From: an uncultured Gammaproteobacteria bacterium | GTDB lineage: Bacteria > Pseudomonadota > Gammaproteobacteria > Pseudomonadales > Pseudohongiellaceae | NCBI GenBank assembly: GCA_913060695.1 | Contig: CAJXUA010000006.1 | Span: 124,001 to 188,000, forward strand | Direction: 5' to 3' | Length of the DNA: 64,000 nucleotides | In this document: positions 1 through 64,000 of the stretch, piece by piece | Layout of the letters: each line of letters opens with the position of its first letter | Position numbering within the stretch: position 1 is the stretch's first letter | Position numbers and translations under genes: made by a program | The notes under the pieces: model-generated | Database searches by the model: none | The model's input: the letters and a program-made list of their open reading frames with translations, nothing else | Told to the model about the DNA's origin: nothing

Positions 1-217
1 CGAGGCATTGGAAGGCATAGCAGATAAGACGATAGTATTGACCGGTTCTATGTCGCCAGCTCCGTTTCGCGACAGCGACGCGGTTTTCAATGTCGGTGGC
101 TCGGTAATTGCGGTACAACTATTGCCGGCGGGAGTGTATATCGTAATAAACGGGAAAGTATTCGATCCAAAACATGCGAAGAAGAATGTCGCGATGAAAC
201 GCTACGAGGTAATTTAA
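1..217 (+). CDS. L-asparaginase family protein, C-terminal fragment (truncated by window start)
   Basis: Open frame from position 2; KTIVLTGSMSPAPFRDSDAVFNVGGSVIAVQLLPAGVYIVINGKVFD resembles the C-terminal half of the type I asparaginase N-terminal domain. Confidence 0.75.
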   Translation, partial: EALEGIADKTIVLTGSMSPAPFRDSDAVFNVGGSVIAVQLLPAGVYIVINGKVFDPKHAKKNVAMKRYEVI

Positions 218-489
218 TCGCCTTGGCAAGCGAAGCCCATCGACTAGGTGCGCTATAAACTGCAACTCTAGGAATCGATGAGGCGTATTGAGTGAGCAAA
301 GTTGATTTGGACTCTATGATCTTGCTGCGTTTTTCTTCACGGGTTTGCCTGCGTCGCTTGACCAGCTACGACCTCGAGGATTTTCAAGCTTGCCGCATTG
401 AGATAGTCTATGAATTGTATAGGTGAGTAGTAAGCCCATTGAACGGGCCAAGAATGGGCTTGGATATGCTCGGGACAAGGATTGAACGG

Positions 490-1908
490 ATGCAACTTTT
501 TACAACACGATCTATAAGGCAGTTGACGATTCTAGGCTTCGTTGCTGTTGCAGCTTTGCTGATCTCGGCACTAGTAGTTACGGCGCGTCAGCTCGATAGT
601 CTAAGCGAGCAGAGCCAAGTCACTGTTGCCGCAGCGGCCAATGCCATGAGCGCGAGCCGACAGCTAATAGAGCAGAGTATTGCGATGGAGCGCAATGCTC
701 GTCAGTTTGCAGTGCTAGGGGAGGAGACATTACGCCAGCTATATCGAGATCGCCGCGCTGAATTTTTAGCGCTGATGACGCAGATAGAGGCGCTAGATGT
801 CGGAACAGAGGCCTTGCAGACCACTCAGGAAATGCGCGCTCGCGAAGCCACTATCTACGCGAGCTTAGACTCCGCAACAGCAACGCGCGCCAACAATTTG
901 GAGATACCCGAATTAGCCAATCATGCTTATCGAATCGCGGATGCTATCGGACAGTGGATCGACCAGCAGCAAACCGAACTCTTAGCGCGCAGTGAGCAAA
1001 CCAAACAGACCCTAACTTTTCAAGCACTCCTGTTCATCGGTGCCGCGGCCGCATTGGCGGTGCTATTCGTGTGGTTGATCACGAGGCCACTGCAGCAGAT
1101 AAATCGTGCTATTAACAATATTGGCAGTGGCGCCTACGATCAACATATTAAGATCGCCGGGCCGCAGGATCTGCAGGCATTGGGCAAGCGGCTGGATTGG
1201 CTGCGTGGGCGCCTGCAAGAGCTTGAACAGCATCGAAGCTCTTTCTTGCGCCACGTATCTCACGAGCTGAAAACTCCACTAGCCTCTATGCAAGAAGGCG
1301 CCGCGCTACTAAACGAGGGTTTGGTCGGCTCTCTTAGCGATCAGCAGCGCGAGATTAGTCAGATAATTGCTAACAACTGCGCGCGCTTGCAGAACCTAAT
1401 CGAGGACTTATTGCGGCATAACTCGCAGAACTTCGAAGTGCTCGACATCATGCCTAAGGCATTACGCTTCGATGAGCTCGTCCTTGGAGTTGTAGAGGCG
1501 CATCAACTTGCCATCAGCAATGGCAAAGTGCAAATACGCAATAACCTGGAAAAATGTGTAGTCACTGCAGACCCGGAGCGCCTTCGTGTCATCGTCGATA
1601 ATTTGTTTACCAATGCGCTGAAGTTTTCGCCAAGTGGTGGCGAGATTGAGCTGCGCCTGTTTAATACAAAGACTAACGCCGTGTTTGAGATTCAGGATCA
1701 AGGTCCTGGGGTAAGCGAGAGCGACAAAGAGAAGATCTTCGATGCTTTCTTTCAAGGCGTGCAGCAATCCTCTAAGCCCTATAGTGGCAGTGGCCTAGGC
1801 TTGGCAATAGCGAGAGATTACGCGATCGCAGGCGGCGGCGAGCTTACCCTAGTAAACGCGACATCGGGCGCTTGTTTCCGCTTGAATTTTCCCCTTGTGC
1901 CAGCATAG
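490..1908 (+). CDS. glrK: Sensor histidine kinase, GlrK/QseE-like
   Basis: Two TM segments, HAMP-like region, SFLRHVSHELKTPLASMQEG H-box, N/G boxes (DNLFTNALKFSPSGG, GSGLGLAIARDY); operon with QseG-like lipoprotein and GlrR-like regulator. ORF is open from 439; start at 490 (MQLFTTRSIRQL) judged likelier. Confidence 0.85.
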   Translation: MQLFTTRSIRQLTILGFVAVAALLISALVVTARQLDSLSEQSQVTVAAAANAMSASRQLIEQSIAMERNARQFAVLGEETLRQLYRDRRAEFLALMTQIEALDVGTEALQTTQEMRAREATIYASLDSATATRANNLEIPELANHAYRIADAIGQWIDQQQTELLARSEQTKQTLTFQALLFIGAAAALAVLFVWLITRPLQQINRAINNIGSGAYDQHIKIAGPQDLQALGKRLDWLRGRLQELEQHRSSFLRHVSHELKTPLASMQEGAALLNEGLVGSLSDQQREISQIIANNCARLQNLIEDLLRHNSQNFEVLDIMPKALRFDELVLGVVEAHQLAISNGKVQIRNNLEKCVVTADPERLRVIVDNLFTNALKFSPSGGEIELRLFNTKTNAVFEIQDQGPGVSESDKEKIFDAFFQGVQQSSKPYSGSGLGLAIARDYAIAGGGELTLVNATSGACFRLNFPLVPA

Positions 1909-1956
1909 TTATCAATCTCGCATCACACCTACGTGCAGCGACTTAAAGGAGTTTGT

Positions 1957-2451
1957 GTGAACAGTATCAAGTTATGGATGTTGGGAGTTGGCCTTTTAGG
2001 GCTTTGCGCTTGTACAACTAGCCCATTGCTTATGGGGCGGCCGCAGGGTGCGGCGCCACTAGATTTCTATCAATGGGTGCTCGAGGCGACGCCGCAAGAG
2101 CGCTCAGCGCTGCAGCAAAGTATTGAGCAGCAATTGGAGCAGACCTGCGGGCTGCAAGCTATAGTGCAACTCGCAATTCTTAAGAGTGCGGTTGTGACAA
2201 GTGCGCAAGAGGATGAGAGCGCAATTGCGACCCTAAAAGAGATGGACTCCTGTCCTGCGGCAAGTGCGGATACGGGAGACTATCGCGTCTTCGCGACTTT
2301 GTGGACGCAGCAGCTAGCACAGCGTCAAACGCTAAGGCTCAATGGCCGGCAGATTCAAGCCCTAGAAGAGCAGCGCCGCGCACTGCGTGAGCAGATCGAT
2401 GCCCTTACGAACATTGAAGAGCAACTCAATCGCCGTGAGGCAGACTTGTAA
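1957..2451 (+). CDS. qseG: QseG/YfhG-like outer-membrane lipoprotein
   Basis: Lipobox LGLCAC after hydrophobic leader, coiled-coil C-terminus, lies between glrK and glrR; GTG start with AAAGGAG upstream (ORF open from 1933). Confidence 0.65.
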   Translation: MNSIKLWMLGVGLLGLCACTTSPLLMGRPQGAAPLDFYQWVLEATPQERSALQQSIEQQLEQTCGLQAIVQLAILKSAVVTSAQEDESAIATLKEMDSCPAASADTGDYRVFATLWTQQLAQRQTLRLNGRQIQALEEQRRALREQIDALTNIEEQLNRREADL

Positions 2452-2495
2452 TTTACTCCTGCACGATGTCCGACAAGACAAAGGTTTAAGAGCAC

Positions 2496-3857
2496 ATGGC
2501 TATAAAGAATCGAATACTCTTGATCGATGATGATGCAGATCTACTGCACTTGATCGGCGTGCGACTTAAGGCGAATAGCTTCGAGGTGCTCGCATTAGAC
2601 AGTGCAGAGAAGGCTCTTACACAGCTTTCTATTTTCCGTCCCCACGTCGTGGTGACGGATTTGCGGATGCCGGGTATGGATGGCATGGAGCTTTTCGAAC
2701 GCATTCAAGAGCGTGACCTGCGCCTACCGGTGATAATGCTGACTGCTCATGGCACCATCCCCGAGGCGGTTGCCGCTACTCAGAAAGGAGTGTTCAGCTA
2801 TCTAGTCAAGCCCTTCGATGCTCAGCTATTACTCGCTCATATCGAGAAGGCCTTAGTACAGACTGGCGCTCGTGAGACGAACGAGGAGCCGGGGCAGGAT
2901 GACGCATGGCGAGCGCAGATCATCAGCTGTAGCCAAGTGATGGAAAACCTCTTGCAGCAAACTAAGGCGGCTGCGATTACAGACGTGAGTGTCTTGATCC
3001 AGAGCGAGACAGGAACCGGAAAAGAGATCTTAGCCGACGCCATTCATAAGGCCAGCGCGCGCAATGCCAAGCCATTCATGGCACTTAATTGCGCTGCGCT
3101 ACCGGAGGCCTTGCTCGAGTCTGAATTGTTCGGGCATGTCGCGGGCTCCTTCACAGGCGCGAGTAAGGCCCACACCGGCCTGTTTCTAGCCGCCAACGAA
3201 GGCACGGTGTTCCTCGACGAGATTGGCGACATGCCTTTATCCGCGCAGGCGAAATTACTGCGTGTCTTGGAGCAGAGAGAGGTACGCCCGGTAGGGTCTA
3301 CCAAGTCCTCTCCTGTGAACGTAAGAATCATAGCGGCCACACACCAAGATCTCACCGAAAAAGTGGCACAGGGCACGTTCAGGGAGGATCTGTTCTATAG
3401 GTTAAACGTGATTACTCTCGAGCTTCCACCGCTGGCGCAGCGCCGCGATGACATCGCACTGCTCGCCAAACACTTCTGCAGTATGGTTTCTAAGCGGCAT
3501 GGTAAGGACACCCTGCACTTCTCGCCGGAGGCGATGGAATGTCTGATCGGCGCGCCTTGGCCGGGAAATGTACGGCAGCTGCTCAATATCGTGGAGCAAT
3601 GCGTTGTCCTTACCTCGACTCCCATGATCTCGCGGGCATTGGTCGAGCGGGCGCTGCGGTTTAAGTCGAACCGCTTGCTAGGCCTTAATGAGGCGAAGGA
3701 TCAGTTTGAGCGAGAATATCTGCTCAGATTGCTGAATATGACAGAAGGCAATATCGCCTTGGCAGCCCGTCTATCGGAGCGAAATCGTAGCGAGTTCTAC
3801 AATCTATTGAAGCGGCATAGCCTAGATCCTAGCCAGTTTCGTAAAGTGTCTGAGTAG
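2496..3857 (+). CDS. glrR: Sigma-54-dependent response regulator, GlrR/QseF-like
   Basis: Receiver domain (LLIDDDADLL...VVTDLRMPGMDG), AAA+ with ESELFGHVAGSFTGA (GAFTGA-type motif) and FLDEIGDMPLSAQAKLLRVLEQ, C-terminal Fis-like HTH. Confidence 0.92.
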   Translation: MAIKNRILLIDDDADLLHLIGVRLKANSFEVLALDSAEKALTQLSIFRPHVVVTDLRMPGMDGMELFERIQERDLRLPVIMLTAHGTIPEAVAATQKGVFSYLVKPFDAQLLLAHIEKALVQTGARETNEEPGQDDAWRAQIISCSQVMENLLQQTKAAAITDVSVLIQSETGTGKEILADAIHKASARNAKPFMALNCAALPEALLESELFGHVAGSFTGASKAHTGLFLAANEGTVFLDEIGDMPLSAQAKLLRVLEQREVRPVGSTKSSPVNVRIIAATHQDLTEKVAQGTFREDLFYRLNVITLELPPLAQRRDDIALLAKHFCSMVSKRHGKDTLHFSPEAMECLIGAPWPGNVRQLLNIVEQCVVLTSTPMISRALVERALRFKSNRLLGLNEAKDQFEREYLLRLLNMTEGNIALAARLSERNRSEFYNLLKRHSLDPSQFRKVSE

Positions 3858-3872
3858 GGCCCGAATCAGCCC

Positions 3873-3890
3873 TGTCGTGTAAACCCAACA
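3873..3890. promoter_or_regulatory. Candidate GlrR upstream activating site A (TGTC-N10-AACA)
   Basis: TGTCGTGTAAACCCAACA, 63 bp upstream of site B. Confidence 0.5.
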
Positions 3891-3935
3891 CCTAATTCTC
3901 TTAATATCAATAACTTAGCCTAAAGCCTCGTATTG

Positions 3936-3953
3936 TGTTGCTCTTGCCCAACA
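3936..3953. promoter_or_regulatory. Candidate GlrR upstream activating site B (TGTT-N10-AACA)
   Basis: TGTTGCTCTTGCCCAACA within inverted repeat TGTGTTG-N8-CAACACA (3934-3955). Confidence 0.5.
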
Positions 3954-4017
3954 CATGAGGCCTCACCTTGCTTTGTGAAAAATCCTAAGGCATTGATATT
4001 TATCGTAAATATCATAT

Positions 4018-4033
4018 TGGTACGAAGCTTGCT
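4018..4033 (+). promoter_or_regulatory. Sigma-54 (-24/-12) promoter P1
   Basis: TGGTACGAAGCTTGCT: GG and GC 12 nt apart, one mismatch to TGGCACR-N4-TTGCW; intergenic, directly downstream of glrR. Confidence 0.75.
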
Positions 4034-4099
4034 CTCTATTATTTAACTGACGCTATCGAGGGTTTCGGTAGCAGAAATTCAATATTAGGGAGAATAACA

Positions 4100-4303
4100 A
4101 TGAAGAATGCTCAGCTAGCTAACGCAACAATAGCCTCTTTCGAAATGGGTATTGAGACTTCGGATAACATTCCTCGTCTCCCCATGAGCTCTTCTAATGG
4201 AGGCAAGGCCTCCGAAAGAGAGTTTCTGCTTCACGCCTTTTACAAATTATGTCGCAAGCGCGGACGTCGAAGTGCTCGATGCGCTTTCGCTAAGAAGCGG
4301 TAA
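4100..4303 (+). CDS. 67-aa hypothetical protein with basic Arg/Cys-containing C-terminus
   Basis: AGGGAG ribosome-binding site 7 nt upstream of ATG; lies between sigma-54 promoter P1 and an intrinsic terminator; no family recognised. Confidence 0.5.
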   Translation: MKNAQLANATIASFEMGIETSDNIPRLPMSSSNGGKASEREFLLHAFYKLCRKRGRRSARCAFAKKR

Positions 4304-4421
4304 GAGAGGCATCTCCCGCTAAAGCCAGGTCAATGGACTGACCGCGACATACCCCTTTTGTTACCGCATAGGCATGGCACCCCAGAGCGGATCTTGTGTC
4401 CATAATTCGCTCCGCCTTTTT

Positions 4422-4446
4422 GACCCCGTACTAGGGGTCTTTTTTT
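4422..4446 (+). terminator. Intrinsic terminator of the P1 transcript
   Basis: GACCCC-gtacta-GGGGTC followed by seven T. Confidence 0.85.
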
Positions 4447-4471
4447 GCCTGAAATTCAGCAAATTTTAGTG

Positions 4472-4489
4472 TGTCCCGCTTGCCATACA
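4472..4489. promoter_or_regulatory. Candidate GlrR upstream activating site C (TGTC-N10-TACA)
   Basis: TGTCCCGCTTGCCATACA, 63 bp upstream of site D. Confidence 0.5.
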
Positions 4490-4534
4490 GTGAAGCCCAA
4501 TGAAAACAAAGGCTTATGTAACGCGCGATTTATC

Positions 4535-4552
4535 TGTCGTGGCAACGCAACA
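4535..4552. promoter_or_regulatory. Candidate GlrR upstream activating site D (TGTC-N10-AACA)
   Basis: TGTCGTGGCAACGCAACA, near-copy of site A. Confidence 0.5.
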
Positions 4553-4617
4553 CTCTACTGCTCGCCTGATCTGATGAATAAGTGTAACTAGTTGAAAAAT
4601 GTAGAGTAATAAAGATT

Positions 4618-4633
4618 GGCACAGCCGTTGCAA
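4618..4633 (+). promoter_or_regulatory. Sigma-54 (-24/-12) promoter P2
   Basis: TGGCACAGCCGTTGCA: full match to TGGCACR-N4-TTGCW, upstream of the EF-hand gene. Confidence 0.85.
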
Positions 4634-4682
4634 TTCCCTAAGTGCAAGACAATATTTCACAATGGGAAAAAGGAGAATAAGC

Positions 4683-4997
4683 ATGAAAAATACACTAGTA
4701 GCAGTATCAAGCGTTCTTATCGCCATCTCTTCCGCCGCATTTGCGCAGAGCGAGACTCCAAGTTTCACAGAGGTCGATACCAATGCGGACGGCATCTTGA
4801 ATAAACAGGAAGCCGACCAAGCGCTTCCAGCACTAGGCTTGAGCGACTCAAATCAAGACGGCGTCATTAGCAAGGGTGACGTTAAGAAAGTCTTGCCAGA
4901 TATTGAATTCGAAGGCGATGACGAAAGTGCAATCGGTTCTGCCGAGTATCAACAGATTGTACAAGTGATGGAACAGTTGATGGATCGTGCTGGGTAA
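4683..4997 (+). CDS. Exported EF-hand domain protein
   Basis: Signal peptide MKNTLVAVSSVLIAISSAAFA; two EF-hand loops (DTNADGILNKQE, DSNQDGVISKGD); AAGGAG RBS. ORF track start 4662 is too early. Confidence 0.85.
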   Translation: MKNTLVAVSSVLIAISSAAFAQSETPSFTEVDTNADGILNKQEADQALPALGLSDSNQDGVISKGDVKKVLPDIEFEGDDESAIGSAEYQQIVQVMEQLMDRAG

Positions 4998-5051
4998 ACA
5001 CTTAGTAGGAAAACTCTGGTAGCGATATCCAGATAGCCAAGGATGGCAAGG

Positions 5052-5088
5052 CGGGGCAATCGACAGGGAGTTGATTGCCCCGTTTTTT
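5052..5088 (+). terminator. Intrinsic terminator after EF-hand gene
   Basis: CGGGGCAATC / GATTGCCCCG perfect 10-bp stem followed by TTTTTT. Confidence 0.9.
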
Positions 5089-5162
5089 GTCGACAGCTTT
5101 CTCCTTCTGTTTGATACTCTAAATATCAACAGCGTGTTTGTGTTTCCCTAAGGAGCAGAACG

Positions 5163-5603
5163 ATGTCTGACCAAGCCGAACGAATGCATGCCCCGCGTAG
5201 TTTTTGGATTATCGCTGGTGTTTCCCTAGTGTGGAACCTAATTGGCGTGATGAACTATCTGTTTACTGTAACAGTGAGCCCAGCGACATTGGCCACTATG
5301 TCGGAGGCCGAACGCAGTTTGTATACCGATGTGCCGGTGTTCGTGACCTCGTGCTTCGCGATCGCTGTGTTTAGCGGTGTCCTCGCATCGGTTCTCTTGC
5401 TCCTTCGTAAAGCCTTGAGCGTAAGTCTGTTTCTAGTGTCGCTTGTTGCGATTATTCTACAAATGAGTTTGGGTATGTTCTTAACTCCGATGTTGACAGC
5501 TCAAGGACCTGCGGCACTCGCCTTGCCTATTCTGTTAATAGTCTGCGCTGCATTTTTCTTCTGGTACTCACGGAAAGTGACAGCGCAGGGGTTGCTGCAC
5601 TAG
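5163..5603 (+). CDS. Small integral membrane protein, four predicted TM segments
   Basis: Hydrophobic segments throughout; AAGGAG RBS; stop codon overlaps that of the convergent TetR gene. Confidence 0.75.
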   Translation: MSDQAERMHAPRSFWIIAGVSLVWNLIGVMNYLFTVTVSPATLATMSEAERSLYTDVPVFVTSCFAIAVFSGVLASVLLLLRKALSVSLFLVSLVAIILQMSLGMFLTPMLTAQGPAALALPILLIVCAAFFFWYSRKVTAQGLLH

Positions 5604-6238
5604 TCACGACGGCGCATGGATTCGGTCAGCATCGCAATCGTGTACAGAACCAACGCCTCGCCATCTTCAGCCTCGCGGTCTTCACTGTAGCGTGTGCGTG
5701 TGGCCATGATCACGCCATGCAACGCCCCTTGCAGGAAGTAAGCTGTCTGCAAACTGTCAGTTAGATGATCTGCATTTAGAGAGCCATCTTGTACGCCATT
5801 TTCTAAGGCCAGCACCATGGTGGCGGTTATGCGTTCTTTACAATCGAAAATCTCTTCGGCCTGCGAGTTGTCCGCTTTGCTATCTGGGAATGTATTGAGC
5901 TGCGTTAGCACGTTGAAATAATTCGTCTGTTCTTTAGAGAATGCATAGTAGGCATGGCCAATGCCATCTATCTGCTGCCCACCATTCGCGCCGGCTCGCA
6001 GAGCTCGATTGAAATATTCTTCTAGTGTGATTGCAGCCCTCAGCATGATGCCGCGCATGATGTCCGCCTTGTCCTTAAAATAGACATAGAGCAGTGCACG
6101 GCTTAACTGTGCTCGTTTAGCGATCTCCTCCATAGAGCTTTTGGCGAAGCCTTTGCTGAAAAATATGGACTCTGCAGCATCCAGAATTGCTTCTCGTCGA
6201 ATTTGCTTCTCTTTGTCTCTTCTTGCAGAGATTTCCAT
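5600..6238 (-). CDS. TetR/AcrR family transcriptional regulator
   Basis: N-terminal HTH (ILDAAESIFFSKGFAKSSMEEIAKRAQLSRALLYVYFKDKADI). Confidence 0.9.
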   Translation of the reverse strand: MEISARRDKEKQIRREAILDAAESIFFSKGFAKSSMEEIAKRAQLSRALLYVYFKDKADIMRGIMLRAAITLEEYFNRALRAGANGGQQIDGIGHAYYAFSKEQTNYFNVLTQLNTFPDSKADNSQAEEIFDCKERITATMVLALENGVQDGSLNADHLTDSLQTAYFLQGALHGVIMATRTRYSEDREAEDGEALVLYTIAMLTESMRRRD

Positions 6239-6285
6239 CTATTCGCTTCCTATCGGTCAATGAGTTCTGTGCACCTCTAAACGTA

Positions 6286-6317
6286 TTGACATAATGTCAA
6301 TTGCTGACACAATGTCA
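6286..6317. promoter_or_regulatory. Tandem palindromic operator, probable TetR binding region
   Basis: Perfect palindrome TTGACATAATGTCAA (6286-6300) and TGACA-caa-TGTCA (6305-6317) in the tetR/RND divergent intergenic region. Confidence 0.7.
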
Positions 6318-6339
6318 ATATATTGTTAAGGAGTTAGTC

Positions 6340-7431
6340 ATGTCGAACCCAATTTCCCGTCACGCTCGTGCCGCCATTGCTGCTCTTTTGCCTATATTCC
6401 TGTCGGCTTGTACGGATTCTAGCAGCACCCCTGCCCCAGATGAATCGGCGCTACCTAGCCAAGCGGTAACGGTGCGTACTACTACTGTACAAGGGGAGCA
6501 AGGCGAGCAATGGCTGTATTTCGCAGGTGTGGCACGCGCGCGCGAGCGGGCCAATTTGAGTTTTCAGGTCGGTGGCATCATTGCGAAGCGCAGTGCCCAG
6601 ATCGGCCAAGTGGTGAAGGCAAACGAAGTACTCGCCACACTCTACAATCCACAGCTGGGGCCCGCCGAACAAGGCGCACAGGCGCGCTTGCTACAGTTGC
6701 AGGCCGACGTTGAGCAGTCCGAACGGGACTTAACTCGACTCACGCAATTATCCGAGCGTGGCTTGCTCGCCGATCAGCGTCTGGAACAACAGCGCAGCCT
6801 GATCGCTGGGCAACGCGCCGCAATCGAAAGCGCCAGCGCCGCACTCGACCAATCGCGCCAGCTTAACCAAGAGAGCGCATTGCGTGCGCCCTTCGCAGGA
6901 CGAGTCGAATCAGTCCTGTTGGAGGCGGGCGAGTATGCTCAACCCGGGCAGGTCGTACTGCAGATGACCGGTGCCGGCGAAACAGAGGTGGAAGTAAGCG
7001 TGCCGCCCCATCTGCTCACTGCCCTTGAGATCGGTCAAAGCGTTCCAGTGCGGCATAGCTTGAGCGACCGAGAGAGCGTCGGGGTGATTACCGAAACCGG
7101 TGAGGCTAGCTCTGGTACTAAAGCGCTCTATCCCCTCGTTGTGCGCCTGAGCGATCCCACTGTGCGTGGTGGCGAGGCCTTAGAGGTCGGCATACTAAGA
7201 GCCGCAGAGCATTCGCTAAGCGTGCCACTGAATGCAGTTATGCGCTCGGCTGTGGGTCTCACGGTATTTCGTATAGAGGGAAACCGGGCTAGGCGCGTCG
7301 CAGTCGAGATCGATCAGGTATTTGGGCAGCAAGCCGTGTTGAAAGGCGACACGCTGAGCCTAGGCGATCAAATCGTTTACGCGGGTCTATCGCGACTCGC
7401 CGATGGCGACATCGTGGCAGTATTGCCATGA
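6340..7431 (+). CDS. RND efflux periplasmic adaptor (membrane fusion) subunit, lipoprotein
   Basis: Lipobox LSACT; biotinyl-lipoyl-like and coiled-coil hairpin regions; ATG at 6340 with AAGGAG upstream. Confidence 0.9.
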   Translation: MSNPISRHARAAIAALLPIFLSACTDSSSTPAPDESALPSQAVTVRTTTVQGEQGEQWLYFAGVARARERANLSFQVGGIIAKRSAQIGQVVKANEVLATLYNPQLGPAEQGAQARLLQLQADVEQSERDLTRLTQLSERGLLADQRLEQQRSLIAGQRAAIESASAALDQSRQLNQESALRAPFAGRVESVLLEAGEYAQPGQVVLQMTGAGETEVEVSVPPHLLTALEIGQSVPVRHSLSDRESVGVITETGEASSGTKALYPLVVRLSDPTVRGGEALEVGILRAAEHSLSVPLNAVMRSAVGLTVFRIEGNRARRVAVEIDQVFGQQAVLKGDTLSLGDQIVYAGLSRLADGDIVAVLP

Positions 7432-10400
7432 ACGGTGCGAATGTTTTTCTCAAGATAGTGGCACTGCCACGCCTAGTCTTATTGGTCGTCATAATGTTAG
7501 CTCTAGCGGGACTTGCTTCCTACGGCTCTATGGCGCGGCAGGAAGACCCCTTCTTCCCGGCACGAACAGGTCTGATTACCATTCTCTATCCTGGAGCGCC
7601 GGCGGAGACTATGGAGCGCCTCGTACTCGAGCCTCTTCAAGACGAAATTTCCCAGGTCGAAGAAGTATTAGAGTTCTCCGCCACAGCACGAACAGGCGTA
7701 GCTCTAGTAACGGTAGGATTGCTGGACTCTATCTATGACACCGACGCTGCATGGGATCGCGTGCGTATCGCCATGAACCGTGCGCGCACGGAGTTTCCCG
7801 ATGGCGTCCAAGACCTGACCCTGGAAGACCGTTTGACGGGCCTTCCAGCGGTTGTCTTAGCCGTGGCAGGAGACTCCTCTATAGTTACCTTGAGCCAGGC
7901 AGCGGAGCAGCTCAAGCGGCAACTGATGAACTTGCCTGGCGTCTCTAGAATCGAGCTAGAGGGCGACAGCAAGGAGCAAATAAATATAGCGCTACGCGAC
8001 GCAGAGATGGCAAGGCTCGGTATCAGCCCCGGCGCACTCGCGAATCTGATTGGTCAACGCAACCAGGTAGCGCCAGGTGGCTTTCTAGTAGTAGGTGACA
8101 CGCGGGTCAATCTACTTAGCAATAACGAATTCACGAGCATCGACTCATTGCGTAACACGCAGATACCCATACCCAGTGGTGGCAGCGTGCCCCTCTCTGC
8201 AATTGCACAAGTTTGGCGTTCCGCCACAGAGCCTCCGGCCCCTAGCACATGGCAAGACGGCGAGCAGGTTGTAGCGCTCGGTATTTATGCACAGAACAAT
8301 CAAGTCGATGCGATCGCTTTCGGTGAGAATGTCCGTGAGCGTGTTGCACAGATAAAAGAAGACTTCGCGCCCTTAACTATTCAAGAGATGTTCTACCAAC
8401 CAGAACAGGTCGACAAGCGCTTGAGCGATCTACAAGGTAATCTTCTCGTTAGCATGGGGATCATCACCTTGATCCTGTTCTATGGTATGGGTTGGCGCAT
8501 GGGGATCCTGGTGGCGAGTATGCTGCCGCTAGTCACGTTGATTAGCCTCGGCGTCTACGACTTCGCAGGAGGTGTCCTTCATCAGATCGCCGTCATTGGT
8601 CTAGTCATATCCCTGGGTATCTTGATCGACAATGCCATCGTGATGGTAGAGAACATTCAGCATAGGCTCAATGATGGAGAGACTCGGGCAGACGCCCTGC
8701 GTTCAGCCGTCGTGGAGTTAGCTGGGCCACTCGGCGCCTCAACTGCTACTACGTTGGCGGCGTTCACACCACTACTACTCTCCAAGGGAGGCACAGCAGA
8801 CTTCACTCGGGGTATTCCAGTAATGATTATGCTGACCCTTAGCATCAGCTATTTGTTGGCGGTTAGTATCGCGCCATTGCTAGCGGCGCGCTTTCTGAAG
8901 CCGAATGCCTCCACTCGCACTGAGTGGATCGAAACACTTGGCAATAGCCTAGCAAGATTTAGTCGCCGTTTTCCGAAATCTATAGTGCTGGGAGGCTTAT
9001 CGCTACCGGTGTTGAGTTTTCTTTTAGTGCCTCTGTTGAGTTTTCAATTTTTCCCCAACGCAGATAGGCCGCAGGTAGTAATTGAGATGTTCTTGCCAGA
9101 GGGCACCGATATCTCGCGAACCAATACCATGGCAGAGACTCTCGAACGAGAGCTGCGCGCGCGCGATGGTGTCGTCAGCATTCACCGCTTCGTCGGCGAC
9201 ACAGGGCCGGGCTTCTATTACAACCTTCCCCTCGCCTCGCAGTCGCCCAACCGTGCCAGACTGGTGGTTAATACTCAGAGATTGGAACAGACCGCTGGCA
9301 TTATCGAGTGGGTGCGGGAGCGCGCAGCGTCGAACTATCCCGAGTTGGAAATTGTTGCGGGAACCCTCGCACAGGGGCCGCCTCGTGTCGCGCCAGTCGA
9401 GGTCCGGGTCTATCACAGTAATGACGAGTCTCGACTCCTTGCTGCAGAGAAATTATTCGCTCTATTAAAGGGAATCCCCGGTGCAGTAGACGTGCGCACA
9501 GATATCGACAATGGCACCCCGGTGCTGCGCATTGTAGTCGATGACGCGAGCGCGCAGCGCTATGGATTAGGCCGCGTGGACATCGCACAAACGCTATTCG
9601 CACGCAGCCTTGGCCTACCCATTGAGCAATACAGACAAGAGTTAGACCCGGTCCCTATAGTACTGCGATCCAACGAAGGTACTCGCTTAAGTGTGTCAGA
9701 GGTCATGTCGAGCTATATATTTAATCAGGCCAATGAGCCCATTCCAATAAGCCTGATCGGCCGCACAGAGGCGGATTGGAATGTGGCGAGTATCCACCAC
9801 CGCAATGGCGTGCGCGTGTTGACGATCACTAGTGGCTTAGCGGAAGGCTATAGCTTCAGCAATATCGTCGATGAACTCAATGAAGGCTTGCTCTCCGATC
9901 CCTTTCCGGATGGCACCCGCATCGAGTATGGCGGAGACCTCGAGAGTTCGGATGAGGCGAATCAAGCGATATTCGCAGTAGCCCCTATTGGCATACTCTT
10001 GTTGTTGTTCTTCCTGCTTTTACAGTTCAACTCATACAAGCGTGTGGGTATCGTATTATTGACGGTTCCGCTTGCGGCTGCGGGCATCTTCCCTGGCTTG
10101 ATACTTAGTGACTCTCCATTTGGTTTTCAGCCGCTACTGGGTGTCATCGCGTTAGTTGGTATCGTGGTAAACAATGCGATAGTCCTGATCGACTATATCG
10201 ATCAGCAATTGCGTGCTGGTGGAGACCTTGCTAGCGCAGTCGATGACGCGGTAGCGCGACGTACGCGACCCATTTTGTTGACGACGGCCACGACAGTCAC
10301 CGGCTTATTGCCATTGGCCCTTTCTTCCTCGACACTATGGCCTCCGATGGCTTGGGCCATTATTTCGGGACTGATAGCGTCGACGATGTTAACGCTATTG

Positions 10401-10484
10401 GTAGTCCCTGCGGTTTGCCGACTGAGCTTAGGGCCACGTAAGCCGAAAGCAACTAGATTGAAGTCTGCATTAGATGTGAATTAA
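7428..10484 (+). CDS. RND efflux inner-membrane transporter
   Basis: 1018 aa, AcrB/HAE1-type architecture (GILIDNAIVMVENI, GIVVNNAIVLIDYI); overlaps adaptor stop by 4 nt. Confidence 0.95.
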   Translation: MNGANVFLKIVALPRLVLLVVIMLALAGLASYGSMARQEDPFFPARTGLITILYPGAPAETMERLVLEPLQDEISQVEEVLEFSATARTGVALVTVGLLDSIYDTDAAWDRVRIAMNRARTEFPDGVQDLTLEDRLTGLPAVVLAVAGDSSIVTLSQAAEQLKRQLMNLPGVSRIELEGDSKEQINIALRDAEMARLGISPGALANLIGQRNQVAPGGFLVVGDTRVNLLSNNEFTSIDSLRNTQIPIPSGGSVPLSAIAQVWRSATEPPAPSTWQDGEQVVALGIYAQNNQVDAIAFGENVRERVAQIKEDFAPLTIQEMFYQPEQVDKRLSDLQGNLLVSMGIITLILFYGMGWRMGILVASMLPLVTLISLGVYDFAGGVLHQIAVIGLVISLGILIDNAIVMVENIQHRLNDGETRADALRSAVVELAGPLGASTATTLAAFTPLLLSKGGTADFTRGIPVMIMLTLSISYLLAVSIAPLLAARFLKPNASTRTEWIETLGNSLARFSRRFPKSIVLGGLSLPVLSFLLVPLLSFQFFPNADRPQVVIEMFLPEGTDISRTNTMAETLERELRARDGVVSIHRFVGDTGPGFYYNLPLASQSPNRARLVVNTQRLEQTAGIIEWVRERAASNYPELEIVAGTLAQGPPRVAPVEVRVYHSNDESRLLAAEKLFALLKGIPGAVDVRTDIDNGTPVLRIVVDDASAQRYGLGRVDIAQTLFARSLGLPIEQYRQELDPVPIVLRSNEGTRLSVSEVMSSYIFNQANEPIPISLIGRTEADWNVASIHHRNGVRVLTITSGLAEGYSFSNIVDELNEGLLSDPFPDGTRIEYGGDLESSDEANQAIFAVAPIGILLLLFFLLLQFNSYKRVGIVLLTVPLAAAGIFPGLILSDSPFGFQPLLGVIALVGIVVNNAIVLIDYIDQQLRAGGDLASAVDDAVARRTRPILLTTATTVTGLLPLALSSSTLWPPMAWAIISGLIASTMLTLLVVPAVCRLSLGPRKPKATRLKSALDVN

Positions 10485-10493
10485 GGATATGAG

Positions 10494-10913
10494 ATGTTGA
10501 AACCAGAAGAGTTCATGGAGCGCGGCGCGGATAAACTTCCCGGTCTCCTCGATATAGTCGTCACCAAGATTAGCGCGGAACAAATTGTTGCGCAGATCGA
10601 TGTGAAGGAAAAACACATGGCGCCAAATGGCTATATGCATGCCGGTGCAGTTGTTACCTTAGCCGATACGACGACGGGCTATGGTTGCATTGCGAATCTC
10701 CCCGAAGGGGCTACAGGCTTCACCACGGTAGAGCTAAAATCGAATCATTTAGGAACCGCAAGGTCAGGAATAATCGAATCGGTGGCGACTCCAGTGCATC
10801 TTGGTAGATCTACTCAAGTTTGGGACGCCGTGGTGACCGAGAAAGCCACCGGCAAGACTTTAGCTTTATTCCGCTGTACGCAAATGATCCTCTATCCAAA
10901 GCCTAAGGTTTGA
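10494..10913 (+). CDS. PaaI-type hotdog-fold thioesterase
   Basis: NGYMHAGAVVTLADTTTGYG motif. Confidence 0.85.
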   Translation: MLKPEEFMERGADKLPGLLDIVVTKISAEQIVAQIDVKEKHMAPNGYMHAGAVVTLADTTTGYGCIANLPEGATGFTTVELKSNHLGTARSGIIESVATPVHLGRSTQVWDAVVTEKATGKTLALFRCTQMILYPKPKV

Positions 10914-10929
10914 AGAGTAAGGAGTAAGC

Positions 10930-11124
10930 ATGCCCATTATTAAAGTGGAAATATTAGAAGGCAGATCCCGCGAGAAAAAACGTGAACTCGCAAAGGTTTT
11001 GACGAAGGAGACCGCGCGAATTATTAACGTGAGCGAGGCTTCTATCTTTGTTGTGATCGACGAGGTTAAGAAAGAGAACTGGGCAGTCGGCGGAGAATTA
11101 CTCGTCGACAAATACCCCGATTAA
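10930..11124 (+). CDS. 4-oxalocrotonate tautomerase family protein
   Basis: 64 aa, Pro immediately after Met, MPIIKVEILEGRSREKKRELAKVLTKETARIINV. Confidence 0.85.
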   Translation: MPIIKVEILEGRSREKKRELAKVLTKETARIINVSEASIFVVIDEVKKENWAVGGELLVDKYPD

Positions 11125-11139
11125 TTAAGGCTTGGCGTT

Positions 11140-11655
11140 TTACAGGTCGCGCAAGAGAGCATTAATTTGTCCCGTCAGCGCGGGATCACCTGAAGAATAA
11201 CTCAGGGCTCGCCTTGCGAAGCCCTCCGCTTCGCTAGCCCTTCCTTGTTGTGCACGCACGCTCGCTAGTCGGTACCAGAACAGGGCATCCCGTGGGTTAA
11301 TGCGTAGGGCTCTTTCGCTTAATGCCGCAGCTCTCTCTAAGTCTCCTTCGGCGATCGCGGCATCGACGCCAGCCAACAGTGTAGAGGCGGCGCTTGCAGG
11401 AGCGGCAGGTTCAGAAGGGGCTGGGGTCACTATTGCGGGGCTGCGCGCAGGCGGGTTTTGCGTCGGTGGAAACTCATTGCGCTGAATAGGGGCGTTGCCA
11501 GGCAACTCCTCTCGGCTCGTATTCGCCGGTTGCTGCTCGATGGCGCCGGTGGAATCACGGGACTCTATTGGCGCGGGAATGCCGCGGCCAGTGCTATAGG
11601 TGGCGCAGCTAGCAAGAATACTGAAACTTAAAATCCAACTTATACGTAGAATCAC
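11140..11655 (-). CDS. TPR-containing lipoprotein, LpoP-like PBP1b activator candidate
   Basis: Lipobox LASCA, Pro/Ala-rich linker, C-terminal TPR (ALRINPRDALFWYRLASVRAQQGRASEAEGFARRAL); start overlaps the PBP1b stop. Confidence 0.75.
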   Translation of the reverse strand: MILRISWILSFSILASCATYSTGRGIPAPIESRDSTGAIEQQPANTSREELPGNAPIQRNEFPPTQNPPARSPAIVTPAPSEPAAPASAASTLLAGVDAAIAEGDLERAAALSERALRINPRDALFWYRLASVRAQQGRASEAEGFARRALSYSSGDPALTGQINALLRDL

Positions 11656-13985
11656 CGGCCTAAACCTCGCACTCGATCGAAAATACTCTGAAGGATTGAC
11701 TCGTCGTCTTCGCAGCTCACGGCACTATCGGGTAGACGGCCAGGCATGAAGGGCAGAGACATTGGGGTGCGACAGTCGCGGTCGCTGGCCCGTTGAACGG
11801 CTTGTGGCGCGATGTCTTGCCAAACGATCTTAGAGGGAGGCAAAGTCAGACGCGGCTTAATATTGAGATCGCTCATCAGTTCGCTCCATACCCGCAAGGC
11901 GCCAGTTGCCCCGGTCAAACCCGTGTCGCGATTGTCGTCGTAGCCGAGCCACACTACTCCCACTAAGTCGTCTCCATAGCCAGCGAACCAACTATCGCGA
12001 AGGTCGTTGGTGGTGCCGGTCTTTCCTGCAAGTGGGAGGCTGTCTTCCATGCGCCCAGTGACGCTCTTTGCGGTGCCACGTTTGAATACGCCTTGCAGCG
12101 CATACTCCAGAAGATACATCGACTCGGGGTCGCTAACCTGCACGGTTTCGATACCGTAGCGTTCTAGGCGTTCGCCCTGCGCAGTGGTGACCGCCTCGAC
12201 CGCTCGCAATGGGGAGCGGAAGCCGTTGCTAGCGAGAGTTTGATAGAGCTGCGCAACCTCGATAGGGGACATGTCGATGGCGCCCAATAGCAGCGAGGGG
12301 TAGAGCGGGATATTGCCGTTGTAACCGAGCTTTTCCAACATTCGCGCAACCGAGTCGATGCCCAGTTGCATGCCGAGATCGACAGTAGCTAAGTTCATAG
12401 AGCGCTCTAGGGCGTCGAATAGATAGACATCTCCGTAGAGCTTGTCGTCGTAATTTGTCGGCGACCATACCTGAGAACCTGACAAGGGAATGCTGACGGG
12501 GCGGTCGGCCAATACCGATGCGAGGGAATACTGGCGCGACTCTAAAGCCGCAAGATAGATCGCGGGCTTTACTAATGAGCCTATCGGGCGCCGAGCATTG
12601 AGTGCGCGGTTGAAACCGGCGTAGCCGCGTTGCCGGCCGCCCGCAAGGCCACGCACCTCACCGGTTATGGCATCACTAATGACAACGGCTGCCTCTAGAT
12701 GCCCATCAGAGCCGTTTGCCGAGGCACGCTCCACCGACTTCACTGAGGCTTCGAGATTCGCGTCGATCAAACTCTGTACGCGCAGGTCAAGGGTTGTGAA
12801 GATCCGGAGGCCTTCTGTCTGTAAGGCCTCTCTGTCGTAGTCCCGCGCTAGGTTATCCCGCACTAGCTCCAAGAAGGCTGGGTAGGTTCGGCCGCGACTA
12901 GGGGCGCTGGAGGCCACTTTTAGTGGCTCGCGCGTGGCGGTAGTGTTTTGCTGGGCGGTGATATAGCCCTGGCTAAGCATGCGTCCCAACACGATATCGC
13001 GTCGCTGCGTAGCGCGCTCTGGGTAGCGTCGTGGGTTGTAATAGGAAGCGCCCCGCGGCAGACCCGCCAGCGTCGCGAGTTCCGCTAGAGATAGCTCGCT
13101 CAGAGGGCGCGAGAAATAGTATTCGGCGGCGAGTGCGAAGCCGTGGATCGCTCGATTGCCTTGTTGGCCGAGGAAGACCTCGTTCATATAGGCCTCGAGT
13201 ATCTCTTCCTTGCTGAAGTGCAGCTCAAGCGCGAGCGCCATGAGTGCCTCTTCGACCTTGCGGCGCAATGTCTGCTGCCGGCTCAGGTACAGATTCTTGA
13301 CGAGCTGCTGAGTCAGCGTGCTGCCACCCTGTACGATGCTGCCGGCCTTCAAGTTCGCGACGAAGGCGCGGCCTATTCCGATTGGGTCCACTCCAAAATG
13401 GCTGAAGAAGCGCTGATCCTCCACGGCGATGACGGCGTCGACGAGTTCCTGTGGCACGTCACTTAGCCGCACCGGAACACGGTCCTCGCCAGTGTTTGGG
13501 TTGATCTGGGCGATCTCCGCAGGCTCTAGGCGCACCAGAGCGAGGTCGCCAGTATTATTGTCGCCCCAAAGCGCGCGGACCTGGCGCCCATCGAATTCAA
13601 CATTCAAGGAGAGACTAGGTTCGGCGCCATCCCAGAAATCGAAGCCGCGTGACCATAGGCGTATCCGCGAAGGGCTGCGTTGATATTCACCAGGCCCTTC
13701 GACCTGCGTGGTCTCCCTATAACCAAGAGTATCGAGATAGTCGCTCAGCTGCGCTTGGCTAATAGTTGCACCGGCATAGAGCTCCACGGGGCGTGCATAC
13801 AGGCGCGCGGGCAGCGCCCATTGCAGCGCCTCGAAGTCACGCCTTACTTCGAAATCGATCCATACACACCACAGCACTACGACAGCGACAAAGGCTAGGC
13901 TAAGGCGCTTTATTAATGGCCAGCAGCGCCGCTTCCGTGGGGCTTGTTGGCCGTGCTGATCTGTCTCGGGTTTACTTTTGTCCAT
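11652..13985 (-). CDS. mrcB: Penicillin-binding protein 1B (bifunctional glycosyltransferase/transpeptidase)
   Basis: GT51 motifs (AVEDQRFFSHFGVDPIGIGRA, GGSTLTQQLVKNLYL), transpeptidase SxxK/KTG motifs (PIGSLVKP, GKTGTTND), short cytoplasmic N-terminus with one TM. Confidence 0.95.
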   Translation of the reverse strand: MDKSKPETDQHGQQAPRKRRCWPLIKRLSLAFVAVVVLWCVWIDFEVRRDFEALQWALPARLYARPVELYAGATISQAQLSDYLDTLGYRETTQVEGPGEYQRSPSRIRLWSRGFDFWDGAEPSLSLNVEFDGRQVRALWGDNNTGDLALVRLEPAEIAQINPNTGEDRVPVRLSDVPQELVDAVIAVEDQRFFSHFGVDPIGIGRAFVANLKAGSIVQGGSTLTQQLVKNLYLSRQQTLRRKVEEALMALALELHFSKEEILEAYMNEVFLGQQGNRAIHGFALAAEYYFSRPLSELSLAELATLAGLPRGASYYNPRRYPERATQRRDIVLGRMLSQGYITAQQNTTATREPLKVASSAPSRGRTYPAFLELVRDNLARDYDREALQTEGLRIFTTLDLRVQSLIDANLEASVKSVERASANGSDGHLEAAVVISDAITGEVRGLAGGRQRGYAGFNRALNARRPIGSLVKPAIYLAALESRQYSLASVLADRPVSIPLSGSQVWSPTNYDDKLYGDVYLFDALERSMNLATVDLGMQLGIDSVARMLEKLGYNGNIPLYPSLLLGAIDMSPIEVAQLYQTLASNGFRSPLRAVEAVTTAQGERLERYGIETVQVSDPESMYLLEYALQGVFKRGTAKSVTGRMEDSLPLAGKTGTTNDLRDSWFAGYGDDLVGVVWLGYDDNRDTGLTGATGALRVWSELMSDLNIKPRLTLPPSKIVWQDIAPQAVQRASDRDCRTPMSLPFMPGRLPDSAVSCEDDESILQSIFDRVRGLGR

Positions 13986-14198
13986 AAGGGGGCATTATTG
14001 CATTTGCGCGGGCTCTACTGCTACGAGCTTGGCATCTAGTACACGAGGATTGACGAATGGTTCACGGCTCTTGGACTGCAAAGTGTCATATAAAGTTTGC
14101 CCACACTGCATTGCCAGGCTGCCCCGCCCTAACTTGAGTCTAGCTGGCATACTTCCTTCCCTGATGATTGACTAAGAAAAGCAAAGAGGTTCTAAGCG

Positions 14199-14549
14199 AT
14201 GACGTGGCTGATTAGTAAGTATTTCCTCACTGCCGCAGTGATAGTTGTAGTGTCCGAGGTCGCAAAGCGTAGCGACAAATTCGGTGCACTACTCGCCGCT
14301 TTGCCTATGGTGACGGTTCTTACCTTGATTTGGCTCTATGTGGAGAATCAGTCGCAAGAGAAGATCGCCAATCATGCGTGGTACACCTTCTGGTATGTGC
14401 TGCCCACGTTGCCGATGTTTCTCGTGTTTCCCTTTATTCTACCTAGGCTCGGTTTCTGGACTGCGCTGCTCGCCTGCGTGGGTCTGACGATGTTGTGTTT
14501 CGCCCTATTTGCAGTCTTGGTGCGTCGCTTCGGCATTGAGCTGTTCTAG
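14199..14549 (+). CDS. DUF3147-like small membrane protein
   Basis: Four hydrophobic segments; LISKYFLTAAVIVVVSEVAKRSDKFGALLAALPMVTVLTLIWLY. Confidence 0.7.
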   Translation: MTWLISKYFLTAAVIVVVSEVAKRSDKFGALLAALPMVTVLTLIWLYVENQSQEKIANHAWYTFWYVLPTLPMFLVFPFILPRLGFWTALLACVGLTMLCFALFAVLVRRFGIELF

Positions 14550-14606
14550 TGATCGTCGGGACATCTGCGTTGCTCTAGGGATTGACTGCGTGAGGCATGA
14601 AGAATA

Positions 14607-14622
14607 CTGTATATATAAACAG
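14607..14622. promoter_or_regulatory. LexA box upstream of dnaE2
   Basis: CTGTATATATAAACAG (CTGT-N8-ACAG), embedded in atactgtatatataaacagtat. Confidence 0.9.
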
Positions 14623-14638
14623 TATCTATGTGTGCCCC

Positions 14639-17600
14639 ATGAACTCCCTGCCCCCCTATGCTGAGCTGCATTGTCTCAGCAACTACACCTTCCTGCATGG
14701 CGCCTCCTCACCGGAGGAGCTAGTGACGCAAGCCTGTGCGCTTGCCTATGAGGCCTTGGCGATTACCGATGAATGCTCCTTGAGTGGAGTCGTGCGGGCC
14801 CATGTCGCCGCGCGGGGTACTCCTTTACATTTGCTGATTGGCAGTCGCTTCGTGTTAGACGATGGCCTGCGTTTCGTCCTCTTGGCACGCTCTCGGCGCG
14901 GCTATGGGCAGTTGTCTCATCTCATCACTCTAGGGCGTCGGGCCGCCAAGAAGGGTCACTACGCGCTCGATAGGGCGCTGGTTGAGGCTCAAGACCTTGG
15001 GGAGTGCTTGGCACTGTGGTTGCCTGGGCAGGTTGCGCAGCAAGACCAAGCGCAATGGCTGGCAGCCCGTTGCCCTGAGCGCACGTGGATTGCCGTAGAG
15101 CTACTACTGCATGGGCATGACAAAAGGCGTCTGGCCAGCTTGCAGGCCTTGGGGGAGCGGCTGGGCCTGCCTCTGACGGCCAGCGGCGCAGTCATGATGC
15201 ATGAGCCACAGCGACGCATGCTAAGGGACACTCTGACGGCGATCCGCTTAGGCAAGACACTGGCGCAGCTGGGCCGAGATGCGGCCCTCAACAGCGAACA
15301 ACACCTGCGCAGCAGGGAGCGGCTCGCTAAGCTCTATCCCCCCGCCTTGCTGGCTGAGTCCACCAAGATCGCCTCTCTTTGCGATTTCTCTCTCGACGAG
15401 CTGCGCTACGAATACCCACACGAACTGGTTCCCGCCGGGCACAGCGCCGCCTCTTGGCTGCGGGAGCTTACGCAGCGCGGTATGCGCGAGCGCTGGCCGG
15501 AGGGCCCCTCGGCCCGTGTACTAACACTAGTGGAGAAAGAGCTTAGTCTTGTGGCGGAGCTGCGCTATGAACACTTCTTTCTCACCGTTCATGACATCGT
15601 GGTGTTTGCTCGTAGCCGCCATATTCTCTGTCAGGGCCGCGGCTCGGCCGCTAACTCTGTGATCTGTTATTGCCTAGGCATCACCGCAGTGGACCCGGCA
15701 CGTATGCAATTGCTCTTCGAGCGTTTCCTATCTAAGGAGCGCGACGAGCCGCCGGATATCGATGTCGATTTCGAGCACGAGAGGCGCGAAGAGGTCATTC
15801 AATACATCTACTCCAAGTACGGCCGACATCGCGCGGCATTGGCGGCCACGGTGATCTGCTATCGCGCCCGCAGCGCCATTAGGGATGTCGCCGGCGTCCT
15901 CGGCATCAGTGCGCAGGATGAGGCGGTGCTTAGCAAGTCCGTGGACTGGTATGGGCGGGACTTCGACGAGACGCGGGAGGTGCCGGGTTTGGAGATGGCG
16001 CCCGAATGCTTCGCGCAGTTACAAAGCCTAGTGCGGACGCTGATGGGCTTTCCGCGGCATCTGTCGCAGCACGTGGGCGGCTTCGTGATCAGTCAGGGGC
16101 CCCTGTCTGAATTGGTGCCGGTCGAGAATGCGGCGATGGCTGATAGAACTGTTATTCAATGGGAAAAGGATGACCTAGAGGCGCTAGGCCTACTCAAGGT
16201 GGATGTGCTCGCCCTAGGTATGCTCACGACTATTCGCAAGGCCATCGATCTTGTCAATGATGCGCCCAAGGCGGCCGCCCCCCTCGCCCTGCATTCTATT
16301 CCGGTGGAAGACCCTAGTGTCTATGACATGATCTGTGGGGCGGATACGGTGGGTGTGTTTCAGATCGAGTCGCGTGCGCAGATGAGTATGCTGCCACGGC
16401 TGCGACCGAGGAACTATTACGACCTTGTGATTCAGATCGCCATCGTGCGGCCGGGTCCGATTCAAGGCAATATGGTGCACCCCTATCTTGCTAGGCGCAG
16501 CGGCAAGGAAGAGGTGGTGTACCCGAGCGAGCAGATTCGCGAGGTTTTGGCGCGCACGCTCGGTGTACCTATTTTCCAGGAACAGGTAATGAAGATCGCC
16601 ATCGTCGCAGCCGGTTTTAGCGGCGGCGAGGCGGATCAACTGCGCCGTGCGATGGCAGCTTGGAAGAAAAAGGGTGGTCTGGAACCTTTTCAAGAAAAAT
16701 TAGCCAATGGCATGCGCGAGCGCGGCTATTCGGAACAATTTTCCTCGCAGATCTATAGCCAGATAAAGGGCTTTGCGGACTATGGCTTTCCCGAATCGCA
16801 CTCGGCTAGTTTTGCGCTTCTAGCCTATGTCTCTTCATGGTTGAAGTGCCACCACCCTGCCGCCTTCACTTGCGCCCTACTTAACAGCCAGCCTATGGGT
16901 TTCTATGCGCCAGCCCAGTTAGTTCAGGACGCTGTTCGCCATGGCGTTCTGGTATTGCCGGTTGATGTGAACAATAGTGAGTGGGATTGCACACTGATAT
17001 ACGAGGCGGAGGCAGCCCCCGCAATTCGTCTAGGCCTGCGTCAGGTAAAAGGGCTTTCCAGAGCAGGGGGGCAACAGCTTTGCGAGGCGCGGCAGGCCGG
17101 GCCGTATCGCAGCGTGCAATCTCTGGTGGAGCGTAGCGGCATCAATGCCCGCGATAGAGAGAGTCTGGCCGCGGCAGATGCGTTACGACCTCTGTCTCAG
17201 GATCGTTATCGAGCATTCTGGGATGTTGCGGGCTATGAGGAGAAACTGCCACTGTTCGAGACCGGGCAGGATTGGCCGGAGGCTGCGCAGCTGCCCATTA
17301 TGCTGCCCAAGCCTTCGGAGGCGCAGAACATCATGGCCGACTATAACAGTACTGGCTTGACGCTGCGGCGCCATCCCATGGCGCTCCTGCGCGATCACCT
17401 GCGAGCCTATCATGTGCGGCCCGCGCAAGAATTAGCGCAGCTCAGGGATGGGCTTGGCGTGAAGGTGGCAGGTGTGGTGACTTCTCGTCAAAGACCTCAA
17501 ACAGCGTCGGGAGTCACCTTTATGACGCTAGAGGACGAAAGCGGATTTCTGAATGTCGTGGTATGGCCCACCGTAGCGGCGCAGTCGCCTCTAGTCGTAC

Positions 17601-17734
17601 GCGAGGCGAGTTTGCTTGGCGTCTCCGGTAGGGTGCAGATCAGTGAGGGAGTGGTGCACATTATTGCCCACACGCTCGTCGATCTTAGTCACTGGCTCTC
17701 GGCCATGACCCTGCGTTCTCGCGATTTTCGCTAG
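14639..17734 (+). CDS. dnaE2: Error-prone DNA polymerase DnaE2/ImuC
   Basis: PHP domain (YAELHCLSNYTFLHGASSPEEL), polymerase III alpha core (GRGSAANSVICYCLGIT, PPDIDVDFEHERREEVIQYIY); start set after the LexA box rather than at 14597. Confidence 0.95.
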   Translation: MNSLPPYAELHCLSNYTFLHGASSPEELVTQACALAYEALAITDECSLSGVVRAHVAARGTPLHLLIGSRFVLDDGLRFVLLARSRRGYGQLSHLITLGRRAAKKGHYALDRALVEAQDLGECLALWLPGQVAQQDQAQWLAARCPERTWIAVELLLHGHDKRRLASLQALGERLGLPLTASGAVMMHEPQRRMLRDTLTAIRLGKTLAQLGRDAALNSEQHLRSRERLAKLYPPALLAESTKIASLCDFSLDELRYEYPHELVPAGHSAASWLRELTQRGMRERWPEGPSARVLTLVEKELSLVAELRYEHFFLTVHDIVVFARSRHILCQGRGSAANSVICYCLGITAVDPARMQLLFERFLSKERDEPPDIDVDFEHERREEVIQYIYSKYGRHRAALAATVICYRARSAIRDVAGVLGISAQDEAVLSKSVDWYGRDFDETREVPGLEMAPECFAQLQSLVRTLMGFPRHLSQHVGGFVISQGPLSELVPVENAAMADRTVIQWEKDDLEALGLLKVDVLALGMLTTIRKAIDLVNDAPKAAAPLALHSIPVEDPSVYDMICGADTVGVFQIESRAQMSMLPRLRPRNYYDLVIQIAIVRPGPIQGNMVHPYLARRSGKEEVVYPSEQIREVLARTLGVPIFQEQVMKIAIVAAGFSGGEADQLRRAMAAWKKKGGLEPFQEKLANGMRERGYSEQFSSQIYSQIKGFADYGFPESHSASFALLAYVSSWLKCHHPAAFTCALLNSQPMGFYAPAQLVQDAVRHGVLVLPVDVNNSEWDCTLIYEAEAAPAIRLGLRQVKGLSRAGGQQLCEARQAGPYRSVQSLVERSGINARDRESLAAADALRPLSQDRYRAFWDVAGYEEKLPLFETGQDWPEAAQLPIMLPKPSEAQNIMADYNSTGLTLRRHPMALLRDHLRAYHVRPAQELAQLRDGLGVKVAGVVTSRQRPQTASGVTFMTLEDESGFLNVVVWPTVAAQSPLVVREASLLGVSGRVQISEGVVHIIAHTLVDLSHWLSAMTLRSRDFR

Positions 17735-17775
17735 TGCAGGATTGAGCAACACCATTGTGCCTCTGCGAAGCTTTC

Positions 17776-19239
17776 TTAGGCGAAGATACCGTGCAGAAAC
17801 CAGCCGCGGGCCTGGTGCTGACTCGAGGCTTGGCGTTCGTGAAAAATCCATAGGCGCATACCCTGCCGGTTGCGTGCAACATAATAGTCGCGCTGGATCT
17901 CCTGTGGGCTCCACCAGTGCGTCTCAATACGTTCTGGCCCACTAAGCAGGCGTAGGCTGCTGTAATAAAAAAGACGCCCAGCCTCCTGCCGTAGAGGGAT
18001 CGGCTTGGCCAGCAACCAACAAGGACGCTCCGCATCCTCATGCGCGCCACTAGGCGCCACAATCACCTTCGGCATACGCTCCCCGAAGGGGCGGTCTAGG
18101 CCTGCCTGCTCCGGACAATGCTCGTCTTGGCAGTGAATGCTGCGTACCGCCCGGTTGCCTAGCCGCGCCTGTAGTTGTTCTAGCAGAGGGAGTAAGTCGT
18201 TCAGATCGGCATTGGGCTCCTGTGGGCCGGGCACGCCGCTCAGTGTTGCGTTATGGCTGGAGAATGGCGCGAACTGCGTTACTCGCAGTTGCATGGCAAT
18301 GACTGGCGCAGGCAAAGCCACGGCATTGAGTCGTGTCTCCAAAAGTAACTGCAGATGGCCGTATGAGCGGCTCGGCTGGCGCAACATAATTTCGACTTCT
18401 GTGCGCCCTTGCTGCTCGTGCACTAAAGCCATGTGCAGATGCATCGTCGCGAGTTCGCGCTTGTGCAGGAACAGACATAAACGCTCCAATAATGTCTCGA
18501 CACCTGGCAATAGAGCCTGCTTGTTCTCAATGGCATAGGTGCACTCCAGGTCGCTGCAGAAAGTGGGCGCGCCGTGGTAGGCCTGCACTGGATTGGCAAC
18601 ATGCCCAAGGCTTTGCTCGAGTTGTTTTGTGAAGGCATGGCCGAAGCGCTGCGCTACGGCGTGAGATGGAAGGCGCCATATATCTCTTAGAATATAAAGC
18701 CCGCTATTATGGAATTGACGTTTCTTGCGCTCAGGTAAAGATAGCGTGTGCAGGGGCAGGCGCCCTAGTGCGGCACGCAGATTGTCTTTGCGATACACCA
18801 GTAGATTGCAGGCGGCTCTGGCCAACAACAAACTGGCAGCGGGAGTAGGGCTGACGGCCTCGTGAAAGTGGCGCGGCAACGTCCACGAATGCAGCAAGGG
18901 TTCGAGCAATGCGTGTAGGCGAGTGCGAATTTTCTCGATGCCGCCGAAGTAGCGCAGTGTGCTGCCCACCTCGAACAGGAAGCTGTCAGGCGCCTCAATG
19001 CTGACGGTGGCGCTTAGGCTGCCGAGGCTAGCGGCGATCTGCTCTAAACGCACCTGCTGTGAGCCGTCTATTGCTGGCTGCTGACTAAGCTGTGGCAGCC
19101 ATAGGGCGTACCACAGAGGTGTTGGCCGACGTGCCTTTGTGCTCGGCGTTAGACTTCTTACTGAGCCACGGGGCTTGTCAGTGCGCACGGCGCGTAGTGG
19201 ATGCAGGGCGAGGCTGCTTTGGAAGGGTTTGCTATTCAT
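17776..19239 (-). CDS. imuB: ImuB, Y-family polymerase-like mutasome protein
   Basis: PLWYALWLPQLSQQ start, Y-family-like fold; directly downstream of imuA (8-nt overlap), convergent with dnaE2. Confidence 0.85.
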   Translation of the reverse strand: MNSKPFQSSLALHPLRAVRTDKPRGSVRSLTPSTKARRPTPLWYALWLPQLSQQPAIDGSQQVRLEQIAASLGSLSATVSIEAPDSFLFEVGSTLRYFGGIEKIRTRLHALLEPLLHSWTLPRHFHEAVSPTPAASLLLARAACNLLVYRKDNLRAALGRLPLHTLSLPERKKRQFHNSGLYILRDIWRLPSHAVAQRFGHAFTKQLEQSLGHVANPVQAYHGAPTFCSDLECTYAIENKQALLPGVETLLERLCLFLHKRELATMHLHMALVHEQQGRTEVEIMLRQPSRSYGHLQLLLETRLNAVALPAPVIAMQLRVTQFAPFSSHNATLSGVPGPQEPNADLNDLLPLLEQLQARLGNRAVRSIHCQDEHCPEQAGLDRPFGERMPKVIVAPSGAHEDAERPCWLLAKPIPLRQEAGRLFYYSSLRLLSGPERIETHWWSPQEIQRDYYVARNRQGMRLWIFHERQASSQHQARGWFLHGIFA

Positions 19240-19885
19240 GGCAGTTCCAGGGCAGGCGAATGCGGTCGTGCCGATAACTGCCTCGGGCCTTTAGGACGGT
19301 GAGCGCCATCGCATCCTCCTCGGCCTGTGCGTGCAGGCGCAGGACTGAGGCGGAGTGACGAATGTTGCGATGGTGAAACAGAATGCCTAGGGTTTGCCCC
19401 GTCAGGGCGGCTAACTGTAAGCGCCGAATATGCTTGCCACTCAAGTGACCCGGCCAGGCGAGCACTACGGCGCAAGCCTTGTCCTGTAGCGCCTTCTCGA
19501 TCCCCCATAGGACCTCTGTGGCTGGAGGGGTGACGATGATCATGCGGGCGATGTCGACCCCCGCACTGGCCAGCGCAGGAGCATATGGGATGCAGGGCGG
19601 AGAGAACCACAGGGCGGACTTACCAGCCATGCTGATGCGGCGCAGTAAGGGCAGTACGAGTTGCAGCTCGCCGGTGCCCCACAGCGGCGTAATGATTTCG
19701 ACCAGGGCGTTCGCTGGCCAACCTCGCCAGGGTAGGCTGGCATCCAGTGCGGCAAAGCCTGTGGGTAGGCCTGGAAAGTGACCACTGGTCTTTGTTGTGG
19801 CGGCCAAATAGTGTTCGCTGCCACGCCAGAGATTAGGGCTGTCGAGGAGTGAGCGGAGGCGTTGGTTGAGGTCAAGAGTCGGCAT
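19232..19885 (-). CDS. imuA: ImuA, SOS-associated RecA-like/SulA-like mutasome protein
   Basis: WRG...PTGFAALDASLPWRGWPANALVEIITPLWGTGELQLVLPLL; LexA box just upstream; operon with imuB. Confidence 0.88.
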   Translation of the reverse strand: MPTLDLNQRLRSLLDSPNLWRGSEHYLAATTKTSGHFPGLPTGFAALDASLPWRGWPANALVEIITPLWGTGELQLVLPLLRRISMAGKSALWFSPPCIPYAPALASAGVDIARMIIVTPPATEVLWGIEKALQDKACAVVLAWPGHLSGKHIRRLQLAALTGQTLGILFHHRNIRHSASVLRLHAQAEEDAMALTVLKARGSYRHDRIRLPWNCHE

Positions 19886-19889
19886 AATA

Positions 19890-19905
19890 CTGTATATATT
19901 AACAG
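19890..19905. promoter_or_regulatory. LexA box upstream of imuA
   Basis: CTGTATATATTAACAG (CTGT-N8-ACAG), one mismatch to the dnaE2 box over 22 nt. Confidence 0.9.
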
Positions 19906-20042
19906 TATCTGTAGCGTCAACAAGGCGGATTTTTCCTGCATCCCCTCAAGCAGTGTTCGAAACGAAAATGCGATATGTCTCTAACTTACGGAAACTAATT
20001 AGATTTCTCTAATCTGGGAGATTGTCACAAAGCAAATATTGG

Positions 20043-20048
20043 TATAGT
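20043..20048 (+). promoter_or_regulatory. Extended -10 promoter element upstream of the 30-aa ORF
   Basis: TGGTATAGT (TGN-TATAGT), with TTGTCA at 20022-20027 as a possible but short-spaced -35. Confidence 0.4.
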
Positions 20049-20124
20049 CTTCATGACCTTAGGTGGATAAGCTGACTAGGCTTATTAAAAAACAAGCACA
20101 ATAGACTGGAACACCGAGTAATTG

Positions 20125-20217
20125 ATGAAAAATAAACCAGACATGCTAATGGTGGTAGTGGTGCTCTTCGCATTAGGAGTCTTAGTAAGTGGAGTAGCAC
20201 AAAGCGCATTGCTTTGA
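20125..20217 (+). CDS. 30-aa single-pass membrane micropeptide
   Basis: MKNKPDMLMVVVVLFALGVLVSGVAQSALL: short charged N-terminus then one TM helix; below the ORF track length cutoff. Confidence 0.55.
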   Translation: MKNKPDMLMVVVVLFALGVLVSGVAQSALL

Positions 20218-20272
20218 ATCTGCACTCATAAGACTGCCCTACACCTACAAAGCGCATCAATTAGAATATCGA

Positions 20273-20863
20273 CTATGGTTGGTAGGTTGCCCAGTCACTC
20301 ACAATTTTATCCATCTGCACATCCCACGCCTGATTCTCTAGACTCTCAACACGCTGACACTCATGTGCTAGGCCGATCAACTTCGGGCTGCGCCTACCTG
20401 CGCGCGTGCGAAAGCTAAAGGTTCTGTCATAGAAACCCTTGCCCATTCCAAGGCGGCTACAAGCGCTATCGAAGCCCACTAAGGGTACGAAGGCGATATC
20501 TAGTGCCCGTGCATGCAATAAGGCGCCACGACGCAAGGCGGGCTGCCACATGCCCCAGCGATGCCGCAATAAGAGATCCCCTTGGCGATAACGCAGGAAT
20601 AACATGCGGTCGGGTCGAAAGGGATGAATCAAAGGCAGATAGCAGTGTTGGCCGCGAGCTTCGGCGGCAGCCAGTAGTAGGCTGGGATCGATTTCTCCAT
20701 CGCTGGCGAGATAGAACGCAATGCGCTTGGCTTTGCGGAAATAGAGTTGGCCGCTGATGCTGTGATACAGCTGCAGAGCCGCTTGAGCTTGCTGCGAGAG
20801 GGGGAGTTGGCGACGCGCTTGGCGAAGGGACTTGCGTAAGGACGAGCGAGACTGTGCATTCAT
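20273..20863 (-). CDS. 5-formyltetrahydrofolate cyclo-ligase
   Basis: RKSLRQARRQL N-terminus and FVPLVGFDSACSRLGMGKGFYDRTF motif; start set to ATG at 20863, not the ORF-track start that runs into the 6S RNA. Confidence 0.9.
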   Translation of the reverse strand: MNAQSRSSLRKSLRQARRQLPLSQQAQAALQLYHSISGQLYFRKAKRIAFYLASDGEIDPSLLLAAAEARGQHCYLPLIHPFRPDRMLFLRYRQGDLLLRHRWGMWQPALRRGALLHARALDIAFVPLVGFDSACSRLGMGKGFYDRTFSFRTRAGRRSPKLIGLAHECQRVESLENQAWDVQMDKIVSDWATYQP

Positions 20864-20888
20864 GGCATGGGATAGTCGGAAATTAGAA

Positions 20889-21061
20889 GTTACCCAGAGC
20901 ACCGCTATCAAAATAGTCCTGAACCCAAGGTTCAGGTGGTGCCTCCAGCGGTACATAAGGCTTTCCGTCTAGCGGACGTGCACAACAGCACCTGCAAGGA
21001 GACTCCGGGTTTACAGATATCGGCTCGAGAACACTTTCGATTGGCCAATGCCCGAGGTAAC
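20889..21061 (-). ncRNA. ssrS: 6S RNA
   Basis: Between zapA and 5-FTHF cyclo-ligase gene, the classic 6S location; closing stem GTTACC/GGTAAC; contains GAGCCGATAT, AAGCCTTA and the hairpin CCTGAACCTTGGGTTCAGG; TGC-TATATA extended -10 just upstream (minus strand). Confidence 0.92.
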
Positions 21062-21132
21062 TCGTAAACGAGTATATAGCACTTAGTCGGGGCTATCGAG
21101 CGAGGGGTGGAAAGTTTTTTGTCTCAATAAGC

Positions 21133-21459
21133 TCAGGTTATTTCAATCTGACGATTGATCTGTAAGCTGCGATCGATCTTCTCTTCTAAGAACTTCAGCT
21201 TCTGCGCCGTGTCGTGGCGGCTCTCGTTGAGCATCTGGCTCTTACCCAGCATGTCGTGGGTAATATTGAGTGCGGCCATCACGGAAATCTTCTCGAGGCC
21301 ATGAATATTGCCACGGGATTTTATCTTGCGCATGTTCTCGTCGAGATAACGGGCAGACTTGAGCAGGGCTTCTTGTTCGGAGGGCGGGCAGCTGACTTGA
21401 TACTCTTTATCGAGGATCTTGACTACCACTGTACCGGGGGTGTTCTCATCTGAGTTCAT
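21133..21459 (-). CDS. zapA: Cell division protein ZapA
   Basis: VVVKILDKEYQVSCPPSEQEALLKSARYLDENMRKIK; upstream of 6S RNA. Confidence 0.92.
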   Translation of the reverse strand: MNSDENTPGTVVVKILDKEYQVSCPPSEQEALLKSARYLDENMRKIKSRGNIHGLEKISVMAALNITHDMLGKSQMLNESRHDTAQKLKFLEEKIDRSLQINRQIEIT

Positions 21460-21525
21460 GCGTCATCTCTACATTCAGTCGAAACAATAGGGTGGGGTGT
21501 CTGCCACATAGGCGGACGGCGGCCC

Positions 21526-21741
21526 TTAGTTGGACTGGGACTGCTCCAAGGACTTGATGCGATTGAGCACTGTTTCAAGGCGGCTTTTAGCGAGTTTATT
21601 GTTCTCAAGCAGTTGCTGGCGTTCGGATAGCCAGTTATGCTCATTCGCTCTTAAAAGCTGATTTTCACGCTTCATCGTAGCGCAAAGCTCGATAAGCGCA
21701 TCAATCTTTTGATCCAGCGTGGTAAATTTTTCGTCTGTCAT
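21526..21741 (-). CDS. TIGR02449/ZapB-like coiled-coil protein
   Basis: MTDEKFTTLDQKIDALIELCATMKRENQLLRANEHNWLSERQQLLENNKLAKSRLETVLNRIKSLEQ; upstream of zapA. ORF is open to 21858; ATG at 21741 chosen. Confidence 0.8.
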   Translation of the reverse strand: MTDEKFTTLDQKIDALIELCATMKRENQLLRANEHNWLSERQQLLENNKLAKSRLETVLNRIKSLEQSQSN

Positions 21742-21861
21742 TATGATGGTCGCCATATGCACTGACCCGAAGGCGAGATGCATAAACCCACTGGTAAATT
21801 TCCCGTTACTATAGAGGCGAGACCAAAGCCGGTCAATCGCCACTGAAGGAAATCTCATACG

Positions 21862-23196
21862 ATGACGACTCTATACGATGAAGCAGCGCGCAGGCGCAAA
21901 GAATTAATGCAGCAAATGGAGCCTAACAGCATCGCCCTGTTATGCGCGGCTCCCCTCACCACTCGTAGCAACGATACCGAATACCTCTATCGCCAGAATA
22001 GCGACTTCTACTACATGACGGGATTTGTCGAGCACGATGCCGTGCTGGCGTTGATTCCCGGGCGTAAGCAGGGTGAAGTAGTGCTGTTCTGCCAAGAGAA
22101 GGACAAAACCCGCGAGTTGTGGACTGGCATCTTGATGGGGCCGGAACAAGCGATCAAGCAATTGAAGATCGACGATGCTTTTCCAATTGGCGACATCGAC
22201 GATATTCTGCCAGGCCTTATAGAAGGCCGCGAGCGTGTCTACTCGTCTATGGGTAAAGATCAGCGCTTCGATCAGCGCGTCATGGACTGGGTGAAGGTCG
22301 TGCGTAGCAAGGCGCGTCAAGGCGCACAGCCGCCCGGCGAGTTCCTCGTGCTCGATCACCTTCTGAACGAGATGCGCCTCATCAAGAGCGCCATGGAAAT
22401 TAAACTCATGGAGAAAGCCGGCGCAATTTCCGCCGAAGCCCACAAGCGTGCTATGGCGATCTGTCGTCCAGGGCTAAACGAGTATCATCTAGAGGCCGAG
22501 ATCGTGCACGAGTTCGTGCGTTCCGGCAGTCGAGCTGCCGCTTACAATAATATTGTAGCGGCAGGAGAGAACGCGTGCATCTTGCACTATATCGAGAACA
22601 ATTCTCTCATTAAAGATGGTGACCTCATCCTGATCGACGCGGGCTGTGAGTACGAATATTACGCGGCCGATATTACGCGCACCTTCCCTGCTAACGGCAA
22701 GTTCAATAAAGAGCAGAAGGCGCTATACGAGATATGCCTAGATGCGCAGCTTGAAGCCATCAAGGCGGTTAAGCCGGGAGCATCGTGGGATGCACCGCAC
22801 AATGCTACGGTGCGAGTCATCACTGCGGGTCTGCTCAAGCTTGGTTTGCTAAAGGGCGAACTGAAGAAGCTGATCAAGAGCGAAGCCTATAAAGATTTTT
22901 ACATGCACCGTGCCGGGCATTGGCTTGGTATCGATGTGCATGATGTGGGCGACTACAAAATAGATGGCAAGTGGCGCCTTATGGAGCCTGGCATGGTCAC
23001 CACTATCGAACCTGGAATCTACGTGGCGCCGGACAATAAGAAGGTCGATAAGAAATGGCGTGGCATAGGCATTCGCATAGAAGACGATGTTTTGGTTACT
23101 CGTACTGGTCATCGAATCCTGAGCAATGGCGCTCCGAAGACGATTGCCGAGATCGAAAGCTTCATGGCCCAGGCCAACGCAAAGGCAGTGGCCTAG
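21862..23196 (+). CDS. pepP: Xaa-Pro aminopeptidase
   Basis: 444 aa, metallopeptidase M24 motifs (DAGCEYEYYAADITRTFP, HRAGHWLGIDVHDVG, TIEPGIY). Confidence 0.95.
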   Translation: MTTLYDEAARRRKELMQQMEPNSIALLCAAPLTTRSNDTEYLYRQNSDFYYMTGFVEHDAVLALIPGRKQGEVVLFCQEKDKTRELWTGILMGPEQAIKQLKIDDAFPIGDIDDILPGLIEGRERVYSSMGKDQRFDQRVMDWVKVVRSKARQGAQPPGEFLVLDHLLNEMRLIKSAMEIKLMEKAGAISAEAHKRAMAICRPGLNEYHLEAEIVHEFVRSGSRAAAYNNIVAAGENACILHYIENNSLIKDGDLILIDAGCEYEYYAADITRTFPANGKFNKEQKALYEICLDAQLEAIKAVKPGASWDAPHNATVRVITAGLLKLGLLKGELKKLIKSEAYKDFYMHRAGHWLGIDVHDVGDYKIDGKWRLMEPGMVTTIEPGIYVAPDNKKVDKKWRGIGIRIEDDVLVTRTGHRILSNGAPKTIAEIESFMAQANAKAVA

Positions 23197-23220
23197 TCGC
23201 AACAGACGGAGTAAGTCGTT

Positions 23221-24465
23221 TTGAGAGTAACGGAAGTTCAAGAGCATTATGACATTGTGCTAATAGGGGGCGGCTTAGTTGGAGCCAGTTTTGCCTGTGG
23301 CCTGGCTCATGCGTTGGCGGGACAAGGTGTGCGCATTCTAGTCACTGAAGCGATAGAGTCCTTGCAGGCATCGCCTAGTTTCGACGCACGCTCCACTGCG
23401 CTGTCCTATGGCAGTCGGCAGATCTATGACGAACTTGGTTTATGGAATGAGCTCTCCACTTATGCCACAGCGATCGAGAGGATTCATGTTTCCGATCGCG
23501 GGCATTTCGGCGCCGTACGTATCGATCGCGATGAGATGAATGTAGAAGCGCTCGGCTATGTCGTTGAGAATCGACACCTAGGGCTAGTGCTCAATGGGGC
23601 GCTCGAGCAGGCGCAGGAAATCGACTATCTATGTCCTGCGCGAATCAGCAACCTGACCCCCACTGCCGAGGGTTACACAGTACAGGTACTTGGACAGAAC
23701 GATAGCGTCAGCACTATCCATGCGGACCTCGTGGTCCTAGCTGATGGAGGCAAGTCTGCCCTTAGTCAGAGTCTCGGCATCACGAGCGCTGTGACTCGAT
23801 ACGAGCAAAGCGCCATCATCGCGAATGTCGCGTTCGCTGACTCCCACTGTGGTGTCGCCTATGAGCGTTTTACCGATAGTGGTCCAGTGGCGGTACTACC
23901 CCTGAGCACACTTGCGGGGGACAATCGTGGTGCGTTGATTTGGACTGTGGCCGCCCAAGAGGCCGCCGAGATAGTGGCGCTGCCCGAAGAAGAGTTCCTG
24001 AGTAGACTTCAAGAGCGCTTCGGACATCGACTTGGGATCTTCACGAAATGTGGAGCCCGTGGCACTTATCCACTTAGTTTAAGTGTGGCAAGGGAGCAGA
24101 TCCGCCCAGGCTTAGTGTTGCTAGGAAATGTCGCTCACAGTTTGCATCCGGTGGCCGGTCAGGGATTGAATCTAGCGCTGCGAGATGCACAGGCGTTGTC
24201 AGCAAGCTTGGCCAACGCACAACAGCAGCGGCAGCCACTGGGGTCTATGGCAGTCTTGCAGGAGTATGTGCGGCGTCAGAAGAGCGACCAAGAGGCCACC
24301 ATCGATTTCAGCCACTATATGACGCGGCTGTTCTCGACGAACCACCCTGCTTTGGTGTGGGCACGCAAATTCGGTCTCTTCTCGATCGACCTCATTCCCG
24401 TGTTTAAACGTGGCTTCGCAAGGCAAGCTATGGGGCTTGCTCAGCGCGCAATTCAGCGCGCCTAA
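23221..24465 (+). CDS. ubiH: 2-octaprenyl-6-methoxyphenyl hydroxylase
   Basis: FAD GxGxxG motif, DARSTALSYGS, GNVAHSLHPVAGQGLNLALRD; immediately after pepP. Confidence 0.9.
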   Translation: MRVTEVQEHYDIVLIGGGLVGASFACGLAHALAGQGVRILVTEAIESLQASPSFDARSTALSYGSRQIYDELGLWNELSTYATAIERIHVSDRGHFGAVRIDRDEMNVEALGYVVENRHLGLVLNGALEQAQEIDYLCPARISNLTPTAEGYTVQVLGQNDSVSTIHADLVVLADGGKSALSQSLGITSAVTRYEQSAIIANVAFADSHCGVAYERFTDSGPVAVLPLSTLAGDNRGALIWTVAAQEAAEIVALPEEEFLSRLQERFGHRLGIFTKCGARGTYPLSLSVAREQIRPGLVLLGNVAHSLHPVAGQGLNLALRDAQALSASLANAQQQRQPLGSMAVLQEYVRRQKSDQEATIDFSHYMTRLFSTNHPALVWARKFGLFSIDLIPVFKRGFARQAMGLAQRAIQRA

Positions 24466-24474
24466 ATCCTCACT

Positions 24475-24897
24475 CTAAGATGGGTCGGTGCCGGCAAGTG
24501 CTTGGCGTATGGCCTCGATTCGTTTCCGATTGACGCCAAGATCGCTTTTTCCTAAACGCGAGGCCGAGCGCACATGGGTGCGACCCGCTTGTTCGTAAAA
24601 CTCGACGTCATCCACAAAACCCATTAGCCGTGTAGTGAATTCGGCATAGAGGTATTGGTCTTGCTCGCGAATGATCTGCGCGCCCGGCATTACTAGTACC
24701 TGTGCTCGCACTTGCGCTAGGCTGGCCTCTAGCGGCGCAATCTGATGACTCTCGCGCGCCTCGAAGCTCGAGACGCAATTAGGTGAATCCGGGCAAGTAC
24801 CAAGACGCCCATCTACGACACCAAGGCTAGCGGGGCGCTCGCCGGCGCAGCCAAGTAGAGTAAGTAGTGCCACCATCAATAGGCTCCATTTTTTCAT
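24475..24897 (-). CDS. DUF1499-like lipoprotein
   Basis: Lipobox LLGCAG; LGTCPDSPNCVSSFE and YLYAEFTTRLMGFVDDVEFY motifs. Confidence 0.8.
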   Translation of the reverse strand: MKKWSLLMVALLTLLGCAGERPASLGVVDGRLGTCPDSPNCVSSFEARESHQIAPLEASLAQVRAQVLVMPGAQIIREQDQYLYAEFTTRLMGFVDDVEFYEQAGRTHVRSASRLGKSDLGVNRKRIEAIRQALAGTDPS

Positions 24898-24926
24898 AGT
24901 AGAAACTCTCAAAGTATTAGCCAAAA

Positions 24927-25421
24927 TCAGCGCACTGACATGCCGAGCCACTCGGCTATCATTGCGGGCTTGGTCTCGCCCTCGATGTCGACCACCGCCT
25001 TATGTTTCAACAGAAAAGCGCCGGGAGACTTCTCCTCCACGCTCTCTAGAGTAAACCTTGCGCGAATTCGCGCGCCCACCTTCACAGGGTTCATGAAGCG
25101 CACTTTATCGAGGCCATAGTTGATCAAGACGCGGCAATCTTTAATCTTGATGGTGCTGCTCTGTGCGCTGAGAAGAGACAGTAAAGACAAAGTCAGAAAA
25201 CCGTGGGCGATGGGCCCGCCGAACGGGGTCTCGGCCTTGGCACGTTCTGGATCGACGTGGATAAACTGAAAATCACCTGATGCCTGCGCGAACTGATTGA
25301 CGCGCTCCTGAGTGATCTCAAGCCAGGGCGAAATACCAACCTCTTCACCAATATGTTGTTTGGCTTCTTCTACGCTAAGGAACTGCTGTGCACTGGCGGT
25401 CTGCGATGAGGTGGCATTCAT
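24927..25421 (-). CDS. MaoC family dehydratase
   Basis: ASGDFQFIHVDPERAKAETPFGGPIAHGFLTLSL motif. Confidence 0.92.
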   Translation of the reverse strand: MNATSSQTASAQQFLSVEEAKQHIGEEVGISPWLEITQERVNQFAQASGDFQFIHVDPERAKAETPFGGPIAHGFLTLSLLSLLSAQSSTIKIKDCRVLINYGLDKVRFMNPVKVGARIRARFTLESVEEKSPGAFLLKHKAVVDIEGETKPAMIAEWLGMSVR

Positions 25422-25685
25422 AATCTCTTTGACCTTTATCTAAGCCGGTCGCGACCGACGTTCTGAGAGTTGCTGTATGCATGGTGGAGGCATCCTGCCA
25501 TGTCCACGCAGCGGTGTAGTGGAATAGAGCAAGCGCTCAGTATCGGGTATTCGTGCGTTCGCTTCAATCGTCTTGTATGGCGCATTCGGGCTGTGTATTG
25601 GCAGTAGCTTCTGTCCGAGTAGGCTAGTTGCGGCTATACTCTTAGGTTCTGGCTGCCTCAAGGCAGCGCCCTTTACGAGTCTGAG

Positions 25686-26927
25686 ATGTCTGAAAATATC
25701 GCGAAGAGCCTCGACTACGATGTTCTTGTTGTTGGCGGAGGCATGGTTGGCGCAAGCTTCGCGCTTGCTCTTGCCGAATCGGGGCTGCGGATCGCTGTGG
25801 TAGATAGTCAGGACCTGAGCAAATTCGCCGGACAAGAGAGAGCCAAAGAGAGTTTCGATCCTCGAGTTAGTGCAATTACCCCATCTTCGCAAGCCTTCTT
25901 AGAATCCCTTGCTGTATGGCAGGGTGTGCGCAACAGGCGTTGTGCGCCTTACTCCGACATGCATGTGTGGGATGCCGATGGCACGGGCTCCATTCATTTC
26001 AATGCACAGGAGATACACGCCGCAGCGCTCGGTCATATAGTAGAGAATTCCGTCATTCTCGCTGCCCTCTATGAGCGTATCGCCGAGACTGCGAATATCG
26101 ATTTGTTGGCACCAGTGGCGTTGCATGCATTAGAGGCAGGCAGTCACAAAGAGCGGGTCAACATCACGCTTGAGGACGGCCGTAGCATCAGTGCTGCGCT
26201 TCTGGTTGCCGCGGATGGGGCAAACTCTAAGGTGCGCGAATTGGCTGGTTTTCAGACCAAGGAGTGGGACTATGAGCATCAGGCTATAGTTTGCACTGTT
26301 AAAACGCAGCTGCCCCATGGCGCCACGGCCATACAGCGCTTCATGGACGAAGGCACACTCGCCTTCCTGCCTCTGCAGCAAAACTCCGAGCTTGTGGACA
26401 CCCAGCAGCATTGTTCGATTGTCTGGTCGGTGCTGCCAGACTATGCGCAGCGACTTATGGCGATGGATGACTCCGCGTTCGCGATACAGCTACAAGCGGC
26501 TATCGAGAACAAATTAGGCAAAATCGAACGCCTAGATACGCGCTATAGCTTCCCCTTGCGTCAGCGTCATGCGGTGGACTACGTACAGCCGGGCATTGCA
26601 CTGATCGGAGACGCCGCCCATACGATTCATCCTCTAGCCGGACAGGGCGTCAACCTTGGCTTTCTCGATGCCCAAGCGCTAGCCGAAGAGGTACAACGTA
26701 CCCACTCTAAGCACCTTCCAATTGGTGATTTGCGCTTCCTGCGCCGTTATCAGCGCCGCCGTATTGGGCATAACTTAGGCATGATGTGGGTAATGGAGGG
26801 CTTCAAGCGCCTGTTTGCCGATCAACCGCTGCCGCTACGTTGGCTGCGCAACGCGGGGATGTCGGGCATAGACCGTAGCGCGATTATCAAGCATCAGCTC
26901 ATGCGTTCCGCGATGGGCATGGAGTAA
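25686..26927 (+). CDS. UbiH/UbiF/VisC-family FAD-dependent hydroxylase (UbiI-like)
   Basis: FAD motif VLVVGGGMVGASFALALAESG, FDPRVSAITPSSQ, LIGDAAHTIHPLAGQGVNLGFLD. Confidence 0.9.
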   Translation: MSENIAKSLDYDVLVVGGGMVGASFALALAESGLRIAVVDSQDLSKFAGQERAKESFDPRVSAITPSSQAFLESLAVWQGVRNRRCAPYSDMHVWDADGTGSIHFNAQEIHAAALGHIVENSVILAALYERIAETANIDLLAPVALHALEAGSHKERVNITLEDGRSISAALLVAADGANSKVRELAGFQTKEWDYEHQAIVCTVKTQLPHGATAIQRFMDEGTLAFLPLQQNSELVDTQQHCSIVWSVLPDYAQRLMAMDDSAFAIQLQAAIENKLGKIERLDTRYSFPLRQRHAVDYVQPGIALIGDAAHTIHPLAGQGVNLGFLDAQALAEEVQRTHSKHLPIGDLRFLRRYQRRRIGHNLGMMWVMEGFKRLFADQPLPLRWLRNAGMSGIDRSAIIKHQLMRSAMGME

Positions 26928-27028
26928 GGCTAGTTCAAGGTTTTCTCTTTTAGGCCGATGAATGGTTAATCCCCCCGCGTGCTGCAGGCGTTCCGGTCGA
27001 GCATGGGAAACGTTCAGGAGTCATCACC

Positions 27029-27220
27029 ATGATGCTTAAAGACCCTTCTTGGCCCTTCGATATGGACCTCAGTACACTCGACACCGGCTGTATTACCAAT
27101 ATTCTGCGCGACATTGAGAACCACCTGCCCAGCGTCGAATCCAGCATCGGCGTTAAGGAGCTAATGCGTGTTAAGAAGATTTTCGAAAGCGAGCTGATGA
27201 GCGTCCATCGACTGCATTAA
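27029..27220 (+). CDS. 63-aa hypothetical protein
   Basis: CAGGAG RBS, no competing gene; no family recognised. Confidence 0.5.
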   Translation: MMLKDPSWPFDMDLSTLDTGCITNILRDIENHLPSVESSIGVKELMRVKKIFESELMSVHRLH

Positions 27221-27450
27221 GGCCTTTGGCCTAGCCCGCATAGCCCCTTCGCAACAAGCAATCACTCGCTATCGGTGTACTCCCACTAGCGCTTGGTTTA
27301 TGCTAAGTCGCCTACAATCCTTAGTATTCCCCTAGTGTCGGTAATCCGTAAACCCACGCAATGGTATGCGCCGAACTACGGTCTAGGTGTTGGTAGGAAA
27401 TAGAACACGATGGGTTTTTTTCGCACAACAATCATAAAAGGTTTGTCATT

Positions 27451-28188
27451 ATGAAATCGTTACTCTCTTTAGTAGCTGCTACAGCAATGTTCGTGGGCGT
27501 CAATGCCATGGCAATCGATGCCGATAAATTGAATGCGGCACTCGCCTCACCAGATCGCAGTGATGCCGATAAAGCCTTGGATGCTGGCCGCAAGCCGGTT
27601 CAAGTACTGGATTACCTCGGTCTTGAAGAAGGCATGACCGTGCTGGACGTAATGTCCGGTGGTGGTTGGTACACAGAGGTGCTGTCTTACGCGGTTGGCC
27701 CAGAAGGCACCGTGTATATGCAGAATAGCCCCGCATCCCTGGCTCGTGGCACTACAGAGGCCACTGTGACGGCGCGCGTTGAAGGTCGTCTCAATAACGT
27801 TGAGCGCGTGAACAAGGACTTGAACGAGCTAGGCATAGCGCCAAACTCCGTGGACTTCGCGATCACTAACTTGAACTTCCATGATGTGTACAACGCTAAC
27901 CCCGAAGCGGCCCAAGCGATGCTGCAGGCAATTAAGGCTGTAATCAAGCCAGGTGGCACATTCGCAATCATCGATCACGCGGGCACTATGGGCGCGGATA
28001 ATGCCTCATTGCACCGTGTGCCTAAGGAGCTAGTAGTAGAAGCGGCTCGTCAGGCTGGTCTAACCGTTGTAGATGCTGACAGTCAGGTTCTACGCGTACC
28101 TAGCGATGATCACACTCTGGCACCCTTCGCCGCTGATCTGGATCGCAACACTGATCGCTTCATCCTGAAGCTGACCAAGAGTATGTAA
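27451..28188 (+). CDS. Putative exported class I SAM-dependent methyltransferase-fold protein
   Basis: Signal-peptide-like N-terminus (MKSLLSLVAATAMFVGVNAMA) followed by motif I-like VLDVMSGGGWYTEVLSY. Confidence 0.8.
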   Translation: MKSLLSLVAATAMFVGVNAMAIDADKLNAALASPDRSDADKALDAGRKPVQVLDYLGLEEGMTVLDVMSGGGWYTEVLSYAVGPEGTVYMQNSPASLARGTTEATVTARVEGRLNNVERVNKDLNELGIAPNSVDFAITNLNFHDVYNANPEAAQAMLQAIKAVIKPGGTFAIIDHAGTMGADNASLHRVPKELVVEAARQAGLTVVDADSQVLRVPSDDHTLAPFAADLDRNTDRFILKLTKSM

Positions 28189-28200
28189 GACACGCATTAT

Positions 28201-28231
28201 CCGCCCTCGCAGTGATCCATTGCGAGGGCGG
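28201..28231. terminator. Strong hairpin after methyltransferase gene (no T-tract)
   Basis: CCGCCCTCGCA / TGCGAGGGCGG perfect 11-bp stem, 9-nt loop. Confidence 0.4.
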
Positions 28232-28276
28232 CTGCGTTATACCCTGCAACAATCGCCTTACTAGCCGGACACACTC

Positions 28277-30106
28277 TTGAAGCAATCCGCCCCCGTCCAG
28301 TTAATCACTAAATTCTTTTCTGTCTTCAAATATAGCCGCGTGGCGATAGAGATAGTGTGGAGCACCAGCGCTGCACTTACTATAACAATGGCCGTGGCGA
28401 CCTTGCTGGCCGGTGTGCTTCCCGCCGCTATCGCCTATGTCGGCCAATTGATCGTGGACGCCGTGGTCACGGCAATACAAGCCCCCAGCGAGAGCAAAGA
28501 AGCTGCCACAAGACTGACTATTTTCTATGTGCTGTGTGAGGCCGGTTTGGTGGTCTTTATCACAGGGGTGCAAAGAGTCAGCACGATCTGCCAGTCGATA
28601 CTACGGGTGTTATTGGGCAATAAGATCAATGTGATGATCTTGGAGAAATCCCTCACCTTAGAGCTGCAACATTTCGAAGACTCCGAATATTATGACAAGC
28701 TAGTTCGTGCGCGCCGCGAGGCTTCTAGCCGGCCCTTGAGCCTTGTCGTACGTACCTTCGATCTGGTGCGCGAATCCATCTCTTTAGTGAGCTATGGTTT
28801 TCTGTTGTTTCAATTCTCACCATGGGCTGTGCTTCTACTCGGTTTCGCCGGCCTCCCCGCCTTTCTCGCGGAAGCGAAATTTTCCGGAGAGGCTTTCCGA
28901 AATCAGCGCTCCCGTTCCGCAGAGCGGCGGATGCAGATCTATCTCGAGATGGTGTTGACCCGCGAAGACGGTGTTAAGGAGGTTAAGCTTCTTAAGATTG
29001 GTAAACTGTTCTTGCAGCGCTATGTGGATATCTTCTTACGCATCTATAAAGAAGATCGTAGCCTCGTATTGCGGCGAGGGCTTTGGGGTTATCTTCTCGG
29101 TTTGGTGGCTAGTGCCGCATTCTATTTTGCCTACGGCTGGGTAGTGTTCGCCGCAATCGCCACGACCATTACGATCGGTCAGATGACGATGTATATCGCC
29201 GTATTTCGACAGGGCCAGAGTTCGGTGACTAATAGCCTGACCGCCATTAATGGCATGTACGAGGACAATCTCTATCTCTCCAATCTTGTAGAGTTTCTCG
29301 ATCACAAAGTGTCAGAGACAACGGGCACGCAAACCGAGGGTCCAGACCCGCAAGACGGCATTCGATTTGAGGGTGTGAGCTTCTACTATCCCGAGAGTGC
29401 TCGGCCAGCGCTGAACAATGTGAACCTGCATATTAAGGCCGGCGAAAGCCTCGCCATCGTCGGCGAAAATGGGTCTGGTAAGACTACGCTGATTAAACTT
29501 CTAACTCGTTTGTATACCCCAACCCACGGGCGCATTCTCTTAGAAGGCTTGGACCTACAGCAGTGGGATATCGATGCGCTGCGCTATAAAATTGGCGTTA
29601 TCTTCCAAGACTTCTCCCGCTATCAGCTCAAGGTTGGCGATAATATTGGAATAGGCGATGTCGAAAACATGGCAGAGCAAAGCCAGATAGAGTCCGCGGC
29701 ACAAGACGGCCTTGCTGCTGATTTTATTCAACACATGCCGGACTCCTACGAGACGCAGCTTGGAACATGGTTTAAGGGGGGGAAAGAATTATCGGGCGGG
29801 CAATGGCAGAAGATAGCGTTGTCGCGGGCCTTCATGCGCAGCCATGCCGACGTGTTAATTCTCGATGAGCCGACTGCCGCGATTGATGCGAAGGCAGAGG
29901 CGGAGATATTCGCGCATTTTCGCGAGTTAACCGCGAATCGCATCTCTATCATTATTTCGCACCGCTTCTCTACTGTGCGCATCGCCGATCACATTATCGT
30001 GCTCGATGGCGGAGAGATTACAGAGGAAGGTAGTCACACGAGCCTGCTAGCGTTGGAGGGACAGTACGCGCGTCTCTTTAATTTGCAGGCGCAGGGTTAT
30101 ATGTAA
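28277..30106 (+). CDS. ABC transporter, fused permease/ATP-binding protein
   Basis: Walker A GENGSGKTT, signature LSGGQWQKIALSRAF, Walker B VLILDEPTAAID, N-terminal TM domain; TTG start. Confidence 0.92.
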   Translation: MKQSAPVQLITKFFSVFKYSRVAIEIVWSTSAALTITMAVATLLAGVLPAAIAYVGQLIVDAVVTAIQAPSESKEAATRLTIFYVLCEAGLVVFITGVQRVSTICQSILRVLLGNKINVMILEKSLTLELQHFEDSEYYDKLVRARREASSRPLSLVVRTFDLVRESISLVSYGFLLFQFSPWAVLLLGFAGLPAFLAEAKFSGEAFRNQRSRSAERRMQIYLEMVLTREDGVKEVKLLKIGKLFLQRYVDIFLRIYKEDRSLVLRRGLWGYLLGLVASAAFYFAYGWVVFAAIATTITIGQMTMYIAVFRQGQSSVTNSLTAINGMYEDNLYLSNLVEFLDHKVSETTGTQTEGPDPQDGIRFEGVSFYYPESARPALNNVNLHIKAGESLAIVGENGSGKTTLIKLLTRLYTPTHGRILLEGLDLQQWDIDALRYKIGVIFQDFSRYQLKVGDNIGIGDVENMAEQSQIESAAQDGLAADFIQHMPDSYETQLGTWFKGGKELSGGQWQKIALSRAFMRSHADVLILDEPTAAIDAKAEAEIFAHFRELTANRISIIISHRFSTVRIADHIIVLDGGEITEEGSHTSLLALEGQYARLFNLQAQGYM

Positions 30107-30110
30107 GTAA

Positions 30111-30139
30111 CAGCGCGGCGGATTTTCTCCACCGCGCTG
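30111..30139. terminator. Hairpin between convergent ABC transporter and gcvP genes
   Basis: CAGCGCGG / CCGCGCTG stem between convergent stop codons; weak T-tract. Confidence 0.4.
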
Positions 30140-30149
30140 CGAGACTTGT

Positions 30150-33077
30150 TTACATATAGTCTTCCATCGGTGGACACGCACAATACAAATTACGGTCGCC
30201 ATAGACGTTATCGATGCGATTGACGGAAGGCCAGAACTTGCTCTCCTTCAATGCCAGTACTGGCCACGCCGCTTCCTGCTTGCTGTAGGGGCGATCCCAA
30301 CTATTGTCCATCACGTCTTCTAGAGTGTGTGGTGCATGCTTCAGCGGATTGTTCTCCGCATCCAACTCACCAGACTCTACACGGGCGATTTCTTTGCGAA
30401 TGCTAATCATCGCCTCGATGAAGCGATCCAGTTCTTTCTTCGACTCGCTCTCTGTGGGCTCGATCATCAATGTGCCGGCCACTGGGAAAGACATGGTGGG
30501 CGCATGAAAACCGTAGTCCATCAAGCGCTTCGCAACATCCTCTTCGGAGATGCCAGAGGCAGCCTTGAGAGGGCGCAGGTCGATGATGCACTCGTGTGCC
30601 ACCATGTCGTTGCGGCCGGTATAGAGCACTGGGTAATGGGGCTCTAATTTGCGGGCAATATAGTTGGCATTGAGTATCGCCACCTGTGTTGCCTTCAATA
30701 AGCCTTCGGCGCCCATTAGAGCGATATAGGTCCAAGAGATAGGCAGAATGCCGGCGCTACCCCAGGGTGCTGCAGAGACAGCGGTGTTACCGACATTAGG
30801 CCCGTCGAGAGTGACTAGCGGGTGGTTGGCTACGAAGGGGATCAAATGCTTCTTGATGCCGATTGGCCCCATACCTGGTCCGCCGCCGCCGTGTGGAATG
30901 CAGAAGGTCTTGTGCAAGTTCACGTGAGAGACGTCTGCGCCGATATCGCCTGGGCGTGCCACACCTACTTGTGCGTTAAGATTCGCGCCGTCCATATACA
31001 CCTGTCCGCCGTGCTCGTGCACCATCTTACAGATCTCCATCACACCCTCTTCGTACACACCATGTGTGGACGGATAGGTAATCATCAATGCGGCGAGTGT
31101 GTCTTTATGAGCTGCGGCCTTGACGCGCAGATCCTCGACATCGATATTGCCGTTATCATCGCAGGCGACGACAACAACCTTCATGCTGATCATGTGGGCG
31201 CTAGCTGGGTTAGTGCCGTGGGCCGAGCTTGGAATCAGACAAACATCGCGCTGGCTCTGACCGATGCTATTAAGGTAGTTGCGGATGGCCAATAGACCTG
31301 CGTACTCGCCCTGCGCACCAGAGTTAGGTTGCATGCTCACGGCATCGAATCCCGTGATCTCGGCAAGCATGTCTTCGAGTTCTTGAATCATGTTTCGATA
31401 ACCAGGCGTCTGCGCAACTGGAACGAATGGATGAGGTTTGCTGAACTCCGGCCAAGTGATAGGGATCATCTCTGCGGTAGCATTCAGCTTCATCGTGCAC
31501 GAGCCCAGTGGAATCATCGCATGCGTAAGCGAAAGATCCTTGTTCTCTAGGCGTTTAAGGTAACGCAGCATGTCTGTCTCGCTATGGTAGCGATTGAAGA
31601 ACGGGTGCGTTAAGAATGCGCTTTGGCGCTTCAAAGAATCGGGGATGCCTGCGATCTTGCCAGCGCCTGCGCAAATTTGTGCGTCTAGCTCGCCAACGGA
31701 AAGGCCAGCGGCCTTGTCACCAAGAATGACTTTCCAGAGTGCCTCTATCTCGTCTGTGCTTGTGCACTCATCTAGGCTGATGCCGATGCTATCGGTCAAG
31801 TCGATCCGCAGATTGATGCCTGCCTCGTCGGCGCGTGCGAGGATAGCGCTGCGTGTCTGCGCATCCGTTGCCAGAGTAACGGTGTCGAAGAAGCAGGCGT
31901 TCGATATGCTCACACCCTTCGCTTGTAGGCCCGCTACGAGAATCGTGGTGAGGCGGTGAATGCGCTCAGAGATGGTCTGTAGCCCCTCTGGGCCATGGTA
32001 CATCGCATACATTGCGGCGATATTGGCGAGCAACACCTGCGCAGTGCAGATATTGCTATTGGCCTTCTCGCGGCGGATATGTTGTTCACGAGTTTGCAGC
32101 GACATGCGGAACGCTTGCTTGCCGCGGGCATCGATAGAGACGCCAATGATGCGACCTGGCACGGCACGTTTAAATTCATTCTTCGTCGCGAAATAGGCGG
32201 CATGGGGGCCACCGTAGCCCATAGGCACGCCGAAGCGTTGGGTGCTGCCGAGTACTACATCCGCTCCCATCTCGCCAGGGGATTTTAATACTACGAGGCT
32301 CATAAGGTCTGCTGCGACTACGGCGATTGCGCCTTTGCCATGCAGTGCCTCGATGCTTGGGCCAAGATCGCTAAGCGCGCCCGATGCGGCTGGGTACTGG
32401 TAGATCGCACCGAAGACATCGTAGCTGTCGAGAGTGGATAGATCGCCTATGATGAGGTCGTAGCCGAAATTACTCGCGCGCGTCTTAAGCACATCGATGG
32501 TCTGCGGGAAACATTGTTCGTCGACGAAAAATTGATTGCTCTTATTCTTGGCGACTCGTTTAGCCAATGCCATTGCCTCGGCCGCTGCCGTTGCCTCGTC
32601 TAGTAGTGAGGCATTGGCTAAATCCATGCTGGTCAGGTCGAGAACCATTTGCTGATAGGCTAGCAGGCTCTCTAGGCGACCTTGAGAGATCTCGGGCTGA
32701 TAAGGGGTGTAGGCTGTGTACCAACCTGGATTCTCCAGCACATTGCGTAGAATCACGTTGGGCGTAATCGTGTCGTAATAGCCAAGCCCTATGAAGGAGC
32801 GGCCGGGTTTGTCTTGCGCGACCATGGCTTTAAGGCGTGCTAACACCGCAGTTTCTGTGGCGGGTTTGTCTAGCGCTAGTAAGCGCTTAAGAGCAATTGA
32901 GCCTGGCACAGTTTTCTCTATTAACTGCTCTAAAGAATCTATTTGCAGTTCCTTAAGCATAGCTCCTATTTCCGATGCGTCGGGGCCGATATGACGGCCG
33001 ATGAACTCATCGGAATTTTGCAGACGTTCCAGTGTCTTGCTAGAAGGAGTTTGTAACGGCGACGCGATGCTGCCCAT
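30150..33077 (-). CDS. gcvP: Glycine dehydrogenase (decarboxylating)
   Basis: 975 aa; PLP lysine motif [44 protein letters not shown]. Confidence 0.97.
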
Positions 33078-33256
33078 GAATTACCTCGGTAAAATACTCG
33101 GGGTCAGGGCGCGAAGCTGTGCCCTGGACCAATAATGGAGCGGAATTGAAAAAACGGTTCACATCGAGCCACGCGCATTGGCGTGGCCCAAGCCGAAATT
33201 GCGATTCCGGCATTGTTATTGTCACTCTCACAGGCTGGTTTGCTTTAGGTCTGTGC

Positions 33257-33640
33257 CTATTCGCAAATTTTTGCATATGCGTCTGCATCGAGCAGCGCGT
33301 CTAGTTCCGCAGGATTGCTAGGCTTGATTCGGCAGAACCAGCCATCGCCATACGGAGATGTGTTGACGGTCTCGGGCGAGTCGAGCAAGGCCTGATTGAC
33401 CTCGACGATAGTCCCGGAAACGGGCGCATAGATGTCCGAGGCTGCCTTAACAGACTCGACCACGCTCATCTCAGCTTTCGCTGTGACATCCGCACCTTCG
33501 CTTGGCAACTCGATAAAGACGATGTCGCCAAGTAATTCTTGTGCATGGTCCGAAATGCCCATGACGATGCTGCCATCTGCTTCGATTCGAACCCACTCGT
33601 GGGATGGGGCATATTTTAAATCTTCAGGAAAGCTGCTCAC
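33257..33640 (-). CDS. gcvH: Glycine cleavage system H protein
   Basis: [33 protein letters not shown], lipoyl lysine region [20 protein letters not shown] start at 33640 preferred. Confidence 0.95.
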
Positions 33641-33671
33641 TGTACGATCCTCGTGCTGGATATGGATAAAA

Positions 33672-34847
33672 TTATTCAAAAACCTTTTTGCCAAAACGTA
33701 CGAAATTAGGTCTGACTATTCGCACGGGAGTAAGCTTTCCGCGTATGTCTACTCGGCACTCAGTGCTGCCTGCGGGAATTCTAGCCAAGGCGATGGAATG
33801 CTTCAATGTTGGAGAGAAGCTACCGCTAGTGATAATGCCTTCGCGCTCTTGACCATCGACCTCGCATACGACTCTTAGTCCCTCGCGCAACACGCCGCGC
33901 TCTTCAAGTACTAGCCCGGTAAGGATAGGCAGTTTGCCTGCGGCTTGCTCGATCTTGTGCTGCTCTACTGCGGCGCGTCCGACGAATTGGCGATCGCTAG
34001 GCTCCCAGCTAATCGTTTGCGCCATATTGGCCGCAAGTGGAGAGACTTCTTCGTCCATGTCGTGCCCGTATAGATTCATGCCGGCCTCTAGGCGCAAGGT
34101 GTCGCGCGCGCCGAGTCCGATGGGCTTAACGCCACTGCCAAGCAGCGCATCCCAAAGTGCGGGAGCGTCTGCGTTAGGCACTATCAGTTCGAGTCCGCGC
34201 TCGCCGGTATAACCAGTTCTCGCGATGAACCAGTCCTCGGACTCTAGTGCTCGGAAATTGCCCAGAGCCTCAACCGCCGCGGCGCGCTCCGTGCTTAGTA
34301 GTGCGCAGACTTTGTTAATGGACTCCGGGCCGTGCACGGCGAGGATCGCTAATTCTGGTCGCTCAAGGATGCTGACATCAAAGCCTTTAGCCTTGGTCTG
34401 CATCCAGCGTAGGTCTTTCTCGCGAGTGCCGCAATTGACAACGAGCCTATAGCCTTCACTCATAGTGTAGACAATGAGGTCGTCGACCACGCCGCCATTG
34501 TCGTTAAGCATGGCGCTGTAGAGCGCACGGCCCGGCTCGGTAAGCTTGTCGACATCATTGGCGAGCAGATAACGAAGCCAGTCTTTGGCCTGCGTACCGC
34601 TAATATCGACGACCGTCATATGGGATACATCGAAAACGCCTGCATGCTGCCGCACGGCGTGATGTTCTTCGATTAGGGATTGATATTGGATGGGCATGTC
34701 CCATCCGCCAAAATCGACGATTTTGGCACCGGCATTGAGATGTTGCTGATAGAGCGGAGTCCGCTGGCCCACTGGTTTTAATCCTAATAACTGGCGCGCA
34801 AGGGCAATGTAAGATGCAAGGCTTTGGCGCAAAAAGAAGCCGAACAT
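33672..34847 (-). CDS. gcvT: Aminomethyltransferase
   Basis: [41 protein letters not shown]; upstream of gcvH-gcvP; true start may be slightly downstream. Confidence 0.95.
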
Positions 34848-34925
34848 TCTAACCGCAAGCGTAATGGTTTAACAGGGCGATATACGCCCCAGCGCCTCTT
34901 GGTGGGGGCTTGAGCTAATCTAAGA

Positions 34926-35585
34926 CTATTGTAGTCCCGTCATGAAGCGATCCGCTCTGGGTAGGTAGTTGCGCTCACTATCCAGAGAGAAAACGACAGA
35001 GCTGGAGCGACCAATAATCTGGTCACGTGGGATAAAGCTGTAGATTCGGCTATCCGCGCTATTGTCGCGATTATCGCCGAGTACGAAGAACTGATCCTCG
35101 GGCACTGTTTCGGGTCCAAAGCTGCGTGAGACACGGCTAGAAAAACTCTCTGAAAGCATGGCTTCATGGGAGTAATTGAGTAATTGTTCACGAATAATCA
35201 TCGAATCAGTGTCGCTAGAGATGACCTCGTAATCCGCAGGTTGGCCGTTGATTACTAGGGTGTTGTTGCGCATATAGATGGTGTCGCCCGGAAGGCCGAC
35301 GATGCGTTTGACTAGGCGCTTGCCCGCGGCCTCTGAGTCGATAATGATGATGTCGCCCCTATTCGGGTCTGCGCGGGAGGCAAGGAATATGTCGGTAAAT
35401 GGAATGCGGATGTCATAGGCCAGTTTATTCACCCACACCTTATCGCCGTCGAGCAGCGTGGGCTGCATCGAGCGACCAGAGATCGAATTCAAGTCTGCAA
35501 TGGCGCTTTTAAAGAAGACGATCGTCAGCAGCAAGAGCATGAACTTCTTGTTTTCTTTCCAAAAAGCGGACAGATACTTCTTCAT
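34926..35585 (-). CDS. Signal peptidase I
   Basis: S26 motifs SGRSMQPTLLDGD, KRIVGLPGD, GDNRDNSADSR; start set to M at 35585. Confidence 0.92.
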   Translation of the reverse strand: MKKYLSAFWKENKKFMLLLLTIVFFKSAIADLNSISGRSMQPTLLDGDKVWVNKLAYDIRIPFTDIFLASRADPNRGDIIIIDSEAAGKRLVKRIVGLPGDTIYMRNNTLVINGQPADYEVISSDTDSMIIREQLLNYSHEAMLSESFSSRVSRSFGPETVPEDQFFVLGDNRDNSADSRIYSFIPRDQIIGRSSSVVFSLDSERNYLPRADRFMTGLQ

Positions 35586-35823
35586 GATGGCCTTGGGTTC
35601 CTTGATTTCAGCGAAGCCAATGGTTTTGGCTCGATGACTTTCGCAAGCAGTGTCATTAATAAGACGAGTCTTGGACAATAGGCGAATCTGCTCCTATGTG
35701 TCAATCCACAGTGATGGACTGTCTAGATGCCTCATATTGGGGCGCTCACCTGCGTGGTACAGAGTTCCCTTTATTCTTATACGCTTGCGGGATATTCTCT
35801 GTCTATCCCCTTGTCGATAAGCG

Positions 35824-38800
35824 ATGCCTAGCATGCCATTGAGTGACTTCCATCCTGCAGCTAACGCGTGGTTCTCCCAGCGCTATGGCGCCCCGACTGC
35901 AGCGCAGTCGCAGGCATGGCCGGCAATAAAGGCGGGTAAGAACACTCTGATCAGCGCGCCTACTGGCAGCGGTAAGACCTTAGCGGCGTTCTACGCCGTT
36001 ATTGACCGCCTTCTGTGGCTTGCCCAGCAGGGCCCATTGCCGCAGACAACATTCGTCGTCTATGTCTCGCCTCTCAAGGCCCTCAGCAATGATATTCAGC
36101 GCAATCTTGAGCAGCCGCTTCAAGGCCTAGCGCAGCAGCTACAGCAAGACGCCTATGCTCCGGCCGATATCACGGTCGCGGTGCGCACGGGAGACACCAC
36201 CCCAACGCAACGGCAGCGCATGCTGCGCACGCCTCCCCATATCTTGGTAACGACCCCCGAGTCGCTGTATTTGCTACTGACCAGCGAGGGCGGTCGCCAG
36301 ATGTTGCGCCATGTCGACACGCTCATCGTGGACGAGATCCATGCCCTGCTCGGCGATAAGCGCGGCGCTCACCTTGCGCTGTCGATCGAGCGTCTCGAGC
36401 GCCTAGTGGACAAACCTCTGCTACGCATCGGGCTCTCGGCCACTCAGCGCCCGATAGACTTAGTCGCGCACTATTTGGCGGGTAATCACCCAGACAATGA
36501 CTGTGTGGTCGTAGACACGGGTCATAGACGCGCCCTGGATGTCAGCATCGAGGTGCCCGGCTCACCGCTCTCTGCTCTCATGAGCAACGAGGTGTGGGAC
36601 GAGCTCTATCTGCGGCTTGTGCAACTGATAGAGGCCCACGACACAACGCTGGTTTTCGTGAACACGCGGCGACTATCAGAGCGCCTGGCTCTAGCCCTTA
36701 CGGATCGACTAGGCGAGGGCTCGGTGAGCTCTCATCACGGGAGTATGAGTAAAGAGCATCGCCACAACGCGGAGCAGAAACTCAAGGACGGCAAGCTAAA
36801 GGTATTGGTGGCGACCGCCTCTATGGAGTTGGGCATCGATGTGGGTTCGGTAGATCTAGTGGTGCAATTCTCCTCCCCCAAGAGTATCGCTAAGTTCTTG
36901 CAGCGGGTTGGGCGTAGTGGTCACACGGTGCGCGGTACGCCTAAAGGAATTCTATTTCCCCTGACCCGCGACGATCTGGCCGAATGTACAGCCTTGCTCA
37001 ACTGCATAGCACAGGGACAGCTCGATAGAATCCTCATGCCCGAGAAGCCCATGGATATCTTGGCTCAACAGATAGTCGCAGAGGTGGCGGCAAACAGTGT
37101 CAGCAGCGAAGGTGATGGCGAAGGCAGCTGTTGTCTCGATGCTCTGTTTGAACTCTTCCACGGCGCATACCCCTACCGAGACTTACTGCGCAGCGAGTTC
37201 AATGAACTGGTGAAGATGCTGAGCAATGGCTATTCCACTCGTCTAGGTAGGAAGGGTGCCTATCTACATCTAGATGTCATCAATAATCGCGTCAGTTCCA
37301 GACGCAATGCACGCCTGACCGCACTCACCAATGGCGGTGCGATTCCCGACATGTTCGACTATCAAGTGGTCTTAGACCCAGATGACATCGTGGTGGGTTC
37401 GCTCAACGAAGATTTCGCGTTAGAGACTCTGCCGGGAGACATCTTCACCTTGGGTAGTCATAGCTGGCAGTTGTTGCGGGTCGATGGTCTCAAGGTACGC
37501 GTGCGCGACGCCCAAGGCGCACGGCCCACTATCCCATTTTGGTTCGGCGAAGGGCCTGGCCGGACCGAAGAACTCTCCCAAGCTTTGTGCGAACTGCGTG
37601 AGAAGATCGATGGCTATATTAGTGACGATGCCAGCGCTAATGCGGTGCAATGGCTAGTGGCAAGCCTGCGTTTGCCGCCCTCTGGGGCGCAGCAGTTAGT
37701 CGACTACTTGCAGGCAGGACGAAATGCGCTGGAAGTGATGCCAACGCAGAAGACCTTGGTTATGGAGCGCTTCTTCGACGAAGTGGGTGATATGCATGTG
37801 GTGATTCACTCCCCTTTCGGAAGCCGGCTTAATCGCGCGTGGGGTTTAGCATTACGTAAGCGTTTCTGTCGCACCTTCAATTTCGAGTTGCAGGCCGCTG
37901 CCAATGAGGACAGCATCGTAATCTCTCTGGGTTCAGTGCATAGCTTTCCTCTACAAGAGGTCTATGCCTATTTGCAGAGTGCGAGTGTCGAAGATGTGCT
38001 AGTGCAAGCCCTGCTCGATGCGCCAATGTTCGAGGTGCGTTGGCGCTGGAATGCCACACGTTCCTTAGCGATTCAGCGCAATCGTAATGGTAAACGAGTG
38101 CCGCCTCAGTTTCAGAGAATGGACGCGGAAGACCTTGTCGCGCATATCTTCCCAGACCAGATCGCCTGTTTCGAGAATATCCAAGGCAAGCGAGAGGTGC
38201 CAGATCACCCTCTCGTTCAACAGACGATTAACGATTGCCTGACAGAGGCGATGGACTACGAAGGCCTGCATGCGCTATTGATAGCTATTGAAAGTGGAGA
38301 GCTCACCCTAATTGCACGAGACCTGCGCGAGCCATCGCCCTTCGCTCAAGAAATAATTAATGCGCGCCCCTATGCCTTCTTGGACGATGCGCCATTCGAG
38401 GAACGGCGCACAAACGCGATTCGCAATCGAAGCTGGCTAGATCCCGCCGAGACCCAGTCCTACAGTGCGTTGGATGCTGCTGCTATCGCACAAGTGCGTG
38501 AAGAGGCGTGGCCATTGGTTCGCTCCAGCGAGGAGTTGCACGATGCCTTGTACTCGCTCGGTTTCATGACGGCCGAAGAAGTTGCGCAGAATCATTATGA
38601 GGACTTCTTAGAGAAATTGATCGAGCATGGTCGCGCCTGCAGCATGAGCTGCTCCACGGGACGTTTGTACTTGGTGGCGGAACGACTGCCATGCCTGCAG
38701 GCCGTATATCCCGACAGTACATTTACGCCGCCATTGAATCTGCCCGAGGTATTGAAGGCGGAAGAATGGGATGAGGATTCTGCGCTGCGAGAAATCATGC

Positions 38801-40266
38801 GGCGTAGGCTTGAAGGATTGGGCCCGGTTACGGCGCAGCGTTTGGCGCAAGAGTCGGGCTTAAAACTTAGCCTTGTCGAGGTGGCACTCATCGGCCTTGA
38901 GACAGAGGGCTTCGTATTTCGAGGGAACTATACTCCGCAAGATGAGAAATCAACGGAGGGGCTAGAACAGGAATGGTGTGAGAGGCGACTTTTGCAGCGT
39001 ATTCATCGCTATACCATCGAGTCTCACCGCCAGAGTATTAAGCCGGTGTCGCTGCAATCCTATATGCGCTTCTTATTCGACCTGCATGAGGTCAAGGTGC
39101 GCCGCTTGCCGGCGAAGCCCGAGTTGGTTCCCAATAATGCCGATGGGCAGGGTTTGCTACAGCGCAGTCTTAGTAAGCTAGATGGATTGGCGGCCCCGGC
39201 GACAATATGGGAGGCCGATATCCTGCCTAGTCGCATAAGCGCCTATGATCCATCCTGGTTAGACGTGATGTGCATATCCGGTCGTTTGATGTGGGGGCGT
39301 CTCAGCAGGCCTTATTTGAAGTCTACGGCGAGTGCCGCCGCGCGTAAATCCGGGCCGATCAAGAGTACGCCAATCACGCTGATGCTGCGCGCGAATCAAG
39401 ATATCTGGGAGGCGCTCGCCGATGCGCAGTGGCTTGCGCAGGAGCGCGAGGTACTCGCTCTTAGCCCGTTGGCACAGCGCATCGAGGACGACATTAGACA
39501 GCATGGCGCCAGCTTCTTCGACCAAATCAGTCGACGAACAGGGTTGCTGCGCAGCCAACTCGAGCAGGGTTTGGCGGAGCTGGTCAGCGCGGGACACTTG
39601 AGTAGTGATAGCTTCACAGGCCTACGCGCACTATTGACGCCCGACGCTCGCAAGCCAAGTGGTCACTCCAATGGTCGACGTCGAGCAGCCTTCGGCGTAG
39701 AGGATGCCGGACGCTGGTCCCTAATGCGCGAACAGTCTCCTAGTTCGGACAGCTCGAACACACTCGATAGCGAGCAACTCGAGCGGCTGATTATGATTTA
39801 TCTAGAACGCTGGGGCGTACTTTTTAAACGTGTATTAGAGCGAGAAAGCTCAGCGCCACCATGGCGAATTTTGCTACAGAAACTGCGCTCAATGGAGTTG
39901 CAAGGCAGCATCCGAGGCGGGCGCTTTATCGCCGGTATTGCTGGCGAGCAGTTTGCCTTACCGGAGTCGGTTAGTACGCTTAGACAATTTGCGAAGAATC
40001 AAGACGCAAGCGAACGTGCCACGGAATATGTCAGCGTAGCCGCGGCGGACCCAGTTAATCTTCTGGGCATTGTATTGCCCGAAACACGCTTAGCAAAACT
40101 TGCGAAAAACCGTGTCTTGTATAAAGATGGTCTGCCCCTAGCGGTGCTCGAGAAAAATGAGGTGAGATTCCTGCGTGAGGTTCAAGAGCAGGAGCAATGG
40201 CAGCTACAGCAAGTGCTAACGCAGCGCGAATTCCCTGCTCGGTTGAGGGCCTACATCGGTCGCTAG
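35824..40266 (+). CDS. lhr: Large DEAD/DEAH-box helicase, Lhr family
   Basis: 1480 aa; SAPTGSGKTLAAFYAVIDRL, VDEIHAL, QRVGRSGH motifs and long Lhr-type C-terminal extension. Confidence 0.93.
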   Translation: MPSMPLSDFHPAANAWFSQRYGAPTAAQSQAWPAIKAGKNTLISAPTGSGKTLAAFYAVIDRLLWLAQQGPLPQTTFVVYVSPLKALSNDIQRNLEQPLQGLAQQLQQDAYAPADITVAVRTGDTTPTQRQRMLRTPPHILVTTPESLYLLLTSEGGRQMLRHVDTLIVDEIHALLGDKRGAHLALSIERLERLVDKPLLRIGLSATQRPIDLVAHYLAGNHPDNDCVVVDTGHRRALDVSIEVPGSPLSALMSNEVWDELYLRLVQLIEAHDTTLVFVNTRRLSERLALALTDRLGEGSVSSHHGSMSKEHRHNAEQKLKDGKLKVLVATASMELGIDVGSVDLVVQFSSPKSIAKFLQRVGRSGHTVRGTPKGILFPLTRDDLAECTALLNCIAQGQLDRILMPEKPMDILAQQIVAEVAANSVSSEGDGEGSCCLDALFELFHGAYPYRDLLRSEFNELVKMLSNGYSTRLGRKGAYLHLDVINNRVSSRRNARLTALTNGGAIPDMFDYQVVLDPDDIVVGSLNEDFALETLPGDIFTLGSHSWQLLRVDGLKVRVRDAQGARPTIPFWFGEGPGRTEELSQALCELREKIDGYISDDASANAVQWLVASLRLPPSGAQQLVDYLQAGRNALEVMPTQKTLVMERFFDEVGDMHVVIHSPFGSRLNRAWGLALRKRFCRTFNFELQAAANEDSIVISLGSVHSFPLQEVYAYLQSASVEDVLVQALLDAPMFEVRWRWNATRSLAIQRNRNGKRVPPQFQRMDAEDLVAHIFPDQIACFENIQGKREVPDHPLVQQTINDCLTEAMDYEGLHALLIAIESGELTLIARDLREPSPFAQEIINARPYAFLDDAPFEERRTNAIRNRSWLDPAETQSYSALDAAAIAQVREEAWPLVRSSEELHDALYSLGFMTAEEVAQNHYEDFLEKLIEHGRACSMSCSTGRLYLVAERLPCLQAVYPDSTFTPPLNLPEVLKAEEWDEDSALREIMRRRLEGLGPVTAQRLAQESGLKLSLVEVALIGLETEGFVFRGNYTPQDEKSTEGLEQEWCERRLLQRIHRYTIESHRQSIKPVSLQSYMRFLFDLHEVKVRRLPAKPELVPNNADGQGLLQRSLSKLDGLAAPATIWEADILPSRISAYDPSWLDVMCISGRLMWGRLSRPYLKSTASAAARKSGPIKSTPITLMLRANQDIWEALADAQWLAQEREVLALSPLAQRIEDDIRQHGASFFDQISRRTGLLRSQLEQGLAELVSAGHLSSDSFTGLRALLTPDARKPSGHSNGRRRAAFGVEDAGRWSLMREQSPSSDSSNTLDSEQLERLIMIYLERWGVLFKRVLERESSAPPWRILLQKLRSMELQGSIRGGRFIAGIAGEQFALPESVSTLRQFAKNQDASERATEYVSVAAADPVNLLGIVLPETRLAKLAKNRVLYKDGLPLAVLEKNEVRFLREVQEQEQWQLQQVLTQREFPARLRAYIGR

Positions 40267-40314
40267 AAGCCGCCTCTGTCGCAACGCTATTAAATTTAAG
40301 AACGAAGGTAATGT

Positions 40315-41022
40315 ATGAAATATCTCTTTGATCCCGCCACGCCCTCTGTCGCAATCGTCGCGCAAGCGGAGCGTTTTCCTGTCAATCGCATCTACTGTGT
40401 TGGCCGCAACTATGCGGCCCATGCGCGGGAGATGGGGGGATCCCCCGAGCGAGAGTCGCCGTTTTTTTTCAGCAAACCAGCCAATGCGGTGACGGACAAT
40501 GGGGTCACGTTACCCTTTCCATCGCGCACGCAAGATCTCCATCACGAAGTGGAGTTAGTAGTGGCGTTATCCGGCGAAGATTTGGCGGCAAAGGGGCAAG
40601 ACCTCAATCTAATTGAAGCGAAGGCCGCCATCTATGGCTACGGTGTGGGTATCGATTTTACTCGGCGTGATCTGCAGGCCGAGGCGAAGGAGAAAGCCCG
40701 TCCTTGGGACACAGCGAAGGGCTTCGACAATTCCGCCCCCGTCTCCGCACTTACGCCAGTCGCGCAGGCAGGCGGAATAGATTCTGCGAACATCTCCTTG
40801 CTGGTTAACGGGGAGCTTCGTCAGCAGGGCATGATCAGTGATTTAATCTGGAGTATTCCCGAATTAATCGCGGAGTTGTCCACTTATTATCGTTTGCGTC
40901 CTGGGGATTTGATCTTCACTGGGACGCCAGCGGGGGTCAGCGCGGTTCTGCCCGGGGATGTAATGGAAGGGCGGATCGACAATTTAGAGACTCTAAAGAT
41001 AGGCTTTAGCTCGCGAGTCTAG
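40315..41022 (+). CDS. Fumarylacetoacetate hydrolase family protein
   Basis: YCVGRNYAAHAREMG, HHEVELVVAL, GDLIFTGTPAGV. Confidence 0.93.
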   Translation: MKYLFDPATPSVAIVAQAERFPVNRIYCVGRNYAAHAREMGGSPERESPFFFSKPANAVTDNGVTLPFPSRTQDLHHEVELVVALSGEDLAAKGQDLNLIEAKAAIYGYGVGIDFTRRDLQAEAKEKARPWDTAKGFDNSAPVSALTPVAQAGGIDSANISLLVNGELRQQGMISDLIWSIPELIAELSTYYRLRPGDLIFTGTPAGVSAVLPGDVMEGRIDNLETLKIGFSSRV

Positions 41023-41378
41023 AAACTGAAAAAACTGCTGATGGAAAGATACAATATGACGCCGATTGCCGCGCAATAGACGACGAATTGCAATGGCTGT
41101 TCGCGCAATCTATCAAGAAGCGAGGGGTGCTCACCTTGACTGCGCAGATGTTCATACTCGGCCCGAACTCGGATGGCGCGCGCTAATTGATACTCGTCTA
41201 GTAATGACTTAGCTCGCTCGTACTGATCGTCACTCTCGAGCCAGATAGCCGGTAGCGATATGCCCCAATTGCCAGCGTCAGTCTCATAGGTTTCGATGCC
41301 ATGCTCCTCAAGCAATTGCCTCACTTCTTCGGCTTCGTCGTCGGGAACATTACGTAGGCGAAATAGCAGTTTTGACAT
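41019..41378 (-). CDS. DUF6164-like small membrane-anchored protein
   Basis: MSKLLFRLRNVPDDEAEEVRQLLEEHGIETYETDAGNWGISLPAIWL with C-terminal TM. Confidence 0.7.
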   Translation of the reverse strand: MSKLLFRLRNVPDDEAEEVRQLLEEHGIETYETDAGNWGISLPAIWLESDDQYERAKSLLDEYQLARAIRVRAEYEHLRSQGEHPSLLDRLREQPLQFVVYCAAIGVILYLSISSFFSF

Positions 41379-41476
41379 GAAAAGACTCGGTAGATCGAAC
41401 GGGTTTTTTTACTTTCTGGGATTGCATGCTACCTTTAAGCTAAGTCCCCTGTAAATCAAACGATAAGGTTCATATT

Positions 41477-42370
41477 ATGCAAGGCAAAGTTCTTGGCCGT
41501 TTTAGCGCTATTTCGCGCACACTACTAGTGCTCAGCGCACTGTCTCTGTGTTCGCAAGCGTTAGCGCAAAGTTCCGTTTGGGTAGCCACGAAAGACTCGC
41601 AAAATGTCTATTTGGGCGGCACTGTGCACCTACTTCGCCCTTCTGACTATCCACTACCCGCGCCATACGAGACTGCGTATGAGGCATCCCAGCAGCTTTA
41701 TTTCGAAACGGACATCGCGGGTCTCAACGATATGTCTGTGCAGGCACGATTATTAGACGAATTGACTTATAAAGGTGATCAAAGTCTACGTACGGTATTA
41801 GATGACAGCACCTACCAGGCCTTATCTAATCATCTTGGCACTATCGGTATGCCAATACAGATGATGGAGAAATTTAAGCCTGGGCTGTTGGTCTCTACCC
41901 TGCAGGTCTTCGAGTTTCAAAAACTTGGCTTTACTCCGCAGGGCGTCGATGCCTATTTCAACGCACGCGCCATAGGCGATGCGAAAGCCTTGGGTGAACT
42001 AGAGCCGATAGATGCACAAATTGGTTATATAGCTGAAATGGGCATAGGCAATGAGAGTGAGTTTATACGCCTGTCTCTGGAGGAGCTCGATGAGATGGAC
42101 ACGTCTATGAATCAGATGATCGATGCCTGGCGAAACGGAGATGATGAATTACTCGATTCACTCTTCGTGGCCGATATGAAAGAGGGGCACCCGGATCTTT
42201 ATGTTAGCTTGTTGGTGCAGCGTAACTTGAATTGGATGCCAATTATAGAATCGATGTTCACTGATTCGGATACAGAGTTTGTCTTGGTTGGTGCGGCGCA
42301 TCTGGTGGGCGAAGACGGGCTTCTCAATATGTTGCGCAACAAGGGCTACGAGGTTCGCCAGCTCCAATAG
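41477..42370 (+). CDS. TraB/GumN family protein
   Basis: Signal peptide, VYLGGTVHLL, EFVLVGAAHLVGEDGLLNMLRNKGYEV. Confidence 0.9.
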   Translation: MQGKVLGRFSAISRTLLVLSALSLCSQALAQSSVWVATKDSQNVYLGGTVHLLRPSDYPLPAPYETAYEASQQLYFETDIAGLNDMSVQARLLDELTYKGDQSLRTVLDDSTYQALSNHLGTIGMPIQMMEKFKPGLLVSTLQVFEFQKLGFTPQGVDAYFNARAIGDAKALGELEPIDAQIGYIAEMGIGNESEFIRLSLEELDEMDTSMNQMIDAWRNGDDELLDSLFVADMKEGHPDLYVSLLVQRNLNWMPIIESMFTDSDTEFVLVGAAHLVGEDGLLNMLRNKGYEVRQLQ

Positions 42371-42374
42371 TATT

Positions 42375-43316
42375 TTAAGTGGGCGTTCTGAGAGGGTCTG
42401 CGCGCTCACATAGTAGATCGAAGAACGCTTTTCCTGCGTTGCTCATTAATCTATGTTGGTGGTAGATGCAGTCGAGATTTCGACTAAGCAAAATAGGCTC
42501 GCCTGTATCGACGTCGGTCACTGGCAGCACTGAAAGAGTGTCGTCTTGCAACATCGTATCGGGCAATACTCCCCACGCATATCCTGCCGAAATTAGTGCC
42601 TTAATGGTCTCTAAAAAATTCGTCGAGAGATTTATCTTGAGGTCTAATTTTTCGCGCATAAACAAGGCCTCTACTAACTTCGTTGTGTAAAAGCGCCGTT
42701 CTGGAAGCAAGGCCTGGTAACTGCTTAAGTCTTTCAGGCTTACGCTAGGGAGTGAGCTTAGGGGGTGCTGGCGGGCAGAAACAAAATGCATTTTGTCGGC
42801 CCATATAGTACGCGAGCAAAGCAATGAGTCGATGCCTTCGACTTGGGTAATGATGCCTAGATCGGATTCGCCTTTGTGCACAGCGGCATAGGCCTCGGCT
42901 GAATCCATGAATCTAATGTCTAAGTCGACTTGGGGGTAGCGTTGCGTATATTCGCGTAACACGCGCGGCAATCTATGCAAGCCAATATGATGACTGGTAA
43001 TCAGTTTAAGTTGGCCGCGAACCTCGCCGGACAAATCCGCCACGGCCTGCTTGGCCATACTGATGGCGTCGAGAATATTCTGCGCAAGCGGAAGCAGAGT
43101 GCGTCCAGCTTCTGTCAGCGAGACCTGTCTACCCACTCTATCGAATAGTAATGAGGCCAGTTGTTGTTCAAGAAGATGAATGCGCTTACTAATAGCAGGC
43201 TGAGTGATGTGCAGCTGTTCCGCCGCTGCAGAGAACGAAAGATGCTCTGCAACTGCGACGAATGCTTTGAGATTCTGAGTGTCCATGGCGGACCAATTTA
43301 GTTTGTCGCTTGCCAC
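42375..43316 (-). CDS. LysR family transcriptional regulator
   Basis: N-terminal LysR HTH LSFSAAAEQLHITQPAISKRIHLLEQQL. Confidence 0.92.
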   Translation of the reverse strand: MASDKLNWSAMDTQNLKAFVAVAEHLSFSAAAEQLHITQPAISKRIHLLEQQLASLLFDRVGRQVSLTEAGRTLLPLAQNILDAISMAKQAVADLSGEVRGQLKLITSHHIGLHRLPRVLREYTQRYPQVDLDIRFMDSAEAYAAVHKGESDLGIITQVEGIDSLLCSRTIWADKMHFVSARQHPLSSLPSVSLKDLSSYQALLPERRFYTTKLVEALFMREKLDLKINLSTNFLETIKALISAGYAWGVLPDTMLQDDTLSVLPVTDVDTGEPILLSRNLDCIYHQHRLMSNAGKAFFDLLCERADPLRTPT

Positions 43317-43344
43317 AAAATAAAATCAATGGCGAACGCGAGTG

Positions 43345-43521
43345 CTAGGCGTTGCTCTTGTGACTCAGGACGATCTGGCGAGGGCCGCTAGTGGTTGTTT
43401 GACCGCTAATTCCAGAGGGGATTTGCTTTACCTTGCCGCCGGATTTTAGAAACGCATCGACATGTTCTGCCAGGTTGACGCGATTATCTAACGCAGGGTC
43501 CTTCTTGGGTTTAGTCGCCAT
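43345..43521 (-). CDS. 58-aa conserved-looking hypothetical protein
   Basis: Own translation: MATKPKKDPALDNRVNLAEHVDAFLKSGGKVKQIPSGISGQTTTSGPRQIVLSHKSNA; TATAAT -10 upstream; below ORF-track cutoff. Confidence 0.65.
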   Translation of the reverse strand: MATKPKKDPALDNRVNLAEHVDAFLKSGGKVKQIPSGISGQTTTSGPRQIVLSHKSNA

Positions 43522-43537
43522 AGCTGTGCCTTTTCCT

Positions 43538-43568
43538 ATCGTGTAAAAAGACAGGCATTATACACGAT
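43538..43568. repeat. Inverted repeat spanning the start region of the 58-aa gene promoter
   Basis: ATCGTGTA-N16-TACACGAT. Confidence 0.6.
43557..43562 (-). promoter_or_regulatory. -10 element for the 58-aa gene
   Basis: TATAAT on minus strand, about 35 nt upstream of its ATG. Confidence 0.5.
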
Positions 43569-43597
43569 GTTGCCACAATTTCGTAGTGGCAACATCG
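43565..43597. repeat. Perfect 12-bp inverted repeat between XRE gene and 58-aa gene
   Basis: CGATGTTGCCAC-aatttcgta-GTGGCAACATCG, no adjacent T-tract. Confidence 0.8.
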
Positions 43598-43639
43598 AGG
43601 GGAGGCCCCGGCATTGCGGTATATCCAGATAAAGAGACT

Positions 43640-43936
43640 TTATAGCGTGTTGCGGCGACGTTTACGGATAAAGAACTCCGATTCACCATCACTAGGCAAG
43701 TCGCCCAGAAGGTCGTCTATTGAGACTTTGTAGACCACTTTGATTTTAGCGAGGAGTTCTAACTCGATATGGCAACCATAGTCACGAGTGGTTTCGATGT
43801 CTTCCAGTTGTTTGCGGGAAACGCCCAGCAGATTCGAACCTTCGGTCATAGAATAGCCAGCGTCTAGACGTAAACGGCGGATGTGCTCTTTAACCCTAAT
43901 AGTTAAGGGGGAAAACTTAAGCTGTTGATCGGACAT
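43640..43936 (-). CDS. XRE-family helix-turn-helix regulator
   Basis: HIRRLRLDAGYSMTEGSNLLGVSRKQLEDIETTRDYG. Confidence 0.85.
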   Translation of the reverse strand: MSDQQLKFSPLTIRVKEHIRRLRLDAGYSMTEGSNLLGVSRKQLEDIETTRDYGCHIELELLAKIKVVYKVSIDDLLGDLPSDGESEFFIRKRRRNTL

Positions 43937-44340
43937 TGTTATGCTTCTAATCTCTTTGGGAAAAGGGGCACGCAGATGCCATTCGCGCGACTTGGGTGAA
44001 TCACTCCTTGATCTTGGATAATATCATCATGACATCATTTATGGCTATTTAATTTTGAGCTGCCAACTCTGCTTACTGGCCTGTCGAGCCTGACTTGGCG
44101 GCGTGCTAGTACAAGTTAGCACAGCATTCGAAGGTCCCGTACGCAGTCTCGAGCCCTTAGTTTGACCTTGGTCAATATAGTCATAGAAGATTAAGAGAAA
44201 CTTAGGGAAAGCCTCATCTAGTGACTATTTTCGTGTGAGTTCTCTGATAGTGAATCGGCTTTAATGCTCACCGCGAGGAGCTGTCTTTGGGTGCGGTATT
44301 TTTGCTAAACTCGCCGCAAATTGATTAGAGGATAGATTCA

Positions 44341-44937
44341 ATGTCAGACGCTGAGAGTAAGCCTGAGAAGAAAGCGGTAAAGAAGCCTGTAAAGAAAGTG
44401 GCAAAGAAGGCCGCAGAGCCTGCCACTATGAGCGTCGCGGATGACTGTGCGGTTGCGTTTCACTATAAGTTGGCAGAGGTGAACAAGGCCGGTGAGGTTG
44501 GGCCATGGCTAGAGAGTTCCAGCGCGGAACAACCGCTTTGGTATCTGCACGGTCATGGGAATGTGATATCGGGTTTAGAGGCCGCGATGGAGGACAAGAC
44601 GGTGGGTGACAAGATCTCCATAACACTCACACCGGAGCAGGCTTATGGCGAGCGTCAATCCAACTCCTTTCAACGAGTCCCCATCAAGCATTTGCGCCTC
44701 ACGAGTGCACAGAAGAAACTCGCGCCAGGCATGGTGGTGGGAGTGCAGACGAATCAAGGGGTCATCAGCGCGCTAATCGTTAAGGCGGGGCGCTTCAATG
44801 TCGACATCGACACTAATCATCCCTTTGCCGGCCGAACTTTGCACTATGAGGTCGAGATAGTCGGGGTGCGTGCTGCTAATGCCGAAGAGATTGAGCATCG
44901 TCACGTCCACGCGCCAGGCGCACACCATCACCATTAA
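44341..44937 (+). CDS. SlyD-like FKBP-type peptidyl-prolyl isomerase with basic N-terminal and His-rich C-terminal tails
   Basis: FKBP fold with IF-domain (GHGNVISGLEAAMEDKTVGDKISITLTPEQAYGER...NHPFAGRTLHYEVEIVGVR), tail HRHVHAPGAHHHH, Lys-rich N-terminus. Confidence 0.9.
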   Translation: MSDAESKPEKKAVKKPVKKVAKKAAEPATMSVADDCAVAFHYKLAEVNKAGEVGPWLESSSAEQPLWYLHGHGNVISGLEAAMEDKTVGDKISITLTPEQAYGERQSNSFQRVPIKHLRLTSAQKKLAPGMVVGVQTNQGVISALIVKAGRFNVDIDTNHPFAGRTLHYEVEIVGVRAANAEEIEHRHVHAPGAHHHH

Positions 44938-45860
44938 TGAAGAGTGGCGACGACGTTAATTCCCTCGAGATTCTGGAAGCAGGTCTCCTTGGCAATATTG
45001 ATGAACTCGCGCACGTATGGCGTATCGAGCTGCTCTTCACGCACGGCCAGATAAAGCGTGGAGAACAGCCCAGTTTCGCCTAAGGACAATGCGCTGATAT
45101 GCCCGCCTTGCAAGTAAGGGGCTAGGGCCCAATTGGGCAGCGCACATACGCCCCTCCCGCTCGCCACCAATTGCACCATCATCAGGGTTAGCTCTGCCGT
45201 ACGTATAGCCAACGGCTCGACATCGGCGGGCCGTAAGAACTGTGTGAATATATCTAAGCGTTCTTGATCGACAGGATAAGTAATTAAAGTCTCGTTGCGT
45301 AAGGCAGTAGCGGGTACTCGTTCCAATTGGGTCAGCGGGTGGGTGTTTGCCACCGCAAGAAGAATCTCAAAGCGGAACAAAGGCTCATAGTGAATACCAT
45401 TGAGTGGCTTCGGCTCAGAGGTGATCACGACGTCCAGTCGCCCCTTCTGCAGTGCCGGTAGTGGCACGAAGTTAAACGCGGTACTCAGGTCTACCTCGAC
45501 ATCCTTCCAGTGATTGCGGTACTGATTGATGGCGGGCATTAACCAATCGAAACAGCTGTGGCATTCGATGGCGATATGTAATCGCCCCGCCTCGCCCCCG
45601 GCAAAGCGCTGCATATCGCGTTCGGTGCTGGTCATGATAGGGAGAACGGAACGGGCGGTCTCTAGGAGCCGCTCACCCGCGGCAGTAAGGCGCACCGGAC
45701 GTGATTTACGAATGAACAGACTCACGCCAAGACGAGACTCAATCTCCTTGAGTTGATGAGAGAGCGCCGATTGGGTCAGGAAAAGCTTCTCTGCTGCCAA
45801 TACTAAGCTGCCATACTCGGTAATGGCGACAATAGTCCTTAAGTGCTTTAGTTCTAGCAT
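44934..45860 (-). CDS. LysR family transcriptional regulator, MetR-like
   Basis: MLELKHLRTIVAITEYGSLVLAAEKLFLTQSALSHQLKEIESRLG. Confidence 0.88.
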   Translation of the reverse strand: MLELKHLRTIVAITEYGSLVLAAEKLFLTQSALSHQLKEIESRLGVSLFIRKSRPVRLTAAGERLLETARSVLPIMTSTERDMQRFAGGEAGRLHIAIECHSCFDWLMPAINQYRNHWKDVEVDLSTAFNFVPLPALQKGRLDVVITSEPKPLNGIHYEPLFRFEILLAVANTHPLTQLERVPATALRNETLITYPVDQERLDIFTQFLRPADVEPLAIRTAELTLMMVQLVASGRGVCALPNWALAPYLQGGHISALSLGETGLFSTLYLAVREEQLDTPYVREFINIAKETCFQNLEGINVVATLH

Positions 45861-45894
45861 AGTAATTCCAGTTCGTTCTCGGCACTACTTAAGG

Positions 45895-48189
45895 TTAAGG
45901 GCTTTCTGGGCCTTGGTTGGTTAGCTGCGAGATGAGTTTTCGATTGCTCACTACTTCATAGAAGCGATCCTCGGAAGTGTGTCCCTCTACCGGTGCGTCA
46001 TCACGCCATAATCCTACCTGCGCCTCGCGAATCACGAGGTCATGATTTTTACCCGACATGTCTGGATATTTGCCTACATGAAGGGTCGTGGGGCTGCCGT
46101 TGATTTTAACGATCTTGCGCTTGAGAATGATCTCCTGCTGAAGCTTCTCGAAGCCGAAGGCATCTAGCAAGATTCCGTTCACGTTATAACGGATCGTGTT
46201 CTGCCCTTTCTCCCCTCGCCCGCTCTCGCCTTTGTCTAAGGCGAATACCTCGACATTGAAGACGCCGCCTTGGATAAGGCGACGCAACTTCCACGTACAG
46301 GATGAGAGTCGATCCGCCTTGCCGATGGCACCCGAGATCATTATTGGCTTGTCTTCGTCGTACAGATACAGAGGCGCAGAGTCGGCAAAACACAGCCCGA
46401 TGCCAAGTTCGAGTTTGGGCAGCCCCATCTGCTCCGAGTGCCGGTTGTTAGCATGGATCACGTTGAGCATCGCCTTGGCCAGGCCGCAGGCACGGGCGAC
46501 AGAGAACCACTGCTGTGGACTCTTCTCGTGCTCGAGAAGGCTGAGTATGACGGCATCGCCTTCGATAAATACCTTGTTGGCGCCGTACTGACTCAAGAGA
46601 TTATTGATAGGGCTAAAGAAACGCAGGCCGAAATAGGAGGCAGGGTTGAGGGATTTGCTCTGTAATTCCTCAGTAACAGTGGTGGAGCCGCGTACATCCG
46701 CCTTCAGAATGCAGTGGTGGACAATGCGATCTTCGTCGTCCTGTTGCTCGTTAGCTGTGAGTAGGGCGTAGAGTGTCCCAGCCTCGCCCGATAGCTTGAG
46801 TTCCTCTTCTTTCTTAAGAATGCGCAGGCGATTGAATGCCCGATGGGCTAGGCGGTAATATTTCAGGTGCCGCCGGAACCGACTTATATCCTGCAAGATT
46901 GCGAGGGTGCTTTCGAGCTTGCGAGGACCAGCCTCGAGCTTGATCTGCGCAATAGTGCTGCTGAATTGCTTGAGTTGGGCATCGGTAAAGGGCTTGTTAC
47001 TCTGTGATCGGCTCTGTAGTTTCTTAAGGTCTATCTGACCGCCAAGATACTGACAAAGCAGTTTGCCTTCAGTCTGTTCGGCCAGAACGGGCGACCACAG
47101 GCGTTTGACATGTGCCGAGGCGACTAGCAGTGTGAATACGCCACGCTTGTGTAGATCTTTGTAGAGGCTCTCTAAAACCTTCTTGCGCGTCTTCAATTCC
47201 TTGCGCGCCGTCCACCATGCCCCGAAACCAGACTCCTTGCGTATATCGAGCAAGGCCTCTTGGCGTTTGTCGATGTTGAATAGCAGCACTAGGTTCTCTG
47301 GGGTGTCTAGCCATGAGAATTCTTCATTAAGAATGTTCTTAGAGTCGATCGCCATGCCCATGAATTTCTGGGTTTGAAATAGGCCACCAAGATCGTCGTA
47401 GAGCTCGGGGGTGCCATTGGCTTGCGCTAGCAGTGGGCTCTGGGGTTCTTGCGCCAACTGCTCGCTTAGGGACTTCTCGATGCTAGCGTTTAGCGCGTTG
47501 AAGCCAGCATCTTCCGTTTCGCCTCCCCAGAGTCGATATTGCTCGATGAGAAAGGCGTTTGCGCTTGGGTCGCTACTAAACAGCATCGGGTTCAAGCGAA
47601 GGTCTAGCGCATCGTGATGCTGCAAGGGGAGATACTGGAGGCGTACATCCTGAAGCTGGCGAGTCTCTACTCGCTCCAGCTGCGCAAAAATCTGATGATT
47701 CACATTCATCAGAATTGCATCGTATTGACGCTGCAGCCAAAACAGGCGCTGATTAGTGCTAAGCGTATTTGCCGAGGAGCGTTCCTGAGACTCCGAGGAA
47801 CTCTGTTTCAACTCGTCGATGGTGGTATCGAGCAGGCCCTGTGTGGTGGTCAAAATATGCTTTAAGAGGGCGAATTCTAATAACTTCACGCTATCGGCAT
47901 TGAGATTCGTCTTCACCCGATGGATAAGGTGTGTCATCACATCGAGATAGCTGGCCCGCAGGGGATTGAAGATGTTGTTGTCGAGCGGCTGGGGGTTCTG
48001 CGAGATCGCGCGCTGCAATAGTGTTGTGGCAACGCGGCGAACATCGCCGGAGAATTTCGGGCTCAGTCGCACATCGACATGGTAGTTATCGACGCCGCGG
48101 CGCAGGTCTGCGATGTCGATGTGCAGGGGGGGCAACACGACGAGCGTGTCATTTCCTACTGATAAAGATGTCGTATTAGTCTCTGTCAC
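45895..48189 (-). CDS. Large protein with C-terminal class III nucleotide cyclase-like domain
   Basis: ILKADVRGSTTVTEEL and KVFIEGDAVILSLL resemble the two metal-binding motifs of class III cyclases; GKADRLSS resembles the N-x-x-x-R segment; about 490-aa N-terminal region unassigned. Confidence 0.7.
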   Translation of the reverse strand: MTETNTTSLSVGNDTLVVLPPLHIDIADLRRGVDNYHVDVRLSPKFSGDVRRVATTLLQRAISQNPQPLDNNIFNPLRASYLDVMTHLIHRVKTNLNADSVKLLEFALLKHILTTTQGLLDTTIDELKQSSSESQERSSANTLSTNQRLFWLQRQYDAILMNVNHQIFAQLERVETRQLQDVRLQYLPLQHHDALDLRLNPMLFSSDPSANAFLIEQYRLWGGETEDAGFNALNASIEKSLSEQLAQEPQSPLLAQANGTPELYDDLGGLFQTQKFMGMAIDSKNILNEEFSWLDTPENLVLLFNIDKRQEALLDIRKESGFGAWWTARKELKTRKKVLESLYKDLHKRGVFTLLVASAHVKRLWSPVLAEQTEGKLLCQYLGGQIDLKKLQSRSQSNKPFTDAQLKQFSSTIAQIKLEAGPRKLESTLAILQDISRFRRHLKYYRLAHRAFNRLRILKKEEELKLSGEAGTLYALLTANEQQDDEDRIVHHCILKADVRGSTTVTEELQSKSLNPASYFGLRFFSPINNLLSQYGANKVFIEGDAVILSLLEHEKSPQQWFSVARACGLAKAMLNVIHANNRHSEQMGLPKLELGIGLCFADSAPLYLYDEDKPIMISGAIGKADRLSSCTWKLRRLIQGGVFNVEVFALDKGESGRGEKGQNTIRYNVNGILLDAFGFEKLQQEIILKRKIVKINGSPTTLHVGKYPDMSGKNHDLVIREAQVGLWRDDAPVEGHTSEDRFYEVVSNRKLISQLTNQGPESP

Positions 48190-48252
48190 ATTGGCCGACC
48201 GTAGTAAAAGAATGAATTATATTCATATTCACGCAAACGGCCATGTCTATTG

Positions 48253-49494
48253 CTAGGGCCGCCGCATTTCGCAACTCGTTGGAAGCATGGTGTTCTCCAT
48301 AGGGATGCTGACCTCAGTCATCAAGCCGAAGCTAGAGTTGTCCCCGTCGAACTCGATGCCTTCGTTCGTATGCACTGATATCTGAATAGGTTGGAAGAGT
48401 TGGTGATCTGCAGCCCGCATCATCAGGCGCTCTCCTCCGATACTGGTGTGCTCCATGTTCTCCAAGGCATTGGCAACTGCCATTGGATCGGCAGAGCCCG
48501 CTTGTTCTATCGCCTTAGCGAGCATTTGCACGGTATTGATGATACGGGGGTAGCTTATATCTTGTTCTGGGTGCTTGGCTTTGAACGTGCGCACATACTC
48601 GGCATAAGCCTGTGTGGGCGGTGGATTGAAATGTCCCTCGTGCACCATGCGGAATTGATCCTTGCCCGAGGCCCCTAAGGTCGCGGTGATACCGTCGTAT
48701 GCTGCGTAATAGGTATACACAGGCACCGTTATGCCAGCATCGGTAATCGCGCGGGCAAGGCTCACCATATCCGCGCCCCAGTTGCCGGTAATGATCGCAT
48801 CAGGCTTGGCTGACACAATCTTGGTCACGTAGGGAGTGAAGTCCTTCACTGTTTCCATCGGATGCAGTTCATTGCCGACGATCTGAATGTCGGGACGCTT
48901 GGCCAGCAGCTGGCCCACGGCGGAGTCCGCTACCGCCTGACCGAAAGAGTAGTCCTGACCGATAATATAGATGCGTTTGATGTCCTCGCGCTGGGCAATC
49001 ATGTCGGTAAGGGCCTGCATTTTAATATCCGCGTGAGCATCGAAGCGGAAATGCCAAAAGCTACAGTTCTCGTTAGTGAGAGCGGGGTCGACCGCCGCGA
49101 AATTGAGGAATAGAAGGCGTTGATCCGGGTTGCGCTGATTGTGACGGCGAATCGCATCGGTTAGTACGCCAGCGACCGCGGAGCTATTGCCCTGGGCGAT
49201 GAACTGAATGCCTTCGCTGATAGCGCGGCGCAGCTGAATCTGGGATTCCTGTGCGCTGGCCTTATTGTCATAGGCCACTATCTCTAAACGCTTGCCGCCG
49301 AGGACGCCGCCTTTGCTATTGACCAATTCCTCTACCGCAAACTGGAACTGGGCGAGACCATTATAGCCGGTAGCCGAGAACGCGCCGGTGAGTGGGTCAA
49401 TATAGGCGATTCGGATGCTGTCTTGAGCTCCCGCGCTAAGCGCAAAGCTGCTACAAAGAAGTGTGCAAAAACTACGCGTTAAGAGTTTTCTCAT
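48253..49494 (-). CDS. Branched-chain amino acid/urea-type ABC transporter substrate-binding protein
   Basis: Signal peptide; IRIAYIDPLTGAFSATGYNGLAQFQFAVEELV, periplasmic-binding-protein type I fold. Confidence 0.88.
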   Translation of the reverse strand: MRKLLTRSFCTLLCSSFALSAGAQDSIRIAYIDPLTGAFSATGYNGLAQFQFAVEELVNSKGGVLGGKRLEIVAYDNKASAQESQIQLRRAISEGIQFIAQGNSSAVAGVLTDAIRRHNQRNPDQRLLFLNFAAVDPALTNENCSFWHFRFDAHADIKMQALTDMIAQREDIKRIYIIGQDYSFGQAVADSAVGQLLAKRPDIQIVGNELHPMETVKDFTPYVTKIVSAKPDAIITGNWGADMVSLARAITDAGITVPVYTYYAAYDGITATLGASGKDQFRMVHEGHFNPPPTQAYAEYVRTFKAKHPEQDISYPRIINTVQMLAKAIEQAGSADPMAVANALENMEHTSIGGERLMMRAADHQLFQPIQISVHTNEGIEFDGDNSSFGLMTEVSIPMENTMLPTSCEMRRP

Positions 49495-49740
49495 TTTTTT
49501 CCCCAGTCGAACGTCCATGTGCTTTTAATTTTTGGTGTACGTTTGTATCTAGGCAGTCGCCTGATCTTTCCAAATTTGGGGGACTAAGTCCAGCTCGGCA
49601 CGGAAGCTCGCTCACCCAGAGAATCGAAAACACGTCAAAGTGAAGCGAAATAGCGATATAGGCAAGAATTCAGCCCTGTGGTATCGTCAGCTGCGCTGTG
49701 ACGCGATCGTCAACCAACAAAAACAAAATGAGGTGAGCCG

Positions 49741-50919
49741 ATGAATTCGGAGAATCCAGAGAATCCAGAGAGAAGAAAACTGCTCAAGAGTGCCGTGGGC
49801 ACTAGCGCCTTAGCCTTAGGCGTGAGCGCCTTCCCGAGCTGGCTAATGCCCGCCCTTGCCCAAGGCGAGGTTGAAGTACCTTTCTCCGACGTGCCGGATA
49901 CCTTCCGTGTGCTGCCGGTACGCCCGGGCTCCACTCACTACCAAGACACCAGCAAGATCGATAGCCATTACACATCTAACGACGATTTCTACCTCGTTCA
50001 ACACTACGGTCAACCCGAAGTCGACAATGCCAGCTATCAGCTGCGCGTGACTGGGCTTGTCGATCGGCCCTTAACATTCTCGCTTGATCAACTGCGCGCA
50101 CGTCAGACGATTGAGAAGGATGTAGGTTTTGAGTGCGGGGGCAACGGCGCGCGCCTTTTCCATGGCCTAGTAGGTAATGCCTCTTGGCGCGGCGTGAGTC
50201 TGCGCGACATTCTGATGGAGGCGGGTATCAAGCCTGAAGGCAAAGAGATTGTATTCTTCGGCGCCGATATCGGAGAAGAGGAGCTACGTGGGCGCACAGT
50301 AGAGACCGCGTTTGCTCGCAGTCTGTCCGTAGAGGACGCGCTCAACGAGAATAATATGCTGGCCTTCGAGATGAATGGCGAGCCGCTTCCGCACTTCCAT
50401 GGCAAGCCCGTGCGCCTGCTCATTCCGGGTTGGTACGGTGTTGCGAACGTGAAGTGGCTAACGCAGATTCATGTTCAAGACACGCGTTATATGGGCCGCT
50501 TCATGGGTCGCGACTACGTAACACTCAAGCGCGAAGAAGTTGGTGGGCAGGAGCGCTGGGTCGAAAATTCGGTTACGAAGATGAACCTCAAGTCGGTCGT
50601 AGTGCGTGTCACTAAGAGCGGTGCGGATCACAAGGTGACAGGTTTCATCCTCAACGATGGCACCCCTATTCGCAGTGTCGAAGTGAAGATCGACAACGGT
50701 CCTTGGCAACAGGCCATGATCGATCCGGCAGCCTCGCAGTTCACGTGGAAATTATTCCAGTTCGATTGGAAGGATGCTCAGCCTGGCGAACACAGCATCG
50801 TGTCTCGCGTTACTGATATCAACGGCAATGTACAGCTGCCACAAGATCAGTTGCCGGAGCGCGCGAGCTATTGGGAAGAGTTTGGGCAGTTCCCTCGCAC
50901 CATCAACATCGGTGCTTAA
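49741..50919 (+). CDS. Sulfite oxidase/SoxC-family molybdopterin oxidoreductase
   Basis: Twin-Arg-like leader ERRKLLKSAVGTSALALG; FECGGNGARLF (Mo-ligand Cys region), GWYGVANVKWL. Confidence 0.88.
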   Translation: MNSENPENPERRKLLKSAVGTSALALGVSAFPSWLMPALAQGEVEVPFSDVPDTFRVLPVRPGSTHYQDTSKIDSHYTSNDDFYLVQHYGQPEVDNASYQLRVTGLVDRPLTFSLDQLRARQTIEKDVGFECGGNGARLFHGLVGNASWRGVSLRDILMEAGIKPEGKEIVFFGADIGEEELRGRTVETAFARSLSVEDALNENNMLAFEMNGEPLPHFHGKPVRLLIPGWYGVANVKWLTQIHVQDTRYMGRFMGRDYVTLKREEVGGQERWVENSVTKMNLKSVVVRVTKSGADHKVTGFILNDGTPIRSVEVKIDNGPWQQAMIDPAASQFTWKLFQFDWKDAQPGEHSIVSRVTDINGNVQLPQDQLPERASYWEEFGQFPRTINIGA

Positions 50920-50966
50920 AGCCGATTTAGTTTGTACGAGTAAGCCGAGTATTAGGGGAGAGTGAA

Positions 50967-51488
50967 GTGGCAAGTTATCTGGTATTGACTATCATTGGCG
51001 ACGATAAGCCCGGGCTTGTCGAGCGCCTGTCGGATACGATTTCGCGTCATTCTGGCAATTGGTTGGAAAGCAATATGTCCCATCTTGCGGGCAAATTCGC
51101 TGGAATCTTGCGCGTCAGTGTAGACGACGCGCAGGCCGATGCACTCGTTCAAGACTTGCAGAGTCTCTCCTCTATTCTCAAATTGGTTGTCGAAAAAGTC
51201 AGTGTGGGGGAGCCCGAGAGTAGGCAGCGAACCCTGCGCCTGACATTAGTAGGCAATGACAGGCCGGGTATTGTTAAGGAGATTTCACGCGCGCTGGCGG
51301 CACAGCATGTCAATGTGGAAGAGCTTAGCTCTCACATCAGCACTGCGCCAATGTCGGGTGAGGCTCTGTTCAATGCGCAGGCGGTACTCAAGGTGCCTGT
51401 GCAGTTGAGCATCGAGACTTTGCAGTCTCAGCTGGAGCAGTTGGCCGACGACTTAATCGTTGAGATTAGCCTAGCCACTATCGAGTGA
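50967..51488 (+). CDS. gcvR: Glycine cleavage system transcriptional repressor GcvR-like, two ACT domains
   Basis: YLVLTIIGDDKPGLVERLSDTISRHSGNWLESNMSHLAGKFAGILRV. Confidence 0.85.
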   Translation: MASYLVLTIIGDDKPGLVERLSDTISRHSGNWLESNMSHLAGKFAGILRVSVDDAQADALVQDLQSLSSILKLVVEKVSVGEPESRQRTLRLTLVGNDRPGIVKEISRALAAQHVNVEELSSHISTAPMSGEALFNAQAVLKVPVQLSIETLQSQLEQLADDLIVEISLATIE

Positions 51489-51491
51489 TCC

Positions 51492-52151
51492 CTAGCGTAG
51501 GCTAAGGATCTCCCAATTGCGCTCCTGAGCGATTTTACGCAAGGTATCGTCAGGATCGACTGCTACGGCTCGCGTGGCGATCTCCAGTAAAGGCAGATCA
51601 TTAAAAGAGTCGCTATAGAACACGCTGTCCTCCATGCTCAACTCGCCTTCATGCTGCGCCAACCACAGCTCAAGATTACGTACCTTCCCTGTTTGAAAAT
51701 TCGCTATGCCAGCCACTTTCCCGGTGAAGAGATCATCTTCGAGTTCCAGCTCGGTCGCGATCAAGCCGTCCACGCCAAGGCGCTGGGCGATAGGCTCGGT
51801 CACGTAGCGATTGGTTGCGGTCATGATCAGGCAATAATCGCCGGCATCGCGATGTTGCTTTAGCAGCTCTAGGGCGGCAGGCAGCATCATTGGCTCGACG
51901 AAACCCGCCATGAATCTTGCGTGTAGGGCGTCGCGCTGCGCGCGAGGCAGGCCTGCGACGGCGGCAATGGCGAACTCGGTATAGGCAGCCATATCCAGCG
52001 CGCCTAGCTTGTATTGTTGGTAAAACGCATCGTTGCGCGCTTTATGGGTGATTGGGTCGACTAGTCCCTCGCTGATTAGGAAATCGCCGAAGGCGTGGTC
52101 GCTATCGCCGCCGAGGAGGGTATTGTCTAGATCGAAAATTGCCAAGGCCAT
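51492..52151 (-). CDS. HAD-family hydrolase, SerB-like (subfamily IB)
   Basis: LAIFDLDNTLLGGDSDHAFGDFL, YSDSFNDLPLLE. Confidence 0.9.
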   Translation of the reverse strand: MALAIFDLDNTLLGGDSDHAFGDFLISEGLVDPITHKARNDAFYQQYKLGALDMAAYTEFAIAAVAGLPRAQRDALHARFMAGFVEPMMLPAALELLKQHRDAGDYCLIMTATNRYVTEPIAQRLGVDGLIATELELEDDLFTGKVAGIANFQTGKVRNLELWLAQHEGELSMEDSVFYSDSFNDLPLLEIATRAVAVDPDDTLRKIAQERNWEILSLR

Positions 52152-52308
52152 GAGTTTAGGGTATCCGTAAGCTGCGCAGAAAGAGGGGCATTATACCGAT
52201 TCGTACATCCACGGCGAGAGCATCAGGCCACTTGCGCGGTCGTTGAATAAGTCTCCGCACATGTGAAACAATGCCAGAGATGTTTTTTAGATAAGGAACG
52301 GTTGCCCG

Positions 52309-52794
52309 ATGATAGATTCGAGAGGTTTTAGGCCCAATGTCGGTATCATCATTTGCAACTCGCGTGGCCAGTTGCTATGGGCTAAGAGGATCGGGCAAGA
52401 CGCATGGCAGTTCCCTCAGGGCGGTATTCGGCATGGCGAGCGCCTGCAGCACGCCCTGTTTCGAGAACTTAAGGAAGAGGTTGGCTTAGACCCGGAAGAT
52501 GTCGAAATCATCTCTTCGACCAAGGGTTGGCTCTACTATCAACTGCCTAAGAATCTAATCCGGCAGCACTCTAGTCCTGTGTGCATAGGGCAGAAACAGA
52601 AATGGTATCTTCTTGGGCTGCGGGCCCCAGAGGACAAGATCGATCTAGTAAGCAACAACACGCCGGAGTTCGATGACTGGCAATGGGTGAGTTTCTGGTA
52701 CCCTCTCAGCCAGGTTATCGACTTCAAGCGGGAAGTGTATCGACAGGCACTGAAGGAGCTAGTGGTGCCATTGAATCAGTCGCTGCGCGCCTAG
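52309..52794 (+). CDS. rppH: RNA pyrophosphohydrolase
   Basis: Nudix box [23 protein letters not shown]; adjacent to ptsP. Confidence 0.95.
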
Positions 52795-52921
52795 CGGAAA
52801 AACCCAAACTCGCTCATTTACCTTGGCGGGAAGACAAGCGTCTTGTCTCGGGTGCGCACTACGCTGACACGATCGCATGGATCACAATAAATAGAATACT
52901 CAACGATCACTGGAACAGATC

Positions 52922-55198
52922 ATGATGCTGGAAAGACTGCGAGAAATAGTCCAAGAGGTAAACACTGCGAAGGACCAGCAGTCGGCCCTCGATGTCATCG
53001 TATCCCGTGTACGCGAAGCCATGAATACCCAAGTGTGTTCTGTCTATCTTCTCGACCCCGAAATCAATAGCCACGTACTCATGGCCTCCGAAGGCTTGAA
53101 GAAGGAATCTGTTGGCCATGTTCGGCTGCAGGTAGGAGAAGGCTTAGTAGGTTTGGTGGCAAGTAACGCAGAGCCGGTGAATCTAGAGGATGCCCGTTCC
53201 CACCCCAACTATCTTTATCTTTCCGAGACAGGGGAAGAGCAGTTTAGCTCCTTCCTCGGCGTGCCCATTATTCACCATCGCAAAGTGCTCGGCGTGTTGG
53301 TTGTGCAGCACCGCGAGAAGCGCAGTTTCGATGAGGGCGAAGAGGCTTTCCTGATCACGCTGTCAGCACAGCTGGCTGGCGTGATAGCAGCCGCCGAGGC
53401 CACTGGCGCCATACAAGGCATTAGCCCCTCCGGTCAGCGCAAGTCCGATACCAGTTTCAACGGCGTGGCCGGTGCGACCGGTGTCGCCATCGGCCATGCT
53501 GTGGTGGTCTTTCCACCGGCAGACCTCGATCTTATCCCGCAACGCGTCTGTGCTGATATCGACAAAGAAGTGGATTATTTCAATGCGGCATTGGAGTCAG
53601 TGCGCAACGATATGAAGGCACTTACCAGTACCCTAGAGACGCGCCTACGCCCTGAGGAGCAGGATCTGTTCGGGGTCTATCTACGGATATTAGATGACGA
53701 TGCCTTGGGCAAGGAAGTTATCGAGCGCATCCGCAATGGCCAGTGGGCCCAAGGCGCTCTGGCCGAAGTTGCGAAAGACCATGTTCGCGCCTTTGAGATG
53801 ATGAAAGACGCCTACTTACGCGAACGCGCAGCCGATATCAAAGATCTGTGTAGTCGTGTGCTGTTCTACCTACAGAATCGCGATGCTGTAAAAACTGAGT
53901 ATCCAGACGACACCATCTTGGTAGGCGAAGAGCTCACGGCGGCCATGCTGGCCGAAGTCCCTAAAGAAAAACTCATGGGCCTAGTGTCCGTGCGTGGCTC
54001 AGGAAACTCACACGTCGCGATCTTAGCGCGAACAATGGGCATCCCTACGGCCATGGGCGTGGTGGATCTTCCTTATCGTCAACTAGATGGTCGCGAGCTA
54101 ATCGTGGACGGTTATAACGGACAGGTTTACAACAATCCTAGTGATCAGCTACGCAATCGCTACCGTGAAATAATCAAAGAGGAAGAGCAGCTCGTGAAGG
54201 GTCTAGAGGGGCTTATCGACCTGCCCTGCGAGACCCTCGACTCCCACCGCGTGAATCTGTGGGTGAATACCGGACTGATGTCCGATGTGGTGCGCTCCCT
54301 GGATCACGGCGCCGAAGGCATTGGGTTGTTTCGCACCGAGGTACCCTTCCTGTTGAGTGAGCGCTTTCCGAGCGAGCAGGAGCAGGCCTCGATCTATAGG
54401 GAGCAGTTGTTCGCCTTCGCACCGAAGCCTGTGACGATGCGGACACTCGATATCGGCGGCGATAAGGCCCTGCCCTATTTCCCAATCCAGGAGGAGAACC
54501 CATTCCTTGGTTGGCGTGGAATTCGTGTCACGCTGGACCACCCAGAGATATTTATCGCGCAAGTGCGCGCCATGATTCGTGCGAGTGAAGGGCTGGATAA
54601 TCTGCAGATCATGCTGCCCATGATCTCGAATGTTCAAGAGGTCACAGGCTCGATTCAGATCATCAAGCGCGCCTTCCGGGAACTGCGCGAGGAGGGCCTA
54701 GACGTGCGCATGCCGCCGATAGGCGTGATGATCGAACTACCCGCAGCGGTGTATCAGACCCGTGCCCTGAGCCGTCTAGTAGACTTCATCTCGGTGGGCA
54801 GCAACGATCTCACTCAATACATTCTTGCGGTGGACCGTAACAACCCCCGTGTTGCGAGTTTGTACTCGTCCTTCCATCCGGCGGTTTTGCAGGCATTGCA
54901 GTTCGTGGTGGAGCAGGCTCACTTGGAAAACAAGACTGTCAGCATTTGCGGTGAAATGGCGGGGGACCCAGGCGGCGCAGTGTTGCTCATGGCGATGGGT
55001 TTCGACGTCCTGTCGATGAACGCTACAACCCTGCTTAAGGTGAAAGCCGTGGTCCGCAGCATGACCTTCACCTCGGCGAAAGAGCTGCTCGAACAAGTGA
55101 TGGCGATGGATGATGCGCAGATGGTGCGTAGTTGTGTCGATCTGGCGCTGTACAATGCGGGGGTTGATAGACTTCTGCGATCCTCTCGTAACAACTAA
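52922..55198 (+). CDS. ptsP: Phosphoenolpyruvate-protein phosphotransferase PtsP (EI-Ntr)
   Basis: N-terminal GAF domain, active-site GSGNSHVAILARTMGIPTAMG, C-terminal PEP-binding domain. Confidence 0.95.
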   Translation: MMLERLREIVQEVNTAKDQQSALDVIVSRVREAMNTQVCSVYLLDPEINSHVLMASEGLKKESVGHVRLQVGEGLVGLVASNAEPVNLEDARSHPNYLYLSETGEEQFSSFLGVPIIHHRKVLGVLVVQHREKRSFDEGEEAFLITLSAQLAGVIAAAEATGAIQGISPSGQRKSDTSFNGVAGATGVAIGHAVVVFPPADLDLIPQRVCADIDKEVDYFNAALESVRNDMKALTSTLETRLRPEEQDLFGVYLRILDDDALGKEVIERIRNGQWAQGALAEVAKDHVRAFEMMKDAYLRERAADIKDLCSRVLFYLQNRDAVKTEYPDDTILVGEELTAAMLAEVPKEKLMGLVSVRGSGNSHVAILARTMGIPTAMGVVDLPYRQLDGRELIVDGYNGQVYNNPSDQLRNRYREIIKEEEQLVKGLEGLIDLPCETLDSHRVNLWVNTGLMSDVVRSLDHGAEGIGLFRTEVPFLLSERFPSEQEQASIYREQLFAFAPKPVTMRTLDIGGDKALPYFPIQEENPFLGWRGIRVTLDHPEIFIAQVRAMIRASEGLDNLQIMLPMISNVQEVTGSIQIIKRAFRELREEGLDVRMPPIGVMIELPAAVYQTRALSRLVDFISVGSNDLTQYILAVDRNNPRVASLYSSFHPAVLQALQFVVEQAHLENKTVSICGEMAGDPGGAVLLMAMGFDVLSMNATTLLKVKAVVRSMTFTSAKELLEQVMAMDDAQMVRSCVDLALYNAGVDRLLRSSRNN

Positions 55199-55403
55199 GA
55201 GACTCTTACGGTCTGTTAGTTTATCGGAATAAACGGGCGCTTGAGCTGAACGCGAGCACTATTCCTACATCTTTTGGTCTGTAATTGGGGATAATGCGCC
55301 CATGGACAGCTTTAGGAGATGAAGCCCAACAAGGACGTACCGAGTACTGGCGGCTCTAAGGATAGTCTCGTCAGGCTCATTTTCAGCTAGGGGACGATTA
55401 CTA

Positions 55404-55721
55404 ATGTCACAGGAACTACAACCCAAGCCCGCTTTGGCAGGTACTCAAGCACACGAGAAGAATAAGTTTATCTTGCGTCTGCCCTGCGAATATCACGCAC
55501 ATTTGACGGAAATTTCCCGCTTGAATCGGCGCAGTATGAACTCCGAGATTACGCTGCTTCTGGAGCAGCATCTCACAGAGCTTCTGGCCCGCGGCATGCA
55601 GTCTACTGTCGAGAGCCTGAATTTGAATCCAGTCTTGCCCCAGCCTGCACATAAAGTGGTTAAGAAGTTTCAGTCGCTGTCCCTCGAGAAGAAGAAGGCG
55701 CTGTTGGCACTACTTGGTTAA
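55404..55721 (+). CDS. Arc-family (ribbon-helix-helix) DNA-binding protein
   Basis: NKFILRLPCEYHAHLTEISRLNRRSMNSEITLLLEQHL. Confidence 0.8.
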   Translation: MSQELQPKPALAGTQAHEKNKFILRLPCEYHAHLTEISRLNRRSMNSEITLLLEQHLTELLARGMQSTVESLNLNPVLPQPAHKVVKKFQSLSLEKKKALLALLG

Positions 55722-55840
55722 GGGGCTAGGCGCCGTTTAACCTTGACAAGGCCTAAGACCATAGGGGAGCATCACGGCACACGTTACGGCCATGCGCTTA
55801 ATCAGTATGCCGTACTTCACCCCTTGCTAAGATCCGGTGC

Positions 55841-56635
55841 ATGTTCACTTACCCGCAATTCGACCCCGTCGCTTTTTCTTTAGGTCCACTCTCCGTGCAT
55901 TGGTACGGCATCATGTACATCGTGGCATTCGGTGGCGCGTGGCTATTAGCCCGGTATCGGGCGAGTAAGTCCCCCGGGCAGTGGAATGACGAGCAGATCT
56001 CCGACCTAATCTTCTATGGTGCTCTTGGCGCAGTACTGGGCGGCCGCATTGGTTCGGCTCTTTTCTACAATTTTGACAAGATGCTGTCCGATCCGACCTG
56101 GGTGCTGAGGGTCTGGGAGGGAGGCATGTCCTTCCATGGCGGCATACTAGGCGTCATGGCGGCTCTGTACTGGTACTCTCGTAAGCTCAACAAGCCCTAT
56201 TTCGAAGTGCTCGATTTTATAGCCCCCTTAGCCCCCTTCGGACTAGGTGCAGGGCGTTTAGGCAACTTCATTGGTGGCGAGTTATGGGGCCGGCATACCG
56301 ACGTGGCATGGGGCATGGTCTTCCCCCATGTCGACGCCTTCCCTCGTCACGCCTCGCAGCTCTATCAATTCGCTCTCGAAGGAGTATTACTCTTTAGCGT
56401 AGTCTGGTGGTTCTCCTCCCGGCCACGTCCCATGTACGCAGTCTCAGGCCTGTTCGGCATTGGCTATGGGCTGCAGCGCTTCTTCGTGGAGTTCTACAGA
56501 GAGCCCGACGAGGGGATTGGTTTTGTCGCACTAGACTGGATGACGATGGGACAAATCCTCTCGCTGCCGATGATCATCGCGGGCATCGTGCTCATGGTTA
56601 TGGCATATCGAAAGCCCGCACAGGCCAAATCCTAA
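55841..56635 (+). CDS. lgt: Prolipoprotein diacylglyceryl transferase
   Basis: HWYGIMYIVAF, GGMSFHGGILGV, GRLGNFIGGELWGR. Confidence 0.96.
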   Translation: MFTYPQFDPVAFSLGPLSVHWYGIMYIVAFGGAWLLARYRASKSPGQWNDEQISDLIFYGALGAVLGGRIGSALFYNFDKMLSDPTWVLRVWEGGMSFHGGILGVMAALYWYSRKLNKPYFEVLDFIAPLAPFGLGAGRLGNFIGGELWGRHTDVAWGMVFPHVDAFPRHASQLYQFALEGVLLFSVVWWFSSRPRPMYAVSGLFGIGYGLQRFFVEFYREPDEGIGFVALDWMTMGQILSLPMIIAGIVLMVMAYRKPAQAKS

Positions 56636-56669
56636 GAAACACGAATCACAGTTTTGAGTGTAAGCGAAT

Positions 56670-57464
56670 ATGAAACAGTACCTCGATCTCCTACAAAGAA
56701 TCCTCGACGAAGGCGCGACTAAGGGCGACCGCACAGGCACAGGCACGCAGTCGGTGTTCGGCCATCAAATGCGTTTCGACCTTAGCGCTGGCTTTCCCGT
56801 GCTTACGACCAAGAAGCTGCATCTGCGCTCGATCATTATCGAACTCCTGTGGTTCCTAAGTGGCGATACCAATATCTGCTATTTGAAAGAGAATGGCGTA
56901 TCGATTTGGGATGACTGGGCGGATGAAAACGGGGACCTCGGACCCGTCTACGGATTTCAGTGGCGTTCATGGCCAGGCCCAGATGGGCAGTCCGTCGATC
57001 AGATAAGCAAACTTATCGAACAGATCCGCAGCAATCCGAATTCCCGGCGCTTGATGGTCGTGGCCTATAACCCCGCCTATGTGGATCAGATGGCACTACC
57101 GCCATGCCATTCTCTTTTTCAGTTCTATGTAGCCGATGGCAAGCTCTCATGTCAGTTGTACCAACGCTCCGCTGATACCTTTCTAGGTGTGCCCTTTAAC
57201 ATCGCCTCCTATGCCCTGTTAACCCACATGGTGGCGCAGCAATGTGATCTAGAGGTAGGAGATTTCATCTGGACGGGTGGGGACACCCATCTTTACAGCA
57301 ATCATATGGAGCAGGCGGCATTGCAGCTAACGCGTGAGCCACTCGCACTACCCACACTGAAGATCAAGCGCAAGCCTGCAGATATTTTTAGCTACGCATA
57401 CGAAGACTTCGAAATAGTGGGCTATGAAGCGCATCCACATATCAAAGCGCCAGTGGCCGTATAG
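56670..57464 (+). CDS. thyA: Thymidylate synthase
   Basis: [31 protein letters not shown], active site [13 protein letters not shown]. Confidence 0.97.
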
Positions 57465-57476
57465 AGAAGATTATCT

Positions 57477-57980
57477 ATGAAACTTGCTCTGATTTGGGCG
57501 ATGTCCCGAAATAGAACTATCGGTCGTAATAACTCCCTACCGTGGCATCTCTCCGAAGACCTCAAGTACTTCAAGCGCGTCACGATGGGCAAGCCCATCA
57601 TCATGGGCCGCAAGACTTGGGAGTCCATAGGACGGCCGTTGCCGGGCCGCTGTAATATTGTGATCACCACGGATCCAAATTATAGGGCCGAGGGCGTCAA
57701 GGTGGTAGGCTCACTAGAGGAGGCGATCTCGCTGGCCGATAGCGTCGGACTGATCGATGGAGCAGAAGAGGCAGTAGTAATCGGCGGGGCACAGATCTAT
57801 GCACTAGCACTACCCATGGCGGATCGGCTGTATATGACACAGGTTCATGCAGAAGTAGAGGGCGACGCATTCTTCCCGCAGTTCGATCTAAGCCAATGGC
57901 ATGAACTTGGCCGCGAAGATTTCTCCGCCGCCGGCCCGAACCCATATGACTATAGTTTTGTGGTGTTGGAGAGAATTTAA
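57477..57980 (+). CDS. folA: Dihydrofolate reductase
   Basis: ALIWAMSRNRTIGRNNSLPWHLSEDLKYFKRVTMGKPIIMGRKTWESIGRPLPGR. Confidence 0.97.
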   Translation: MKLALIWAMSRNRTIGRNNSLPWHLSEDLKYFKRVTMGKPIIMGRKTWESIGRPLPGRCNIVITTDPNYRAEGVKVVGSLEEAISLADSVGLIDGAEEAVVIGGAQIYALALPMADRLYMTQVHAEVEGDAFFPQFDLSQWHELGREDFSAAGPNPYDYSFVVLERI

Positions 57981-58003
57981 GCTTGGTGGCAAGCGCTGGC
58001 GGT

Positions 58004-58073
58004 TGTAGGAGCGCTTGCCCGCGAATAGTTCAGTGCCACACCAAACCCTTCGCGGGCAAGCCCGCTCCTACAG
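58004..58073. repeat. REPIN: inverted pair of Pseudomonas-type REP sequences
   Basis: TGTAGGAGCGCTTGCCCGCGAA ... TTCGCGGGCAAGCCCGCTCCTACA, just after the folA stop. Confidence 0.85.
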
Positions 58074-58118
58074 TCAGAAAAATATTCCAGTCTTGTTAAA
58101 ACCGCAACTAGTTGTAGT

Positions 58119-59030
58119 TCAATCCAATGGAATAAATGCTAAAGCATTATTCGAATTCATTGGAATGACTAGTTGGTTTTGTACCGAGTCATAGCACATC
58201 GATGCCGCTGAGGGGATGCCGGTCGCAATCACTTCTGCCGCCTGGCCTGGTCGAATACGCGACACACTTCCGAAGCGCACGCTGCTCACATACTTCGTGT
58301 CATCGGCCATAATCACCACGCCGTCGTTACCGCCTTCTGCCGCATGTTCAGTCTTGATCACTTCGCCACTTGGGCTAAAGGTGACAACTGCGTTGTCGCC
58401 CACATTGACCACTACGATATTGCCCTGGTTGTCGACCGCCACACCGTTCGGTGCTGCAAGTGGAGCGCCCTCTGCGAATATAGAAGTCTGGCCGCTAGGA
58501 GTAATCTTATAGATACGTTCTGGCGCTCGTGTGTTCGAGGCGTACACCGTGCCATCTGGCGCTACGCCGATACCATTGAGCAGATTCGCGCCCTCAACCT
58601 CTACAGAACCCATAGGCTCCCCTGTCGCCAGATCGAACATGCGTACAGAGTCCAGATCCACGGCGTAGAGCACGCCATTGTTGATCGCGCTACCAAGTGG
58701 CTGGTTCAGCATTAGGCCATCGCGAGTCGCACCGATCCATTTGGAGGTATGCACGCTGCCATCGGGATTGATGAGAGATACATAGCCATCATTCTCTTCT
58801 AGCGTTGGCGAGATACCATTATTCATCGCGAGAATGAGGTTGCGCTCAGGGTCGAAGGTGCAACTCTCGGCAGTACGGAAACTACCGTAAACCTTCACGT
58901 TGCTAGACATTGGCGTCGCAACACCCGCCTCGTTGATAGTGCCGAGGGGTTCGCCCGCTTTGAATGTTTGTGCCTGTGTGCTGCCGCAGATTGCGAGGCT
59001 GATTAGGCCGGTCAACATGAGTTTGTTCAT
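58119..59030 (-). CDS. Exported SMP-30/gluconolactonase-like beta-propeller protein
   Basis: Signal peptide; repeated NGIGVAPDGTVYASN / NGVAVDNQGNIVVVNVGDNAVV motifs. Confidence 0.75.
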   Translation of the reverse strand: MNKLMLTGLISLAICGSTQAQTFKAGEPLGTINEAGVATPMSSNVKVYGSFRTAESCTFDPERNLILAMNNGISPTLEENDGYVSLINPDGSVHTSKWIGATRDGLMLNQPLGSAINNGVLYAVDLDSVRMFDLATGEPMGSVEVEGANLLNGIGVAPDGTVYASNTRAPERIYKITPSGQTSIFAEGAPLAAPNGVAVDNQGNIVVVNVGDNAVVTFSPSGEVIKTEHAAEGGNDGVVIMADDTKYVSSVRFGSVSRIRPGQAAEVIATGIPSAASMCYDSVQNQLVIPMNSNNALAFIPLD

Positions 59031-59121
59031 GAACTTTTCTCCTTATTGTGTTGGCTTAAGCCGTCAGTTTTTTTGGACAGAATTATGCTGAGGTTCCCAA
59101 AAGACCCGATTCTTGGCGACT

Positions 59122-60447
59122 CTAGTTCAGTGCCTTAGAAAGAGCCTTGGAGTTACGCTGATAGTTATACATTTTCTGTTTCTTCTCAGGCAGTTCGCTA
59201 ATGGCGATAGGAGTGAAGCCCTTCTCCAGGAACCAGTGGGTGGTCTGAGTCGTGAGGACTATTACCCTAGACATGCCGGAGCGCTTGGCATGGGCCTCTA
59301 GCGCGGTGAGTAAGTCCTGACCACGCCCAGTGTCTTGATAGTCCTTGTGAATGGCGATGCAGGCAATCTCACCGCAATGTTCGTCCATTGGATAGAGCGC
59401 CGCGCAGGCGATAATCATGCCTTCGCGCTCGATGACAAAGAAGAAGCCGATCTCGGCCTCGAGCAATTCACGGGATCGATGCACAAGCACGCCTGCGTCT
59501 TCTAAGGGTGTGATTAGTTCGAGTAGGCCGCCAACATCTTCAATAGTGGCGCGGCGCAGGACTTCGAAATTCTCCTTCGATACCAGGGTGCCACTGCCGT
59601 CACGGGTGAAGAGTTCCTCGATTAGTGCCCCATTGTGTTCGAAGCTGATCAAATGGCTGCGCGGGACATTCTTGCTACAGGCCTTAAGCGCTGCGGTGAG
59701 GGCTTGGGCAACGCCATTGGCAGTATTCTCCTGCTTGGAGGTCACTGCGTTGAGCACGTCCTGTGCGGACGTAGGGCTCAGTGTGCTGACCATCTCGCCA
59801 TCGCCGTCGAGTATGCCGGTCTGCGGGATAAACATGATCAGTTTCTCTGCGTGCAAGGCGATGGCAACTTCAGTCGCGACATCTTCCGCAGAAAGATTGA
59901 AGACCTCCCCCGTGGGGGAATAGCCGAGATTGCTGAGCAGGACGATGTTATGGGCGAGCAGATGCTGTTCTATGGCCGCTGCGTTGACCTTGCGCACTAC
60001 GCCGGTGAGGGCATGATCGACGCCATCGAGCACCCCTAGAGGACGTGCGGTAATGTAATTGCCTCGCGCAACGGTGATATCTGCGCCATGCATCGGGGAG
60101 TTACTCAGGCCCATGGAGAAGACCGCTTCCACATCGATGCTCAGCGAGCCAACTATCTGCTTGATGATCTGCAGGCTGTCGGCATCGGTAATGCGTAGCC
60201 CCTTATGATAAGTCGACTCGATCTTCGCGGCGTCTAGTGCCCCATTAATCTGTGGGCGCGAGCCGTGTACAAGAACGAGTTTGACGCCAAGGCTATTGAG
60301 CAGATTAATGTCGTGCACGATATTACTGAAATTCGGATGTTCGAGCGCCTCACCTGGCAATAGCACAACAAACACCTTTTTTCTGTGGGCGTTGATGTAG
60401 CTGGAGGAGTAACGAAACCAGTCTATGTATTCGGGCAGATTTTGCAT
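59122..60447 (-). CDS. argA: Amino-acid N-acetyltransferase (N-acetylglutamate synthase)
   Basis: N-terminal amino acid kinase-like fold (VLVHGSRPQINGAL) plus C-terminal GNAT domain (YQDTGRGQDLLTALEAHAKRSG). Confidence 0.95.
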   Translation of the reverse strand: MQNLPEYIDWFRYSSSYINAHRKKVFVVLLPGEALEHPNFSNIVHDINLLNSLGVKLVLVHGSRPQINGALDAAKIESTYHKGLRITDADSLQIIKQIVGSLSIDVEAVFSMGLSNSPMHGADITVARGNYITARPLGVLDGVDHALTGVVRKVNAAAIEQHLLAHNIVLLSNLGYSPTGEVFNLSAEDVATEVAIALHAEKLIMFIPQTGILDGDGEMVSTLSPTSAQDVLNAVTSKQENTANGVAQALTAALKACSKNVPRSHLISFEHNGALIEELFTRDGSGTLVSKENFEVLRRATIEDVGGLLELITPLEDAGVLVHRSRELLEAEIGFFFVIEREGMIIACAALYPMDEHCGEIACIAIHKDYQDTGRGQDLLTALEAHAKRSGMSRVIVLTTQTTHWFLEKGFTPIAISELPEKKQKMYNYQRNSKALSKALN

Positions 60448-60532
60448 GGGCGTGAATATAGTCTATTTATTGATTGTTATGAATAATTTTATAGTTTGCC
60501 ATTTTGACCTCAGCGCCGGCGTATAGGAAGCG

Positions 60533-61702
60533 TTAGAGGCAGTAATGGCGAATCAGCCCCTTAAGTGTTTCCAGATAGGGTGCAATACGATCTAGTTCCA
60601 AGTACTCGTCTGGCTGGTGGGCCTGATCGATGTCGCCTGGACCAAGCACTATAGTATCCATGCCGAGCCGTTGCAGATGCGGCGCCTCGGTGCCGAATGC
60701 GACCGTTGCGGCGCTATGCCCGGTCAGGCGCTCCGCGGTTTTCACTAACTCGTTCTCTGGCGCGGTCATGAAGGCAGGCAGACCCGCGAAAAGCGGCGCG
60801 ATTGTCGCCTTAACGCCGAAGCGATCTGCGATGGGGCTGACACGACGGCGAATCTCATCGCGCAACGCCTCGATCTCCATGCCTGGCAGTAAGCGAATAT
60901 CAAATTCCAGGCGACACTGACCGCAGATGCGATTGGGGTTATCGCCGCCATGGATGCAGCCAAGATTGAGTGTCGGGCGCGGTATCGTGAACATGGGATT
61001 CTGGTAGCGCGCCTGCATCTCCTGACGAAACACAATTAACTCGCCGATTACGCTATGCATCGCGTCCAACGCATTGTGGCCTAAGTCTGGGTCAGAGGAA
61101 TGGCCGCTTTGCCCTAGTAGTTCGATGGACTCCATCATGATGCCTTTGTGGGCATTGATGGGGCGCATGCCGGTTGGCTCGCCTATGACGGCGCAACGCG
61201 CTTTGGGGCGACCCAACTCTGCCAACGTGCGCGCCCCTTGCATCGAAGTCTCCTCGTCTGCCGTAGCAAGTACGATCAGGGGCTGCTTGAAGCTCAGGCC
61301 CTCGAAGTCTTTCAATGCCTCTAATATGAGAGCGAAGAAGCTCTTCATATCAGTGCTGCCTAAGCCATAGAGGCGGCCATCCTTCTGCGTTAAGCGAAAG
61401 GGATTAACGTTCCATAATGCTTCATCTAAAGGCACCGTATCGGTGTGTCCGGCTAGGACGAGCCCGCCGGGCCCAGTGCCTCGAGTGGCGATGAGATTCA
61501 ACTTCTCATTATCTTGGGTTTGCGCCGATGTACCGGGGCTCTTAACGCGTTCGCAGCTAAAACCACGTGCCTCGAATACCTCCGCTAAGTAATCGATTAC
61601 GGGGGTGTTGCTGATATCCAAGTCGGGGTTCGCCGAGCTTATGCTCGGGCGTGCGATCAACGCGTCGAGGTGAGTGAAGAAATCAGGTGTAGAGGGGGTC
61701 AT
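60533..61702 (-). CDS. argE: Acetylornithine deacetylase
   Basis: M20 motifs LAGHTDTVPLDEALW, GLGSTDMKSFFAL; beside argA. Confidence 0.93.
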   Translation of the reverse strand: MTPSTPDFFTHLDALIARPSISSANPDLDISNTPVIDYLAEVFEARGFSCERVKSPGTSAQTQDNEKLNLIATRGTGPGGLVLAGHTDTVPLDEALWNVNPFRLTQKDGRLYGLGSTDMKSFFALILEALKDFEGLSFKQPLIVLATADEETSMQGARTLAELGRPKARCAVIGEPTGMRPINAHKGIMMESIELLGQSGHSSDPDLGHNALDAMHSVIGELIVFRQEMQARYQNPMFTIPRPTLNLGCIHGGDNPNRICGQCRLEFDIRLLPGMEIEALRDEIRRRVSPIADRFGVKATIAPLFAGLPAFMTAPENELVKTAERLTGHSAATVAFGTEAPHLQRLGMDTIVLGPGDIDQAHQPDEYLELDRIAPYLETLKGLIRHYCL

Positions 61703-62058
61703 TTGGCCCCCATAGTATTGCTGGCGATCAAGTCGGTCTTGGCGGCCATGATGAAGTCATTCTCGTGTAGGCCATTAGCCTTGTGGGTCCACCACGACAC
61801 AGTTACCTTGCCCCATTCGAGAAGCAGGCTTGGATGGTGGTCTTCGCGCTCGGCGATTAGGCCAACCTTGTGGGTGAAGGCGGCTGCTTCCTTAAAGTCT
61901 GGGAAATGAAACTCGCGGCGTATCTGGTCCATGCCGTCAACGCTGACTTTCTTCCAGCGCGGGATCGCGGTGAGCATTTGATTCGCGTCCTCGGGCAACA
62001 TCGCACGTGTGCCGATCGTGCAGGGTTGGCAGTGCTTCTCAAAGAGTGTACGACTCAT
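61699..62058 (-). CDS. 4a-hydroxytetrahydrobiopterin dehydratase
   Basis: REFHFPDFKEAAAFTHKVGLIAEREDHHPSLLLEWGKVTVSWWTH. Confidence 0.95.
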   Translation of the reverse strand: MSRTLFEKHCQPCTIGTRAMLPEDANQMLTAIPRWKKVSVDGMDQIRREFHFPDFKEAAAFTHKVGLIAEREDHHPSLLLEWGKVTVSWWTHKANGLHENDFIMAAKTDLIASNTMGAK

Positions 62059-62099
62059 GGGTGCTCCCCTTCAGCGGCGCTACAAGGCGCTCACAAAGA

Positions 62100-63290
62100 T
62101 TAGAGAAAAGTTTCGAGAACGCTATTGAGAAATTGCTGTCCTTTCTCGGTCGGTCGAACATGAGCGTCCTCGAAGGACAATAATTCTTGGGCTTGCAGTG
62201 ATGATACCTGCTTTTGGATAAGCTCGAAACCTAGTCCAGTCGCAGCCTCGAAAGCGCTAGTAGAGAAGCCCTCGGGCATGCGCAGCACATTGAGAAGATA
62301 CTCGATCGCGATCTCGTTCGCGGGTATCGGAGCTAGCTCGGCCATATACTTGCCGTCTGCATTCATATAGTGCTCGGGCTGCTTCTTATTGCGAGTGCGC
62401 TCTATCTGACCTCGCTCGACCTGAGTGATCTTGCCATGTGCTCCCGCGCCTATGCCAATGTAGTCACCGAAGCGCCAGTAATTCAAGTTGTGTCGCGCCA
62501 TCATCGCGTTCTTGGCGAATGCCGAGATTTCGTAACGAGCATAGCCATTGGCTTGGAGTAACGCTAGACCGCTATCCTGAATATCGATCAGATCATCGTC
62601 CTCAGGCAAGACTGGGGGGCGCTTATAGAACTCGGTGTTGGGCTCTATGGTCAGCTGGTACCAAGACAGATGTTCGGGCTCGAATGCGATCGCAGTCTCT
62701 AGGTCGCGCATGGCGTCTTTGGTTGACTGACCGCGCAGTCCGTACATGATGTCAATATTGAGATTGTCAAAACCTGCCGACCTCGCGAACTCGATTGCCG
62801 CCCTTGCGTCGTCACTGCCGTGAATGCGACCAAGGCTATGCAATTGCAGGTCGTCGAAGCTTTGTACGCCAATAGAGAGCCTGTTGATGCCGGCGCGCCT
62901 ATAGTCGGCGAACTTTCCGCGTTCCGCAGTACCTGGGTTCGCCTCTAATGTGATCTCGATGTCGGGCGCAAAGGGTACTATGGCCTGCAACCCCTCCAGA
63001 AGGCGCACGTAACCAGGTGCAGAGAAAAGACTTGGCGTGCCGCCTCCGAAGAAGATCGACTGAATTGGGCGTCCCTGTGAGTACTGCTGCGCATTGCGAA
63101 AGTCTTGTAGTAGCGCATCGATATACTGTGCCTCTGGAATCTCTCCGTTGCTCTCGTGCGAGTTAAAGTCGCAATAGGGGCACTTACGTACGCACCAAGG
63201 AATGTGTACATACAGGCTTAGGGGAGGCAATTGCAGGAGCGCCGGGCTTGGCATCAGAGTCACGCGATGGAACCGCTCAGCTTCTCCCAA
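62100..63290 (-). CDS. hemW: HemW, radical SAM family (coproporphyrinogen III oxidase-like)
   Basis: LYVHIPWCVRKCPYCDFNSHE CxxxCxxC motif, FFGGGTPSLFS; true start may be downstream of 63290. Confidence 0.93.
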   Translation of the reverse strand: MGEAERFHRVTLMPSPALLQLPPLSLYVHIPWCVRKCPYCDFNSHESNGEIPEAQYIDALLQDFRNAQQYSQGRPIQSIFFGGGTPSLFSAPGYVRLLEGLQAIVPFAPDIEITLEANPGTAERGKFADYRRAGINRLSIGVQSFDDLQLHSLGRIHGSDDARAAIEFARSAGFDNLNIDIMYGLRGQSTKDAMRDLETAIAFEPEHLSWYQLTIEPNTEFYKRPPVLPEDDDLIDIQDSGLALLQANGYARYEISAFAKNAMMARHNLNYWRFGDYIGIGAGAHGKITQVERGQIERTRNKKQPEHYMNADGKYMAELAPIPANEIAIEYLLNVLRMPEGFSTSAFEAATGLGFELIQKQVSSLQAQELLSFEDAHVRPTEKGQQFLNSVLETFL

Positions 63291-63871
63291 TGAGGCAGGA
63301 GCGCGCGCAAGGCCTGGCCGCGATGGCTGATGCTATTCTTGATCGAGGGGTCAAGTTGTGCGGATGCGCAGTCATGTGTCGGTACGAAAAATAAGGGGTC
63401 GTACCCAAAACCATTCTCGCCTTGTGCTTCGAATAGGATGCGGCCTTCCCAAGTGCCCTGGCAGATGTAGGGCATTGGGTCTTCGGCATAACGCATGAAA
63501 ACGATGACGCATTGGAAACGAGCTTTGCGTTGCGCCTCGGGCACGTTCGCCAGCTCTTTGAGTAGTTTGCTATTGTTCTCTGCATCGCTTGCGCCAACGC
63601 CCGCATAGCGTGCTGAATAGATGCCGGGTTGCCCTTTTAATGCATCGACCTCTAGGCCGGAGTCATCTGCCATAGAAGGCAGTCCGCTAATGCTGCAGGC
63701 ATGTCTGGCTTTGATGATCGCGTTCTCGACAAAACTCAAGCCTGTCTCATCTGCATCGTCGACGCCGAGGCTGCGCTGAGTGATGAATTCGATGTTCTGC
63801 GCACCGAGCATCTGCTGAAACTCACGTAGTTTTCCCGCATTGCCCGTTGCTAAAACGATTTGCTGTACCAC
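63260..63871 (-). CDS. rdgB: XTP/dITP diphosphatase (non-canonical purine NTP pyrophosphatase)
   Basis: VLATGNAGKLREFQQML, ADDSGLEVDALKGQPGIYSARYAG; GTG start at 63871 preferred. Confidence 0.95.
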   Translation of the reverse strand: MVQQIVLATGNAGKLREFQQMLGAQNIEFITQRSLGVDDADETGLSFVENAIIKARHACSISGLPSMADDSGLEVDALKGQPGIYSARYAGVGASDAENNSKLLKELANVPEAQRKARFQCVIVFMRYAEDPMPYICQGTWEGRILFEAQGENGFGYDPLFFVPTHDCASAQLDPSIKNSISHRGQALRALLPHWEKLSGSIA

Positions 63872-63884
63872 TGTGTTGGGCCTC

Positions 63885-64000
63885 TTAACGACTGATATGG
63901 TAGATCGCGGTCTCACCGAGAAAATTAGGCCATGCCTTGATCGTCCAGCTACCTTGGTGCAAGTGATCAACTACGGTGCGAGTGATGACCTTGATGTTCT
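63885..64000 (-). CDS. metW: Probable MetW C-terminal end (truncated by window end)
   Basis: Own translation: ...NIKVITRTVVDHLHQGSWTIKAWPNFLGETAIYHISR stop; WPNxxGExAIY resembles the MetW C-terminus. Confidence 0.6.
   Translation of the reverse strand, partial: NIKVITRTVVDHLHQGSWTIKAWPNFLGETAIYHISR

Follow-up and report, generated by a model that had tools for sequence, protein, structure and literature searches.

The window, a stretch of 64,000 nucleotides from a gammaproteobacterium of the family Pseudohongiellaceae, begins with an operon of three genes, for a GlrK-like kinase, a lipoprotein in the place of QseG, and a GlrR-like regulator:

490..1908, plus strand: glrK-like sensor histidine kinase; HAMP, HisKA and HATPase_c domains
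1957..2451, plus strand: small lipoprotein in the qseG position, between kinase and regulator; lipobox LCAC read in the translation
2496..3857, plus strand: GlrR-like sigma-54 activator; receiver, AAA+ and HTH domains

Over its full length, the kinase shares 31% identity with E. coli GlrK (E=1e-61). No similarity to E. coli QseG could be detected for the lipoprotein in the middle, and Pfam and NCBIfam searches with it gave zero matches. A preliminary description of this DNA had assigned the regulator to the GlrR/QseF family of sigma-54 activators, and the assignment is supported by several results. Its top NCBIfam match is GlrR (NF011695, E=8.5e-171), with a wide lead over other families, its identity with E. 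coli GlrR is 53%, and the recognition helices of the two are nearly identical (RNRSEFYNLLKRH in the window, RNRTEFYKLLSRH in E. coli). The domains are also those of E. coli GlrR, namely, a receiver with its Asp, a sigma-54 AAA+ domain and a C-terminal HTH. The GAFTGA loop reads GSFTGA, which keeps the F and the T; in a relative (L099) it reads GAYTGA. The score of 568.6 bits is below the curated equivalog cut-off of NF011695 (763 bits), which counts against the GlrR reading, and the protein is therefore named GlrR-like here, without full membership by that measure. The genome also has genes for RpoN and for four proteins of the HU/IHF family.

Directly downstream of glrR lie two predicted short transcription units. 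Each has enhancers and a promoter, then a ribosome-binding site before a single small gene, and a terminator at the end. The enhancers, promoter and associated IHF-like sites of each unit are called a module below.

3873..3890, plus strand: module 1 enhancer UAS1, TGTCGTGTAAACCCAACA; candidate TGT-N12-ACA site, recurs in relatives
3905..3917, plus strand: module 1 IHF-like site, TATCAATAACTTA; perfect match to WATCAANNNNTTR, +32 from UAS1
3936..3953, plus strand: module 1 enhancer UAS2, TGTTGCTCTTGCCCAACA; candidate TGT-N12-ACA site, recurs in relatives
3986..3998, minus strand: module 1 IHF-like site, TAAGGCATTGATA; perfect match, reverse orientation, 32 bp upstream of TGG
4018..4032, plus strand: module 1 predicted -24/-12 promoter, TGGTACGAAGCTTGC; one mismatch to consensus
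4100..4303, plus strand: gene of a 67-aa protein, predicted target of module 1; kept behind this module in six members of the genus
4422..4447, plus strand: intrinsic terminator closing unit 1, from a terminator scan
4472..4489, plus strand: module 2 enhancer UAS1, TGTCCCGCTTGCCATACA; candidate TGT-N12-ACA site
4504..4516, plus strand: module 2 IHF-like site, AAACAAAGGCTTA; one mismatch
4535..4552, plus strand: module 2 enhancer UAS2, TGTCGTGGCAACGCAACA; candidate TGT-N12-ACA site
4585..4597, minus strand: module 2 IHF-like site, TAACTAGTTGAAA; one mismatch
4617..4631, plus strand: module 2 predicted -24/-12 promoter, TGGCACAGCCGTTGC; perfect consensus
4683..4997, plus strand: gene of a 104-aa exported EF-hand protein, predicted target of module 2; signal-like N-terminus, EF loops; other genus members have orthologues behind this module
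5052..5088, plus strand: hairpin with T-run, probable terminator of unit 2, read by eye (a simple scan missed it because its loop exceeds 8 nt)

In E. coli, QseF (GlrR), helped by IHF, binds three TGTN12ACA sites upstream of glmY (PMC6075780), and the glmY gene of P. mirabilis has three QseF sites together with two for IHF (PMC8745638). Here too, multiple TGTN12ACA sites lie upstream of a predicted sigma-54 promoter. All four sites were found where the preliminary description had placed them (3873, 3936, 4472 and 4535), both of its -24/-12 promoters are present (4018-4032 and 4617-4631), and the 63-bp spacing that it gave for the two pairs is exact. Its promoter distances of 83 and 84 bp were right in being nearly equal, but the 1-bp difference disappears: once the second GG is placed correctly, at 4618-4619 instead of 4619-4620, UAS2 is 82 bp from the T of TGG in both modules. 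Every element of module 2 is found at the module 1 position plus 599 bp. The right half-sites, which had been described as degenerated, are not so, since TGT-N12-ACA is itself the published QseF/GlrR consensus (PMC6075780). Measured on the MG1655 sequence, UAS2 and UAS3 of E. coli glmY are also exactly 63 bp apart; this spacing is thus already a property of the best-studied GlrR promoter.

Two IHF-like sites per module, at fixed positions and in opposite orientations, were missing from the earlier account, as were the identities of the target genes. Among 23 related modules, which include close relatives so that the counts are not all independent, the inter-enhancer site is present in 14 (1.1 expected from dinucleotide shuffles) and the promoter-proximal site in 17 (1.7 expected). 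As at glmY, then, putative IHF sites lie upstream of the promoter, as sequence matches enriched over shuffles. Both sites of module 2 have one mismatch, which we count against reading the two units as GlrR-dependent.

Single TGT-N12-ACA matches are at the chance level in the window (13 observed, 9.1 expected) and were left out as evidence for that reason. In the whole 3.73-Mb genome there are just two pairs with the exact 63-bp spacing, both of them here, vs about 0.2 expected. The composite pattern, site-N45-site-N64-promoter with <=3 mismatches, also has only these two matches in the genome, and its reversed control has none in 36 genomes. A search of the genome for further modules of strict geometry found none; GlrR targets with other spacing remain possible. 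Outside the motifs, modules 1 and 2 are 37% identical (shuffled mean 26%, 95th percentile 34%). The geometry is thus far better conserved than the sequence, in agreement with the earlier view that spacing is kept between otherwise dissimilar intergenic regions. The cassette had been called duplicated; duplication is likely, but an old one, because two modules are found also in genus members whose GlrR is about 82% identical.

The preliminary description had named loss of the sites or their spacing from orthologous loci as evidence against function. Instead, the site pair recurs behind glrR in the same genus and family, with 62-64 bp between sites and usually 81-84 bp to the promoter. The enhancer stretch of one relative, G012, is only about 65% identical to that of the window, and the sites persist; module 1 is kept there, and module 2 and its EF-hand gene are both absent. 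Some genus members have three tandem modules downstream of glrR (L112, L107). The predicted targets of these three encode the 67-aa protein, an EF-hand protein and a small lipoprotein, and CsbD-like, DUF1328 and DUF883-like genes lie close by.

The module also co-occurs with GlrR. In the family, GlrR is present in every genome that has the strict composite (p=3e-4). In a scan of the class, the module was found in 15 of 369 genomes (reversed control, 0 of 369), and GlrR is present in 12 of the 14 other module-bearing genomes vs 93 of 368 overall (p=2e-6). Two findings count against the GlrR reading: GlrR is absent at E<=1e-115 from two module genomes (G121 and G262), and many GlrR orthologues, for example in enterics and halomonads, have no module just downstream of glrR. 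A phylum-wide scan of 399 genomes with a stricter first site gave a single match, indicating that the module is uncommon in that sample. This match was of the type seen at L129 and L179, where the palindrome TGTCCTGA-N2-TCAGGACA is present in multiple copies upstream of a predicted sigma-54 promoter, at L129 before a gene for a TRAP-type solute-binding protein. These two loci were rejected as GlrR modules: they fit the loose pattern, but their repeats look like those of another activator. The palindrome is probably the site of a different enhancer-binding protein.

In a wider search, with site spacings of 30-120 bp and promoter distances of 50-150 bp allowed, the spacings cluster at 62-67 bp and the distances form a stepped series near 71, 82, 92, 101-102 and 112 bp. 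The promoter distance thus differs between lineages by whole helical turns. With one value per genus (15 lineages) and only loci not selected by pattern, the distances have a period of about 10.5 bp (R=0.66, p ~1e-3), and 13 of 5000 jittered sets were equally good. The distance from UAS3 to the promoter in E. coli, 107 bp, falls outside this series, which again counts against the main reading.

The product of unit 2 is the 104-aa protein, in which the EF loops DTNADGILNKQE and DSNQDGVISKGD can be read directly. Its Pfam EF-hand matches are slightly below cut-off (best E 6e-5); counterparts at L126, L136, L138, L115 and L002 are above it. The gene is under purifying selection, as is that of the 67-aa protein. 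Across the class, the first gene behind the module encodes an EF-hand protein in 5 of 13 GlrR-type modules, L129 being left out because its sites look like another activator's. If the background is taken as about 4 EF-hand genes per 3300, a figure estimated roughly and from a single genome, this gives p ~3e-12, and at a generous 0.5%, p=4e-9. At loci selected by GlrR alone, EF-hand-like ORFs follow glrR in 11 of 72 cases in the sense direction vs 1 of 72 in antisense, and several such ORFs are preceded by a predicted sigma-54 promoter (L002, L012, L153, L155, L167).

Small exported EF-hand proteins thus recur in many lineages behind GlrR-type modules or glrR itself: in the window (4683-4997) and at L105, L106, L112, L115, L002, L126, L134, L135, L136, L138, L153, L155 and L167. 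In the examples read, the two EF loops are only 11-14 residues apart, a spacing known from lanmodulin. The 104-aa protein itself has a weak NCBIfam match to LanM (E=4e-4, 20 bits, cut-off 135). Beside the EF-hand unit, at 5603-10484, the gene of a TetR-family repressor is divergent from an efflux operon of the RND type, with a membrane-fusion protein and a 1018-aa pump.

Other genes behind modules include DUF1328, CsbD-like, small lipoprotein, bactofilin-like and exopolysaccharide-type genes, of which DUF1328 and the acyltransferase domain at L139 are confirmed by Pfam and the rest were named by eye. GlrR-type modules precede bactofilin-looking genes in beta- and gammaproteobacteria (L007, L013, L020 (minus strand, about 9450-9720)), which suggests a link of GlrR to cell shape or envelope scaffolding. 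At L132 and L139, modules precede genes for an exopolysaccharide-type sugar transferase and a PEP-CTERM-associated-like acyltransferase, where an overlap of GlrR and PrsR-type regulation is possible.

Taken as a whole, the locus very probably comprises two GlrR-dependent sigma-54 units directly downstream of glrK-lipoprotein-glrR, the first for a genus-specific 67-aa protein and the second for an exported EF-hand protein. The two modules most likely switch on these two small protein genes. The sites, their geometry and conservation, the co-occurrence with GlrR, the helical phasing and the selection on the small genes are results of the analysis, whereas we infer GlrR binding, IHF action, RpoN dependence and the signal, and thus control by GlrR and sigma-54, from sequence. 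The mechanism would be as follows. In response to an envelope signal, GlrK would phosphorylate GlrR, and GlrR~P dimers would bind UAS1 and UAS2, six helical turns apart and so on the same DNA face. With the DNA bent by IHF between the two sites, the two dimers would meet and assemble the AAA+ ring in its active form. IHF would bend the DNA again between UAS2 and the promoter and so bring the ring onto sigma-54 RNA polymerase, which ATP hydrolysis would then open.

Three other explanations have to be weighed. The recurrence of the geometry might be a coincidence in AT-rich intergenic DNA, as the chance level of single sites in the window would allow. The comparative data already contradict this: the composite is kept across species in which the surrounding DNA has diverged, it occurs in the genome only at the two modules, and its reversal is found nowhere in either control. 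We give this explanation practically no weight. Alternatively, the modules might be real sigma-54 enhancers bound by a different NtrC-family activator encoded elsewhere, the adjacency to glrR being incidental. The genome has many NtrC-family proteins (48 first-look candidates), similar palindromes serve other activators, as in the TGTCCTGA-type arrays of L129 and L179 beside a TRAP-type gene, and two module genomes are without GlrR at the threshold used. But the module is directly behind glrR in most module-bearing relatives, its co-occurrence with GlrR is far above background, the sites have the exact published GlrR consensus with the 63-bp spacing of E. coli glmY, and the recognition helix matches that of E. 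coli GlrR. Together these make a different activator quite improbable.

The remaining explanation concerns unit 1, whose product could be a small regulatory RNA, a counterpart of GlmY, and not the 67-aa protein. The known enteric GlrR targets at such promoters are sRNAs (PMC6075780). Unit 1 is a predicted short transcript of about 400 nt with a terminator at its end, and its 5' end, between the promoter and the start codon, shares 95% identity with the G012 sequence. However, the ORF is preceded by a Shine-Dalgarno sequence, is kept in six species and is under purifying selection (dN/dS about 0.02-0.12), and no Rfam model, of GlmY, GlmZ or another known RNA, has a match in the window at the gathering threshold. 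An sRNA in place of the protein is thus unlikely; unit 1 may be a dual-function RNA. The 67-aa protein has the motif G(V/I)E..D..PRLP and belongs to no family in Pfam or NCBIfam. A search of 245 other genomes of the order did not find it, and among the genomes searched it is confined to one genus. A weak second match of its model in the genome (L170) was dismissed as chance since it has stops and neither site pair nor promoter.

Two GlrR-dependent protein units remain the preferred reading, and the EF-hand link is the most interesting part of the finding. In the literature searched, with subscription journals mostly outside its coverage, we found no link between GlrR and EF-hand proteins; the module targets, among them the exported EF-hand protein that recurs, apparently have no earlier description. 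Outside enterics, the core conserved output of GlrK-GlrR could be a small exported EF-hand (metal-binding) protein expressed via the module, with GlmY a lineage-specific replacement; we advance this tentatively, as a serious possibility. If true, GlrKR would be an envelope response linked to metals or calcium, which could help to identify its signal. The sequence grammar of the module, two sites 63 bp apart with IHF between them and a promoter at whole helical turns, would mark GlrR targets in genomes without a known regulon, and the module indicates small exported EF-hand proteins as recurrent targets. The spacings that occur in nature already offer a test of the phasing of enhancer dimers and IHF needed for activation of sigma-54 polymerase.

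The closest known system is glmY of E. coli and other Enterobacteriaceae. Like the modules, it has TGTN12ACA enhancers that include a pair spaced by exactly 63 bp, IHF-like sites both between enhancers and close to the promoter, a TGGCAC-N5-TGC promoter, and a position adjoining the operon of kinase, lipoprotein and regulator (glrK-qseG-glrR in E. coli). The differences are also clear. E. coli has three enhancers vs two per promoter here, which we count against the main reading, and the last enhancer is 107 bp from the promoter vs 82 bp. Here the IHF-like sites have the orientations opposite to those at glmY, and the modules are downstream of glrR, in two copies, before protein genes instead of the GlmY sRNA. 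Unlike glmY, no overlapping sigma-70 promoter was found on the plus strand of the modules. The P2 promoter of E. coli rpoE, another QseF/GlrR target, is likewise a GlrR-dependent sigma-54 promoter with similar upstream sites (PMC6075780), but it is a single distant target and controls a sigma factor. The periplasmic EF-hand protein CaBP of Caulobacter vibrioides resembles the product of unit 2 in being small, exported and part of an envelope-stress circuit, but its gene is linked to the ECF factor SigV and not to GlrR/sigma-54 (PMC13171946). The enhancer-promoter kind is thus already known from E. coli; what is new is the form with two enhancers and two IHF-like sites, its duplication, and its protein targets.
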